Shown here: positions 1 through 46,361 of the stretch, piece by piece | Position numbering within the stretch: the stretch's first letter is position 1 | Layout of the letters: each line of letters opens with the position of its first letter | Source: Megalodesulfovibrio gigas DSM 1382 = ATCC 19364 | GTDB lineage: Bacteria > Desulfobacterota > Desulfovibrionia > Desulfovibrionales > Desulfovibrionaceae | Direction: 5' to 3' | DNA: 46,361 nucleotides | NCBI RefSeq assembly: GCF_000468495.1 | Contig: NC_022444.1 | Location: 263,809 to 310,169 of the forward strand | The notes under the pieces: model-generated | Told to the model about the DNA's origin: nothing | What the model saw: only the letters and a program-made list of their open reading frames with translations | Database searches by the model: none | Translations under genes and position numbers: made by a program

Positions 1-85
1 AGTCTTTGGAAAGGGGGTTCGGGGGAAGAACCTTTCTGTAGAAAGGTTTTCCCCCGAGAACGCTTTTCAAAAGTGCCCTGCTCTA
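1..85 (-). repeat. Truncated copy A of TA-bounded stop-codon repeat element
   Basis: Read on the minus strand this begins at the TAG stop codon of the molybdopterin oxidoreductase gene. Ten bases later comes TTTTGAAAAG, then a hairpin (GGGGGAAAACCTTTCT ... AGAAAGGTTCTTCCCCC) and the motif GAACCCCCTTTCC. The same order and spacing occur at 31676, 40075 and 46316. The copy runs off the window start, so its right end is not visible. It probably also terminates transcription of the oxidoreductase gene. Confidence 0.85.
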
Positions 86-2179
86 CATCTTGCTGACCTT
101 CACAAAGTGCTCCTGCAGGGAGAGGCCGCCGCCGGCGGCGTCTTCCTTCTTCAGGCCACCGATCATGAATTCCTGGTCGGCCACGCCCTTGTTGAAGGCG
201 CGGGACTCGGGGGGCAGCTTGTGGCCGAAGCCGTGGATCATGAACGCGGCTTCGGGATGGATGAAGTCCGTCACGTAGGCCTTGATGGTGCCTTCCACCT
301 TCTTGCCGTTGCCGCCCTGGATGCGCACGGTGTCGCCGTCGTTCACGCCCAGCGCCTTGGCGCGGGCAGTGTTCAGCCAGAGCGTGTTTTCGGACATCTT
401 CTGGCTCAGGAGGGAGTTGTTCACGGTATGGCCCTGGGTGTGCAGGGCGCAGCGGCCAAAGGCGATGCGGAAGGCATCCTCGCCTTCGGGTCTGGCCGGG
501 GATTCGTACGGCTTGAGGGAGGGCAGGCCCATGCCTTCCCACTTTTCATTGATGATTTCCAGCTTGCCTGAGGGCGTCTTGAACTTGAACTCGGCCATGT
601 CCTTGTAGACGGGCTTGTCGCACAGGGCCACCTGCCCGCTTTTTTCAAAGTCGGCGCGGGTCACGCCCGTGTCCTGCAACTGGTACTCGTGCAGGGCTTC
701 CAGGGAGTCGAAGGCCAGCTTTTCCACGCCCAGGGCCTTGGCCAGGCCGCAGATAATCTCCCAGTCCGCCTTGGTATCGTAGCGGGGCTCAATGGCCCGA
801 GCGCGGTAGAAGATGGTCGGCTTGAGGCCCGAACCGCCGGCGATGATGGAATCGCGCTCCAGATACGGGGACATGGGCAGGATGACGTCGGCATACCAGG
901 CAGAGTCGGACCAGGTGAACGTGGTGGCGACGATCAGATCCAGCGTGTCCCAGGCCTGGCGGATGGCGTCGGGGTCCGGCATGGCCATCAGCGGGTCATG
1001 ACGGTGGATGATGTACGCCTTGACCGGGTACGGCTGGCCCGAGACCATGGCCTCGTATGCCTTGTGCACCAGCCCGGGGCCGGCATCGATGTGCTTGAGC
1101 ACGGAGCCGGCGCCGTCGGCGCGGGGGATGGCCGGCTTCTCGAACAGGTCCACAAACTTCTTGAGCCCCTTGCGGCCCACGTCCTTGGGCGTGTTGGTGA
1201 CGGCCAGGCCACCCTTGGCGCCGATGGAGCCCAGCAGCGCATTGATGAGATACGCCGTGCGGGAAACGTAGAAGGAATCCGAATAGCGGGCCACCATCCA
1301 GCCGGGATGCCAGATGACCGCCGGGGCGGCCTGCACCAGCTGCTTGACGAACTTGCGCAGCGCACTGGCGGCAACGCCGGTTTCGCCCTCGGCCCATTCC
1401 GGCGTGTACGGCTCCACAAACTTCTTCAACGCATCGAAATTATTGACGTGGCGATCCACATACGCCGCGTTGTACTGCTTGGTGGCAATCAGCTCGTTGA
1501 GCACCGCCAAGTTGAAGGCATAGTCCGTGCCGGGGCGGATCATAAAGAAATTCTGCGCCTTGGATGCGGAGACGGTGGCCCGGACGTCAATGACGCTGAG
1601 CACGCCGCCATTGTCCAGGCTGTCCAGCACGCCGTTGACTTCCTTGACGTTGATGGCCTCAAAGATGTTGCGTGTCTGCAGCACAATGTGCTTGGCGTTC
1701 TTGTAATCGTAGATGAAGTCCTTGCGGCCGGAACCAGACACGGAAAGCGCGGCGTGCTGCACGTTCCTGGCGCATGAGGCATCATGATTGCAGTAGTTTG
1801 GCGATCCGATGCCACGCATGAAGGCCTGGTGCAGATCGACAAAAGGGCCGCCGCGATCAGACCACAAGACGCTCTGCGGACCATGCTCCGTCATGATGGC
1901 CTTGAGCTTTTCCGCCACATGGGCGAAGGCCTCGTCCCATGCGACACGACGCCACTTGCCTTCGCCGCGCGCGCCTTCGCGGATCATCGGATACTGCGGA
2001 CGCTCGCTGTCCTGCGTCAACGCGTACCCGGCAGCGCCACGTGGGCACAGCGCACCGCGCATGCCGGCATCCTTGGGGTTGCCCTGAATGAAGCGCACCG
2101 CGCCGTCTTCCACTTCCACCATGATGGGACACCGCACGGTGCACATGCCGCAAAGGCTGTAAACGTCTTTTCTGGCCAT
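83..2179 (-). CDS. Molybdopterin oxidoreductase, PhsA/PsrA-like, no Tat signal
   Basis: Catalytic subunit of the DMSO-reductase superfamily, 698 residues. The N-terminal [4Fe-4S] motif is CGMCTVRC (Cys10, Cys13, Cys17) followed by LCPRG; NHDASCARN supplies a candidate Cys ligand to Mo, as in thiosulfate/polysulfide reductases. The C-terminal part has the molybdopterin-dinucleotide-binding fold (NTARAKALGVNDGDTVRI). I chose the ATG at 2179 because GAGGGTGG lies just upstream; ATGs at 2194 and 2215 are alternatives. Neither start gives a twin-arginine leader, so the protein looks cytoplasmic, unlike typical PsrA/PhsA. It diverges from nuoA, and the ferredoxin at 14337 closes the nuo operon. The substrate cannot be read from sequence: thiosulfate/polysulfide reductase is the closest family, but an electron-input role for the complex I is possible. 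Its stop codon is the first three bases of repeat copy A. Confidence 0.85.
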   Translation of the reverse strand: MARKDVYSLCGMCTVRCPIMVEVEDGAVRFIQGNPKDAGMRGALCPRGAAGYALTQDSERPQYPMIREGARGEGKWRRVAWDEAFAHVAEKLKAIMTEHGPQSVLWSDRGGPFVDLHQAFMRGIGSPNYCNHDASCARNVQHAALSVSGSGRKDFIYDYKNAKHIVLQTRNIFEAINVKEVNGVLDSLDNGGVLSVIDVRATVSASKAQNFFMIRPGTDYAFNLAVLNELIATKQYNAAYVDRHVNNFDALKKFVEPYTPEWAEGETGVAASALRKFVKQLVQAAPAVIWHPGWMVARYSDSFYVSRTAYLINALLGSIGAKGGLAVTNTPKDVGRKGLKKFVDLFEKPAIPRADGAGSVLKHIDAGPGLVHKAYEAMVSGQPYPVKAYIIHRHDPLMAMPDPDAIRQAWDTLDLIVATTFTWSDSAWYADVILPMSPYLERDSIIAGGSGLKPTIFYRARAIEPRYDTKADWEIICGLAKALGVEKLAFDSLEALHEYQLQDTGVTRADFEKSGQVALCDKPVYKDMAEFKFKTPSGKLEIINEKWEGMGLPSLKPYESPARPEGEDAFRIAFGRCALHTQGHTVNNSLLSQKMSENTLWLNTARAKALGVNDGDTVRIQGGNGKKVEGTIKAYVTDFIHPEAAFMIHGFGHKLPPESRAFNKGVADQEFMIGGLKKEDAAGGGLSLQEHFVKVSKM

Positions 2180-2488
2180 GAGTTCCACCCTCATAAAAGA
2201 TCTGAATGACGGCAAGTGCCGTCCGCTCGCGGGTCTTTACCGGATAGCTGGTGGTAACAGGTCCTGGCGGCCTGAGGCAAGCAAAGGGCCTCGATTGTGA
2301 AAAAAAGAACGCTACAAATCCGGAAATTCGTGACCAGACACGAAAACCGAGTGAAAAAAATGGGAAATTAAGAACAACTTCCAGATTTCTTGACATTTTG
2401 TCGCCAAAGGTGTTTTGCAATCATAGGGAATCGACAGGCGTCTGGGCGCATGACGAGACGAACGTGACCTGGAAAAAGGGGACGGCGC
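2180..2488. other. Divergent intergenic region between oxidoreductase and nuoA
   Basis: 309 bases without a gene. The sequence is noticeably more AT-rich than its surroundings between about 2290 and 2430, as expected for a divergent control region. I see a TTGACA box at 2390 (listed separately) and an isolated TTGTGA half-site at 2295, but no convincing palindromic operator. Confidence 0.6.
2390..2424 (+). promoter_or_regulatory. Possible promoter of the nuo operon
   Basis: A perfect TTGACA lies at 2390-2395 in the AT-rich part of the intergenic region, about 95 bases upstream of nuoA. The best -10 candidate, AATCAT at 2419 with TG at 2416, is 23 bases away, longer than the ideal 17, so the pairing is weak. 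Confidence 0.3.
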
Positions 2489-2866
2489 ATGGTCTTCACC
2501 TGGCTGAACATCGCCATTCTGGCTGCTCTGGGATTGGGCGTAGCGTTTGCCGGCGCTCCGCTGGCGGGGTCGGTGCTCTTGGCCCCCCGGGCTTCCGGCG
2601 GGGATTTGCGCATGCCGTACGAGTGCGGCATGCCGCCGCACGGCTCGCCCTGGATCCGATTCGGCATCAATTACTACTTTTATGCATTGCTGTTCCTGGC
2701 GTTCGATGTGGACGTGCTCTACCTCTTCCCCGTGGCCGTGGCGTATTCGGGGCAGGCGGGCTGGCTTGAACTGGTGAAGGTGAGCATTTTTCTGGCCGCG
2801 CTGGGCCTGGGCGTTCTCTACTTCTGGAAGAAGGGAGTCTTCACATGGCCGAAAAAGATCTCCTAG
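2489..2866 (+). CDS. nuoA: NADH-quinone oxidoreductase subunit A
   Basis: Small membrane subunit of complex I at the junction of the peripheral and membrane arms; 125 residues, a usual length. Three hydrophobic segments are visible (about residues 3-25, 62-82 and 90-110). The family loop carries the conserved Cys in YECGM, and the second helix has [10 protein letters not shown], where most NuoA have FDVE; the acidic side chain is kept as Asp. AAGGGGA precedes the ATG at 2489. It is the first gene of the operon and its 3' end overlaps nuoB by 22 bases, indicating translational coupling. Identity is secure from motif and context. Confidence 0.95.
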
Positions 2867-3423
2867 CTCCCTGGATCAAACAGGCGGATGCAACTCAGGT
2901 GCCGGGCGCGCTGGAAATCGGCCCGGTCAAGCAGATCACCGACCTGTGCCGCGCCATGAGCCTGTGGCCCATGACTTTTGGCTTGGCCTGCTGTGCCATC
3001 GAAATGATGGCCGTGGGCATGGCCCGATTCGATATCTCCCGCTTTGGCGCGGAAGTGTTCCGGCCCTCCCCCAGGCAATCCGACCTGATGATTGTGGCCG
3101 GCACGGTCTCCAAGAAGATGGCTCCGGCCCTGGTGCGTCTTTACGAACAGATGCCCGCCCCCAAGTGGGTGATGGCCCTGGGCAACTGCGCCATTTCCGG
3201 CGGCCCCTTTGTCTTCAAGGGCCAGTACGGCATTGTGGAAGGGGTGGACAGGCTGGTGCCCGTGGATGTGTACGTGCCCGGCTGCCCGCCGCGTCCGGAA
3301 GGGCTGTTGGAAGGGCTGTTCCAGCTTCAGGAAAAGATTACCGGCAAGCGCTGGTGGCCGCAGCCTGAAGGCATGGAGCCGGTGCAACCCCAGGCGGCAC
3401 AGGAGCAGGGCAGCCATGCGTGA
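2845..3423 (+). CDS. nuoB: NADH-quinone oxidoreductase subunit B
   Basis: Peripheral-arm subunit carrying the terminal [4Fe-4S] cluster N2, which passes electrons to quinone; 192 residues. The ligand Cys pair is in LACCAIEMM, with further Cys in LGNCAISGG and VPGCPPRPE. The central [22 protein letters not shown] is the usual NuoB core. The short C-terminal tail rich in Gln and Pro after residue 175 is unremarkable. It overlaps nuoA at its start and nuoCD at its end (the nuoCD ATG at 3416 lies inside the last codons). Confidence 0.96.
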
Positions 3424-5122
3424 ACAAGTGCTGGAATCCCTGGCCGGGGCGCCCCGGCTCGTTGAGTGGCCCTGCGGCGGACAGCAGGTGTTCCTGGAGC
3501 CCGCCACCCTGCCCGCGGCCATGTGCCGGCTCAAGGCGGATGGCATGCTGCTGGAGGACGTCACCGTCGCTGAATATGTGGAAGGCTGCGAGGCCGTCTA
3601 CCATCTGAGCAACCCGCAAACACTGGAACGCGTGACCTTGCACGCCCTGGCCCAGGCCAACGGCGATGGCAAGGCCGCCTTCCCCACCATCTCGCACATT
3701 TTCCAGGGTGCGGACTGGCACGAGCGCGAGGCCATGGACTTCTTTCCCGTGACCTTCCGCAACCATCCCACTCCCCTGCCCCTGCTGCTGGCGCCGGAGA
3801 TGGCAGACGAAACGCCCCTTTCCCGCCCGGCAGAGGAGCGCAGCTCCATCTTCACGGTCATGGACTATTCCGGTGTGGTGGGCGCGCCGTCCGCCGAATC
3901 CCTCATCGGCTGGGACGGCGAGGTGCCTGCGCCGCCGCCGGTGGCCGATGTCTATGTCACGGGTCTGCCTGACGACGCCCCCGGCGACTACTACACCCGC
4001 CACTTCCAGGCCACGGGCGAGCCGGACCGGCTCATCCTGAACATGGGTCCGCAGCACCCCTCCACCCACGGCGTGCTGCGCATCATCCTGGAGCTGGACG
4101 GCGAATACATCGCCCGCGCCGAACCCGTGCTGGGGTACATCCACCGCATGCACGAGCTCATGGGCCAGAATCGCAAGGCCGGCCAGTTCCTGCCCAACAT
4201 GGGACGCGTGGACTACCTGCACGCCCTGGGCTGGAACCACGCCCTGGTGCTGGCCGTGGAAAATCTGGCCGGCATCCAGGTGCCGGAACGCGCCGAGCTG
4301 CTGCGCATCCTCACCGTGGAACTGAACCGCATCAGCTCGCACCTGCTCTGGTGGGGGGCCTACCTGCTGGACCTGGGCGCCTTCACGCCCATCATGTACG
4401 GCTTCGACGACCGCGAAACCATCATGGACCTGCTCCAGATGGCCACGGGCTCGCGGCTCACCTACTGCTATCACCGCTTCGGCGGCGTCTCCCACGAGCC
4501 CATGCCCGGGTTTTACGAGGGCGTGAAGGAATTCATCGATGGCTTCGACGCCCGTCTGGCCATGTACAAGGATCTGGTCACCGACAACATCATCCTCAGA
4601 AAGCGCGTGGAAGGCGTGGGCGAGATGGATCTGGACGTCTGCCGCCGCTACGGCTGCACCGGCCCGGTAATCCGCGGCTCCGGCCTGGCCTTCGACGTGC
4701 GCCGGGCCTGGCCGCATTCGCTGTATTCCGAACTGGATTTCAACATCCCCGTGTACCACGAAGGCGACGCCCTGGCGCGGTACATGGTGCGCATGGACGA
4801 GATGGTGGAAAGCGCGCGCATCATCAAACAGGTACTCGAACGCATCCCCGGCGCCGAGGGCGGACACATCCACCCCAAGGCCCCCAAGCAGGACTTCACC
4901 CTGCCCAAGGGCACGTCCCGGGCCATGGTGGAAGCCGCCCGCGGCATGGTGGCCGTGGAGGTGATCAGTGACGGCGGCAAGACGCCGTACCGCATGCGCC
5001 TGCGCTCGCCCTGCTTCTCCAACCTGTCGTGTTTTGCGGAAGTCTCCCGTGGGACGCTCCTGGCGGACGCCGTGTCCACCCTGGGCAGTCTGGACCTTGT
5101 GATCCCGGAGATTGACCGATGA
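3416..5122 (+). CDS. nuoCD: NADH-quinone oxidoreductase fused subunits C and D
   Basis: Fusion of NuoC (about residues 1-150) and NuoD (about 200-568) joined by a Pro/Ala-rich linker; 568 residues. The two form the quinone-site part of the peripheral arm. The start is the ATG at 3416, overlapping the nuoB stop; the frame remains open further upstream but only inside nuoB. The NuoC part has [15 protein letters not shown]. The NuoD part has [14 protein letters not shown], including the quinone-site His of the HPxxHG loop, then LGYIHRMHE and [13 protein letters not shown]. The family motif PYxDRxDY reads PNMGRVDY here, so the Tyr that binds the quinone headgroup in other complex I enzymes is Asn and the following Asp is Gly (see findings). 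Its stop overlaps nuoH as ATGA. Confidence 0.95.
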
Positions 5123-6105
5123 TTGCCCTCGCCGATCTGCAAATTCCCGGCGCCTTCGTGCGTCTGGTGGTGGCCCTGGCGGCGCTGGCGGCGTTTGTCG
5201 GCGTCAATGGCATGTTGTTGGTATACCTGGAACGTAAAGTGGCCGGCCACATCCAGCGCCGGCCCGGCCCCTTTGAGGTTGGCCCCCATGGCATCCTGCA
5301 GGCCGTGGCGGATGCCCTCAAGCTGGTAGGCAAGCAGCTCGTCACGCCCAAGGGGGCGGACTGGCTGCTCTTCTGGGGCGCGCCGGTGGTCTCGTTCATG
5401 CCGGTGTTCCTGCTCTTTCTGCCCATCGAGTTCGGCCCCGGCCTTTACGGGCTGGACACGAACCTGGGTCTCTTGCTCATCCTGGCCTTTGCCGGGTTGA
5501 ACGTGCTGGCCCTGTGCATGGCCGGCTGGGGGTCCAACAACAAATGGGCGCTGCTTGGCGCGGCGCGCGCCGTGGCCCAGAGCGTGGCCTATGAGATTCC
5601 GCTGCTGCTGGCCGTGCTGGCCATCGCGGCCATGGCCGGCACCCTGCACCTGGGCGAGATTGTGGCCCGGCAAGGCAGCTGGCCCTGGCAATGGAACGTG
5701 GCGCTGCAGCCGGTGGCGTTCTTCATCTACTTTGTCTGCAGTGTGGCCGAGACCAACCGCGCCCCCTTCGACCTGCCCGAGGCCGAGAGCGAGCTGACCG
5801 CCGGCTTCCATACGGAATATCCCGGCATGGGCTTCGGCCTCTTCTTTCTGGCGGAATATGCGGAAATGATCGTCGTGAGCGCCGTGGGGGCCACGCTGTT
5901 CCTCGGCGGCTGGAAAGGCCCGCTAGTGGATGGCGTCTGGTGGTTCCTGTTCAAGATTTACGCCTGGTTGCTGGTGATGATGTGGATCCGCTGGACCTAC
6001 CCCCGCGTGCGCTTCGATCAGATTCTCAACCTGTGCTGGAAATGGCTCATTCCCCTGGCGCTTGTGAATCTTTTGGCCACCTTCGTGGCACTGGCGGTGG
6101 TGTGA
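5119..6105 (+). CDS. nuoH: NADH-quinone oxidoreductase subunit H
   Basis: Membrane subunit that forms the entrance and roof of the quinone chamber; 328 residues with about eight hydrophobic helices. Family signatures are YLERKVAGHIQRRPGP near the N-terminus, AGWGSNNKWALLGAARA, and AETNRAPFDLPEAESEL followed by GFHTEYPGMGFGLFF. The acidic residues of the quinone-to-membrane coupling loop are therefore kept. It starts inside the nuoCD stop (ATGA) and ends two bases before the nuoI ATG. The E-channel residues look intact, in contrast to the altered Tyr region in NuoCD. Confidence 0.96.
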   Translation: MIALADLQIPGAFVRLVVALAALAAFVGVNGMLLVYLERKVAGHIQRRPGPFEVGPHGILQAVADALKLVGKQLVTPKGADWLLFWGAPVVSFMPVFLLFLPIEFGPGLYGLDTNLGLLLILAFAGLNVLALCMAGWGSNNKWALLGAARAVAQSVAYEIPLLLAVLAIAAMAGTLHLGEIVARQGSWPWQWNVALQPVAFFIYFVCSVAETNRAPFDLPEAESELTAGFHTEYPGMGFGLFFLAEYAEMIVVSAVGATLFLGGWKGPLVDGVWWFLFKIYAWLLVMMWIRWTYPRVRFDQILNLCWKWLIPLALVNLLATFVALAVV

Positions 6106-6107
6106 CC

Positions 6108-6764
6108 ATGCGCGCTTCCCTCTTCGAACCCATTGTGGAGGCCTTGCAGGGCCTCAAGAGTCTGGTGGTGGGGCTCAGGATCACCGGCCGGGAATTCGCC
6201 AAGCCACAGCGCACGGTGCACTACCCCCGGCAGGTGGTGGGTGATGCCGCCCTCCAGGGCTACCGCGGACACATTGAGCTGGTGCCCCTGGAAGACGACG
6301 CCCAGACCCCGCGCTGCATCGCCTGCATGCAATGCGAGCGGATCTGCCCTTCGAACTGCATCCGCCTCAAGGTGGAGAAACCCGCCAAGCCGGCCAAGGC
6401 TGCCCAGCCTGCGGAAGACACCGTGGACACGGACACCGTGACCCCCAAAACCAAACGCACGGCAGACATGCCCAAGGACGGCGGCCGCAAAAAGGTGACG
6501 GCCTTCCACCTGGACTACACCTTGTGCAGCCTGTGCGGATTGTGCGTGCAGGTGTGCCCGGTGGTCAGCCTGCGACACTCCGCCAACCTGTATCTGGCCG
6601 GCCCCACGCGCGAGGCCTTCCACCTCGATCTGCTGGCCCGGCTGCATCGCCAGCCTGAAGCCCCCGCCCCCGGCGAGGGTCCCCGCGGCGGCGGCAAGCC
6701 GGAAAAACTCGCCCCGCGCAAACCATTCGTCAAAAAGGATGCGGAAGGAGGCGAAGGCGTATGA
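6108..6764 (+). CDS. nuoI: NADH-quinone oxidoreductase subunit I, with long linker
   Basis: Two-cluster ferredoxin-like subunit (N6a/N6b) of the peripheral arm, 218 residues. Cluster motifs are CIACMQCERICPSNC and CSLCGLCVQVCP. About 55 residues separate the motifs, roughly 30 more than in E. coli NuoI as I recall it. The insertion is Ala/Pro/Lys/Thr-rich and looks disordered. The C-terminus is a basic, Gly/Pro-rich tail. The start is the ATG at 6108, two bases after the nuoH stop; the frame is open further upstream within nuoH but with no complex I homology. The stop overlaps nuoJ as ATGA. Confidence 0.94.
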   Translation: MRASLFEPIVEALQGLKSLVVGLRITGREFAKPQRTVHYPRQVVGDAALQGYRGHIELVPLEDDAQTPRCIACMQCERICPSNCIRLKVEKPAKPAKAAQPAEDTVDTDTVTPKTKRTADMPKDGGRKKVTAFHLDYTLCSLCGLCVQVCPVVSLRHSANLYLAGPTREAFHLDLLARLHRQPEAPAPGEGPRGGGKPEKLAPRKPFVKKDAEGGEGV

Positions 6765-7279
6765 CCCTGGACTTCCTGACGGCGGACGCCACAGCCAAGG
6801 CGCTGTTTCTCCTGTACTTCCTGGCAATCCTGGTGGGCGGGATCATGGCCGTGGCGGCGAAGAATCTGGTCAAGGCCATGCTCGGGCTCGTCAAAACGCT
6901 CTTCGGCGTCTCGGGGATGTACCTGCTGATGCAGGCGCCCTTCATCGCGCTGATGCAACTGCTCATCTATGTGGGCGCGGTGTCCGTGCTCATCTTCTTC
7001 GCCATCATGCTCACCAGGGGCGAGGAAGAAGGATGCCCCGCAGCGAGTAAAAAGATTTTGGCCGTGCTGGCCGCAGCCTCGCCGGCGGCCATCCTGGGCG
7101 GCCTGCTGCTGCGGCACGCGCCCATGCCTTCCGGTACGCCGGTGGAAACCTCCCTGGCCGTGCTGGGCAACCTGTTGTTGACCGACTACGTGCTGGCCTT
7201 CGAGGCCATCTCCCTGGTGCTCTTCGTGGCCATGGCCGGGGCAGTGGTCCTCGGGTTCGAGCGGAGGCTTTCCAAATGA
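6761..7279 (+). CDS. nuoJ: NADH-quinone oxidoreductase subunit J
   Basis: Membrane subunit of 172 residues with about five helices. The third helix region, IALMQLLIYVGAVSVLIFFAIML, is the characteristic NuoJ segment whose pi-bulge helix rotates during coupling. The N-terminus (KALFLLYFLAILVGGIMAVAAKN) also fits the family. It overlaps nuoI and nuoK by four bases each (ATGA), so the block is translationally coupled. Confidence 0.93.
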   Translation: MTLDFLTADATAKALFLLYFLAILVGGIMAVAAKNLVKAMLGLVKTLFGVSGMYLLMQAPFIALMQLLIYVGAVSVLIFFAIMLTRGEEEGCPAASKKILAVLAAASPAAILGGLLLRHAPMPSGTPVETSLAVLGNLLLTDYVLAFEAISLVLFVAMAGAVVLGFERRLSK

Positions 7280-7617
7280 GCGCGCTCTTCGCCAATCCAT
7301 TGTTGTGCTATCAGCTCGCCGCGGTGACGCTGCTGGCCCTGGGGCTCGTCGGCTTCTGCCTGCGCAGGACACTGGTGGGGATGCTCATCAGCGTGGAATT
7401 GATGCTCAACGGCGCGGGGCTCTCCATTGTGGCGGCCACGCAGCTTTCGCCCGCCGCGACCGAGCAGGCGAGCCAGGCCGGCCTGGGCCAGCTCGGGGCG
7501 CTGCTGGTCATGGGTCTGGCCGCGGCCGAAGCCACCCTGGTGCTGGCCATCGTCCTGGTGCTGGCCAAACGATTCGGCACGGCTTCCGTCGAGGCCGTCT
7601 CGGAACTCAAGGGGTAG
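7276..7617 (+). CDS. nuoK: NADH-quinone oxidoreductase subunit K
   Basis: Three-helix membrane subunit, 113 residues, related to MrpC. The two proton-channel glutamates are present: one in LLISVELMLNGAG and one in GLAAAEATLVLAIVLVLA. The start overlaps the nuoJ stop. Ten bases follow before the next gene, whose ATG is preceded by GGGGAAG. Confidence 0.95.
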   Translation: MSALFANPLLCYQLAAVTLLALGLVGFCLRRTLVGMLISVELMLNGAGLSIVAATQLSPAATEQASQAGLGQLGALLVMGLAAAEATLVLAIVLVLAKRFGTASVEAVSELKG

Positions 7618-7626
7618 GGGAAGATC

Positions 7627-9105
7627 ATGCACACGCCCGCCTTGCTCATGCCCCTCATTGTGACGTTTCTGGCCCCGTTCGTCATCTATCTGCTCCGCAA
7701 GAACATCAACCAGCGCGAGGGTGTGTCCTTTGTGGCCGCCATCCTGGCCAGCCTTGCCGTGTTCAGCTTCATCCCGGACGTGCTGGACGGCCAGGTGCTG
7801 CAGTACACCCTGGTGACGCTGTATCCCGGCATCTCCATCTCCTTCTGCATGGACGGCCTGGCGCTGATTTTCGCCTGCATCGCCCCGTTCTTGTGGATTC
7901 TGGTGACCAGCTACAACATCGGCTACATGCGCGGCCTGAACGAACACGCGCAGACGCGGTACTACTTCTGCTTCGCCGTGGCCATCTTCGGCGCGCTCGG
8001 CGTGGCCATGTCTGCCAACATCTTCACGCTGTACCTGTTCTACGAAATCATCTCGGTCTTCACGTATCCCCTGGTCGCCCATCATGAGGACGACGCCGCC
8101 TGGGCCGGGGCGCGCAAGTACTTCATCTACCTGATCGGCACGTCCAAGCTGTTCTTCCTGCCGGCCATGGTGCTCACCTACGTGCTGGCCGGCACGCTGG
8201 ACTTCAACCTGCACGATGTGGCCACGGGCATCTTCCCGGCCACAGCCAATCCGCATCTGGTGCAGCTGACGTATGTGCTGTACATCGCCGGTCTGGCCAA
8301 GGCGGCCATCATGCCCTTCCACAACTGGCTGCCCTCGGCCATGGTGGCGCCCACGCCGGTCTCGGCCCTGCTGCATGCGGTGGCCGTGGTCAAGGCCGGG
8401 GTGTTCTCCGTCTCCCGGGTGGTGCTCTCGGGCTTCGGGCTGGAGACCATGGACACGCTGTTCCTGGGCATCCCCACCGCCTATGTGGCGGCCTTCACCC
8501 TGGTGGCGGCGTCCATCATCGCCCTGACCAAGGACGATCTGAAGGCCCGACTGGCCTACTCCACGGTGGCGCAGCTCTCCTACGTTATCCTGGGCGTGAC
8601 CATGCTGGCCCCCCTGGCCGTGGAAGGCGGGCTGATGCACATCGCCCACCATGCCTTCTCCAAGATCACCCTCTTCATGGGCGCCGGCGCAATCTATGTG
8701 GCCACGCACCTGAAGCAGATCAGCAAGATGAACGGCCTGGGGCGCAAGATGCCCTGGACCTTCGGGGCCTTTGCCGTGGCCTCGCTCTCCATGATCGGCG
8801 TGCCGCCGGTGTGCGGCTTCGTCTCCAAGTGGTACATGCTGCGCGGGGCCATGGAGACGCACGAGACGGTGCTGATGTGCGCCCTGCTGCTCTCCACCAT
8901 CCTTAATGCAGGCTACTTCATGCCCATTCTGTTCACGGCATTCTTCAAGAAGCCGGCAGAGGGCGAAGCCGAGGCGGCCATGGCACACTTCAAAGAGGCT
9001 GCGCCCACCATGGTGGTGCCGTTGTGCCTGACAGCGGCGTTTTCGGTGGCGCTGGGGTTGTTCCCCGTCTTCCTGCACTTCATCAACACCTTGCGAGGGT
9101 TGTGA
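7627..9105 (+). CDS. Antiporter-type complex I subunit, NuoL/MrpA-like core without lateral helix
   Basis: Proton_antipo_M family protein of 492 residues with about 14 transmembrane helices. The proton-path residues are intact: Glu in YLFYEIISVFTYP (helix 5), Lys in AGLAKAAIMPFHNWLP (helix 7), Lys in VVKAGVF (helix 8) and Lys in GFVSKWY (helix 12). The run MVAPTPVSALLHAVAVVKAG resembles NuoL/MrpA rather than NuoM or NuoN. However, the protein ends right after the last core helix (HFINTLRGL), so it lacks the long lateral helix of NuoL. Together with the gene at 9367 it stands where nuoL is expected. Its stop overlaps the next ATG. I leave the symbol empty because neither of the two genes is a complete NuoL. 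Confidence 0.9.
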   Translation: MHTPALLMPLIVTFLAPFVIYLLRKNINQREGVSFVAAILASLAVFSFIPDVLDGQVLQYTLVTLYPGISISFCMDGLALIFACIAPFLWILVTSYNIGYMRGLNEHAQTRYYFCFAVAIFGALGVAMSANIFTLYLFYEIISVFTYPLVAHHEDDAAWAGARKYFIYLIGTSKLFFLPAMVLTYVLAGTLDFNLHDVATGIFPATANPHLVQLTYVLYIAGLAKAAIMPFHNWLPSAMVAPTPVSALLHAVAVVKAGVFSVSRVVLSGFGLETMDTLFLGIPTAYVAAFTLVAASIIALTKDDLKARLAYSTVAQLSYVILGVTMLAPLAVEGGLMHIAHHAFSKITLFMGAGAIYVATHLKQISKMNGLGRKMPWTFGAFAVASLSMIGVPPVCGFVSKWYMLRGAMETHETVLMCALLLSTILNAGYFMPILFTAFFKKPAEGEAEAAMAHFKEAAPTMVVPLCLTAAFSVALGLFPVFLHFINTLRGL

Positions 9106-9377
9106 TGGCCTGGGACGAGCTGCAGAACTCCCTGGGGAGCTGGTTTGCGCGGCAGCGGAACAACGCCGCTGCCTGGCGGCTGGCCTTCTTCGTGGCGCTG
9201 GGTGCAATGGTGGTGATGAACCTCTTTCTTCGGCCGGCCCATCCGCACTTTGGGGTGGATGCCCTGCCCGGCTTCTGGGCCGTCTTCGCCCTGGGCACGG
9301 CCGTGATCATGGCGCTGGTGCTGAAGAAAATCGTGGCAAAGCTCATCGGCCGCCGGGAGGACTATTATGACCGCTGA
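9105..9377 (+). CDS. Two-helix small membrane protein inside the nuo operon
   Basis: A 90-residue protein I do not recognise. It has a polar, amphipathic start (MAWDELQNSLGSWFARQRNN), two hydrophobic helices (about residues 24-42 and 56-74) and a basic tail (KKIVAKLIGRREDYYDR). The ATG at 9105 overlaps the preceding stop. Its last 11 bases overlap the start of the next antiporter-type gene, so it is tightly coupled to both and very likely a component or assembly factor of this complex I. It is far too short to be a broken NuoL. By analogy with small Mrp/Mbh subunits it may sit between two antiporter subunits; that is inference. Confidence 0.75.
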   Translation: MAWDELQNSLGSWFARQRNNAAAWRLAFFVALGAMVVMNLFLRPAHPHFGVDALPGFWAVFALGTAVIMALVLKKIVAKLIGRREDYYDR

Positions 9378-11208
9378 AACGGCGTCCTTCTTCTTTCATC
9401 CCGCGACGTTCTTCGCCGTGGGCGCCGCGGGCGCGGCACTGTTGCCGCGGGCCATCCACCGCTGGCTGCTGCCGGCCATGGCCGTGCTGGCCTTCGGCGT
9501 GATGGTGTGCATCAGCCAGGGCGACGGCGGAGCCAACCTGTACCTGCACTGGCTGGGGCTGGACCTGAATCTGGCGCGGGTGGACCGGCTCTCCATCATC
9601 TTCGCCCACATCTTCGCCCTGCAGGCCATCCTGGGCTGCATCTACGCCATGCATCTCAAGGACCGCTGGCAGCACGTGGCCAGCATGGCCTATGTGGGCG
9701 GGGCGTTTGTGTGCGTCTTCGCCGGGGATTATCTGACGCTCTTCATCGGCTGGGAACTCATGAGCGTGGCCTCCACCCTGCTCATCTGGTTCCGCCGCCG
9801 GCAGCAGTCCACGGCCGCAGGCTTCCGCTACTTCCTGGTGCACACCTTCGGCGGGCTGGTCCTGCTGGGCGGCATCATGCTGCGCTATCAGGCCACGGGC
9901 AACTTCGACTTCAACCCCGTGGACCCGAACGCCCTGCAGCTGTATGACTGGCTGATCCTGCTCGGCTTTGCCGTGAACGCCGCGGTGGTGCCCCTGCATG
10001 CCTGGCTGCCCGACGCCTACCCCGAAGCCACGGTAACGGGCGCGGTATTCATGAGCGCCTTCACCACCAAGACGGCGGTGTACGTCCTGGCCCGGGCCTT
10101 CGCCGGGGTGGAGATTCTGGGCATCCTGGGCGTGGTGATGTGTCTGTGGGGCGTGTTCTACGCGACCATGGAAAACAACGCCCGGCGCATCCTCTCGTAT
10201 CACATCGTCTCCCAGGTCGGATACATGGTGGCAGGCATCGGCATCGGCACGGCCATGACCGTGAACGGCGCCTGCGCCCACGCCTACGCGCACATCCTGT
10301 ACAAGGGCCTGCTCTTCATGGGCGCCGGCTGCCTGCTGCACGCCGCCGGCACGGCCAACCTGAGCCAGCTGGGCGGCCTGGCCCGCCGGCTGCCGCTGGT
10401 GTTCGTGCTGTACATGGCCGCGGCGGTGTCCATCTCCGGCATGCCGTTCTTCAACGGGTTCATCTCCAAGACCATGACCATCGCCGGCGCGGCCGAGTCG
10501 CACCACACCTGGCTGGCCCTGGGCATGGAAATCGCCGCGGTGGGGACGTTCCTCTCCGTGGGCATCAAGCTGCCGTACTTCGCCTTCTTCGCCAAGCCGG
10601 ATTCGACACTGCAACTGGAACCCATCCCGGTGAACATGTATGTGGCCATGTTCGGCGGGGCGGTGCTCTGCCTCGTCACCGGGTTGTTCCCCAACCTGCT
10701 GTACTCGCTGCTGCCCTTCCCGATGCACGCGGAACAGATTACGGCGTACACGCCCTTTGTGACCGGGCTGGGGCATGTGGAATTCCACCCGTACGATCTC
10801 TTCAACATCCTGCAGGCCTTCACGCTGCTGGGCTTCACCGGCCTGGGCTTCTACCTCCTGCGCAACGTGCTCACCCCGCATGCCCAGCGCAACATGGACT
10901 TCGAGTGGTTCTATGTGCTCGTCGGCAAGGCCTTCTACACCCTGGTGAGCCGGCCGGCGGCCTGGATCGACAGCATCTGGAGCGAGGTGTACCGGACCCT
11001 GGGCCTGCCCGGCCTCAAGCTGGGGGCCAAGGGGGCGAGCGCCTTTGACGTGGCGGCCATCGACGGTGTGGTGGACGGGTCCGCCAAGACCGTGGGCGCC
11101 ACAGGCCGACTGGCGGCCCGCCTGCAAACGGGCGATCTGCAACACTATGCTGCGCTGGCCACGGCGCTGGGCCTGGGCATCGCTGCGTGCCTGTGGTGGC
11201 TGGGATAG
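9367..11208 (+). CDS. Second antiporter-type complex I subunit with NuoL-like C-terminal tail
   Basis: Proton_antipo_M protein of 613 residues, about 14-15 core helices. Helix 5 keeps Glu (LFIGWELMSVASTLL), helix 8 keeps Lys (FTTKTAVYVLARAF) and helix 12 keeps Lys (FNGFISKTMTI). In helix 7 the usual Lys before the P-x-H-x-W-L-P motif is Asn (GFAVNAAVVPLHAWLPD). Beyond residue about 505 there is an extension with WFYVLVGKAFYTLVSRPAAW, a middle section and IDGVVDGSAKTVG...LQTGDLQHYA before a final helix. This resembles the lateral-helix/terminal-helix end of NuoL. So the NuoL tail is carried by this subunit, and the NuoL-like core by the 7627 gene. It overlaps the 90-residue protein gene; nuoM follows after 10 bases. 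Confidence 0.88.
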   Translation: MTAETASFFFHPATFFAVGAAGAALLPRAIHRWLLPAMAVLAFGVMVCISQGDGGANLYLHWLGLDLNLARVDRLSIIFAHIFALQAILGCIYAMHLKDRWQHVASMAYVGGAFVCVFAGDYLTLFIGWELMSVASTLLIWFRRRQQSTAAGFRYFLVHTFGGLVLLGGIMLRYQATGNFDFNPVDPNALQLYDWLILLGFAVNAAVVPLHAWLPDAYPEATVTGAVFMSAFTTKTAVYVLARAFAGVEILGILGVVMCLWGVFYATMENNARRILSYHIVSQVGYMVAGIGIGTAMTVNGACAHAYAHILYKGLLFMGAGCLLHAAGTANLSQLGGLARRLPLVFVLYMAAAVSISGMPFFNGFISKTMTIAGAAESHHTWLALGMEIAAVGTFLSVGIKLPYFAFFAKPDSTLQLEPIPVNMYVAMFGGAVLCLVTGLFPNLLYSLLPFPMHAEQITAYTPFVTGLGHVEFHPYDLFNILQAFTLLGFTGLGFYLLRNVLTPHAQRNMDFEWFYVLVGKAFYTLVSRPAAWIDSIWSEVYRTLGLPGLKLGAKGASAFDVAAIDGVVDGSAKTVGATGRLAARLQTGDLQHYAALATALGLGIAACLWWLG

Positions 11209-11218
11209 GGGGATAAAA

Positions 11219-12796
11219 ATGGAACAGCATATGCTCGCCGCGTTCCCGTATCTCACGAACCTGATCTTCCTGCCCATCGTCGGCGCAATCGCCCTGATGG
11301 TGCTGCGGGTGGACGATACGGCGGCGCGGTTCATCACCCTGTGCATTGGCATCGTGGAAACCCTGCTGGCTCTGACGCTGCTGGGCGGCTTTGCCCTGGG
11401 CGACGCCGGCTGGCAGTTCGTGGAGCTGCATCCCTGGATGCCCGCGGCCGGACTCACCTATCACCTGGCGGTGGACGGGCTTTCGCTCTTCATGGTGGTG
11501 CTTTCGGCAGTGCTGCTGCCCCTGTGCACCCTGTGTTCCTGGACGTACATCTCCAAACGGGTCAAGGAATTCCACGTCTGCCTGCTGCTGATGACCGGGG
11601 CCTGCGTGGGCGTGTTCGTGGCCATGGATCTGGTACTCTTCTACATCTTCTGGGAAGCGATGCTGGTGCCCATGTACCTGCTCATCGCCGTGTGGGGCGG
11701 GCCGCGCCGGCGCTACGCCTCCATCAAGTTCTTCCTGTACACCCTGGCCGGCTCCACCCTGCTGCTGGCGGCCATCGTGGCCCTGTACGTGCACGAGGGC
11801 ACCTTCTCCATCCCCGCCCTCATGCAGGGGGACTACGCCTTCGACTTCCAGTGCTGGATCTTCCTGGCCATGGCCCTGGCCTTTGCCATCAAGGTGCCCA
11901 TGTTCCCCTTCCACACCTGGCTGCCCGCGGCCCACGTGGAAGCGCCCTCGGCCGGGTCCGTACTGCTGGCCTCGGTGTTGCTCAAGATGGGGACCTACGG
12001 CTTCCTGCGATTCTGCATCGGGCTCACCCCGGCCGCAGCGGACCATTACGCCCCCCTGATGCTGGCCATCAGCGTGGCGTCCATCCTCTACGGCGGCTTT
12101 GTGGCCCTGGGCCAGCAGGACATGAAAAAGCTCATCGCCTACTCTTCCGTGGCGCACATGGGCTTCGTCACCCTGGGCATCTTCGTCTTCACCCAGGCCG
12201 GGGTGGAAGGCGCGCTCATGGTCATGCTCAACCACGGCATCGTCACCGGCGCGCTGTTCATGATGGTCGGGGCGATCTACGAACGCAGCCACAGCCGCGA
12301 GATCACGCAAAACATGGGCCTGGGCAAACATCTGCCGGCGTTCATGGGCTTCTTCGGGCTGTTTGCCCTGGCCTCGCTGGGCTTCCCGGGGCTGAACAGC
12401 TTCGTGGGCGAACTGCTGGTGCTCATTGGCGCCTTTGAGTTCAACACCTGGCTGGGCATGGCAGGCATCCCCGGCGCCATGCTGGCCGCGGCGTACATGC
12501 TGCGCCTGGGCCTGAAGATGGCCTACGGGCAGCCCGCCTCCCCCGCCGGCAAAGGCTGGGGCGACCTGAATCTGCGGGAATGGACGTACCTGCTGCCCCT
12601 GGCCTTCCTCACGCTGTACCTGGGCATCGCTCCTGGCCTGGCCCTCAAAGTGGTGACGCCCTCCGTGGAAAAACTGCTGACCGACTACCGCGCCAAGGTT
12701 CACATGACCATGCAGGCCAAGGCGGTGCCGACATCGCCCGCCCTGGCAAAACTCGATGCGCATCTGGCCGGGAAGACCCAAGGGGAGGTCCGCTGA
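11219..12796 (+). CDS. nuoM: NADH-quinone oxidoreductase subunit M
   Basis: Antiporter-type proton-pumping subunit of 525 residues. NuoM hallmarks are YIFWEAMLVPMYLLI (helix 5 Glu), AFAIKVPMFPFHTWLPAAHVEAPSAGSV (helix 7 Lys) and ASVLLKMGTYGFLRF (helix 8 Lys), then SSVAHMGFVTLGIF. The start is the ATG at 11219 behind a GGGGGAT stretch, 10 bases after the preceding stop; the frame remains open upstream within that gene. One base separates its stop from the nuoN ATG. The family assignment is clear-cut. Confidence 0.95.
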   Translation: MEQHMLAAFPYLTNLIFLPIVGAIALMVLRVDDTAARFITLCIGIVETLLALTLLGGFALGDAGWQFVELHPWMPAAGLTYHLAVDGLSLFMVVLSAVLLPLCTLCSWTYISKRVKEFHVCLLLMTGACVGVFVAMDLVLFYIFWEAMLVPMYLLIAVWGGPRRRYASIKFFLYTLAGSTLLLAAIVALYVHEGTFSIPALMQGDYAFDFQCWIFLAMALAFAIKVPMFPFHTWLPAAHVEAPSAGSVLLASVLLKMGTYGFLRFCIGLTPAAADHYAPLMLAISVASILYGGFVALGQQDMKKLIAYSSVAHMGFVTLGIFVFTQAGVEGALMVMLNHGIVTGALFMMVGAIYERSHSREITQNMGLGKHLPAFMGFFGLFALASLGFPGLNSFVGELLVLIGAFEFNTWLGMAGIPGAMLAAAYMLRLGLKMAYGQPASPAGKGWGDLNLREWTYLLPLAFLTLYLGIAPGLALKVVTPSVEKLLTDYRAKVHMTMQAKAVPTSPALAKLDAHLAGKTQGEVR

Positions 12797-12797
12797 C

Positions 12798-14225
12798 ATG
12801 AGCCAGTACAACCTCGCACTCTGCCTGCCTGAACTGGCCCTCTTCGGCGTGATGGCCGTGCTCTTCGTGCAGTCCCTCACCCCGGACGGCTCCAAGCGCT
12901 GCCTGTGCTGGCTGCCCTACGGCGGACTGGCCACCATCGCCGCGGCGCTGATCGGCATGGGCGACAGCGGCAGCCTGTTCTACGGCGCGTATCAGATCGA
13001 CGCCCTCTCCCAGTTCTTCAAGCTGGCCGTGGCCGTGGGCTTCACCATCGCCGCCCTGAACGCAGCCAACCCGCCCCAGCTGGACGCCGCCAAGAAGCCG
13101 GACTTCTACTTCTTCCTGGCCGCCTCGGCCTGGGGGCTGATGCTCCTGGCCTCCTGCGTGGAGTGCGTGACCATCTACGTGGCCCTGGAAATCTCCTCCT
13201 ACAGCCTGTATGCGGTGGTGCCCCTGCGGGCCAAGGAACGCCAGGCCGCGGAAGCCGGCGTCAAGTACATCCTCTTCGGTGCGGTGGCCACGGCCATTGC
13301 CCTGTATGGCCTCTCCTACCTCTGGGGCAGCCACGGCACCACGTATCTGGCTGTTCTGGCCGGGAAGGACTTCTCCCTGGCCGGCGCGCCCCTGGCTGCG
13401 GTCGGACTGGCCATGTTCCTGTGCGGGATGTTCTACAAGCTGGCGCTGTTCCCCTTCCACTTCTGGGCCCCGGACGTGTACCAGGGCAGCGCCAACGAAA
13501 CGTCCGCCTTCATCGCCACCCTGCCCAAGCTGGGCGCAGCCGTGGTGCTGGTGCGCTTTGCCGCGCTCCTGACCCCCGGCCTGGAAGTGACGCTGCTGCT
13601 GGCCGTGCTGGGCGCCATCTCCATGACCTACGGCAACCTGGCGGCCCTGGCCCAGCGCGACATCAAGCGCCTGCTCGGCTACTCCAGCGTGGCCCATGCG
13701 GGCTATCTGATGCTCGGCCTCGTGTCCGGCACCGCTGAGGGCCTGGCTGCGGCGAGCTTCTACGCGCTGGTGTACATCCTCATGAATCTGGCCATCTTCT
13801 GGGTGCTGTGCCGTCTGGCTCCCGACGGCAAGAACGTGGCCCTGGAAGATCTGGATGGCCTGTCCCGCCGCGAACCCGTGCTGGCCCTGGTGCTGGCCGT
13901 GAGCGCCTTTGCCCTGGTGGGCCTGCCGCCCACGGCGGGCTTCATGGGCAAGCTGATGCTCCTCAAGAGCGCCTGGGGCCATGGCTACAACTGGCTGGTG
14001 ATCGTCGCGGTGCTGAACACGGCCATCGCCATCTACTACTACCTCTCCCTGGTGCGGCATGCCTATACGCATGATGCCGACGATGTTCCTGCCGGCAGTG
14101 TCAAACGCCCGATGGGAGATCTCGTCTGGGGCCTTGCCCTGGCCGTGGTGCTGCTGGTGATGGGCACCATGCCGGGTGCGATATTCGATCTGGCCACAGC
14201 AGCCGGGCATGCGGTGATGCCGTAA
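12798..14225 (+). CDS. nuoN: NADH-quinone oxidoreductase subunit N
   Basis: Antiporter-type subunit next to NuoK, 475 residues, about 14 helices. Signatures are VALEISSYSLYAVVPL (helix 5 Glu), GMFYKLALFPFHFWAPDVYQG (helix 7 Lys), ATLPKLGAAVVLVRF and LLGYSSVAHAGYLMLGL. The NuoN-specific WAPDVYQG motif separates it from the three other antiporter subunits. GGGGAGG precedes the ATG at 12798. It is the last recognisable nuo gene; nuoE, nuoF and nuoG are not found anywhere in the window. Confidence 0.95.
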   Translation: MSQYNLALCLPELALFGVMAVLFVQSLTPDGSKRCLCWLPYGGLATIAAALIGMGDSGSLFYGAYQIDALSQFFKLAVAVGFTIAALNAANPPQLDAAKKPDFYFFLAASAWGLMLLASCVECVTIYVALEISSYSLYAVVPLRAKERQAAEAGVKYILFGAVATAIALYGLSYLWGSHGTTYLAVLAGKDFSLAGAPLAAVGLAMFLCGMFYKLALFPFHFWAPDVYQGSANETSAFIATLPKLGAAVVLVRFAALLTPGLEVTLLLAVLGAISMTYGNLAALAQRDIKRLLGYSSVAHAGYLMLGLVSGTAEGLAAASFYALVYILMNLAIFWVLCRLAPDGKNVALEDLDGLSRREPVLALVLAVSAFALVGLPPTAGFMGKLMLLKSAWGHGYNWLVIVAVLNTAIAIYYYLSLVRHAYTHDADDVPAGSVKRPMGDLVWGLALAVVLLVMGTMPGAIFDLATAAGHAVMP

Positions 14226-14255
14226 CATTCGTCGTCCCTGAAAAGAGGCTGCGCT

Positions 14256-14295
14256 TTGACAGCCTTCCGTGAAATTCACACCATATCGGTATCAA
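14256..14295 (+). promoter_or_regulatory. Possible promoter upstream of the ferredoxin gene
   Basis: A perfect TTGACA at 14256-14261 in the 111-base gap after nuoN is followed by AT-rich CATATCGGTATCAAATAA. No -10 box has ideal spacing, so the ferredoxin gene may have its own promoter or simply be read through from nuo. Confidence 0.25.
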
Positions 14296-14336
14296 ATAAG
14301 AGATCGGGCCAGCCATCTCTGGAGCAGGAGGACACC

Positions 14337-14846
14337 ATGGGCAAACAGATCATCAAGTTCAACGCCAACCGCTGCATCAGCTGCTATGCCTGCGAGATGC
14401 ACTGCAAGGCCAAAAACAAGGTGCCCGAAGGCGCATGGCTGGGCAAGCTGGTCTCCAAGGGGCCGGTGAACCGTGGCGGCAAGCCCCGGCTCCTGACCAT
14501 GTACATGACCTGCTTTCACTGCGCCAAGGCGTGGTGCATCGCCTCCTGCCCCACCGGGGCCATGACCCGCGATGAGCAGGGGCTGGTGCATGTGCAGTCG
14601 GATCTGTGCGTGGGCTGCAAGGCCTGCATCCAGGCCTGCCCCTGGAGCATTCCGCAGTGGGATGACGAGCAGGGCAAGGCCATCAAGTGCGACTTCTGCC
14701 GCGACCGTCTGGCCGAAGGGCTCAAGCCGGCCTGCGTGACCGCCTGCTGCGCCCATGCGCTGGAATTCGTGGATGTGAATGAGAATTCCAACAAGAACCG
14801 CGAAGCCTACGCCCAAACCGTGCTGGCACGGCAGGAGCGCGCCTGA
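14337..14846 (+). CDS. 4x[4Fe-4S] ferredoxin-type electron-transfer subunit
   Basis: 169-residue iron-sulfur protein of the PhsB/DmsB/NrfC type, the usual electron-transfer partner of molybdopterin oxidoreductases. Four Cys clusters are visible: CISCYACEMHC, CFHCAKAWCIASCP, CVGCKACIQACP and CDFCRDRL with CVTACC. It has no signal peptide, consistent with a cytoplasmic complex. The ATG at 14337 is chosen because CAGGAGG lies just upstream. The obvious partner is the oxidoreductase at 83-2179, which also lacks an export signal; the two bracket the nuo operon. Whether they are one enzyme, or an electron entry module for the NuoEFG-less complex I, cannot be decided from sequence. Confidence 0.9.
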   Translation: MGKQIIKFNANRCISCYACEMHCKAKNKVPEGAWLGKLVSKGPVNRGGKPRLLTMYMTCFHCAKAWCIASCPTGAMTRDEQGLVHVQSDLCVGCKACIQACPWSIPQWDDEQGKAIKCDFCRDRLAEGLKPACVTACCAHALEFVDVNENSNKNREAYAQTVLARQERA

Positions 14847-14981
14847 TTTCGCAGCGTCCGTGGTGGGAGCGCATCGGAATCATTGGGAAAGCATTGACTC
14901 TTTGACGGGGAACTCGCCTGAAGCCCTTTGTGGCGACAGGATCTTATTATCACTGACTCAAGTCGAGAAGGAGTGAGAGAC

Positions 14982-16109
14982 GTGAAGCACATGAAACTGT
15001 TTGCGCTGTTGCTGGCAATAGCAGCCGTGACGCTCATTGCATTCCAGGAACCTGCCATGGCGCAGTCGCAGAAACTGGCCGACGCCATCCAGCAGGCCGT
15101 GACGGCGGGCAAGGTTGACCCTGCCCAGCCTGCCGGCTTCCTGGGCATTCCCGGCGGCCCGGTGATCGACTGGTGGAAGGGCCTGCTCTGGGCCATCTGG
15201 GTCGGCTGGATCTTCTCCACCGTGGGCGCGTTCGGCGGGGTTATGGCGGCCATCGGCCACATGACCGTCTTCGGTTTCGGGGCGTATGCCAAGAGCTTTG
15301 GCAAGGACCTGCAGCTGAACAAGATCGTCACGGACTCCATCCGTACCTCCAACCAGTACCTCGTGGGCACTTCTGCAGGCATTTCCACCTACAACTATTG
15401 GAAAATGGGCCGTCTGGTGCTGCCCCTGGGCCTGGCTCTGGGCATTGGCACCATCATCAGCTCCTATCTCGTGCCCATGCTCACCGCAGGCAAGATCAAC
15501 CTGAGCTCGTACCAGGGCTACTTCGGCCTGTTCGTGCTGCTCCTGGGCCTGTATCTGGTGTATGAAGTCACGCCTGCCGGCAAGGCCAAGAAGAAGGCCG
15601 CCTCCGCCGCTGCCAAGGCCTTCCAGGAAAGCGTGAAGAAGGGCGGCAACATTGCCGACCAGGGCGTGAAAATCCAGTCCTTCACCGCCACCAGCTGCGT
15701 GTTCACGTTCTTCGGCGTGGAATTCAAGTTCAACCCCATCGTGCCCGTCATCGGCGCCTTCATCATCGGCGCCATCGCGTCCTTCCTGGGCGTGGGCGGC
15801 GGCTTCCTGCTGGTGCCCTTCCTCACCTCCATGGCCGGCCTGCCCATGTACCTGGTGGCTGGCACCTCGGCCATGGGCGTGTTCGTGGGCATGATCACCT
15901 CCATCTTCTCCTACATGATGCAGGGCACGCCCATCGAGTGGTCCTTCATCGGCGCGGAAATGGTGGGCATCGTCATCGGCTCCATCATCGGCCCCCGCAC
16001 CTCCAAGTACATCCCGGACACCGCCCTCAAGGTGCTGTTCATCGTCCTGGCCTTCTACACCGGCGTGGATTACATCCTGCGCGGCTTCTTCGGCATGCGG
16101 ATTTTCTAA
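14982..16109 (+). CDS. TauE/SafE family membrane transporter
   Basis: Anion (sulfite/organosulfonate-type) permease of 375 residues. It begins with a signal-like segment (KLFALLLAIAAVTLIAF then EPAMA|Q). After a short hydrophilic stretch come two blocks of transmembrane helices separated by a Lys/Ala-rich loop around residues 195-225. The family glycine motif FLGVGGGFLLVPFL is present at the start of the second block, and the first block has a matching GGVMAAIGHMTVFG. The start is the GTG at 14982, eight bases after AAGGAG; an ATG nine bases later is too far from it. In a sulfate reducer a role in sulfite, sulfate or sulfonate movement is plausible, but the substrate is inference. A clear terminator follows. 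Confidence 0.88.
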   Translation: MKHMKLFALLLAIAAVTLIAFQEPAMAQSQKLADAIQQAVTAGKVDPAQPAGFLGIPGGPVIDWWKGLLWAIWVGWIFSTVGAFGGVMAAIGHMTVFGFGAYAKSFGKDLQLNKIVTDSIRTSNQYLVGTSAGISTYNYWKMGRLVLPLGLALGIGTIISSYLVPMLTAGKINLSSYQGYFGLFVLLLGLYLVYEVTPAGKAKKKAASAAAKAFQESVKKGGNIADQGVKIQSFTATSCVFTFFGVEFKFNPIVPVIGAFIIGAIASFLGVGGGFLLVPFLTSMAGLPMYLVAGTSAMGVFVGMITSIFSYMMQGTPIEWSFIGAEMVGIVIGSIIGPRTSKYIPDTALKVLFIVLAFYTGVDYILRGFFGMRIF

Positions 16110-16126
16110 CCGTTCGTCGTCGCACC

Positions 16127-16159
16127 AGGGGCCGCTGCCTGGCGGCCCCTTCCTTTTTT
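16127..16159 (+). terminator. Rho-independent terminator after TauE/SafE gene
   Basis: Perfect 8-bp GC stem GGGGCCGC / GCGGCCCC (16128-16135 with 16142-16149), a 6-base loop, and a T-rich run TTCCTTTTTT on the 3' side. It begins 18 bases after the stop codon. The next gene starts only 14 bases beyond it, so read-through or a promoter within the hairpin region must feed that gene. Confidence 0.85.
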
Positions 16160-16172
16160 AGTAGGATATCGC

Positions 16173-16832
16173 ATGAGCAGCCTTGCAGACCTGAACACCT
16201 TCCTTGATCCTGGCTTCATCTGGGCCTTTCGCCTGATGCCGGACCCGCACTGGGGCTTTGTGGTGGGCAGCGTGTATGTGGCCCTGTGCGCCATTGTGGT
16301 GGGGGACGTGGCCATGTCCCTGGCCTATCGCATCAACCGCTCGGCCCATCTGGCCCAGCAGCGGGAGATGAAGAAGCACAGCGACATGAGCTTCGAGGCC
16401 CTGGTGGAAAAGGACAAGGCCGCCTTCAAGGCCTGCAACACCCTGGCCAACGACGCCTTCGGCCGGAATTTCTTTTTGGGGGCCACCCTGTTCTGCGCCT
16501 CCATCTGGCCCCTGGCCCTGGCTTTGGGCTGGATGGACTATCGCTTCGGCCGGGTGATCGATCTCTCCGCGCCGTTTCTCGGGCAGGTGCGGCCGGAATT
16601 CTGGTTCATCCCGCTGTACATCGTGCTGCGCATTGCCTTTGCCAAGATCAAGTACCACCTGCCCGTGTATGGCAGGCTCCATGCCCTGGCCAAGGCCGAC
16701 GCCGAGGCCCTGGAGGCCATGCCCTGCAAACGCCCCACGGTACAGGCCACGGCGGCAGCGGAATCCCCGGCTCAGACCGGGACAGCGCCCCAGGCGCAGC
16801 GCCCCGACACGGCCGATCAGCCCTCGGCCTGA
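16173..16832 (+). CDS. Three-helix membrane protein with EMC3/DUF106-like layout
   Basis: 219 residues, function not recognised. Hydrophobic helices lie at about residues 29-49, 100-119 and 143-158. Between the first two is a charged, helical, coiled-coil-like segment (AQQREMKKHSDMSFEALVEK and following). A soluble, Ala/Pro/Gln-rich tail follows from about 172. One helix, a cytoplasmic coiled coil and then two helices is the layout of the Oxa1/YidC-superfamily EMC3/DUF106 proteins, but I see no diagnostic motif, so this is only a structural resemblance. AGGA lies six bases before the ATG. It follows the TauE gene and may work with it. It converges with the glycosyltransferase gene, seven bases apart. 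Confidence 0.75.
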   Translation: MSSLADLNTFLDPGFIWAFRLMPDPHWGFVVGSVYVALCAIVVGDVAMSLAYRINRSAHLAQQREMKKHSDMSFEALVEKDKAAFKACNTLANDAFGRNFFLGATLFCASIWPLALALGWMDYRFGRVIDLSAPFLGQVRPEFWFIPLYIVLRIAFAKIKYHLPVYGRLHALAKADAEALEAMPCKRPTVQATAAAESPAQTGTAPQAQRPDTADQPSA

Positions 16833-16839
16833 TGTCCCA

Positions 16840-18063
16840 TCACTGTCTGCGGCCCTCCAGCAGGGCTGCGTAGACGTCCATTGTCCTGCGGGCCAGCGCC
16901 CTGGCGTCAAAGGCTTCCTCGGCCTTCCTGCGCGCGGCAGCAGCCATGGACGTGCGCAGCGCCGGCGTTTCCGCCACACGCCGCATGGCCTCGGCCAAAG
17001 GCGGCCACTGCCCGGCCGGCACGCACAGCGCATGCTCGCCCAGGGTTCTGCCAGCCCGGACCTCCTCGGCCCGCGGCGCGGCAATCTCCCGGCACCCCGG
17101 CACATCGGTGACAATCACCGGCACCCCGCAGGCCAGTGCCTCCTGCATGCTCACGGGCACACCCTCGCGGTATGACGGCAGGATGGCGAAATCCGCCAGG
17201 CTCCATAGCTGCGCCATCTCCTCCTGCCAGCCCAAAAACCGCACGTTGCCCAGCCCGGCGAAGGTCTGCATGTCCGCCTCGGTGAGGGAGCAGGGATTGC
17301 CCGGGTCCGGCGCGCCAGCCACCAGCAACCGCAGGGACGGCGTTGCCGTCGCCAGGGCCTGCGCCGCCAGCATGGTTTCGCGGATGCCCTTGTCGAACAG
17401 CAGCCGGGCCGCCATCACGGCCACCACCTGCCGATCGGTACAGCCCAGGGCCGCACGGCGACGGCGACGTTCTTCCACAGACAACAGATTCGGCCGAAAG
17501 CGGGTCAGATCCACCCCGCTGCCGGGCACCACCTGCGTCAGCGCCCGGCCCGTGAGCCCACGCCAGGTGAAATAGGTGTGATCGTCCTCGTTCTGGAACA
17601 GCACGGCATCGCAGCGAGCCGCCGAGCGGGCGTAGCACTGATGCAAGGCCATGCGCAGGGCCATGCCCCTGAGTCCCGGCCGCAGGAACCCGGACCCCAG
17701 CCCGGTGACGGCGTTCACCAGCAGCGGTCGCCTGCGCCAGGGCAGCGCCGCCCGGCACAGCAGGTTCGGCAGGTGGGTGAAGCTGTGCACCACATCGAAC
17801 CGCCGGCCGGCAAACAGCCGGGCCAACCCGGCCCGGGCTTGCAAGTGTCTGCCCAGGCCACGAGCGGCCAGGGCCTCGCGCGAAGCCGGATACTCCAGCA
17901 GATCCACGCCCAGCTCCTCGATCTCCCGGGCATGACGGCCGCGCGGGACCACGGCGCTCACCCGCCAGCCATCCTCCAGCAGCATCTGCATGAGGGTACG
18001 GCGGAAGCGGGCCAGATTCAGATCCACATGCGACACCAAGGCGATGGATGGCGACTCGCTCAT
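16840..18063 (-). CDS. GT4-type glycosyltransferase
   Basis: GT-B fold glycosyltransferase of 407 residues, likely adding a sugar to a lipid-linked or surface polysaccharide precursor. The N-terminal domain starts SIALVSHVDLNLARFR. The C-terminal donor domain has MAARLLFDKGIRE, RFLGWQEEMAQLWSLADF and the GT4 E-x7-E type motif in YREGVPVSMQEALACGVPV. The start is the ATG at 18063, overlapping the asparagine synthase stop as ATGA; the frame runs 15 codons further upstream but only into that gene. Relatives include CapM/PglA-like transferases; donor and acceptor are unknown. Last gene of the M23-asnB-GT4 operon. Confidence 0.9.
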   Translation of the reverse strand: MSESPSIALVSHVDLNLARFRRTLMQMLLEDGWRVSAVVPRGRHAREIEELGVDLLEYPASREALAARGLGRHLQARAGLARLFAGRRFDVVHSFTHLPNLLCRAALPWRRRPLLVNAVTGLGSGFLRPGLRGMALRMALHQCYARSAARCDAVLFQNEDDHTYFTWRGLTGRALTQVVPGSGVDLTRFRPNLLSVEERRRRRAALGCTDRQVVAVMAARLLFDKGIRETMLAAQALATATPSLRLLVAGAPDPGNPCSLTEADMQTFAGLGNVRFLGWQEEMAQLWSLADFAILPSYREGVPVSMQEALACGVPVIVTDVPGCREIAAPRAEEVRAGRTLGEHALCVPAGQWPPLAEAMRRVAETPALRTSMAAAARRKAEEAFDARALARRTMDVYAALLEGRRQ

Positions 18064-20078
18064 GCCCGCCAGACCTCCAGCCAGCGTTGAAACATCAACG
18101 CCGTCCACAATGCATACTGCCGATTGCGCCGGCCGGACTGGTGCTCGTCCCAGGCCTGGCGCACGGCCACGGGGTCCAGGAACCCCTGCGCCCTGAGCCG
18201 GGAGGGATGCAGCAGATCGTCAGCCCAGGCCTTGAGGGGACCGCGCAGCCAGTGTTCCAGGGGCACGCCGAAGCCCTGCTTGGGCCGATTCAGGTGCGGC
18301 AGGGGGTGAAGCGTGTCCAGCATCCGACGCAGCACCACCTTGCCCCTGCCCCCGGCCACCCGCGCCGCCAGGGGCAGCCGCCAGGCGGCCTCGGCCACGC
18401 GACGATCCAGGTACGGGCAGCGCACCTCAATGGATGCCGCCATGGACGCGCGGTCCACCTTGGGCAGGATGTCCCAGGCCAGATAGCCCGCCTGATCCAT
18501 GGCCTGCATCCAGAAGACGAAGGGCAGCTCCGGCATCCCCGCCAGCTCCTGTTCCATCGCGGCCAGGGGATTGGGGATGACCGTCCCGGCCCCGCCGCGG
18601 CGCAGGGGCGGGTCTGTCCATTGGCAGAGAAAGGCGTGGTAGAAATCCCGGGACGACGACGCCCGCAACGCCTGGCCGAGCTTGTGGATCTTGTCCCGAA
18701 ACACGGTCTGCCGCCAGCGCGCCGGCAGCCGGGGGGCGCAGGCTTCGTAGGCCGTCGCCAGCAGCGCCTCGCCGCCATGCTCCAGCACCCTGGCCAGCAC
18801 CTGGGCCAGCAGCAGGCGGACGGAGAGCGGGATGGACGCCATGCGCTGCCAGAGCCCCGGGGCGCGCAGGTGCCGGGTGTAGCCGGCGAACAGCTCGTCC
18901 CCGCCGTCCCCGGACAGCAACACCACCGCATGCCGTCGCGCCAGACGGGACAGCAGCAGCGTGGGCAACTGGGAGGCGTCGGCAAAGGGCTCGTCATAGA
19001 CCATCGGCATGTCGGCGATGCAGGCCAGGGCGTCCGCCTCGCTGACCGATTCCACCACGTGCCGCAGTCCCAGGCTGGCGGCGGTCCTGCGGGCAACGTC
19101 CGCCTCGTCATACTCGGCATGGGAGGACGCCATGGTGAAGGCGACGAGTTCGGACACACCGCCGGCAGCGGCCGCCCGGGCCGCCAGCACGGCCACCAGA
19201 CTGGAATCAATGCCGCCAGACAGGAAGACCCCGACCGGCACATCCGCCTGCAGCCGGCAGGTCACGGCGTCCTGCAGCAACGGCCCCATCACCTCACACG
19301 CCGCATCCAGGGAGGGAAACGGCGCCGCCACCCCGTGACGGACGACCTCGCCCAGGCGCCACCATCGCTCGGGCGCAGGCAGCCGGCGATCCAGCACCGC
19401 ATCGTCAGCAATGGTCAGCCATGTGCCGGGCGGCAGGCTGTGCAGTCCTTCCCAGATGCACCAGGGCGCGGGCACGGCGGCATAGCGGAAGAACAGGGCC
19501 AGGGCCTGACGATCCAGGGCCGGCGGGGCGGCCCGCCAGCAGGACGTGGCGGCCAGGGCCTTGAGTTCCGAGGCAAAAACGAACTCCCGGCCCAGCCATC
19601 CATAATAGAGCGGCTTCTTGCCAAAGGCGTCCCGGGCCAGATGCAGGGTGCGGGTATGGGCATCCCAGCAGGCCAGGGCGAACATGCCCTGGATCCGGGC
19701 CAGGGTCTGCGCCACGCCCCAGGCGGCAATGCCCGCCAGCAGGGTTTCGGTGTCGCAATGACTGCGGAAGGGATACGGCAGCTCCCGGCGCAGGGTCAGG
19801 TGATTGTAGATCTCGCCGTTGTAGACGAGATGCCAGCGACCGTCGGACGTGGCCAGGGGCTGGGTCCCGGCCTGGGATCGATCCAGAATGGCCAGCCGGC
19901 GATGGGCCAGCCCCACCGTGGAAGGCGAGGCGCGGGAGGCGTCAGCGGGGGACGTGTCCAGCCAGACGCCGGCGGCATCAGGGCCGCGATGGCGCAGGGC
20001 GTCGGCCATGGCCTGCAGGTCCGCCTGCATGCCCTCCAGGGGAGCGCCGAGACGCCACAACCCGGCAATGCCGCACAC
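18060..20078 (-). CDS. asnB: Asparagine synthase (glutamine-hydrolysing), AsnB family
   Basis: 672-residue two-domain amidotransferase. The N-terminal glutaminase domain has the catalytic Cys2 (MCGIAGLW) and the loops RHRGPDAAG, LAHRRLAILD and VYNGEIYNH. The synthetase domain has the ATP-binding PP-loop FLSGGIDSS at about residue 285, then LSGDGGDELFAGY. The start must be the ATG at 20078, since Cys2 is needed for catalysis. The position between an M23 peptidase and a glycosyltransferase, with overlap to the latter, suggests the paralogue class found in polysaccharide clusters, which amidates a sugar or peptide rather than free aspartate. That functional narrowing is inference. Confidence 0.9.
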   Translation of the reverse strand: MCGIAGLWRLGAPLEGMQADLQAMADALRHRGPDAAGVWLDTSPADASRASPSTVGLAHRRLAILDRSQAGTQPLATSDGRWHLVYNGEIYNHLTLRRELPYPFRSHCDTETLLAGIAAWGVAQTLARIQGMFALACWDAHTRTLHLARDAFGKKPLYYGWLGREFVFASELKALAATSCWRAAPPALDRQALALFFRYAAVPAPWCIWEGLHSLPPGTWLTIADDAVLDRRLPAPERWWRLGEVVRHGVAAPFPSLDAACEVMGPLLQDAVTCRLQADVPVGVFLSGGIDSSLVAVLAARAAAAGGVSELVAFTMASSHAEYDEADVARRTAASLGLRHVVESVSEADALACIADMPMVYDEPFADASQLPTLLLSRLARRHAVVLLSGDGGDELFAGYTRHLRAPGLWQRMASIPLSVRLLLAQVLARVLEHGGEALLATAYEACAPRLPARWRQTVFRDKIHKLGQALRASSSRDFYHAFLCQWTDPPLRRGGAGTVIPNPLAAMEQELAGMPELPFVFWMQAMDQAGYLAWDILPKVDRASMAASIEVRCPYLDRRVAEAAWRLPLAARVAGGRGKVVLRRMLDTLHPLPHLNRPKQGFGVPLEHWLRGPLKAWADDLLHPSRLRAQGFLDPVAVRQAWDEHQSGRRNRQYALWTALMFQRWLEVWRA

Positions 20079-20087
20079 GGGGCCAGC

Positions 20088-20987
20088 CTATTCCAGAATA
20101 TAGCGCATGGGATTCACGGGCGCGCCGTTGAGGCGCACTTCGTAATGCAGGTGCGGGCCGGTAGAGGTGCCGGTGTTGCCCATGGAGGCGATGAGCTGGC
20201 CGCGCTCGGTCTTGTCCCCCACCTTCACATTGAAGTCCTGCAGATGGGAATAGCGCGTCACCAGACCGCCGCCGTGCTGGACAACCAGGGTCTTGCCATT
20301 GGCGGCGTCGTTGGCGGCAAAGGTCACCACACCCTTGGCCGGGGCATAGATGGGCGTGCCAATCTTGTTGGAGATGTCCACCCCCTGATGGAATTCGTTG
20401 CGCCCGGTGAAGGGGGAACGCCGCGGCCCGAAGGCGGACGTCACCCAGCCCTGCGTGGGCCAGATGGAGGGGATGGACGCCAGCTGCTCCAGATTGCCGC
20501 GCAACGCGTCGATGATCTGTTCCTGACGCACCAGTTCCAGCTGGGCATCCGTGGTCAGGGAATCCAGGAAATCGTGCATGCGGCGGGCCAGGCGTTCCTG
20601 CCGCAGCAGGGCGGCCTTTTCCGCAAAATCCTCGGCCTTGGGATTGCCCACGGAGCCCACGGCTTCCACCTGGGAATCCAGATTCATCATCACGCGCAGT
20701 TGGGAGTCAAAGTCGCGAATGCGGGTCAGGTCCTTTTCCAGGGCATTGATCTTGCCGGACAGGGCAAGCATCTGCGTTTCCTGGGCCTTGACCTTCTTTT
20801 GCGCCGCCTCCACGCTTTGTTCCATGAACTTCACGCCGTGCAACGAGCGGAGAAACACCACGTTGCCGACCACCAGCAGGACGAACAGGCCGCCCAGCAG
20901 AAAGAACATCCACGAATGCAGACGCAGCTTGCTGCAGGTGCCCTGGTTATCCTTGAAGATGACGACGTGATACTTGCGAAACAGCAT
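20088..20987 (-). CDS. M23 (LytM-type) zinc endopeptidase, membrane-anchored
   Basis: Peptidoglycan-type peptidase or LytM-domain regulator of 299 residues. A short cytoplasmic N-terminus is followed by a transmembrane anchor (about residues 27-46) and a coiled coil (about 55-165). The C-terminal M23 domain has Zn ligands His200 and Asp204 (HQGVD), His248 (YSHL) and His279/His281 (PHLHYE). All ligands are present, so it should be enzymatically active, acting in the periplasm. The start is the ATG at 20987 with GGGAGG just upstream; the open frame extends 54 codons earlier without a ribosome site. Nine bases separate its stop from asnB, so it heads the operon. Confidence 0.9.
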   Translation of the reverse strand: MLFRKYHVVIFKDNQGTCSKLRLHSWMFFLLGGLFVLLVVGNVVFLRSLHGVKFMEQSVEAAQKKVKAQETQMLALSGKINALEKDLTRIRDFDSQLRVMMNLDSQVEAVGSVGNPKAEDFAEKAALLRQERLARRMHDFLDSLTTDAQLELVRQEQIIDALRGNLEQLASIPSIWPTQGWVTSAFGPRRSPFTGRNEFHQGVDISNKIGTPIYAPAKGVVTFAANDAANGKTLVVQHGGGLVTRYSHLQDFNVKVGDKTERGQLIASMGNTGTSTGPHLHYEVRLNGAPVNPMRYILE

Positions 20988-21149
20988 AGGCCTCCCGGGA
21001 TACGGATGGTTCGGGGCTGGCGATGCGCAACCGGCATGCGGCCCCCGCCCGCACCGGACTGGATCCGGCGGCAGGCGCGCCGCTGATTGTACGAACCGTT
21101 GCCAGCTTGCGGAAAAACAACACGCCGCAGCATAGCGTTTGAGATACAC

Positions 21150-21178
21150 CTTCTAGAAGGCCGGGGGCGTGCTGTCAA
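21150..21178 (-). promoter_or_regulatory. Likely promoter of the M23-asnB-GT4 operon, with palindrome over -10
   Basis: Minus strand: TTGACA (21178-21173), a 17-base spacer and TAGAAG (21155-21150). The -10 lies within a perfect 12-bp palindrome CCTTCTAGAAGG (21149-21160) that could be an operator. The leader to the chosen ATG would be about 155 bases. Confidence 0.45.
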
Positions 21179-21231
21179 GGTGCAGCGCATTACAAAACCT
21201 TCACATCACGTCGCCATCCCTCCAGATTTTC

Positions 21232-22017
21232 TCAAGATTCTTCCACAACGCCCCCCGGCATCCGCGCCCCCCGCGCCAGGGCATGCCGGCGCAGGGCGTT
21301 GTACACGTTGGCCTTTCGCGCAGGATCCCCGCCCACCTGTTCCCGAATCCACTGCGTGGTGCGGGCGCGGTTGCTCAGGGCCAGCCCCTGCGCATCTTCC
21401 TTGGAGGCCGGGCAGGGGTTCTCGAACACCGGCAGCCCCCAGGCCCGGGCGGCGCGTCTGAGCTGGGATTTTTCCAGCCACAGCAGGGGGCGAATCACCT
21501 GCAACCGCCCCTGAAAAAAGGATTCCACCGGGGCCAGACCGTCCACGCGGCCGTTGTCGAACAGGTTCATGAAAAAGGTCACGGCCTGATCGTCCGCATG
21601 ATGCCCCAGGGCCAGATGGGTGCAGCCGTACTGGCGGCACAGGTCGAACAGCCGGGTCCGCCGCCAGGAACTGCACAAAAAACACGGGGAGTTGCTGCGA
21701 TTCTCCTCGGAAAAGGCCCGCGGCCCGAACTCCGTGCGCTCGAACACGCCGGCCAGGCCCAGGCTGGCCGCCCAGTCCCGCAGTTTCAGGTGCAACTCGA
21801 AATCAAAGCCGGGATTGATGTGGAAGCACAGCAATTCGATGGGAAACGGCAGGATGCGCTGGCGCTGGCGCAGCACCTCCAGCAGCACGGCCGAATCCAC
21901 GCCGCCGGACACGGCCACGCCAATGCGCGCGCCGGCGAAAAGCGTGCCGCTCTGATGCAGCAGCTTGCCAGCCGAGGCGACGCAATTTTTCTGGACGAAG
22001 TTGAGACGATGTCGCAT
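21232..22017 (-). CDS. TtcA-like PP-loop tRNA thiolation protein
   Basis: ATP-pyrophosphatase-type protein of 261 residues from the ATG at 22017; in-frame ATGs at 22083, 22110, 22113 and 22176 are possible but add no family sequence. The PP-loop is SGGVDS (37-42). Cys112 and Cys115 (PCFLC) and Cys202 (NPCPASK) match the three-Cys [4Fe-4S] arrangement of TtcA-type 2-thiocytidine synthases; GHHADDQAVTFFMNL is also typical. Members of this superfamily differ in tRNA position, so the exact modification is not certain. It is divergent from the ABC operon and has only a weak ribosome site. Confidence 0.82.
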   Translation of the reverse strand: MRHRLNFVQKNCVASAGKLLHQSGTLFAGARIGVAVSGGVDSAVLLEVLRQRQRILPFPIELLCFHINPGFDFELHLKLRDWAASLGLAGVFERTEFGPRAFSEENRSNSPCFLCSSWRRTRLFDLCRQYGCTHLALGHHADDQAVTFFMNLFDNGRVDGLAPVESFFQGRLQVIRPLLWLEKSQLRRAARAWGLPVFENPCPASKEDAQGLALSNRARTTQWIREQVGGDPARKANVYNALRRHALARGARMPGGVVEES

Positions 22018-22021
22018 GCTG

Positions 22022-22051
22022 TTGACGATGCCAGGGGCAGATGGGTATAGA
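22022..22051 (+). promoter_or_regulatory. Likely promoter of the ABC export operon
   Basis: TTGACG (22022-22027), an 18-base spacer and TATAGA (22046-22051), about 155 bases upstream of the ABC ATPase start and overlapping the 5' end of the divergent TtcA-like gene. Confidence 0.4.
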
Positions 22052-22206
22052 GATGCGCTGGTTGCGATGGGCTCCACGGCCATTCGCGCCCGCCGGACGC
22101 AGCCAGTCAGCATCATGTTGTTGAAATCGAAATAAAAACCACTCCATTTTCGGGGCGCCAGGCCTCGTGCGAACACGGCCCGGCCCCCGGACCGAGGAAC
22201 GGCCCC

Positions 22207-23196
22207 ATGCTAGAAGTCCGCAACGTACGACATCGCTACGGCCCCGTCCAGGTCCTGCATGACGTCTCCTTCACCCTGGGCAAGGGCGAGATCCTGGGAC
22301 TGCTCGGCCCCAACGGCGCCGGCAAATCCACCACCATGCGCATCCTCACCGGCTTTCTCATCCCGTCTGCCGGCGAGGTGACCCTGGACGGCCGCAACAT
22401 CCGCAAGGATCCCATCGGCCTGCGCAAGCGCCTGGGCTACATGCCGGAAAACATGGCCCTGTACCCCGAACTGCGCGTGGAAGAATACCTGCAGTGGGTG
22501 GCCCGGCTCAAGCAGAGCGCCGCACCAGCCAAACAGGTGCCCGAGGTGATGGCCCGCTGCGGCCTGGCCCATGTGCGCGGCAAGCTCATCCGGCATCTGT
22601 CCAAGGGCTACCAGCAGCGCGTGGGCCTGGCGCAGGCCATCCTGGGCCAGACGGAACTGCTGATCCTGGATGAACCCACCGTGGGGCTGGACCCGTCCCA
22701 GATTCGGGAAATCCGCAACCTCATCAAGGAAATGGGCCAGGAAAAGACCATCCTGCTTTCCACCCACATCCTGCCCGAGGTGGAACTGACCTGCAGCCGC
22801 GTGCTCATCATCAACAAGGGCCGCATCGTGGCCGAGGACACCCCGGCCAACCTCGCCCGCGCCTTCGGCGGTCAGGGCCGGCACCTGCTGCGGCTGGGCG
22901 TCTCCGAACACATGCAGGAAAAAGTGCTGGCGCGGTATCGGCAAGAGTCCTTCGTCAAGATCGTGGAGCCGGCCATGCAGCAGCACGGGCCCGGGGCCTA
23001 TGTGCTGGAGAGCGACCCCGCCCGGCTGCCCAAGGACCAGGATGAACGCGACCTGCTGACCCGTGTGGCCTTTGCCGAGGGCTGGCCGGTGCTGGAGTTC
23101 AAGCCGGCGGACATGAGCCTGGAAGACGCCTTCGTCAATCTGGTGCGCACCGAGGCGGAAGCGACCGAACCCGTACGTGAGGAGGCCGCGGCATGA
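22207..23196 (+). CDS. ABC transporter ATP-binding protein, GldA-like
   Basis: ABC ATPase of 329 residues. Walker [10 protein letters not shown] (34-42), signature [14 protein letters not shown], Walker [14 protein letters not shown] and the switch His in [11 protein letters not shown] are all intact. The C-terminal 100 residues after the nucleotide domain fit the ABC-2/GldA type. It couples ATP hydrolysis to the ABC-2 permease encoded next, whose start overlaps its stop (ATGA). The four-gene order ATPase, permease, GldG-like, DUF4340 protein is a known bacterial arrangement related to gliding-motility GldA-F-G. The cargo is unknown. Confidence 0.9.
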
Positions 23197-23960
23197 ACAA
23201 AACCCTGCTGCTCGCCCAGAAAGATGTGATGATCCTGTTTCGCACGCCCCTGGCCTGGTGCATTCTGGGCTGTCTGTTTGTGGTGTGCGGCTACTTTTTT
23301 ACTTCGTCCGTGCAGTTCTTCGAGCTGGTGAGCCTGCAGCTGCTGCAGAATCCCGGCACGTCCGGCGTCACGCCCTTTGAATACATCATCTCGCCGTACC
23401 TGCAGCAGTCCAGCGTCATGCTGCTCTTTTTCCTGCCGCTCATCACCATGCGCACCTTCAGCGAGGAAAAGCGCATGGGCGCGTTCGAGATGCTCATGAG
23501 TTATCCGGTCAAGGAACACGAGATTGCCGCCGGCAAGCTGGCTGCAGTGGCCGTGTTCTTGCTGACCACCTGCGCCGGGCTGGCCATCGGGCCGGCCCTG
23601 CTCATGACCATGGCCGAGGTGGAACCCCTGCCCGTCCTGTGCGGCTGGCTGGGCCTGCTGCTCATGGGGTTGGCCTTTGCCTCCCTGGGCTGCTTCATCT
23701 CCTCGCTCACGGAAAGCCAGATCATGGCCGCGGTGTTCACCTTTGCTGCGCTGCTGCTCCTGTGGGTGCTCTCCTGGCTGTCGGAGCTGGGGGCCACGGG
23801 CCCGGCGGCGGTGGCGGCGTCCCTGTCCCTGCTCACGCACTTCGAGCCCTTCACCCGGGGCGTGCTGGAGCTCAAGGGCGTGATCTATTATCTGGCCTTC
23901 ACCGCCGGCTTTTTCTGGCTGGCGGTGCTCTCCCTCGAAAACCAGCGGTGGAGGAACTGA
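23193..23960 (+). CDS. ABC-2 type permease, GldF-like
   Basis: Membrane component of 255 residues with about six helices, the first at about residues 20-40. After the first helix comes a periplasmic loop and then [30 protein letters not shown]. This RTFxEEKRxGTxE-like stretch is typical of GldF/NosY-type ABC-2 permeases. It overlaps the ATPase gene by four bases; three bases follow before the GldG-like gene. Confidence 0.88.
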
Positions 23961-23963
23961 TCC

Positions 23964-25361
23964 ATGGCCGCCTGGAAGCGCTATTCCCAGACCATTCTCG
24001 CCGGCGTGCTCGGCCTCGGGCTGCTGGCTGGCTGTTACGCCCTGGCTGCAAAGCAGGGCTGGCGGTACGACACCACCTCGGCCAAGCAGCACTCCCTGGC
24101 CGTGGAGTCCGTGACCATCCTGAACAACCTCAATGCCAGCGTGGAGGCGGTGGCCTTCTTTAATCCCGAAGACCAACCCCTCAAGAAGCAACTGGAAGAT
24201 CTCTTCGATCTGGTCTCGCGCGAAACGGACAGGGTGCGCGTGGAGTTTGTGGATCCGGACCGCACGCCCTTCCGCGCCCGGGAACTGGGCGTGACCGTCT
24301 CCGGCAGCGTGGTGCTGCGCTCCGGTGATCGCAAGGAAATTCTGACCTTTGTGGATGAAGAAAAACTCGTCAACGGCATTGCCCGGGTGGCCAGCGCCCG
24401 CAGCGCCGTCGTGTATCATGTACAGGGACACGGCGAGGTGGAGCTGGAAGGCCTGCAGGAGGCCGGCGCCGGCCAGCTGGCCCAGGCCCTGCGGGAACAG
24501 GGTGTGGAGATTGCCCCCCTGACCCTGGCCGCCATCCCCGAAGGCCAGGGCGTGCCCAAGGATGCCGATCTGGTGCTCATCCTGGCCCCCACCCGCAACT
24601 ACCTGCCCAAGGAACTGGACCTGCTGGCCGAATATGTGCAGGCCGGCGGGCGGATGTTCATCGCCCTGGCTCCCGAGCATCCGGTGAACGTGGCGGACTG
24701 GACCGCCCGGCACCTGGGCGTGCGCATGGAACCGGGCCTGGCCGTGGACGTGGCGGCGCAGTCCATCCTGGGGGATGCCCTGACCGTGCTGGTGCAGCAG
24801 TACCCCATCCATCCGATCACCAAAGACTTCAACCTGTTGACCCTCTACCCCACCGCCGGCGCGCTGACGGATGTGGAGAATGCCACCCTGGGCAACCGCA
24901 CCCTGGAGGTCATGCCCCTGGGTCTCTCCACCCAGCAGGCCTGGCTGGAGCGGGACGTGGCAGGCATCCGGACCGGACGGGCGGACTTCGACGCCGCCGC
25001 CGATCTGCAAGGCCCGCTGTGGATCGGGGCCGCCGTGTCCATGGTCAAGGAACTGGATGCGGACAACGCCACCAAAACGCCCCTGGACAACCTGCGGGCC
25101 GTGGTGCTGGCCGACCAGGACTTCCTGACCAACCGCTACGCCAATGTGTACGGCAACCTGGATCTGGCCCGCAACGCCGTCAACTGGCTGTTGGAGCGCG
25201 AAGGGCTCATCGTGGTGCGCAAGCCGGATGTCCCCAACGTCTTCCTGGCCCTGTCCGGCGGTGAGCGGCTGCTGCTCTCCTGGGTGCCGCTGGTGCTGCT
25301 GCCCCTGGCCATGTTCGGTGCGGCCCTGGCCGTGGCTACGATCCGCAAGCGGGCGCGGTAG
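23964..25361 (+). CDS. GldG-like ABC-associated periplasmic protein
   Basis: 465-residue protein of the uncharacterised ABC auxiliary (GldG) family. It has an N-terminal transmembrane helix (about 11-28), a large extracytoplasmic domain and a C-terminal helix (about 437-458) with a basic tail. The section beginning YDTTSAKQHSLAVESVTILNNL and the later VYHVQGHGEVELEGL are family-typical. It probably forms the periplasmic part of the exporter. The N-terminal Cys in LLAGC resembles a lipobox, but the helix continues after it, so I favour a membrane anchor. Confidence 0.85.
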   Translation: MAAWKRYSQTILAGVLGLGLLAGCYALAAKQGWRYDTTSAKQHSLAVESVTILNNLNASVEAVAFFNPEDQPLKKQLEDLFDLVSRETDRVRVEFVDPDRTPFRARELGVTVSGSVVLRSGDRKEILTFVDEEKLVNGIARVASARSAVVYHVQGHGEVELEGLQEAGAGQLAQALREQGVEIAPLTLAAIPEGQGVPKDADLVLILAPTRNYLPKELDLLAEYVQAGGRMFIALAPEHPVNVADWTARHLGVRMEPGLAVDVAAQSILGDALTVLVQQYPIHPITKDFNLLTLYPTAGALTDVENATLGNRTLEVMPLGLSTQQAWLERDVAGIRTGRADFDAAADLQGPLWIGAAVSMVKELDADNATKTPLDNLRAVVLADQDFLTNRYANVYGNLDLARNAVNWLLEREGLIVVRKPDVPNVFLALSGGERLLLSWVPLVLLPLAMFGAALAVATIRKRAR

Positions 25362-25372
25362 GAGGTGCTCCC

Positions 25373-26812
25373 ATGAAACGATTGGCCATTCTCTTCGTGC
25401 TGGCAGGGTTGGTGTGGGGTGCGTTCTCCCTCATGCCGGAACCGCAGGCCCCGCCGTCCCGGCCTGCCGTGGCCTGGCCGCGTCTGGCTCCGGAACAGCT
25501 CCTGCGGGCGGAATCCACCACCGGCAACGCCTCGTTTGTGCTGGAGAAAGAAGGCGGGGACTGGTTCATCAGCCAGGCCGACCCAGCCCGACGCCTGCGC
25601 GCCGAACGCGGCAAGGCCGAGGCCCTGGCCAACTTCTTCAACGCCAACCCGCCCCGCCGCAGTCTGGTGGATGTGGATGTGCGCGACACCAAACAACTGA
25701 AGGCCTACGGCCTGGATGCGCCGGGCAAGCGCCTGATCCTGGCCGACACCGCCACCCGCTACACCCTGGCCTTCGGCGGCAAGAATCCCGCCGGCGATGC
25801 CGTGTACGCCACCCTGGAGCAAGATCCGGCCCCTGCGGACAACGGCACCGGCGTGGTATACCTGCTGGGCGCCAACTGGCTGGAGCAGGCCACCACGGCA
25901 GATGCCTATTATGATCTGCGCCTCACCAGCCTGATGGCCCAGAACATCACCCGTATCCGCGTGGACAACCAGGATATTCCCGTGGAGCTGCGCCGCACCG
26001 GGCCAGCCCAATACGCCTTTGCCCAGCCCGAGGACTACGCCGCCTATCCCGTCTCCTCCCTGGACGCCGAACGTCTGTTGCTGGATGTGGTCGGCCTCAA
26101 GGGGCAGCTGGTCCCGCAGACCAGCCTGTCTGCCAATGCCACGGCCGCCCTCAGCCTGTCCCTGTGGCCCATGGGCGCGGAGACCCCGCAGCAGCTGCAG
26201 TTCTTCCCTGTTCCTGGCAACAACGCACAATACCTTGCAAAAAGCGACTGGCAGCCAGCCCTGCTCGCCGTGGATCGCACGGCCGTGCTCAAGGTGGCGC
26301 CAGACCCGTTCCTGCTGCGCGACCGTCGGGTGCTTTCCTTCGATCCCGCCGCCGTGCAGTCCCAACGGCTCGCATTTTTTGAAGACCAGGGTTTGACGCC
26401 GCGGGAAGTCGTGCTTATGCGTGAGGGTGGAACGCGCCCGGCAGAAGACCTGCCCTCAAGAGACTGGACGCGGCAGGATACAAACGCTACAGTGCCCGGC
26501 CTGGACCTGCTGCTGTGGCGGCTCTCCGAAAGCACCTTCGAGGCAGACGCGGCCTCCTCCCGGCCGGCCGCAGCCCGGGATGTGCTGCGGTGGACCCTGT
26601 TGGACATCGACGGCGCCACCCTGAAGGAAGTGACCTTTGCCGCAGACCCCGGCCTGCCCGAGGGGCAATGCTGGCTCATCCCGGCACAGCACGCCACGGA
26701 TGCGCCGACGACAGGACAGGAAAACGCAACATACTACCCGGTAACGGATGACGTGCTGCAGCAGGCGCTGGACACAGTGTTCCATGCCCGCACCCCGGCA
26801 TCTTCCTTCTAA
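25373..26812 (+). CDS. DUF4340 domain protein of the ABC export operon
   Basis: 479 residues with an N-terminal anchor (KRLAILFVLAGLVWGAFSLM). A mostly beta-rich extracytoplasmic region follows, with the DUF4340 pattern (DWFISQADPARRLRAERGKAE, then VDVRDTKQLKAYGLDAP and LAFGGKNPAGDAVYATL). This family regularly follows GldG-like genes; its function is unknown. The start follows GGAGG closely, 11 bases after the GldG-like stop. It is the last gene of the operon; rpoZ begins 42 bases later. Confidence 0.85.
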   Translation: MKRLAILFVLAGLVWGAFSLMPEPQAPPSRPAVAWPRLAPEQLLRAESTTGNASFVLEKEGGDWFISQADPARRLRAERGKAEALANFFNANPPRRSLVDVDVRDTKQLKAYGLDAPGKRLILADTATRYTLAFGGKNPAGDAVYATLEQDPAPADNGTGVVYLLGANWLEQATTADAYYDLRLTSLMAQNITRIRVDNQDIPVELRRTGPAQYAFAQPEDYAAYPVSSLDAERLLLDVVGLKGQLVPQTSLSANATAALSLSLWPMGAETPQQLQFFPVPGNNAQYLAKSDWQPALLAVDRTAVLKVAPDPFLLRDRRVLSFDPAAVQSQRLAFFEDQGLTPREVVLMREGGTRPAEDLPSRDWTRQDTNATVPGLDLLLWRLSESTFEADAASSRPAAARDVLRWTLLDIDGATLKEVTFAADPGLPEGQCWLIPAQHATDAPTTGQENATYYPVTDDVLQQALDTVFHARTPASSF

Positions 26813-26854
26813 ATCCCATCCGCATCCCCGGATGCATCGTTTCAAGGAGCGCAC

Positions 26855-27061
26855 ATGGCCCGCATTACCGTTGAAGACTGCCTGGCACAGGTGGACAACC
26901 GTTTTCTGCTTGTCCAAATGGCCATCAAGCGCGTGCGGCAGTACCGCGACGGCTACGAAGCCCTCGTCGAGTCCAAGAACAAGGAAATCGTCACCTCCCT
27001 GCGCGAAATCGCCGAGGGCAAGGTGCTGGTGACCGACGAATTCTATCTGCCCCAGCAGTAA
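26855..27061 (+). CDS. rpoZ: RNA polymerase omega subunit
   Basis: 68-residue small subunit that helps assemble RNA polymerase around beta-prime. [20 protein letters not shown] followed by [11 protein letters not shown] and the late [15 protein letters not shown] fit the family closely. AAGGAG precedes the ATG. dnaJ follows after 12 bases, so the two are probably cotranscribed. Confidence 0.92.
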
Positions 27062-27073
27062 CCCGACTTCGCC

Positions 27074-28195
27074 ATGACCACCACTCGCGACTATTATGAA
27101 ATCCTCGGCCTGGAGCGCGCTGCCACCGAGGACGAGATCAAAAAGGCGTACCGCAAAAAGGCCTTCGAGTTCCACCCGGACCGCAACCCCGGGGACGACG
27201 AAGCCGAACGCCAGTTCAAGGAAGCCGCCGAGGCGTACGAAGTGCTGCGCGATCCGGACAAACGCGCCCGCTACGACCGCTTTGGTCATGCCGGCGTGGA
27301 CGCCAACGGCTTCCACGGCTTTTCCTCCACCGAAGACATCTTTTCCACCTTCGGCGACATCTTCTCGGACTTCTTCGGCTTCTCCACCATGGGCGGGGGC
27401 CGGCGCGGTCCGCGGCCGCAACCCGGGGCAGACCTGCGCTACAACCTGCGCATCTCCTTCCGCGAAGCCGCCAAAGGCACCGAGGTCACCCTCGACATCC
27501 CCAAGGATGTGCCCTGCGAGCATTGCGGCGGCAATGGCGCGGAGCCCGGGCATCCGCCCGAAACCTGCAAGCAGTGCGGCGGCGCCGGACAGATTCACCA
27601 GTCCCAGGGCTTCTTCCGCATTGCCGTCACCTGCCCCATCTGCCGCGGGCAAGGCACGGTGGTGACCACGCCGTGCTCGGAATGCCGCGGTCGGGGCGTG
27701 AATCAGCAGGTGAAGGAACTCTCCGTGCGCGTGCCTGCCGGGGTGGACAACGGCTCCCGCCTGCGCCTGCGCGGCGAGGGCGAGCCGGGCACCCATGGCG
27801 GCCCCCCCGGGGATCTGTACGTGGTCATCAGCGTGGAGGAAGACAAGGTCTTCCGCCGCCAGGGTCAGGATCTGATCTACACCACGGAAGTCAGCTTCGT
27901 GCAGGCGGCCCTGGGCGACAAGATCGAGGTCCCCACCCTGGACGAGCCCCTGCGCATGGAGATTCCCAAGGGCGTGCAGTCCGGCGAGGTCTTCAAGCTC
28001 AAGGGCAAGGGCCTGCCGTACCTGGGCTCCACCCACTCCGGCAATCTGCTGGTGGAGGTGAAGGTCAAAACGCCCACCAGCCTCTCCAAAAAGCAGGAAG
28101 AACTGCTGCGCGAGTTTCAGCGCCTGGAAGAGGAACGGCCCATGAAAAAGGTGAAGGACTTCATCAAAAAAGCCGGCGAGGTGCTGGGCGGCTGA
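27074..28195 (+). CDS. dnaJ: Chaperone DnaJ
   Basis: Hsp40 cochaperone that stimulates DnaK ATPase; 373 residues. The J domain has the HPD triad at 34-36. A Gly/Phe-rich region follows (about 75-115). The zinc domain has all four CxxCxGxG repeats: CEHCGGNG, CKQCGGAG, CPICRGQG and CSECRGRG. Then come the C-terminal substrate-binding domains. Complete and canonical. dnaK is not in the window. Confidence 0.96.
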   Translation: MTTTRDYYEILGLERAATEDEIKKAYRKKAFEFHPDRNPGDDEAERQFKEAAEAYEVLRDPDKRARYDRFGHAGVDANGFHGFSSTEDIFSTFGDIFSDFFGFSTMGGGRRGPRPQPGADLRYNLRISFREAAKGTEVTLDIPKDVPCEHCGGNGAEPGHPPETCKQCGGAGQIHQSQGFFRIAVTCPICRGQGTVVTTPCSECRGRGVNQQVKELSVRVPAGVDNGSRLRLRGEGEPGTHGGPPGDLYVVISVEEDKVFRRQGQDLIYTTEVSFVQAALGDKIEVPTLDEPLRMEIPKGVQSGEVFKLKGKGLPYLGSTHSGNLLVEVKVKTPTSLSKKQEELLREFQRLEEERPMKKVKDFIKKAGEVLGG

Positions 28196-28245
28196 CTGCC
28201 CGGCCGCTTCAGGCGCATTGTGCATTGACCAGCTGAGGAGGCGAC

Positions 28246-28791
28246 GTGAGCGAGACTGGCGAAACTGGCGAAACTGGCGAGACTGGCGAGACTGGCGCAG
28301 GGTTTACCCATCTGGATGAACAGGGCCTGGCCCGCATGGTGGATGTGGGCGCCAAGGCGGAGACCCGCCGCCGCGCCGTGGCCGCCTGCCGGGTGCTCCT
28401 CTCCCCTGCCACCTATGATCTGCTGGTGCGCCAGGCCCTGCCCAAGGGCGATGTGCTCACCGTGGCCAAGATTGCCGGCATCCAGGCTGGCAAGCGCACG
28501 GCGGAGCTCATCCCCCTGTGCCATCCCCTGCTGCTCTCGCACCTGGACGTCTCCTTCGCGCTGGACGAGACGGACCACGCCGTGGAGGTGCAGGCCGAGG
28601 CCTCCCTGTCCGGCCCCACCGGGGTGGAAATGGAAGCCCTGACCGCCGCGGCCGTGGCAGCCCTGACCATCTACGACATGTGCAAGGCCGTGCAGAAGGA
28701 TATCCGCATCACCGAACTGCGGCTGTTGCACAAGTCCGGCGGCAAGAGCGGCACCTTCGAGGCTGCGGCTGCCGGGTCTTCAGCACCGTAG
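28246..28791 (+). CDS. moaC: Cyclic pyranopterin monophosphate synthase MoaC
   Basis: Molybdenum cofactor biosynthesis enzyme, 181 residues. Family sequence includes [61 protein letters not shown] and [10 protein letters not shown]. The start is the GTG at 28246 behind GAGGAG. Unusually, residues 3-17 are five tandem Glu-Thr-Gly units encoded by 9-bp repeats, which replace any normal MoaC leader and look like a slippage-prone tract. The enzyme would supply cofactor for the molybdopterin oxidoreductase at the other end of the window, as for all such enzymes. Confidence 0.94.
28252..28296 (+). repeat. Five 9-bp tandem repeats in moaC
   Basis: Units GAGACTGGC or GAAACTGGC, five in a row, in frame, each encoding Glu-Thr-Gly. 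The unit length keeps the reading frame if copy number changes. Confidence 0.95.
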
Positions 28792-28842
28792 CATCTGTCT
28801 TTTTGGGAACATTCCCGTTTGGGAGCAGGCGTCTCCCCCGCT

Positions 28843-28867
28843 CGGTTGCCGGGTATGCCGGCAACCG
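28843..28867. terminator. Strong hairpin between convergent moaC and coiled-coil gene
   Basis: Perfect 10-bp stem CGGTTGCCGG / CCGGCAACCG with a 5-base loop, located between two converging genes. No good T-run follows on either strand, so it may be a bidirectional barrier or a weak terminator rather than a classical one. A second, smaller inverted repeat (GGGAG / CTCCC) lies just upstream. Confidence 0.4.
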
Positions 28868-28874
28868 GGGCGCG

Positions 28875-29126
28875 TCAATGCGTGGCGTCCACGCAGCCAT
28901 CCTGACGGACCATTTCCGCCTCGGCCAGCCGCTCCTTGAGAAACTCCACCGTCAGGTTGCGTTCCTCAATGCGCCGCTGCAGCACTTCGTTGTCCTGAAT
29001 AAGCCGCTGACACTTCAGCTCCATGAGCTTGAGCACGCGTTGATACCCCTCCACGGACCGGCGGTGGGCCATCATGAACACGCCCACCAGCAGCATCGTA
29101 TACATCCCGACAAAAATCCACTCCAT
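28875..29126 (-). CDS. Small membrane-anchored coiled-coil protein
   Basis: 83 residues, not recognised. An N-terminal helix (about residues 3-20, rich in Phe, Val, Leu, Met) anchors a long amphipathic helix with heptad-like spacing (VLKLMELKCQRLIQDNEVL, then RRIEERNLTVEFLKERL) and a short polar tail. This suggests an inner-membrane protein with a cytoplasmic coiled coil. No operon partner on its strand. Confidence rests on codon use and a coherent domain picture. Confidence 0.6.
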   Translation of the reverse strand: MEWIFVGMYTMLLVGVFMMAHRRSVEGYQRVLKLMELKCQRLIQDNEVLQRRIEERNLTVEFLKERLAEAEMVRQDGCVDATH

Positions 29127-29184
29127 ACCAGTGCATCCCCCCGTGTACCCGTGTGCAAGCGCAGGCGCAGTCGCACCATGACGA

Positions 29185-29213
29185 TGGACGGCGCAGGCGC
29201 ACTTTTGTATAGT
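29185..29213 (+). promoter_or_regulatory. Likely promoter of the secreted hypothetical protein
   Basis: TGGACG (29185-29190), a 17-base spacer and TATAGT (29208-29213), ending about 53 bases before the ATG at 29267. Confidence 0.45.
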
Positions 29214-29266
29214 TCAGCCGCCTGGAAATATCCAGCAGTCCCCATCCATGCTTCCCGGAGGTCTCC

Positions 29267-29854
29267 ATGGCTGTTCGTTTGGCCGTTGCGCTGTGTTCCC
29301 TGCTGCTCGCCGTTGCCGCACTGTTTCCCGCCCCTGCCCGGGCAACGGACTTGTTTTTTGCAGATTTCCAGTCCGGCGTGCCGGCGCAATTTTCGGAAAA
29401 AGCCGTCTTCCGGCTGGACAACATCAAGGCCCTGGGCCTGTTCAACAACAAAAATCGCAAGCGTCCCTCGGGCGTCACGCTCACTCTGGAGCAGCTGCCG
29501 GCCGGCAAGCCCCTGGAACTGCGCTTCGATCTGTACCTCGTGGGCAACTGGGAAAGCCGGGGGCAGCGCCTGTCCGACCGGTTCACCGTGCACGCCAACG
29601 AGCAGCAGGTCTTCCTGCTGGACCAGTTCCCCTGCAAGATCCTGAACAACGACGAAACCCAGACCGTGGACGCCCTGGGCATGGTGGTGGTGAAGGAGCA
29701 TGTGCTCGGCTACTGGAAGGTGCCGGTTCGGGTGGATCTGCCCGCGGCGCTGGTGAAAGACGGCGCGCTTGAACTGGACTTCTACGCCAAACTCACCGGC
29801 AAGGGCACGGAATTCTGGGCCCTGGATGACGTGCGCGTCCGCGTGGCGGAGTGA
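29267..29854 (+). CDS. Secreted protein of unknown function
   Basis: 195 residues with a clear Sec signal peptide (hydrophobic core LAVALCSLLLAVAALF, cleavage after ARA at about residue 26). The mature part is about 169 residues, predicted beta-rich, with one Cys, and ends in WALDDVRVRV. This jelly-roll-like pattern (FADFQSG at the start, DDVRV at the end) recalls carbohydrate-binding or concanavalin-like modules, but I cannot name a family. GGAGGT precedes the ATG. It lies upstream of glnS with a 93-base gap. Confidence 0.75.
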   Translation: MAVRLAVALCSLLLAVAALFPAPARATDLFFADFQSGVPAQFSEKAVFRLDNIKALGLFNNKNRKRPSGVTLTLEQLPAGKPLELRFDLYLVGNWESRGQRLSDRFTVHANEQQVFLLDQFPCKILNNDETQTVDALGMVVVKEHVLGYWKVPVRVDLPAALVKDGALELDFYAKLTGKGTEFWALDDVRVRVAE

Positions 29855-29947
29855 GCCGCCCAGGCGCTGACGCATTGACCAGCGCACGGGATTTTCGTAA
29901 CGGATGACGTTTCGCTTCCCCACAAGTTCAGCTCAGGATCACCGCAC

Positions 29948-31678
29948 ATGGATACCCGCGATACTGCCTGCCCGCCCACAGACTCTGCTCCCGTCCAGCC
30001 CAAGGACTTCATCCGCCTCATCGTGGAGGAAGACAACCGCACCGGTCGCTGGGACGGACGCGTGCATACGCGCTTTCCCCCGGAGCCCAACGGCTACCTG
30101 CATCTGGGCCATGCCAAGTCCATCTGCCTGAACTTCGGCCTGGCCAGGGAATACGGCGGCAAGTGCAATCTGCGCTTTGACGACACCAACCCCCTGAAGG
30201 AAAGTGACGAATACGTCCAATCCATCCAGCGCGATGTCACATGGATGGGGTTCAACTGGGACGGCATGTACTACGCCTCGGACTACTTCGAGCAGCTCTA
30301 CCAGTTTGCCGAACAGCTCATCCTCAAGGGCAAGGCCTATGTGGACAGCCAGACGGCCGAGGAAATCCGCACCGCCCGCGGCACCCTCACCGAGCCCGGC
30401 GTCAACAGCCCCTGGCGTGATCGCAGCGTGGAAGAGAACCTTGATCTCTTCCGCCGCATGCGCGCCGGCGAATTCCCCGACGGCGCCCACGTGCTCCGGG
30501 CCAAGATCGACATGGCGCATCCCAACATCGTCATGCGCGATCCCACCATGTACCGCATCCGCCACACGCCCCATCACCGCACGGGCAATGCCTGGTGCAT
30601 CTACCCGCTGTACGACTACACGCACTGCATTTCCGACTCCCTGGAAGGCATCACCCACTCCCTGTGCACCCTGGAGTTCGAGAACAACCGCGCCCTGTAC
30701 GACTGGGTGCTGGACGAGCTGGACGCCTACCATCCGCAACAGACGGAATTCGCCCGCCTGAACCTCACCTACACCGTGCTTTCCAAGCGCCGGCTCATCC
30801 AGCTGGTGGAAGAAGGCCATGTGGACGGCTGGGACGACCCGCGCCTGCCCACCCTCTCGGGCGTGCGCCGCCGCGGCGTGCCGGCTGCGGCCCTGCGCAG
30901 CTTCTGCGAAAAAATCGGCCTGGCCCGCTGCGACAACATGGTGGACATCGCCCTGCTGGACCACTGCATCCGCGAGGAGCTCAACGCCACCGCCCCCCGG
31001 GCCATGGCCGTGCTCAAGCCCCTCAAGGTCACTATCACCAACTATCCCGAGGAGCAGGTGGAATGGTTCGACTTCCCCTGGCACCCCGAAAAGCCGGAAA
31101 TGGGCACCCGCCCCCTGCCCTTCTCCCGCACCCTGTGGATTGAACAGGACGACTTCCGCGAGGACGCCCCCAGGAAATGGTTCCGGCTGGCCCCGGGCAA
31201 GGAAGTGCGCCTGCGCTACGCCTATTACATCACCTGCACAGAGGTGGTGAAGGACGACGCCGGCAACGTGGTGGAGCTCAAATGCACCTACGACCCGGAA
31301 ACCAAGGGCGGCTGGAGCAAGGACGGCCGCAAGGTCAAGGGCACCCTGCACTGGCTCTCCGCAGCCCACGCCAAAACCGCCGAGGCCCGGCTGTACGACC
31401 GGCTGTTCCTCGAAGAAAACCCCATGGACAAGAAGCGCCACGGCAAGGAATTCCTGGAGTGTCTGAACCCGGAATCCCTGCATATCCTGCCGTCCATCTT
31501 CATCGAACCCGCCCTGGCAGAAGCCGCGCCCGGCTTTGTCTGCCAGTTTGAGCGGCTGGCCTACTTCTGCGTGGATACCCGGCACTCCGCCCCCGGCGCA
31601 CCCGTGTTCAACCGCACGGCCACCCTCAAGGACTCCTGGGCCAAGACCGAACGGGCCGGGCTCGCCGGCGAAGGCTAG
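29948..31678 (+). CDS. glnS: Glutaminyl-tRNA synthetase
   Basis: Class I aminoacyl-tRNA synthetase, 576 residues. The HIGH region is [15 protein letters not shown] (about 44-58) and the KMSKS region is VLSKRRL (about 276-282). The bacterial GlnRS anticodon-binding barrels follow ([23 protein letters not shown]). The family distinction from GluRS is supported by NCxxxDDTNP-like [10 protein letters not shown] and by the two C-terminal barrels. Its last codon is followed by TAG, which forms the left end of repeat copy B. Confidence 0.95.
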
Positions 31679-31875
31679 GGCAAGGTACTTTTGAAAAGAA
31701 CTGTCGGGGAAACCCTTTCTGGAGAAAGGGTTTCCCCCGAACCCCCTTTCCAAAGACTTTTGGTATAATTACAAGATACTATCAGCGTTTTGGAAGGGGA
31801 CGTTGCGAGAGGGGAGAACCTTTTGCAAAAGGTTTCCCTCTCGCAACATCCTTTTCCATAAGTAAAATGTCTTAA
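31676..31875 (+). repeat. Full copy B of TA-bounded stop-codon repeat element
   Basis: About 200 bp, starting with the glnS TAG stop and ending at TTAA. After the stop and ten bases comes TTTTGAAAAG. Hairpin 1 has a perfect 15-bp stem (31706-31720 with 31723-31737). GAACCCCCTTTCC may pair with TTTTGGAAGGGG near 31790. Hairpin 2 (31802-31847) has stem GTTGCGAGAGGG / CCCTCTCGCAAC around the palindrome AACCTTTTGCAAAAGGTT. The outer 21 bases at each end, inside the TA pairs, are imperfect inverted repeats (13 of 21). No coding capacity. Probably also the glnS terminator. Confidence 0.9.
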
Positions 31876-31931
31876 CAGGCCGTTGCCGGGTGCATTCACA
31901 CACACGAACGGCTGCTCCACGGGAAGGGCCC

Positions 31932-33194
31932 ATGCGCTATCTGTCCCTGTGCATCATCGTCAAGGATGAGGACCGGGCTCTCCGGGAATGGGTGGCCCAT
32001 CACGCCCTGCTCGGGGTGGAGCATTTTTTCATCTTCGACAATGAAAGCCGCGTCCCCGTGGCCCGAGCCCTGCGGGGGTTCCCGCCGCAGTTGTTCACCG
32101 TCATCAACATTTCCGGCATCGCGCAGCAGCTCCTTGCCTATACCGTGTGCCTGAGCGAATTCGGTCACACCAGCCGCTGGATCGGCTTCATTGACGCAGA
32201 CGAATTTCTGTTCCCCGTCCACGGGAACGACCTGCGGCCCGTGCTGGCGGAGTTCGAGCCCTACGCCGGCCTGGCCGTGCCCTGGACCATGTTCGGCGCG
32301 TCCGGGCATACGCGGCCTCCCAAGGGCCTGCTGACGGAAAGTTACCTCCATCGCTACCCGGACCATGCCACGGGCTGGCATCAGATCATCAAGTGTCTGG
32401 TGGATCCGGCCAACGTCCTGGGGGTGGAGGATCCACACCGGTTTCTGCTCCGCGAAGGCCAGCATCTGGTCAACGAACAGCACATCCCCGTCACCCCCGG
32501 TTCCAACCGCACGATACGGTCCTGCAACCGGCTGCAGCTGAACCACTACTTTTTCAAATCCAAGGAAGAGTGGGAACAGAAGCTCGCCCGGGGCCGGGCC
32601 GACCGCGCCGACGAAGCCGGCCGATACCCGGCGTCCCTGTTCGAAGACCAGGCCAGGACCGCCACGCAGCTGGACAAACGCATCCTGCGCTTTGTCCCCG
32701 GCGTGCGGGCTGCCCTGGCCAATCCTGCCAGCCTGTCCAGCCTCCCTGGCCTCCCTGGCCTCCCTGGCCTCCCTGGCCCGGCTGGCCCGGCTGGCCCGGC
32801 ACAGGAGCTGCCCCCGCCGTTGTCCCTGGACGACGCCATCGCCCGCTGCATGCAGGCCGTGCAGGCCGGCCAGATTGAAGCCGCGCAAATCCTGCTCTGC
32901 CAGGCAGCGGCCACCCAGGGCCATGCCGCGGAACTGTGGCTGCTGCGGGCCATGCTCGCCCGCCTCACCAACCAGTGGGAAAGCGCCGCATTCCTCATCC
33001 GCCAGGCCCTGCTGCGTGCGGAAAGCCCGCAGATCTATCTGGAGCTGCTGCGCATCGCCCATGCCACCGGCCGGCGCGAGGAGGCCCGGGGCGCTCTGCT
33101 CTGCTTCAGTACCATCATCAAACACCAGGACGTCGAAGCAGAGTGGCGCGACCGCCAGACCGAGGCCGCCAAGCTGGTGGCGTCCATGGGCTGA
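31932..33194 (+). CDS. GT92/GT2-like glycosyltransferase with collagen-like linker
   Basis: 420 residues. The N-terminal domain (about 1-255) begins LSLCIIVKDEDRALREWVAHH and has FIFDNES and the metal-binding WIGFIDADEFLFP. This matches the Glyco_tranf_2_4/GT92-like family that modifies glycans in many bacteria. A Gly-x-y collagen-like linker (LPG four times, then PAG) spans about residues 271-289. The C-terminal domain (about 300-415) is helical and TPR-like (AVQAGQIEAAQILLCQAAA, LLRAMLARLTNQWESAAFL). The start is the ATG at 31932 after GGGAAGG; the frame opens 14 codons earlier. The substrate is unknown. It is separated from glnS by repeat copy B. Confidence 0.85.
   Translation: MRYLSLCIIVKDEDRALREWVAHHALLGVEHFFIFDNESRVPVARALRGFPPQLFTVINISGIAQQLLAYTVCLSEFGHTSRWIGFIDADEFLFPVHGNDLRPVLAEFEPYAGLAVPWTMFGASGHTRPPKGLLTESYLHRYPDHATGWHQIIKCLVDPANVLGVEDPHRFLLREGQHLVNEQHIPVTPGSNRTIRSCNRLQLNHYFFKSKEEWEQKLARGRADRADEAGRYPASLFEDQARTATQLDKRILRFVPGVRAALANPASLSSLPGLPGLPGLPGPAGPAGPAQELPPPLSLDDAIARCMQAVQAGQIEAAQILLCQAAATQGHAAELWLLRAMLARLTNQWESAAFLIRQALLRAESPQIYLELLRIAHATGRREEARGALLCFSTIIKHQDVEAEWRDRQTEAAKLVASMG
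32742..32795 (+). repeat. 9-bp tandem repeats encoding collagen-like linker
   Basis: Four identical CTCCCTGGC units followed by two CCGGCTGGC units, in frame, giving Leu-Pro-Gly and Pro-Ala-Gly triplets. Confidence 0.95.
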
Positions 33195-33344
33195 GGGCGG
33201 CACGGCTTACGGGTGCATCACGCGCCAAATTCTCGCGCATTCGTCTTCCGCTCTTCATCGTTTGCAGGTATGCTGCCGTGGATTGCCCACGCATATGCCA
33301 GCCAACCTTCCAGGAACCATCCGGGAACCTTCAGGGAGCGCCCC

Positions 33345-35795
33345 ATGCCGTCTCGCTACATCTGCATTCACGGCCACTTCTACCAGCCGCCGCGAGAGAA
33401 TCCCTGGATCGAGGAAGTCGAGGTCCAGGACTCCGCCGCCCCGTACCATGACTGGAACGAACGCATCACCGCCGAATGCTACGGCCCCAACGCCAGCGCC
33501 CGCATTCTGGACGACAAGGGCCGCATCCTGGATATCGTCAACAACTATTCACGGATGAGCTTCAACATGGGAGCCACCCTGCTCTCCTGGATGGAGCGCA
33601 ACGCCCCGGACGTCTACGCCAGCATCCTGGAGGCAGACCGCCTCTCCCTGCAGCGGTTCAACGGCCACGGCTCGGCCATTGCCCAGGTGTACAACCACAT
33701 GATCATGCCCCTGGCCAACGGCCGGGACAAGCGCACCCAGGCGGTCTGGGGCATCAAGGACTTCCGCAAACGTTTCGGCCGCGAGCCCGAGGGCATCTGG
33801 CTGGCGGAAACCGCCGTGGATACGGAAACCCTGGAAGTGGCGGCCAGCCTGGGCATCCGCTTCACCATCCTGGCCCCCCGCCAGTGCGCCCGCGTGCGGC
33901 CCCTGCTGGCCGGCAAGGCCCTGGCGCCTCAGCTTCAGGAAGAGCCCTGGCAGGACGTCTCCGACGGCCGCGTGGATCCCACCACGGCGTACAAAATCAA
34001 TCTGCCCTCGGGCCGCAGCATCGTGGCCTTCTTTTACGACGGCCCCATCTCCCAGGCCCTGGCCTTCGAAGGCCTGCTCAAAAGCGGCGGCCAGTTCTAC
34101 GGCCGTCTTAAGGGAGCCTTCAACGGCGCCCGCCCCTGGCCCCAGCTGGTGCACATCGCCACGGACGGCGAATCCTACGGCCACCACCACAGCTTCGGCG
34201 AAATGGCCCTGGCTTGGTGCCTGGAGGCCGCCGAACAGGATCCCGACGTGGAAGTCATCAACTACGGCGCATTCCTGGACCGCCATCCCCCGATCATGGA
34301 AGCGGAAATTGTCGAAAATTCCTCCTGGAGCTGCATCCACGGCGTGGAACGCTGGCGCAGCGACTGCGGCTGCAACACCGGCGGGCACCCAGACTGGAAC
34401 CAGGCCTGGCGCAAACCCCTCCGGCAGGCCTTCGACTGGCTGCGCGACGAGACGGCCCGCATCTTCGAAGAACACGCCGCCCCCCTGCTCAAGGCTCCCT
34501 GGACCGCGCGGGATCATTACATCAACGTCATGCTGGACCGCTCCCCGGCCTCGGTGCAGGCCTTCCTGCAGCAGGAGGCCAAGGGGGCCATCACCCTGCA
34601 GGACAGCAGCAAGATCCTCAAGCTGATGGAGATGCAGCGCTTCGCCCAGCTCATTTACACCAGCTGCGCCTGGTTCTTTGATGAAGTCTCCGGCATCGAG
34701 ACCGTGCAGAACCTGCAGTACGCCGTGCGCACCATCCAACTGGCTGAAGACATTTCCGGCAAATTCCTGGAGGAGCAATTCAAGGCCCTGCTCAAGCAGG
34801 TGCCCAGCAATGTCCTGTCCGGCGGGCTGGAGGTGTACGAGGCGCATGCCCGGCCAGCACAGGTGGACATGCTGCGCGTAAGCGCACATTTCGCCATCGT
34901 GTCCCTGTTCCAGGAAGTCGAGGCCGCTCACGAATTCGCCTGTTACGCCATCGAGGCCGACGTGCACGAACGCACCCGCTACGGCCGCTCCAAGATGGCC
35001 ACGGGCAAGGCCTCCATTACCAGCCGCATCACCGGCGAACATGCCGTGGTGCAGTTCGCCGTGCTGCACCTGGGCGACCACACCGTCACCTGCGGGGTGA
35101 CCTACTTCACGGATCCGGTGCACTTCCGCACCATGGTGACCGCCCTGCGCGAACCCTTCGACCGCGGGGATATCGTGGAGGCCATCCGCCTGCTGGACAA
35201 GCACTTCGGCCGCAACACGTATTCCATCAACCACCTGTTCCGCGACGAACAACGGCTGGTGGTGAACCAGGTGCTGGCCCCGGCGTACGCCCTGGCCAAG
35301 TCCAGCTACCGGCAGGTGTTCGAGTCCAACTATGCGGTGCTCAACTTCCTGGACTGGCTGCGCATTCCGCCGCCGGCCCACGTGATTGACGCCGCACGGT
35401 ACGTGGTGGGGCATGACCTCAAAAAACTCTTTTCCGGCAATGGCATCAACCGCGAAGAGCTGCGCGCCGTGGTGGCCGAGGCCAAACGCTGGGGACTGAA
35501 TCTGGATGATGAAGCCCTCAACTTCGTGGCCGTGGACTGGGTACGCCGTCAGCTCGGGGAGTGCCTGCGGGAGCCCGACGACCTCGCCCGGTTGCAGGCC
35601 CTGCGTCTGGTGCTGGACGAAGTGGCGGACCTGCCCTTGAATCTGGCGTCCTGGCGGGCGCAGACCAACTACTTCGCCCTGTGGAACCGGCAGCAGAAGG
35701 CCATGCGCAGAAAGGCGGCCCAGAGCCCGGAGGCCGCGCGATGGATCGAATCCTTCTCCCGCATCGGCAAGGCCCTGCGGGTGGAATTCGCCTGA
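33345..35795 (+). CDS. Glycoside hydrolase family 57 protein with DUF3536 domain
   Basis: 816-residue cytoplasmic GH57-type protein. The N-terminal catalytic domain starts YICIHGHFYQPPRENPW, the GH57 first conserved region. The nucleophile region is EGIWLAETAVD (Glu155) and the acid region is ATDGESYGHHH (Asp274). WSCIHGVERWRSDCGCNTGG is the fifth conserved stretch. The C-terminal half fits DUF3536. GH57 enzymes act on alpha-glucans (amylase, branching enzyme, 4-alpha-glucanotransferase); the exact activity cannot be assigned. AGGGAG precedes the ATG at 33345; the frame extends 44 codons earlier without a good site. Confidence 0.9.
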   Translation: MPSRYICIHGHFYQPPRENPWIEEVEVQDSAAPYHDWNERITAECYGPNASARILDDKGRILDIVNNYSRMSFNMGATLLSWMERNAPDVYASILEADRLSLQRFNGHGSAIAQVYNHMIMPLANGRDKRTQAVWGIKDFRKRFGREPEGIWLAETAVDTETLEVAASLGIRFTILAPRQCARVRPLLAGKALAPQLQEEPWQDVSDGRVDPTTAYKINLPSGRSIVAFFYDGPISQALAFEGLLKSGGQFYGRLKGAFNGARPWPQLVHIATDGESYGHHHSFGEMALAWCLEAAEQDPDVEVINYGAFLDRHPPIMEAEIVENSSWSCIHGVERWRSDCGCNTGGHPDWNQAWRKPLRQAFDWLRDETARIFEEHAAPLLKAPWTARDHYINVMLDRSPASVQAFLQQEAKGAITLQDSSKILKLMEMQRFAQLIYTSCAWFFDEVSGIETVQNLQYAVRTIQLAEDISGKFLEEQFKALLKQVPSNVLSGGLEVYEAHARPAQVDMLRVSAHFAIVSLFQEVEAAHEFACYAIEADVHERTRYGRSKMATGKASITSRITGEHAVVQFAVLHLGDHTVTCGVTYFTDPVHFRTMVTALREPFDRGDIVEAIRLLDKHFGRNTYSINHLFRDEQRLVVNQVLAPAYALAKSSYRQVFESNYAVLNFLDWLRIPPPAHVIDAARYVVGHDLKKLFSGNGINREELRAVVAEAKRWGLNLDDEALNFVAVDWVRRQLGECLREPDDLARLQALRLVLDEVADLPLNLASWRAQTNYFALWNRQQKAMRRKAAQSPEAARWIESFSRIGKALRVEFA

Positions 35796-35806
35796 AGAGG
35801 AACGCA

Positions 35807-35843
35807 CCCGGCAGGCACGCTTCGCGCAAGAACGCCTGCCGGT
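35807..35843 (+). terminator. Hairpin after the GH57 gene
   Basis: 9-bp stem CCGGCAGGC / GCCTGCCGG (35808-35816 with 35834-35842) and a 17-base loop, 12 bases after the GH57 stop. The following sequence is only moderately T-rich, so the termination strength is uncertain. Confidence 0.45.
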
Positions 35844-35910
35844 TGCGCATTGCATTTCAATTGGCTATTCTGATACAACAGCATATTGCTTTGTCGTAGG
35901 GGGAAGGCGC

Positions 35911-37989
35911 ATGGAGGATGCACGCATCGACGCGACATCGGCGCGGCAGCCATCTGCTGCGTGCGCCAACGCGTCCGGTTTCACAGACGCGCCGCAACAG
36001 GCGCGCCCATGCATGACGCCTTCCGCCCGAATGGATGCCCTGGTGGATCATCTCCCCCTGTCCATCATGGTCTTCGATGCCCAGGGCCGCCTGGAATTCG
36101 TCAATCGCTGGCACCTGGACGTCTTCAACCAAGGCAAGCTGCCAGCCTCCTTCTTTCTGGGCCTGACCATGCAAGAGCTGCCCGGGCTCAAAAGCGCGGG
36201 CGTGGCCGAGGATCTGTCGGTCGTCTTTGAGGGCAAGCGCGTGTTCATGGACGAAGTGCGGGTGCCGCGCTATGCCAGCGGCCGTTCGGGATATCAGCGC
36301 ATCCGGTGCCTGCCCATGTTTGCGGACGACGCAGGTACTGGCCAGGACGACAACCGCGTCTGCGGCGCCGTACTCATCCGGGAAGACATCACCGCCCACA
36401 TGCTGGGCAAGCAGCGGCTGCAGGAAGCCGAAACAAAATACCGCACCATTTTTCAGAGCGCGCCCGTGGGTATCTTTCTCACCACCCTGGACGGCCGGTT
36501 TCTGGACATGAACCAGACCATGGCCGCCATGCTGGGCTACGAGTCGCCACGGGACGCGATCCACGCCATCTCCGACATCGCCGCAGAATGCTACGCCACT
36601 CCGGCCGACCGCACCTCCATGGTGGAGGAACTGCGGCGCACCGGCATCATTCTGGGCCTGGAACGAGACTTCAAACGCCGGGACGGCTCCCTGTTCACTG
36701 CCACCCTGCATGCCCACTTCGTCAACGGGGAAGACGGCGCCCCCCTGCATATGGAAGGCATGCTCACGGACACCACGGCCAGGCGGCAGGCGGAAGAGGC
36801 CCTCAGGGAAGCCAAACTCACGGCCGAGCTGGCCAACGCCGCCAAAAGCGCCTTCCTGGCCAACATCAGCCACGATCTGCGCACCCCCCTGCATCACATG
36901 CTGGGCATGGCAGAACTGGCCGCCGCCGAAGCCGTCTCGCCCACGCAGTTGGAATATCTCCGGCTGCAGCGCCAGGCCGGGGAGCACTTGCTGTCCCTGG
37001 TGAATGACCTGCTGGATCTCTCCCTCATCGAGGCCGACAAGCTGGAGCTGGCCAGCACGCCCTTTTCCCTGCGCGCCCTGGCCGGGGAGCTGCAAGCGCT
37101 CTTTGCCCGCCAAGCCGAGGAAAAAGGGCTGGAATTCAGCGTCGCCGTGGAGCCCGGCCTGCCGGACGCCAGACAGGGCGACCCCACCCGGCTGCGTCAG
37201 GTGCTGGTGAATCTGGCCGGCAATGCCCTGAAGTTCACCGCCCAAGGCTACGTGCGGGTGGAGTTCCTCGCCCATCCCCTGGCGGAAGAGGTGCACTTTC
37301 AGGTGCGGGATACCGGCCCGGGCATCCCCAGGCGCCGCCAGCAAGACATCTTCGAGCCATACACCCGGCTGCAGGCCAGGGATTCGGTCGGCGGGGCCGG
37401 GCTGGGTCTGGCCATTTCCCGCAGGCTGGTGGAGCGCATGGGCGGCAGCCTCTCCCTGGTGAGCACACCGGGCCGGGGGGCGCGATTCTTCTTCTCCGTG
37501 CCCCTGCCTGCCGCCATTACCGCTGCCTCCCCGCAGCTCGCCGCCCCTGCGCCACTGCAGGAGCTCCCAGGCGCGTTGCCCCGGCGGGTGCTGGTGGTGG
37601 AGGACGAGCCCGTCAGCCGCCTGTACAGCCTGAAAGTGCTGGAGCAGGCCGGCATTGCGGCCGATGCCGTCACGGATGGCGAAACCGCGCTGGAACGCCT
37701 GGCAGCCACCCCCTACGATGCCGTACTGCTGGACATGCACCTGCGCGACATGGATGGCCTGACGCTGCTGCACGCCCTGCGCGCCTTCCCGGAAAACACC
37801 GCCACCCCCCCCGCCACGCCGGTGCTGATGGTCACGGCCCAGGCCATGCGCGGGGACCGTTCACGCATCCTTGCCGCCGGTGCGGACGCCTATCTGGCCA
37901 AGCCGGTCAACAGCGCCCAACTGTTGCATGCCCTGGCCCGTCTGCATGTCCAACCGCTCCCACCCGGGGACAATTCACCCCGCACCTGA
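35911..37989 (+). CDS. Hybrid sensor histidine kinase, PAS-PAS-HisKA-HATPase-REC
   Basis: 692 residues, soluble (no membrane helix). Two PAS-like domains occupy about residues 40-170 and 175-305 (VGIFLTTLDGRFLDMNQTMA in the second). The HisKA box is FLANISHDLRTPLHH, phospho-His321. The ATPase has GNALKFT, DTGPGI and GGAGLGLAIS. The C-terminal receiver has acidic pair VVEDEP, phospho-Asp608 in LLDMHLRDMDG, and AYLAKPV. All phosphorelay residues are present, so phosphate can pass from His to its own receiver. No DNA-binding output. A chemoreceptor gene follows on the same strand 267 bases on. GGGGGAAGG precedes the ATG. Confidence 0.92.
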   Translation: MEDARIDATSARQPSAACANASGFTDAPQQARPCMTPSARMDALVDHLPLSIMVFDAQGRLEFVNRWHLDVFNQGKLPASFFLGLTMQELPGLKSAGVAEDLSVVFEGKRVFMDEVRVPRYASGRSGYQRIRCLPMFADDAGTGQDDNRVCGAVLIREDITAHMLGKQRLQEAETKYRTIFQSAPVGIFLTTLDGRFLDMNQTMAAMLGYESPRDAIHAISDIAAECYATPADRTSMVEELRRTGIILGLERDFKRRDGSLFTATLHAHFVNGEDGAPLHMEGMLTDTTARRQAEEALREAKLTAELANAAKSAFLANISHDLRTPLHHMLGMAELAAAEAVSPTQLEYLRLQRQAGEHLLSLVNDLLDLSLIEADKLELASTPFSLRALAGELQALFARQAEEKGLEFSVAVEPGLPDARQGDPTRLRQVLVNLAGNALKFTAQGYVRVEFLAHPLAEEVHFQVRDTGPGIPRRRQQDIFEPYTRLQARDSVGGAGLGLAISRRLVERMGGSLSLVSTPGRGARFFFSVPLPAAITAASPQLAAPAPLQELPGALPRRVLVVEDEPVSRLYSLKVLEQAGIAADAVTDGETALERLAATPYDAVLLDMHLRDMDGLTLLHALRAFPENTATPPATPVLMVTAQAMRGDRSRILAAGADAYLAKPVNSAQLLHALARLHVQPLPPGDNSPRT

Positions 37990-38178
37990 TCCACCCCCTC
38001 CCCTTGCGAGGCGCCCATGCTCTCCTCTCCCGGTTCGACTCCCAGCAGCGATTCCCGGGTGGCGCATGGCATTCTGTTTTTCTGGAATCCGTCCGTTTTT
38101 TCGGAAGCGGCAGCCCGTACGCAGCGCAAACCTGACCGTGTTTTCCCGGACAGGCTTCATTTTCTTCAGCATCACTGC

Positions 38179-38196
38179 TGGCATGGTTGTTGTAAT
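38179..38196 (+). promoter_or_regulatory. Possible promoter of the chemoreceptor gene
   Basis: Two overlapping weak candidates: TGGCATG-N4-TTGTA (38179-38194), close to the sigma-54 consensus but with GT instead of GC at -12, and a sigma-70 -10-like TGTAAT at 38191. Both would give a leader of about 50 bases. Nothing else stands out in the 267-base gap. Confidence 0.25.
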
Positions 38197-38256
38197 GTAG
38201 TGTGGTTCCGGGCCAGTGAAACATCCTGCGGCGGCAGGTAAAGGGGGGAAGATTGC

Positions 38257-40077
38257 ATGTTCGAGAACATCTCCGTTCAAACGCGAGTGCTCTGCCTGCT
38301 CGGACTGATGCTGCTCAGCATCGCCGGCGCCATGGTGCTTGCTTCCAGGGCCATGGACGAGATTGCCGACATCGGCGTGGCGGAAACTCAGAACACCATG
38401 CTCCAGGGCGAGCGCAACAAAGTGAAGGTGGCCACGGACGCCATGGCCGCCGCCCTGGGCGACCTGCTCAAGGACGTGTCCGGAGATGACGCCCGCGTGC
38501 AATTCATCCGCCAGTCCGTGGACGCCTTCCGCTTCGAGGAAGACAAGTCCGGCTACTTCTTCGTGTACAAGGGCACGGTGAACGTGGCCCTGCCCCCCAA
38601 AAAGGAACTGCAGGGCAAGGATCTGAACGAAACCAAGGACGTCAACGGCGTCTACTTCGTCCGCGATCTGGCCAGGGCCGCTGCCCGCGGCGGCGGGTTC
38701 GTGGAGTACATCTTTCCCAAACCCGGTAAGGGCGACCAGCCCAAGCTGGCCTATGCCGCAATGATTCCTGGCACGGACATCTGGATCGGCACCGGCATTT
38801 ACATCGACAACGTAGAGGAAGCCAAGACCGCCATCCGCGCCCACATCACCACTGCCACGGGCAAAGCGCTGCAATCCATCACCCTGCAACTGGCCGCGTT
38901 CTTCGTCGTCCTGGTGCTGCCCCTGGCTGTACTGCTCATCCGCAGCGTGGTCCTGCCCATCAAGGAAGCCACCGCCGCCGCCCAGGCCGTGGCCGCCGGC
39001 AATCTGGCCATCACCATCACCCCCAAGGGCACCAGCGAAATGGGCCGCCTGCAGGCCGCCCTGCGCGACATGGTGGCCACCCTGAACAAGAATCTGGAAG
39101 ACATCACCCAGCAGACCCGCTTGGCTGAGGAAAAAGCCCTGGCCGCCGAGGGAGCCTCCTCAGAGGCCCGGGCTGCCACCGAACGGGCTGAACACGCCAA
39201 GGCGGAAGGCATGCTCCACGCCGCCACCCGGCTGGATCAACTCACCTCCCGTCTGGCCGCCGCCATGGAAGAGATTGCCGCCCAGTCCGACATCATCCGC
39301 CAAAGCACCAGCCAGCAGCAGGAACGCATCCATTCCACGGCCACGGGCATGGAAGAAATGCGCGCCACGGTGGTGGAGGTGGCCCGCAGCGCCGCCGAGG
39401 CCGCCCGCCAAAGCACCCAGGCCCAGGACGAAGCCAGACGCGGCGCAGATGTGGTGAGCAAGTCCATCGACGCCATGAGCTCAACACGCAAGAAAGCGGA
39501 ATTCCTCAAGGACTCCATGCGCAACCTGGACCAGCAAGCCAAGGATATCGGCTCCGTCCTGACCACCATCAACGACATTGCCGACCAGACCAACCTGCTG
39601 GCGCTGAATGCTGCCATCGAGGCGGCCAGGGCGGGCGATGCAGGCCGCGGCTTTGCTGTGGTGGCCGACGAAGTGCGCAAACTGGCGGAAAAGACCATGC
39701 AGGCCACCAGGGAGGTGGGCCAGAGCATCACCGCCATCCAGACCGCCGCCGCCAGCAACGTGGCCGGCATGGACGAAGCCGTCCAGGAGATGACCCGCGC
39801 GGCAGACCTGGCCAACGAGTCCGGCTCGTCCCTCTCGGCCATTGTCCAGGCCGCCCAGACTGCTGCCGGGCAGGTGCATTCCATCGCCACAGCGGCCGAA
39901 GAACAGTCCGCCACCACCGAGGAATTCAGCCGGGCCCTGGAGGAAATCAACCAACTGGCAGGAGAGACCTCCACGCACATTTCCGGCACGGCCGATGTGC
40001 TCCACGAACTGGCCGAACAATCCAGCACCCTGACCTCCCTCATCGAAACCATGAAACGGGAGTCGCAGGGCAGCTAG
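38257..40077 (+). CDS. Methyl-accepting chemotaxis protein with Cache domain
   Basis: 606-residue transmembrane chemoreceptor. Helix 1 is at about 9-31. A periplasmic single Cache-type domain follows (about 35-200), with [19 protein letters not shown] and [17 protein letters not shown]. Helix 2 is at about 207-229. HAMP is followed by a long signalling coiled coil whose hairpin tip, about residues 440-480, reads [18 protein letters not shown] and [15 protein letters not shown]. Ligands of such Cache domains are often carboxylates or amino acids; none can be named here. AAGGGGGGAAG precedes the ATG. The TAG stop is the left end of repeat copy C. Confidence 0.93.
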
Positions 40078-40278
40078 AGCACGTTGTTTTTGAAAAGAAC
40101 TCTCGGGGGAAAACCTTTCTGAAGAAAGGTTCTTCCCCCGAACCCCCTTTCCAACGACTTTTTATGGTGATTCAAGGTCACTCTCAAAGTGTTGGAAGGG
40201 GAGAGCGCGAGACGGGAGAACCTGTTGCAAAAAGGTTTCCATCTCGCAATGTCCTTTTTCAAAAGGAACATGCCTTAA
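40075..40278 (+). repeat. Full copy C of TA-bounded stop-codon repeat element
   Basis: About 204 bp, from the chemoreceptor TAG stop to TTAA, in the gap between two convergent genes. Hairpin 1 is at 40105-40139 (one mismatch), GAACCCCCTTTCC follows, and hairpin 2 is at about 40205-40248 (GCGAGA ... TCTCGC). The 21 bases inside the terminal TA pairs are inverted repeats at 15 of 21 positions (left GAGCACGTTGTTTTTGAAAA; right end complement AGGCATGTTCCTTTTGAAAA). It probably also terminates transcription from one or both sides. Confidence 0.9.
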
Positions 40279-40338
40279 GGCAGAAGAGGAAGCGCATTCC
40301 CGGGTGACGTGTGCTGACGAATCCGCATGGCTCCGGGG

Positions 40339-42075
40339 TCACATGCCCAGCACGGTGCGGGCCAGCATGAGCACTTCCGACGGGCGGAAAGGCTTGGTCA
40401 TGTACACGTCTGCCCCGGATTCCAGGCCGCGCTGGGAATCGAATTCCTGCCCCTTGGCTGTGAGCATGACGACATACACGCCGTCCAGGGCCAGCTTGTT
40501 CTTCACCCAGTCGCACACGTCAAAGCCGTTCATCCTGGGCATCATGACATCCAGAAAGACGAGGGACGGCCGTTCTTCCTTGATGAGGGCCAGGCCCTCT
40601 TCGCCGTTCTCGGCATACAGCAGGGCGACGCCCTCTTCTTCCAGGGTCTCCAGGGTTTCTTCCAGGAGCATGCGGATGTGCGGCTCGTCATCCACAATGA
40701 GAATCTTGGAGGCCGTCTTGGCCGTGGCCGCCATGGCGGGAGCCTCCGGCGGCACAGCCACGGTGCTGATGTCCAGGGGAGCCTCGCCATCCAGGAACAG
40801 CACCGGGCCACTGGCGCCCACATCCTCGCAGACGGCCAGGGCCTCCACGTCCCACACGCCTTCACCGTCCGACAAGGATGCTTGGGGCGAATAAGGCGCC
40901 GGGGCATGCCAGCTCTTGCCGGCAAGTTCCGCATACAGGGCCATGGCGGCGGCGTGCCGGTCATCGCGTTGCAGGATGGCAACCACATGCTCCAGGGCAG
41001 CCTCGTCCCGGCGCAACATCTGGCAGAGCCTGGCCAGGGCCAGACGCAAACCGACATCGTCCGGATCCAGGGCATGGGCCTTCTCATACAGGACGATGGC
41101 CGCATCGGCCCGGCCGCGCTGGAGCACCACATCGGCCACGGCTTGATAGGGGTTCACGACCAGGCAGCGGGTGCGCTTCATGTCCCGATAGAGTTTTTCC
41201 GCCTCGGCATTGTGGCCGCGCCAGACGTAGCCTTCTGCGGCCTTGTTCAGATAATGATGAAATTTCGCCAAATCACCCTTGCGTTGCCAGGCAATGGCCA
41301 GACCGCGGCAGGCATCCGGAAAACGGCCGCGCATGGCCAGGATTTTGGAGAAGGAGGCGATGGCCCGGTCGAGGTCCTTGGCCTTGAGCGCCTCGCGGCC
41401 TTCGGCGAACAGCCGGCGGGCCTTGTCGCTTGCTGTCTCCCCAAGGGCGTCGCCAAACGTCTCGCCAGACGTCTCACCAGACGTCGCGCCAGATATCGCG
41501 CCAGTCGCCTTGACGGGTACCCGGGCTGGCGGCGCGGCGGGTGCTTCCGCTGGCTGTTCCAGCGGTGGCGCGGGCTGCACAAGTACGGGTTGCACAGGTA
41601 CGGGCTGCACAGGTACGGGCTGCACAGGTACGGATTGTACTGGCGCAGGTTGTACAGGCGGCACATGCACCGGAGCGACGTACCCGGCCGGCATGGCCGC
41701 CTCGGCAGTCTGCATCGCCAGTTCCTGCAGCGTCTGGGAGGAAAAGAGACGCGGCAGCACCGCAGGCAGGCCCAATTCCCGCGCCTGTCGCACCTTCTGC
41801 CCGTCGTCGTCCGACAGATGCACGATGCAGGGGATGCGCATCCCCTCGGCCTGGCGGAGAAACTGCAGCGCTGCGCGATCGTCCGCCATCAGGCAGCTCC
41901 AGCCGATGAGCACCAGGTCCGTCGTTCCTTCGGCTTCGGTCAATACCTGCACGGGCGATTGCCCATTGGCAGATCGAACCGCCATGCCGCAGCACGTGGC
42001 CAGATTGCAGGCGATTTTCTGCAGAATGGAATCGTCCTGGACAACAAGCACGCGCAAACGCGGAAGGTGTTGCAT
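40339..42075 (-). CDS. Pseudo-receiver, TPR and receiver domain protein
   Basis: 578 residues. The N-terminal domain (about 1-125) looks like a response receiver (LRVLVVQDDS), but the phospho-acceptor position reads LVLIGWSCL, so the Asp is missing and the late Lys is Arg: a pseudo-receiver. A repetitive Pro/Val/Gln linker and a Gly/Glu/Thr-Ser linker follow. A TPR block spans about 205-385 (KAKDLDRAIASFSKILAMRG, ADAAIVLYEKAHALDPDDV). The C-terminal receiver is intact (ILIVDDEP, FLDVMMPRMNG, YMTKPF). No DNA-binding domain. The ATG at 42075 is preceded by AAAGGA; the frame opens 41 codons earlier. Likely a signalling adaptor. Confidence 0.87.
   Translation of the reverse strand: MQHLPRLRVLVVQDDSILQKIACNLATCCGMAVRSANGQSPVQVLTEAEGTTDLVLIGWSCLMADDRAALQFLRQAEGMRIPCIVHLSDDDGQKVRQARELGLPAVLPRLFSSQTLQELAMQTAEAAMPAGYVAPVHVPPVQPAPVQSVPVQPVPVQPVPVQPVLVQPAPPLEQPAEAPAAPPARVPVKATGAISGATSGETSGETFGDALGETASDKARRLFAEGREALKAKDLDRAIASFSKILAMRGRFPDACRGLAIAWQRKGDLAKFHHYLNKAAEGYVWRGHNAEAEKLYRDMKRTRCLVVNPYQAVADVVLQRGRADAAIVLYEKAHALDPDDVGLRLALARLCQMLRRDEAALEHVVAILQRDDRHAAAMALYAELAGKSWHAPAPYSPQASLSDGEGVWDVEALAVCEDVGASGPVLFLDGEAPLDISTVAVPPEAPAMAATAKTASKILIVDDEPHIRMLLEETLETLEEEGVALLYAENGEEGLALIKEERPSLVFLDVMMPRMNGFDVCDWVKNKLALDGVYVVMLTAKGQEFDSQRGLESGADVYMTKPFRPSEVLMLARTVLGM
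41452..41499 (-). repeat. Four 12-bp tandem repeats in the TPR/receiver gene
   Basis: Plus-strand units GCCAAACGTCTC, GCCAGACGTCTC, ACCAGACGTCGC and GCCAGATATCGC encode Ser/Thr-Gly-Glu-type tetrapeptides on the minus strand, in frame. Confidence 0.85.
41572..41631 (-). repeat. Four 15-bp tandem repeats in the TPR/receiver gene
   Basis: Plus-strand unit GGGCTGCACAGGTAC, four copies with one or two changes, encoding Val-Pro-Val-Gln-Pro repeats on the minus strand. Together with the neighbouring 12-bp repeats this forms the flexible linker between the pseudo-receiver and the TPR block. Confidence 0.92.
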
Positions 42076-42262
42076 GTCTATCCTTTCCCGGCCCAACGAC
42101 GCAGCATGGCCATGCCCGCCCTTGCCATCTGTACGGGCGGTCCATCCGGCCGGCGGCAACGGCTCCTGCCCGGCGGCAAGGTGCGTTCCTGTGCTCACGG
42201 CTGTTCCCTACCATGCAATTTCGTAGTTCTCATGACAGATGCGACGCAGTCGCAGCGCCCCC

Positions 42263-42667
42263 TCATGCCTCTTTGAGAAAAATATGGATGGCCACCTCGC
42301 CCACCGTACCATGCGCACCCTGGTGCACACGGGTGACAACGGCCCCGAGCATCTTTCCGGCATCCATGAGTCGGGCAAGGATTGGATTGATTTTTCGGGG
42401 CACATACCCAAGCTTTTTTCCGTCTGCCGTCAGCACCTCGATGGCCAGGGCATCATACGGGTTGCCCGGTTCGCGCCGCAGCGTCAGGGCTGGCGGCTCG
42501 CCCTCCACAGTCAGGGCCTCGGCAGCCGCGTAGTAGGCGAGACCGGCAATGTGCGTATCGATCAGAAAAATTTCTGCGGTGAAGGGGATGGCGATCTCCA
42601 CCGTGCCCGCGGTCGCGCCCATGAGCTGCCCGCTCAGGCCAGAGAATGCGACCGCAATATCTGCCAT
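42263..42667 (-). CDS. HIRAN domain protein
   Basis: 134 residues, essentially one HIRAN domain: IDTHIAGLAYYAAAEAL, LRREPGNPYDALAIEVL and KKLGYVPRKINPILARLMDAG. HIRAN domains in Rad5/HLTF bind 3' single-stranded DNA ends; stand-alone bacterial versions are uncharacterised. The ATG overlaps the stop of the upstream coiled-coil gene (ATGA), so the two are translationally coupled. The TPR/receiver gene starts about 187 bases downstream on the same strand. Function beyond nucleic-acid binding is not assigned. Confidence 0.85.
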   Translation of the reverse strand: MADIAVAFSGLSGQLMGATAGTVEIAIPFTAEIFLIDTHIAGLAYYAAAEALTVEGEPPALTLRREPGNPYDALAIEVLTADGKKLGYVPRKINPILARLMDAGKMLGAVVTRVHQGAHGTVGEVAIHIFLKEA

Positions 42668-43497
42668 CACTGCATCCACATGCCGCCACGCTGCAGGAGT
42701 GCGGCATACGTGGCCTGCAGTTCCTCGCCCCTGCGGCGCATGGCTGCACAGGCAGCGTGCAGCTCGGCCCGCTTGGCGGCAATCCACGCCGGATCGTGCA
42801 GTTCCTTTTCCAGGCTCAGGGGCGGAAGCTGCCGGGCGTCGTGCAATCGCTGCAGACGGGTCGTCGTCAGGGCTTCCAGCCGGTCCCGCTCCTGCCGCAA
42901 GGCCTCCAGCCCGGCGCAGGCCGCAGGGGCTGCCATCTCCGCATGCGATTGCACAGTCACCAGCAGGGCTTCCAGGGTTTCGACGTCGCCCCGGGCATAG
43001 CCGTCCTGCACGCTGTGCCAGTACAACTGATACGCGGCGGAATCCGCGTGCAAATCCGGATGCAACAGCAGGCACAGGCTGCGGTACAGGGCCTTGAGCT
43101 GCTGCTGCGCCGCCTCTGAGAGAAATTCCACGTGATTGAGCAACTGCATGCTGGTCTGCACCTGATGCTCCTTGGCTTCGAGCTCCTGCTGCCATTGCGC
43201 CTTGATCTGCTGGATCTGCAATTCAAGACGCTGCAGCTCGTCCATACCGATGCGCCCGCCCCGATTCAGGATGGCCGTGATTTCCCGGATCCGGTAGCCG
43301 CATTCATTCACCACCACCCGCGCCTTGAGCAGTTCCAGCTCATGCATACCTATTTCCGCTTGATACACGGCCTGCAGCAGCGGCACGGTGTGGGTTCTCA
43401 AACAGGCCTCTTGTTCAAGCAACTCACTGAGTTGACGCCTGAATGCCTCTATCTGCGCAGCAAGTCGGCCCTGTTCCGGGTGCAGTGCAATGCTCAT
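42667..43497 (-). CDS. Coiled-coil protein with degenerate J-domain-like segment
   Basis: 276 residues from the ATG at 43497 (a TTG 11 codons earlier is possible). Long helical, Gln/Leu/Glu-rich segments (about 5-125 and 180-260) flank a short module at about 130-175, KALYRSLCLLLHPDLHAD followed by YWHSVQDGYARGDVETLEAL. The HPD tripeptide after a Tyr-Arg-x-Leu helix, and the following helix, match helices II and III of a J domain. This suggests recruitment of a DnaK-type chaperone. Coupled to the HIRAN gene by overlap. Not a recognised named family. Confidence 0.75.
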   Translation of the reverse strand: MSIALHPEQGRLAAQIEAFRRQLSELLEQEACLRTHTVPLLQAVYQAEIGMHELELLKARVVVNECGYRIREITAILNRGGRIGMDELQRLELQIQQIKAQWQQELEAKEHQVQTSMQLLNHVEFLSEAAQQQLKALYRSLCLLLHPDLHADSAAYQLYWHSVQDGYARGDVETLEALLVTVQSHAEMAAPAACAGLEALRQERDRLEALTTTRLQRLHDARQLPPLSLEKELHDPAWIAAKRAELHAACAAMRRRGEELQATYAALLQRGGMWMQ

Positions 43498-43592
43498 TGT
43501 GAGTGCCGTGACAGTACCGGATTTCCGCAAAAATAACCACCACTATCCGCGGGGGGCTGCGCGACTGTCCGTTCCAGAGGCCCGACCACAGC

Positions 43593-45227
43593 CTATTCCG
43601 CCTGGGCCAAGGCGGTGCAGCCCACGGAATCCAGGGCGCGCAACGCCTGCCAATGTTCGAGCCACTTGTAATAGAATTTCACATCGTTCCCCATCACGTT
43701 GCCCTGCCCGGCCCAGTTCAGGGCGCTGCGCACGGACGTGCCCGAGTTCTGCCGGTGCACACAGGTCACCGTGCCGCAGTACCAGACCTTCCAGCCGGCC
43801 AGGCACAGCTGCAGATCGTGGTCGGTATCGTCAATCTGGGAAGGAGAATAGCGGATATCGAACCACGGCGCATCCTTGAGGGCGGCCACCCGCAGCAGGT
43901 GCTGGCAGCCCATGACCACCCGGGTTTCCCGGACCACATCGTACAAGCCGATGTCGTACTGCAGGTACGGCGTGGGCAGGCTGACGCGGATGGCCTGCTC
44001 CGTGCAAACAGACACATGCCGGTACAGGTACTGCAAGAGTGCATGCTCCCCGGGAAACACCACCTTGCAGCCCACATTGCCGATGCGTGGATCGGCCTCG
44101 GCCACGGTGAGGAAGTGCGCCAGCCAGTCCGGCTGCAGGTATACGTCGTCGTCCAGAAAGGCGACGTACTCGCTCTGCTGCACCGCGGGCTGGCTCAGGA
44201 GCCAGTTGCGGGCCGCGGGCGCGCCCACATTCACCGGCAGGTCGAGGATGTCCAGCGCATTGTGCGGGAAGCGCTCCCGGGCACGCGCCACCACCTCGCG
44301 GCTGTGGTCGCTGCAGCCGTTGAGCAGCACCAGGATGCGGGCCGGCCCGATCTGGCAACCGGCCAGGCTCTCCAGCGTCTCGCCCAGCATCTGCGCCTTG
44401 TTGAAGCTGTACAGGCAGATGCAGACGGATTTTTCCTGCACCAATGCGTGGTTGGGGACAAGCGGTTGCCGCAGGGCCTGCATGCGCAGGGCGTACGGCG
44501 TGGTGAGGGGGTCCAGGGCCTGGGCCTGGGCGTACAATTCCAGGCAGGTATCCAGATCGCCCTGCCGCCGCCACAGTTCCGCCGCGCGGCTGAGGGTGAA
44601 GGAATCGCCCTGGGCCAGGGGCGCTACCCGCTCCCACAGGGGCAGGGCGTTGGCGTCGTCCCCCATGGTGGCGAAATGGTCGAAGCGTCGTTTCTCCCAG
44701 AGCGGCGCCAGCACCCTGGGACACTGAAAACGCTGCAGGAGCGGATCCGGCGCGCGGCCCTCGTAGAGATCCACCCGCAGGAGCAGATCCGCAAACACCA
44801 CGGCCATGGGGTGCCGGGTCAGCATGCCCTGGCAGATCTTGCGGATGTCTTCCGCATGATGCTTGAACAGGGCGTGGCGGACCTCCTCATACACCTGCGG
44901 CTCGGGATTGGTGGCCAGCAGCACCTTGCGCACGGTCTCGATATTGGGGAACAGCCCGGTCTGCCCGCCGATGTGCAGGATGTCCGGATCGAAGGGCGAC
45001 AACTGCACCGCCGCCTTGACGGCCTGCTCGAACAGCCTCGCCACCCGGGGCGGCAGCTGCATGGGGCCTTCTGCCAGCACACGGTTGATGAAGGATGCCG
45101 CCAGGGGCGCATCTATCTGGAACGTATTGAGATAGTTTCGATAACTGGCGGCGGCGGCGCCAAGATCCAGCGCGCCGAACTCGCCGGCAGCGCGCTCCTG
45201 TTTTTTGATGGACATTTGTTCATGCAT
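43593..45227 (-). CDS. Helical/TPR-GT2 glycosyltransferase
   Basis: 544 residues. The N-terminal half (about 1-255) is helical, with TPR-like parts (LSRAAELWRRQGDLDTCLELY). The C-terminal half is a GT-A family 2 transferase starting KSVCICLYSFNKAQMLGETL, with VNVGAPAARNWLL and the metal-binding FLDDDVYLQPDWLAHF. The acidic DDTDHDLQLCLAGWKVWYCG is the usual late active-site region. No membrane helix. The ATG at 45227 is seven bases after AAGGGAG; an ATG at 45248 is an alternative. Possibly a protein or flagellin glycosyltransferase, since TPR fusion is common there; that is inference. Confidence 0.85.
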   Translation of the reverse strand: MHEQMSIKKQERAAGEFGALDLGAAAASYRNYLNTFQIDAPLAASFINRVLAEGPMQLPPRVARLFEQAVKAAVQLSPFDPDILHIGGQTGLFPNIETVRKVLLATNPEPQVYEEVRHALFKHHAEDIRKICQGMLTRHPMAVVFADLLLRVDLYEGRAPDPLLQRFQCPRVLAPLWEKRRFDHFATMGDDANALPLWERVAPLAQGDSFTLSRAAELWRRQGDLDTCLELYAQAQALDPLTTPYALRMQALRQPLVPNHALVQEKSVCICLYSFNKAQMLGETLESLAGCQIGPARILVLLNGCSDHSREVVARARERFPHNALDILDLPVNVGAPAARNWLLSQPAVQQSEYVAFLDDDVYLQPDWLAHFLTVAEADPRIGNVGCKVVFPGEHALLQYLYRHVSVCTEQAIRVSLPTPYLQYDIGLYDVVRETRVVMGCQHLLRVAALKDAPWFDIRYSPSQIDDTDHDLQLCLAGWKVWYCGTVTCVHRQNSGTSVRSALNWAGQGNVMGNDVKFYYKWLEHWQALRALDSVGCTALAQAE

Positions 45228-45372
45228 GTGGAGGCTCCCTTGCGGCATTGCACTGGCTACTGTTCTGTCATTGCAGCATTTTCAATGTGTTGCAATAGAT
45301 AAATCGCAGTGTGGCCCTGCACCCGCACTGCCAGCCGAGGCCGCGGGACATTGCGCCCCTGGCCCCGCAATC

Positions 45373-45401
45373 TTGATGCCCGCTGCAAAGCCATGTATAT
45401 T
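45373..45401 (+). promoter_or_regulatory. Promoter of the NYN protein gene
   Basis: TTGATG (45373-45378), exactly 17 bases, then TATATT (45396-45401). Leader of about 60 bases to the ATG at 45467. It stands in the 239-base gap to the divergent GT2 gene. Confidence 0.6.
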
Positions 45402-45466
45402 AGGATGATTCGGCTTTCACCACTTATGTCTGCACACCGCATCATCACCATCAGAAAGGACATTGC

Positions 45467-46318
45467 ATGCCATACCCCCGAGGGAAAACCATCTCCTTTA
45501 TTGACAACGCAAATATCTATCGCGGCGTCGGTAAGGCCGGCTGGCGTATCGATTGGAAAAAATTGCAGGAGTTCATCGAAAAAGGCGGCCCCGTCTGGCA
45601 GACGTACCTCTTCGGCACGGCCATGATGCAGACCGAGCGGGACATGCCCGCCGCTTCCAGCTCGGAAGCCTTCTACCACTTCGTACGCAGCCAGCTGCAC
45701 TGGCACGTGAAGCTTTACGAGCCCAGGACGTATACCTCCACCTGCCGCAATTGCCAACACACCCGCGCCATGATTGAAGAAAAAGGCGTGGACGTGGGCA
45801 TTGCCACCAAGATGCTCATCCTGGCCCTGAACAAAGGCTACGACACGGCCATCCTCATGAGCGGCGACGGCGACCTCTACGAATGCGTCCATTACATCCT
45901 GAACCTGGGCATTCGCGTGGAGATCATCAGTTGGAAGGATCAGCTGGCCCGCGAGCTGTTCGACGTGGCGTCCAATGTCATCTATTTCGATGATATCCGC
46001 GACGAAATCGAGCTGTTCCGCGAGCCTTCCAGGCTTGATGCCAGGCCCGATGCCAGACCAGACGTCAGGCCCGACGCCAGACCCGACATGCGCAACGATC
46101 GTCCTGCCGACTACCGCAGCGATCGTCCTGCCGACTACCGCAGCGATCGTCCTGCCGACTACCGCGACAGCAGCGGCCTGCTGATTCGGCCGCCGCGCTC
46201 CGGCTACCAGGACTATCGCCCCGAATTCAACCAGGACTACCAGCCCAAAAACCAGTTTGCGGACGATCCGGACGAACTGGATGATGTGGACGACGGGCCG
46301 GCTCCGGGAAATCGCTAG
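45467..46318 (+). CDS. LabA-like NYN (PIN-fold) domain protein
   Basis: 283 residues. The NYN nuclease-like domain (about 7-175) has the acidic residues of the family: Asp13 in FIDNANIYRG, Asp109 in KGVDVGIATKML, and Asp134/Asp136 in MSGDGDLYECV. Members (LabA/DUF88) are thought to be RNases, sometimes regulatory. A CxxC pair (Cys93, Cys96) sits in a loop. The tail from about 186 is disordered and repetitive: Asp-Ala-Arg-Pro four times, then Asp-Arg-Pro-Ala-Asp-Tyr-Arg-Ser three times, and an acidic end. A charged tail of this kind suggests RNA or protein contacts. GAAAGGA precedes the ATG. The TAG stop begins repeat copy D. Confidence 0.9.
   Translation: MPYPRGKTISFIDNANIYRGVGKAGWRIDWKKLQEFIEKGGPVWQTYLFGTAMMQTERDMPAASSSEAFYHFVRSQLHWHVKLYEPRTYTSTCRNCQHTRAMIEEKGVDVGIATKMLILALNKGYDTAILMSGDGDLYECVHYILNLGIRVEIISWKDQLARELFDVASNVIYFDDIRDEIELFREPSRLDARPDARPDVRPDARPDMRNDRPADYRSDRPADYRSDRPADYRDSSGLLIRPPRSGYQDYRPEFNQDYQPKNQFADDPDELDDVDDGPAPGNR
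46037..46084 (+). repeat. Four 12-bp tandem repeats in the NYN gene
   Basis: Units of the type GATGCCAGGCCC, four copies with small changes, encoding Asp-Ala(Val)-Arg-Pro from residue 191. Confidence 0.9.
46096..46167 (+). repeat. Three 24-bp tandem repeats in the NYN gene
   Basis: Unit CGATCGTCCTGCCGACTACC plus GCAG, three near-identical copies, encoding an eight-residue Asp-Arg-Pro-Ala-Asp-Tyr-Arg-Ser repeat (about 211-234). The near-identity of third-codon positions shows recent duplication. Confidence 0.95.
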
Positions 46319-46361
46319 AGCAATGTACTTTTGAAAAGAACTGTCGGGGGAAAACCTTTCT
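46316..46361 (+). repeat. Truncated copy D of TA-bounded stop-codon repeat element
   Basis: Begins with the TAG stop of the NYN gene, then ten bases, TTTTGAAAAG and the first arm of hairpin 1 (GGGGGAAAACCTTTCT). It is cut by the window end. Confidence 0.85.

Follow-up and report, generated by a model that had tools for sequence, protein, structure and literature searches.

A probable IS630-mobilised miniature element in the stop codons of Megalodesulfovibrio gigas

Main finding

The genome of Megalodesulfovibrio gigas contains an estimated total of about 300 copies of a repeat of ~200 bp which is, very probably, a non-autonomous MITE moved by a resident IS630, mostly into stop codons, and carrying an older module inside. 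Each end of the element begins with a stop codon, and the element lands in stop codons; in this way it could multiply at the ends of genes in a compact GC-rich genome and leave them unbroken. The interior module, which is shared across phyla, is apparently undescribed, since it has no match in Rfam and its sequence was not found in the literature searched.

Copies in the analysed window

The window, i.e. the whole stretch of 46,361 nucleotides of M. gigas DNA that was analysed, contains four copies of the element. Two of them, B and C, had been described in a first-pass annotation and are indeed present; the other two, A and D, are cut. Copy C is complete and extends over 203 bp from TA to TA (40075-40277, plus strand). 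A methyl-accepting chemotaxis protein gene (38257-40077, plus strand) terminates at its left TAG, and the convergent gene on its other side, which encodes TPR and response-regulator domains (40339-42198, minus strand), ends 61 bp past it. This convergent arrangement had been correctly noted; elsewhere, copies also occupy the ends of genes in tandem. Copy B is complete as well (31676-31874, plus strand, 199 bp) and a glutamyl/glutaminyl-tRNA synthetase gene (29948-31678) uses its left TAG as stop codon. Partial copy A (1-85, minus strand) is cut by an assembly gap preceding window base 1, and its TAG (83-85) terminates a molybdopterin oxidoreductase gene (83-2215, minus strand). Partial copy D (46316-46361, plus strand) is cut by a gap past base 46361, and its TAG (46316-46318) is the stop codon of an NYN-domain gene (45467-46318).

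The left terminal inverted repeat (TIR) of copy C (40075-40097, plus strand) reads TAGAGCACGTTGTTTTTGAAAAG and is identical at 21/26 positions to the left end of the resident IS630 described below; the right TIR (40255-40277, minus strand) reads TAAGGCATGTTCCTTTTGAAAAA on the minus strand. A recount inside the terminal TAs reproduced the earlier figures for the inverted repeats, with 15/21 matches in copy C and 13/21 in copy B. These are the two best scores, each obtained once, among the 268 TA...TA pairs of the window that lie 185-215 bp apart. The right edge of copy C, initially placed at 40278, is really 40277, the terminal TA being 40276-40277, and a shift of one base lowers the match to 9/21. 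The interior had been said to contain two long hairpins and a third pairing between CCCCCTTTCC and GGAAGGGG, and all three are recovered in the predicted fold of copy C. They correspond to hairpin 1 (40103-40141, plus strand, 17 bp), hairpin 2 (40207-40247, plus strand, GCGAGA...TCTCGC) and, for the third pairing, the core stem (40145-40201, plus strand, CCCCCTTTCCAA...TTGGAAGGGG), which closes a small variable hairpin.

Short tandem repeats of a different kind are found in or near genes of the window (41571-41645, 46083-46165 and 32731-32775), with a 15-bp unit CGGGCTGCACAGGTA, a 24-bp unit in the NYN-domain gene and a 9-bp unit GCCTCCCTG.

A resident IS630 with the same ends

The first-pass annotation had recommended a search of the genome for a full-length insertion sequence with the same ends, and such an element exists. 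Two IS630 transposases were detected with PF13358. One complete copy of the IS and a truncated one were found, and some N-masked stretches could hide more. The complete IS630 measures 1000 bp (C2:3468208-3469207) and is bounded by TAGAGCATATTAATTTTGAAAA and TAGAGCATTTTAATATTGAAAA, which are identical to each other at 20/22 positions and match the TIRs of the element, the common ends being TAGAGCAtnTTAATnTTGAAAA. Its DDE_3/IS630 transposase is encoded by orfA and orfB, which cover positions 2-122 and 121-298 of NCBIfam NF033545 and are connected through a stretch of eight A, an arrangement suggestive of a programmed frameshift. With up to two mismatches allowed, the IS-end pattern occurs at 150 sites of the genome, against 0 for the reversed control.

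Given the ends that it shares with an IS630 of the same genome, the repeat can be considered a TA-targeting MITE of this IS. Indeed, it has a length of 203 bp, contains no transposase gene and carries TIRs that match at 15/21 positions in copy C and better in the consensus. The resident IS630-family (Tc1/mariner-like) transposase would recognise ends of the form TAGRGCAnnTTAnnTTTGAAAA and insert the element at TA, acting in trans.

The same association is seen in other members of the family. Homologous transposases are present in 15/99 family genomes, with best identities of 51-64%, and the transposases of G008, G026 and G055 are flanked by TIRs of this type. These three genomes also have MITEs with such TIRs around unrelated interiors of ~117-158 bp. 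The presence of the same TIRs around homologous ISs and around unrelated interiors indicates that the TIR belongs to the IS, and that varied payloads ride on it. Among the few loci available, 2-3 of ~10 of these MITEs with other interiors are located at stop codons. The TAGAGCA-TIR families concerned are represented by loci L237 and L241 in G055, L214, L219 and L229 in G026, and L212 and L222 in G008; G055 alone has 260 TIR sites. Carriage of the M. gigas element by phages or plasmids was also considered and rejected, no match being found in phage or plasmid collections; one viral contig has the hairpin-1 pattern.

Insertion into stop codons

Gene ends were defined with our own codon-usage gene caller and checked against the orthologues of a congener, G015. 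The TA ends of the element coincide exactly with the first two stop-codon bases of the incoming gene at 66/95 left ends and 36/66 right ends. At least one end is a stop-codon end in 44/55 two-ended copies, and both ends are in 12/58. Stop TAs represent 408 of the 16,081 TAs situated outside the elements. Within a given class of intergenic gap, occupancy of stop TAs can be compared directly with that of other TAs, with 24/155 vs 16/732 in convergent gaps and 24/230 vs 16/1248 in tandem gaps (odds ratios 8-9, p<1e-9). The base C precedes TA in 42% of the insertion sites vs 18% of stop TAs generally, suggesting some preference of the enzyme.

Most copies have TA at both ends, and both ends of the element read TAG. 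Each end thus begins with TA-G, so that an insertion rebuilds a TAG stop codon for genes arriving from either side, and even convergent genes sharing one TA stay intact. When the element is removed together with one TA, a TAG or TAA codon is restored at 27/33 stop insertions (p=1.6e-4 vs one half). The element would have reached ~300 copies in M. gigas mostly via the TA of TAA and TAG stop codons. A few ends read TGAGRGC instead, the TGA being the stop codon of the gene (C2:1242547, C2:1732903 and C1:623), and the other end is then usually TA; one reading of these ends is that a T changed to G, producing a stop codon in the other frame.

In the 1.23-Mb sample, an element lies within 300 nt of 118 of the 831 gene ends scored (14%), with a higher proportion at convergent (20%) than at tandem (9%) gene ends (p=1.5e-5). 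No preference for one orientation was found (19 vs 13, p=0.38). Such an occupancy is compatible both with a bidirectional 3'-end element that is useful and with a selfish one that is tolerated there.

Empty sites in a related species

G015 is a different species of the genus, not a strain of M. gigas, and 602,568 of its bases were examined. The element was found within 500 bp of 0 of ~20 orthologous gene ends. Clean orthologues were defined as those at least 70% identical and corresponding to an element exactly at the stop codon; 12 of 14 end at the same residue, and the remaining two extend 5 and 7 residues further. These empty sites and conserved ends indicate precise, non-disruptive insertion. 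For instance, the chemotaxis protein gene that stops at copy C has a G015 orthologue (91%) with the same last residue, a TAA stop codon and no element, after which comes a classic terminator, AGGAGCCCTCCGGGGCTCCTTTTTT. At the site corresponding to C2:831097, two genes of G015 end almost touching one another (catTAATCAtc). The earlier suggestion that the inverted repeats denote a transposed element is therefore upheld by the cognate IS630 ends together with the empty sites of the congener. A few related elements exist elsewhere in G015, including one of 103 bp with both TIRs (L256). The filled and empty gene ends of these two congeneric species constitute a natural experiment on mobile-element terminators or on the protection of mRNA 3' ends.

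Predicted fold and transcription termination

On both strands, copy C is predicted to fold as a four-way cloverleaf made of the TIR stem, hairpin 1, the core stem and hairpin 2. The folding energies of the two strands are -89.1 and -91.5 kcal/mol (z -8.5 and -8.3), and 0/200 shuffled sequences fold as well. Across 29 complete copies, the proportion of paired cells is 93-96% in hairpin 1 and the core, as well as at the base of hairpin 2, and 78% in the TIR stem. In the same 29 copies, covariation is barely above that of shuffles (12 pairs with two-sided changes vs 8.1) and the proportion of paired cells is equivalent (85.2% vs 85.1%), so that neither constitutes evidence for selection on the RNA. 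The RNAalifold consensus of the same alignment is poor, probably because two copies have no hairpin 1.

A canonical bidirectional terminator was rejected on the basis of negative terminator scans. No G+C-rich hairpin directly followed by a U-run was found in positions 40000-40400, and such a hairpin is present on 5/122 element strands. A known RNA family was equally rejected, with no Rfam match near the gathering threshold. Classic terminators are found beyond the element at 3/82 gene ends vs 43/424 at element-free gene ends, which gives a weak hint of their replacement. Among the orthologous gene ends of G015, 2/18 have a classic terminator, a number too small for any conclusion on the replacement of native terminators. 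Of the transcription-stopping or RNA-protecting role attributed to the hairpins by the first-pass annotation, the location at 3' ends is compatible, whereas neither a canonical terminator nor clear covariation above shuffles supports it. Once transcribed, the module may form or protect mRNA 3' ends in both directions, and we consider such a role and a purely selfish MITE to be about evenly poised.

An interior module that exists without the inverted repeats

The part comprising hairpin 1 and CCCCCTTTCCAAAGACTTTT is present in 41/99 family genomes, mostly without TIRs. In 20 of the 28 TIR-less copies examined, a gene of the same strand ends within 200 nt upstream of the module, in most cases within ~25 nt. 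From one genus to another, the letters on both arms of the hairpin 1 stem vary, and 15-19 pairs are kept. Modules lacking recognisable TIRs are also present in M. gigas itself. Several of them directly follow stop codons, and one (C2:1008816-1008963) combines hairpin 1, the core and hairpin 2. The module extends beyond this family, the exact 36-nt hairpin-1 pattern being found at eight rumen Ruminococcus loci, including isolate YE71. Most of these loci extend to hairpin 1, a long core stem and hairpin 2, and adjoin gene ends.

The occurrence of TIR-less modules in Desulfovibrionaceae, M. gigas and Ruminococcus implies that the module predates the MITE and is more widely distributed. The simplest reading is that this three-helix payload (hairpin 1 - core stem - hairpin 2) was captured by IS630 ends in the Megalodesulfovibrio lineage. 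Among the eight Ruminococcus loci (L304, L305, L309, L311, L313, L314, L318 and L327), several combine all three helices with a variable extra stem. In Desulfovibrio sp. STF2_139 (L316, L320, L307 and L308), the module is arranged in tandem with a spacing of ~207-221 bp, in a BIME-like manner, and with a GGCCGCCGGAGGC-type end.

Alternative explanations

Three other explanations were weighed against the MITE described here. The location at 3' ends with its convergent enrichment, the very stable fold and the TIR-less modules placed after stop codons in relatives would all be expected of a vertically inherited bidirectional terminator or REP-like 3'-end element, in which nothing transposes and the TIRs correspond to A/T tails and an outer stem. 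This is nevertheless highly improbable, and already largely refuted by the match with the IS and the empty orthologous sites. Indeed, the outer 22 bp equal the IS630 ends of the same genome and resemble those of homologous ISs elsewhere, the orthologous gene ends of the congener are devoid of the element, the same ends enclose unrelated interiors in G008, G026 and G055, and no U-tract is present. A more serious contender, whose chances we place a little below even, is a selfish MITE devoid of RNA function, the stop-codon bias of which would reflect both a choice of target (YTAR or CTAG-like) and purging from coding and promoter DNA. The excess of C before TA, the absence of preferred orientation, the scarcity of covariation and the unrelated interiors of the other MITEs of this TIR clade all agree with it, but it leaves unexplained an interior that stands alone at gene ends here and in other genomes.

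This interior could alternatively be a REP/BIME-like mobile repeat with its own transposase, the IS630 ends of M. gigas having been acquired secondarily. The exact 36-nt pattern common to Ruminococcus and the tandem arrays of Desulfovibrio sp. STF2_139 point in this direction; in the relatives, however, most modules share one orientation immediately downstream of stop codons, an arrangement also compatible with a functional 3'-end element, and we hold this origin to be unlikely. Returning to the IS630-borne MITE with an older module, its most ambitious extension is a mobile gene-end cassette, in which a structured 3'-end RNA module common to Desulfobacterota and Bacillota, enclosed by IS630 ends and brought together with its stop codon to ~14% of the gene ends of a single genome, would form or protect the mRNA 3' ends of the genes flanking it and perhaps take the place of native terminators. 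This extension is put forward tentatively, as doubtful rather than probable.

Comparison with known repeats

Several families of bacterial repeats share part of this architecture. Correia/NEMIS and ERIC are palindromic, flanked by TA and able to influence transcription or the processing of RNA, and to our knowledge no cognate IS630 is known in the same genome. Compared by architecture only, they differ from the present element in that no stop-codon precision is reported for them in the literature searched. REP/BIME repeats are palindromic, extragenic and present in high copy number, often close to the 3' ends of genes, a location and structure shared by the M. gigas element; unlike them, the latter has TIRs that belong to an IS630.

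The RUP element of S. pneumoniae is an AT-rich, short palindromic repeat of 107 bp present in ~100 copies, with TIRs resembling those of the resident IS630-Spn1, which is thought to mobilise it in trans; a preference for sites within or close to IS elements has been proposed for it (PMC3049150). By analogy, RUP with IS630-Spn1 can be regarded as the nearest precedent. The likeness, assessed on architecture only, lies in a short palindromic repeat whose TIRs resemble a resident IS630 and are paired in the fold; the M. gigas element differs by its size (~203 bp), its precise location in stop codons, the restoration of TAG and an independently existing module. SPRITE, another repeat of S. pneumoniae, similarly has a terminator-like stem and is enriched at convergent 3' ends, with a long U-rich tract, very short TIRs and no known IS (PMC3049150), whereas the M. 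gigas element has no U-tract and a matching IS. The repeat is absent from the available passages of the M. gigas genome paper (PMC4287179), and neither a report of it in this species nor its sequence was found in the literature searched. Outside ISfinder and subscription papers, no description was found of a stop-rebuilding MITE with an independent gene-end module.

Copy number and assembly joins

A search of the genome yielded at least 40 near full-length copies. In a systematic profile search of the window and of 59 segments of 20 kb (1.226 Mb in all), 114 places were detected, which corresponds to ~343 per chromosome, partial and TIR-less copies included. The element is dispersed over chromosome and plasmid contigs, and its copies share 81-100% identity with copy C; much of the amplification may therefore be old.

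This abundance accounts for where the M. gigas assembly breaks. The window itself is bounded by single-N joins at C2:263808 and C2:310170, inside copies A and D, and 53 of the 72 N runs lie in or beside elements, which cover 1.4% of the 1.23-Mb sample. Assembly joins are therefore concentrated in the repeat, and copies with an internal N are unsafe. For this reason, a subfamily of short copies created by internal deletion was rejected, most of them having a single N at the junction and being suspected assembly joins. Short copies free of N do exist at C2:91624 and C2:1632547, and at L256:1014 in G015. Long N runs follow CTAGCCCGCATATTGCA at L095:18481, L124:13000 and L126:12236 and are perhaps masked copies of another IS; a CTAGCCCGCATATTGCA end is also found beside the truncated IS630 in L091.

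Follow-up and report, generated by a model that had tools for sequence, protein, structure and literature searches.

An overlapping gene pair for a J-domain-like coiled-coil protein and a HIRAN protein in Megalodesulfovibrio gigas

The window, a stretch of 46,361 nucleotides of Megalodesulfovibrio gigas DSM 1382 = ATCC 19364 (contig NC_022444.1, positions 263,809 to 310,169 of the forward strand), contains a gene for a J-domain-like (J-like) coiled-coil protein followed directly by a gene for a small HIRAN protein (Table 1). The pair had been placed at 42263-43497 in the first-pass annotation and described as having an overlapping stop and start; both statements are right, the TGA of the J gene and the ATG of the HIRAN gene having one base in common (TGATG). 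An alternative GTG start, one codon upstream, would give the HIRAN gene a 4-nt overlap with the J gene. Judged from the stop/start overlap, translation of the two genes is probably coupled. A glycosyltransferase, a response regulator, a chemoreceptor and an NYN protein are encoded in the surroundings (Pfam), and a Pfam scan of the neighbours revealed no repair, replication or defence genes beside the pair. The NYN-domain protein (gene at 45467-46318, + strand) ends in short C-terminal repeats (RPDARPD, DRPADYRS) and is 69% identical to the copy in a sister species. Elsewhere in the window, a 1012-aa open reading frame (18048-21086, + strand) has no Pfam match at 1e-6. The canonical DnaJ of the genome, which carries a J domain, a zinc finger and a C-terminal domain (Pfam), is encoded at 27074-28195 (+ strand; open frame given as 27062-28192), about 14 kb from the pair, and served as an internal control.

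Table 1. Coordinates in the window of the J-like/HIRAN gene pair, of features within it and of its neighbours
Feature	Coordinates	Strand	Remarks
J-like coiled-coil protein gene	42667..43497	-	276 aa, ATG start, stop within coordinates
HIRAN protein gene	42263..42667	-	134 aa from ATG, stop within coordinates
J stop / HIRAN start overlap, TGATG	42665..42669	-	read from sequence
HPD tripeptide codons (residues 146-148)	43054..43062	-	read from sequence
J-like helical hairpin, residues 128-169	42991..43116	-	AlphaFold2 model; alignments with J domains cover profile region 107-167
Upstream neighbour, outside the module: TPR + family 2 glycosyltransferase	43593..45248	-	ORF, Pfam
Downstream neighbour, outside the module: TPR protein with C-terminal response-regulator receiver domain	40339..42198	-	ORF, Pfam

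The J-like protein is mostly coiled coil, with the HPD tripeptide at residues 146-148. Searched alone, it matches the Pfam DnaJ family (PF00226) weakly and in the HPD region (E = 0.0021; 18.6 bits against a cut-off of 27.8), and a scan with NCBIfam gave no match of note. The same Pfam cut-off is passed by the J-like members of genome G702 and of the second IMG/VR pair (L024), with 29.3 and 29.7 bits. When a profile of six J-like members (A6) was compared with the PDB, about the first 30 matches were J domains, the best of them DNAJC5 (E = 2.2e-6); DnaJB and DnaJA members and bacterial DnaJ (2.6e-5) were among the further matches, and the alignments end nearly always at profile residue 167. Of 572 open frames in the window, A6 matches two, the J-like protein itself and the DnaJ of the genome (E = 2.4e-7), the latter over its J domain. 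A profile of four members from outside the order finds the J-like protein of the window at 7.9e-23. By these profile comparisons the HPD segment of the family is a J-domain homologue; for the window protein the assignment is clear because its relatives and the profile match J domains, its single-sequence score being below threshold. Pfam gave no DnaJ_C or DnaJ_CXXCXGXG match in the window protein, which, having neither zinc finger nor C-terminal domain, does not belong to class A or B DnaJ. No enzymatic domain was found in this protein by Pfam or NCBIfam.

The AlphaFold2 model of the J-like protein, built on a four-row alignment, has a mean pLDDT of 87.3 and consists of helices at residues 7-78, 85-122, 128-145, 154-169, 172-186, 197-221, 227-233 and 236-270. 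The HPD tripeptide is confidently modelled between the third and the fourth of these; helices flank residues 146-148 on both sides, which puts the tripeptide in a hairpin loop. When the whole model was compared with known folds, the matches listed by Foldseek and VIA-align were coiled coils and designed helical bundles, with no J domain among them, a result that does not exclude a J domain. The proposal in the first-pass annotation that the HPD lies in a J-like helical setting stands as regards sequence homology and a confident helix, HPD loop and helix; the listed fold matches gave no complete J fold.

Identity among the seven J proteins known from paired loci (see below) is 16-42%, with 77% between the two copies from IMG/VR, and residues H146, P147, D148, K135 and Y138 are invariant in all seven. 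The distance matrices of the J and HIRAN proteins are correlated (r = 0.91), and a value this high arose in 14 of 5040 permutations. Comparison of the two IMG/VR copies gives pS 0.82 and pN 0.145 for the J gene, and pS 0.89 and pN 0.12 for the HIRAN gene, so purifying selection acts on both. The two genes exist, overlap, are co-inherited, and keep the HPD and the HIRAN core. In J domains the basic residues of helix II contact DnaK. Position 135 is basic in 7/7 of the paired J-like proteins and position 139 is R or K in 6/7, and the remaining basic positions of helix II vary; such residues are few in the three Desulfovibrionales members, and the window protein has fewer than true J domains. This scarcity, together with the weak single-sequence score of 18.6 bits, would suit a decayed hairpin that works independently of DnaK as a scaffold, its coiled coil merely dimerising or tethering the HIRAN protein. 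This explanation is considered unlikely, as it has to be reconciled with the invariance of the HPD, K135 and Y138 at so low an identity and with members of other groups exceeding the Pfam J cut-off.

It has long been predicted that stand-alone HIRAN proteins read foreign or damaged DNA; in HLTF, the domain binds to DNA ends or single-stranded 3' ends. The HIRAN protein of the window matches Pfam HIRAN (PF08797) with 59.3 bits (cut-off 24.7; E = 3.4e-16), and a six-member HIRAN profile matches the HLTF HIRAN structure at 3e-8. An LMDAGK motif, N69 and D72 are common to the paired HIRANs. In HLTF, Y72 and Y93 border the dinucleotide/DNA pocket (PMC4666394); the profile alignment with HLTF places Y45 and Y71 of the window protein at these positions. 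Among the seven paired HIRANs the equivalents of Y72 and Y93 are Y/F/H and Y/H, respectively, so tyrosine is not universal. The AlphaFold2 model of the window HIRAN is poor (pLDDT 51).

Conservation of the pair in other genomes had been set as a test in the first-pass annotation, and the pair passed it: a J-like gene lies directly upstream of a HIRAN gene, in the same order, at seven independent loci, namely the window, G097, G105, G702, G559 and two IMG/VR contigs (five genomes within the phylum, the window's own included, plus the two contigs). The genes overlap by 1 or 4 nt at three loci and are separated by 4 nt at two, by 13 nt in G702 and by 85 nt in G559, so that the gap is 13 nt or less in 6/7. 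Searches with the J protein or with alignments gave family matches in 2/99 relatives, 3/348 genomes of the class and 3/395 genomes of the phylum (at 1e-9), as well as one full-length match among 17 genomes in the class that includes G702 and one match among 85 in that of G549, the genome sets behind these counts being overlapping. The distinct family loci in genomes are the five above and G790, which encodes a divergent J-like protein with no HIRAN beside it; in all the others HIRAN is directly downstream. Matches in G549, G551 and G572 were rejected as family members, being other J-domain proteins that match solely around the HPD. In the class of G702, 15 other genomes gave J-region matches that are presumably ordinary DnaJ-type proteins, and one short match in G417 lies outside the J region.

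Scanned with the HIRAN alignment, IMG/VR yielded 28 loci, three of them with J directly upstream; two of these (L025 and L026) are identical and were counted once. Scans of IMG/VR with the J protein of the window and with the four-member alignment gave no match; both pair contigs were found via the HIRAN alignment and were re-found later by J alignments. The J-like protein at L024 (3656-4951) has an extra in-frame N-terminal region of approximately 150 residues, with no Pfam match. HIRAN genes at L009 and L010 adjoin an apparent WYL-domain protein gene (judged by eye), with no J-like gene. The scan of GTDB genome contigs recovered one locus, the same in sequence as G105 (identical ORFs), and says little on rarity beyond the phylum because two short patterns were used. 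No match was obtained by tblastn of three J-like proteins against plasmid and phage collections; HIRAN queries gave three and four plasmid records and 34 phage records, all of them other HIRAN proteins, and no J-like gene was seen in the three plasmid neighbourhoods, out of four, that were inspected. On a Pelagibacterium plasmid (L053, 4136-5381) the HIRAN gene lies almost directly after a manganese catalase gene.

The pairing goes with a high HIRAN profile score. J is upstream in 7/7 testable HIRANs scoring at least 130 bits (one more, in G431, starts at a contig end) and in 0/57 HIRAN loci of 92 bits or less, a few of the latter being near-copies; this gap in score is partly built in, because the profile was trained on six pairs, G559 being absent from the training set. 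On a HIRAN tree of 35 rows, from which rows below 45 bits and repeat sequences had been removed, the paired label requires 2 changes, against a mean of 7.4 after shuffling, and none of 500 shuffles was as low. The paired HIRANs are not established as one clade, because two long-branched plasmid HIRANs intrude.

Genome G001 of a sister species, 87% complete, gave no match to J or HIRAN. Its NYN-glycosyltransferase genes and its chemoreceptor-response regulator genes are on two separate contigs, and the glycosyltransferase gene is followed by a different chemoreceptor gene. The gene order of G001 is thus broken here, and the window pair stands at an order break and not at a clean empty site. Horizontal acquisition of the pair would fit its patchy distribution and the broken gene order.

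The first-pass annotation also called for a look at nearby repair or defence genes. An association with defence or conflict genes holds at both IMG/VR loci, with hints at one or two others, and fails at the window locus; a role in DNA repair or replication stress is conjectural. Contig 3300029305_005973 carries, in order, a phage-type DNA polymerase, an ssDNA-binding protein, an exonuclease, a Y-family polymerase, an XRE-type regulator, the J and HIRAN genes, an ImmA/IrrE-type peptidase, an Mrr-type nuclease, HsdR, HsdM and HsdS. On contig 3300029305_007163 the pair, whose J protein has an extra N-terminal region, is preceded by a C5 methylase, an AAA_5 gene, an LlaJI nuclease, an HTH gene and a weak capP match, and followed by T5orf172 and a non-specific nuclease. 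The low G+C of these contigs (0.36-0.39) points to a possible origin in Bacillota. In G105 the pair has a HicB-type gene upstream; its neighbours are a transposase and FHA/PP2C/AAA genes in G559 and, by visual inspection, GAPDH-like, DUF1566-like and DUF169-like genes in G097. A defence setting is clear at 2/7 loci, suggestive at one or two, and none was seen at the others.

These settings bear on the main rival explanation, in which the pair is a unit of defence or toxin-antitoxin type, HIRAN being a sensor or antitoxin and the J-like protein an effector or adaptor released on phage infection. It would account for the restriction-modification genes that adjoin both IMG/VR copies, for the HTH and ImmA/IrrE-type genes, for the phage replication genes near one of the copies, for the HicB-type gene of G105 and for the patchy distribution (3/348 genomes of the class). 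HIRANs were also proposed as antitoxins of HipI kinases, with HIRANs described in HipN and HipL (PMC8262856), and HIRAN-HipA genes were counted as predicted defence (PMC11706625). Against it, no enzymatic domain was detected in the J-like protein, no PADLOC model for this protein is convincing (the PDC-M03B match covers positions 125-225 of 250 only, the second half of the profile), and no clear defence gene adjoins the window copy or most of the others in Desulfobacterota. A unit of this kind is possible though doubtful; it may be compatible with a module that recruits DnaK, so that both could be true.

At G702 (L116, 6311-8426) the pair is directly downstream of ARPP-1; an ADP-ribosylglycohydrolase gene adjoins in divergent orientation, and DUF3857 comes after HIRAN. 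Neighbourhoods of ARPP and HIRAN are already in print (PMC9503650), and HIRAN might on this ground recognise a nucleotide or an ADP-ribose-like ligand, the module belonging to ADP-ribose or nucleotide-repair pathways. Such a context is found at 1/7 loci, no ARPP was seen among the scanned neighbours at the other six, and the paired HIRANs retain an aromatic residue or His at the positions that stack in the HLTF DNA pocket; this role is regarded as very improbable.

The reading preferred here, at a probability of about 0.4, is that the pair forms a two-subunit module in which HIRAN reads DNA ends and a class C J protein recruits DnaK. The small HIRAN protein would be the recognition subunit, binding DNA ends or single-stranded 3' ends in the manner of HLTF HIRAN. 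Its class C partner, a long coiled coil bearing the J hairpin, would bind HIRAN and bring the DnaK of the cell to the HIRAN site, where DnaK could dismantle or remodel DNA-bound proteins at broken or cut DNA, at stalled forks or on invading phage DNA. Some bacteria would carry the module as an accessory among restriction-modification and prophage genes, and it may have a role in defence. DnaJ and DnaK are known to act on complexes bound to DNA during the replication of lambda and P1. The ordinary neighbours in the window, the scarcity of basic residues in helix II, the poor HIRAN model, the J-like protein of G790 with no HIRAN, and the lack of a J-domain fold match count against this two-subunit module. 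A more specific form of it, DnaK-dependent surveillance of DNA ends, is improbable: HIRAN would flag cut or replicating foreign DNA, the J-like protein would load Hsp70, the phage replisome or end-protecting proteins would be dismantled, and restriction systems would finish the DNA.

If the two-subunit module is real, the Hsp70 chaperone would be linked to bacterial DNA-end recognition by a dedicated and apparently mobile two-gene unit, and stand-alone HIRAN proteins would gain a testable bacterial function. It would also offer a defined place to seek chaperone use in phage defence, beside bNACHT25, which is reported to depend on DnaJ (PMC12169576). The surveillance form, if true, would amount to a chaperone-powered layer within bacterial immunity.

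The first-pass annotation held that J and HIRAN had not been described together, and no description of the pair was found in the open-licence PubMed Central papers searched; word searches in PMC2292703, PMC7824862, PMC5512222, PMC3482391 and PMC7641849 gave no mention of it. Each part is already in print, as are HIRAN with HipA and HIRAN with ARPP; a J-protein partner is the element for which searches of open-licence PubMed Central papers gave no report. Like hipIN (HipN being one of the HipS-HIRAN putative antitoxins, PMC8262856), the J-HIRAN pair is a two-gene unit with a possible role in conflict; it differs in that no HipA-type kinase and no HipS-like domain occur among the scanned neighbours, and it does not belong to hipIN. 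With the ARPP-HIRAN neighbourhoods the pair shares the G702 locus, where it follows ARPP-1 directly; the passage of PMC9503650 on these neighbourhoods names no J-like gene, and G702 extends this neighbourhood by a J partner. The J-like protein has, as class C J-domain proteins (PF00226) do, an HPD in a helix-loop-helix and is a profile homologue of solved J domains, and it differs from the DnaJ family in that its J hairpin is embedded in a long coiled coil, without zinc finger or DnaJ C-terminal domain. The paired HIRAN has the same domain as the known HIRAN proteins (PF08797; HLTF/Rad5 HIRAN; lp_0118, PDB 3k2y) by its Pfam and HLTF profile matches and is stand-alone, like those of many bacteria and phages; the paired subfamily, for which DNA binding is predicted, is set apart from other HIRANs by an N-terminal extension, the LMDAGK motif and the J-like partner.
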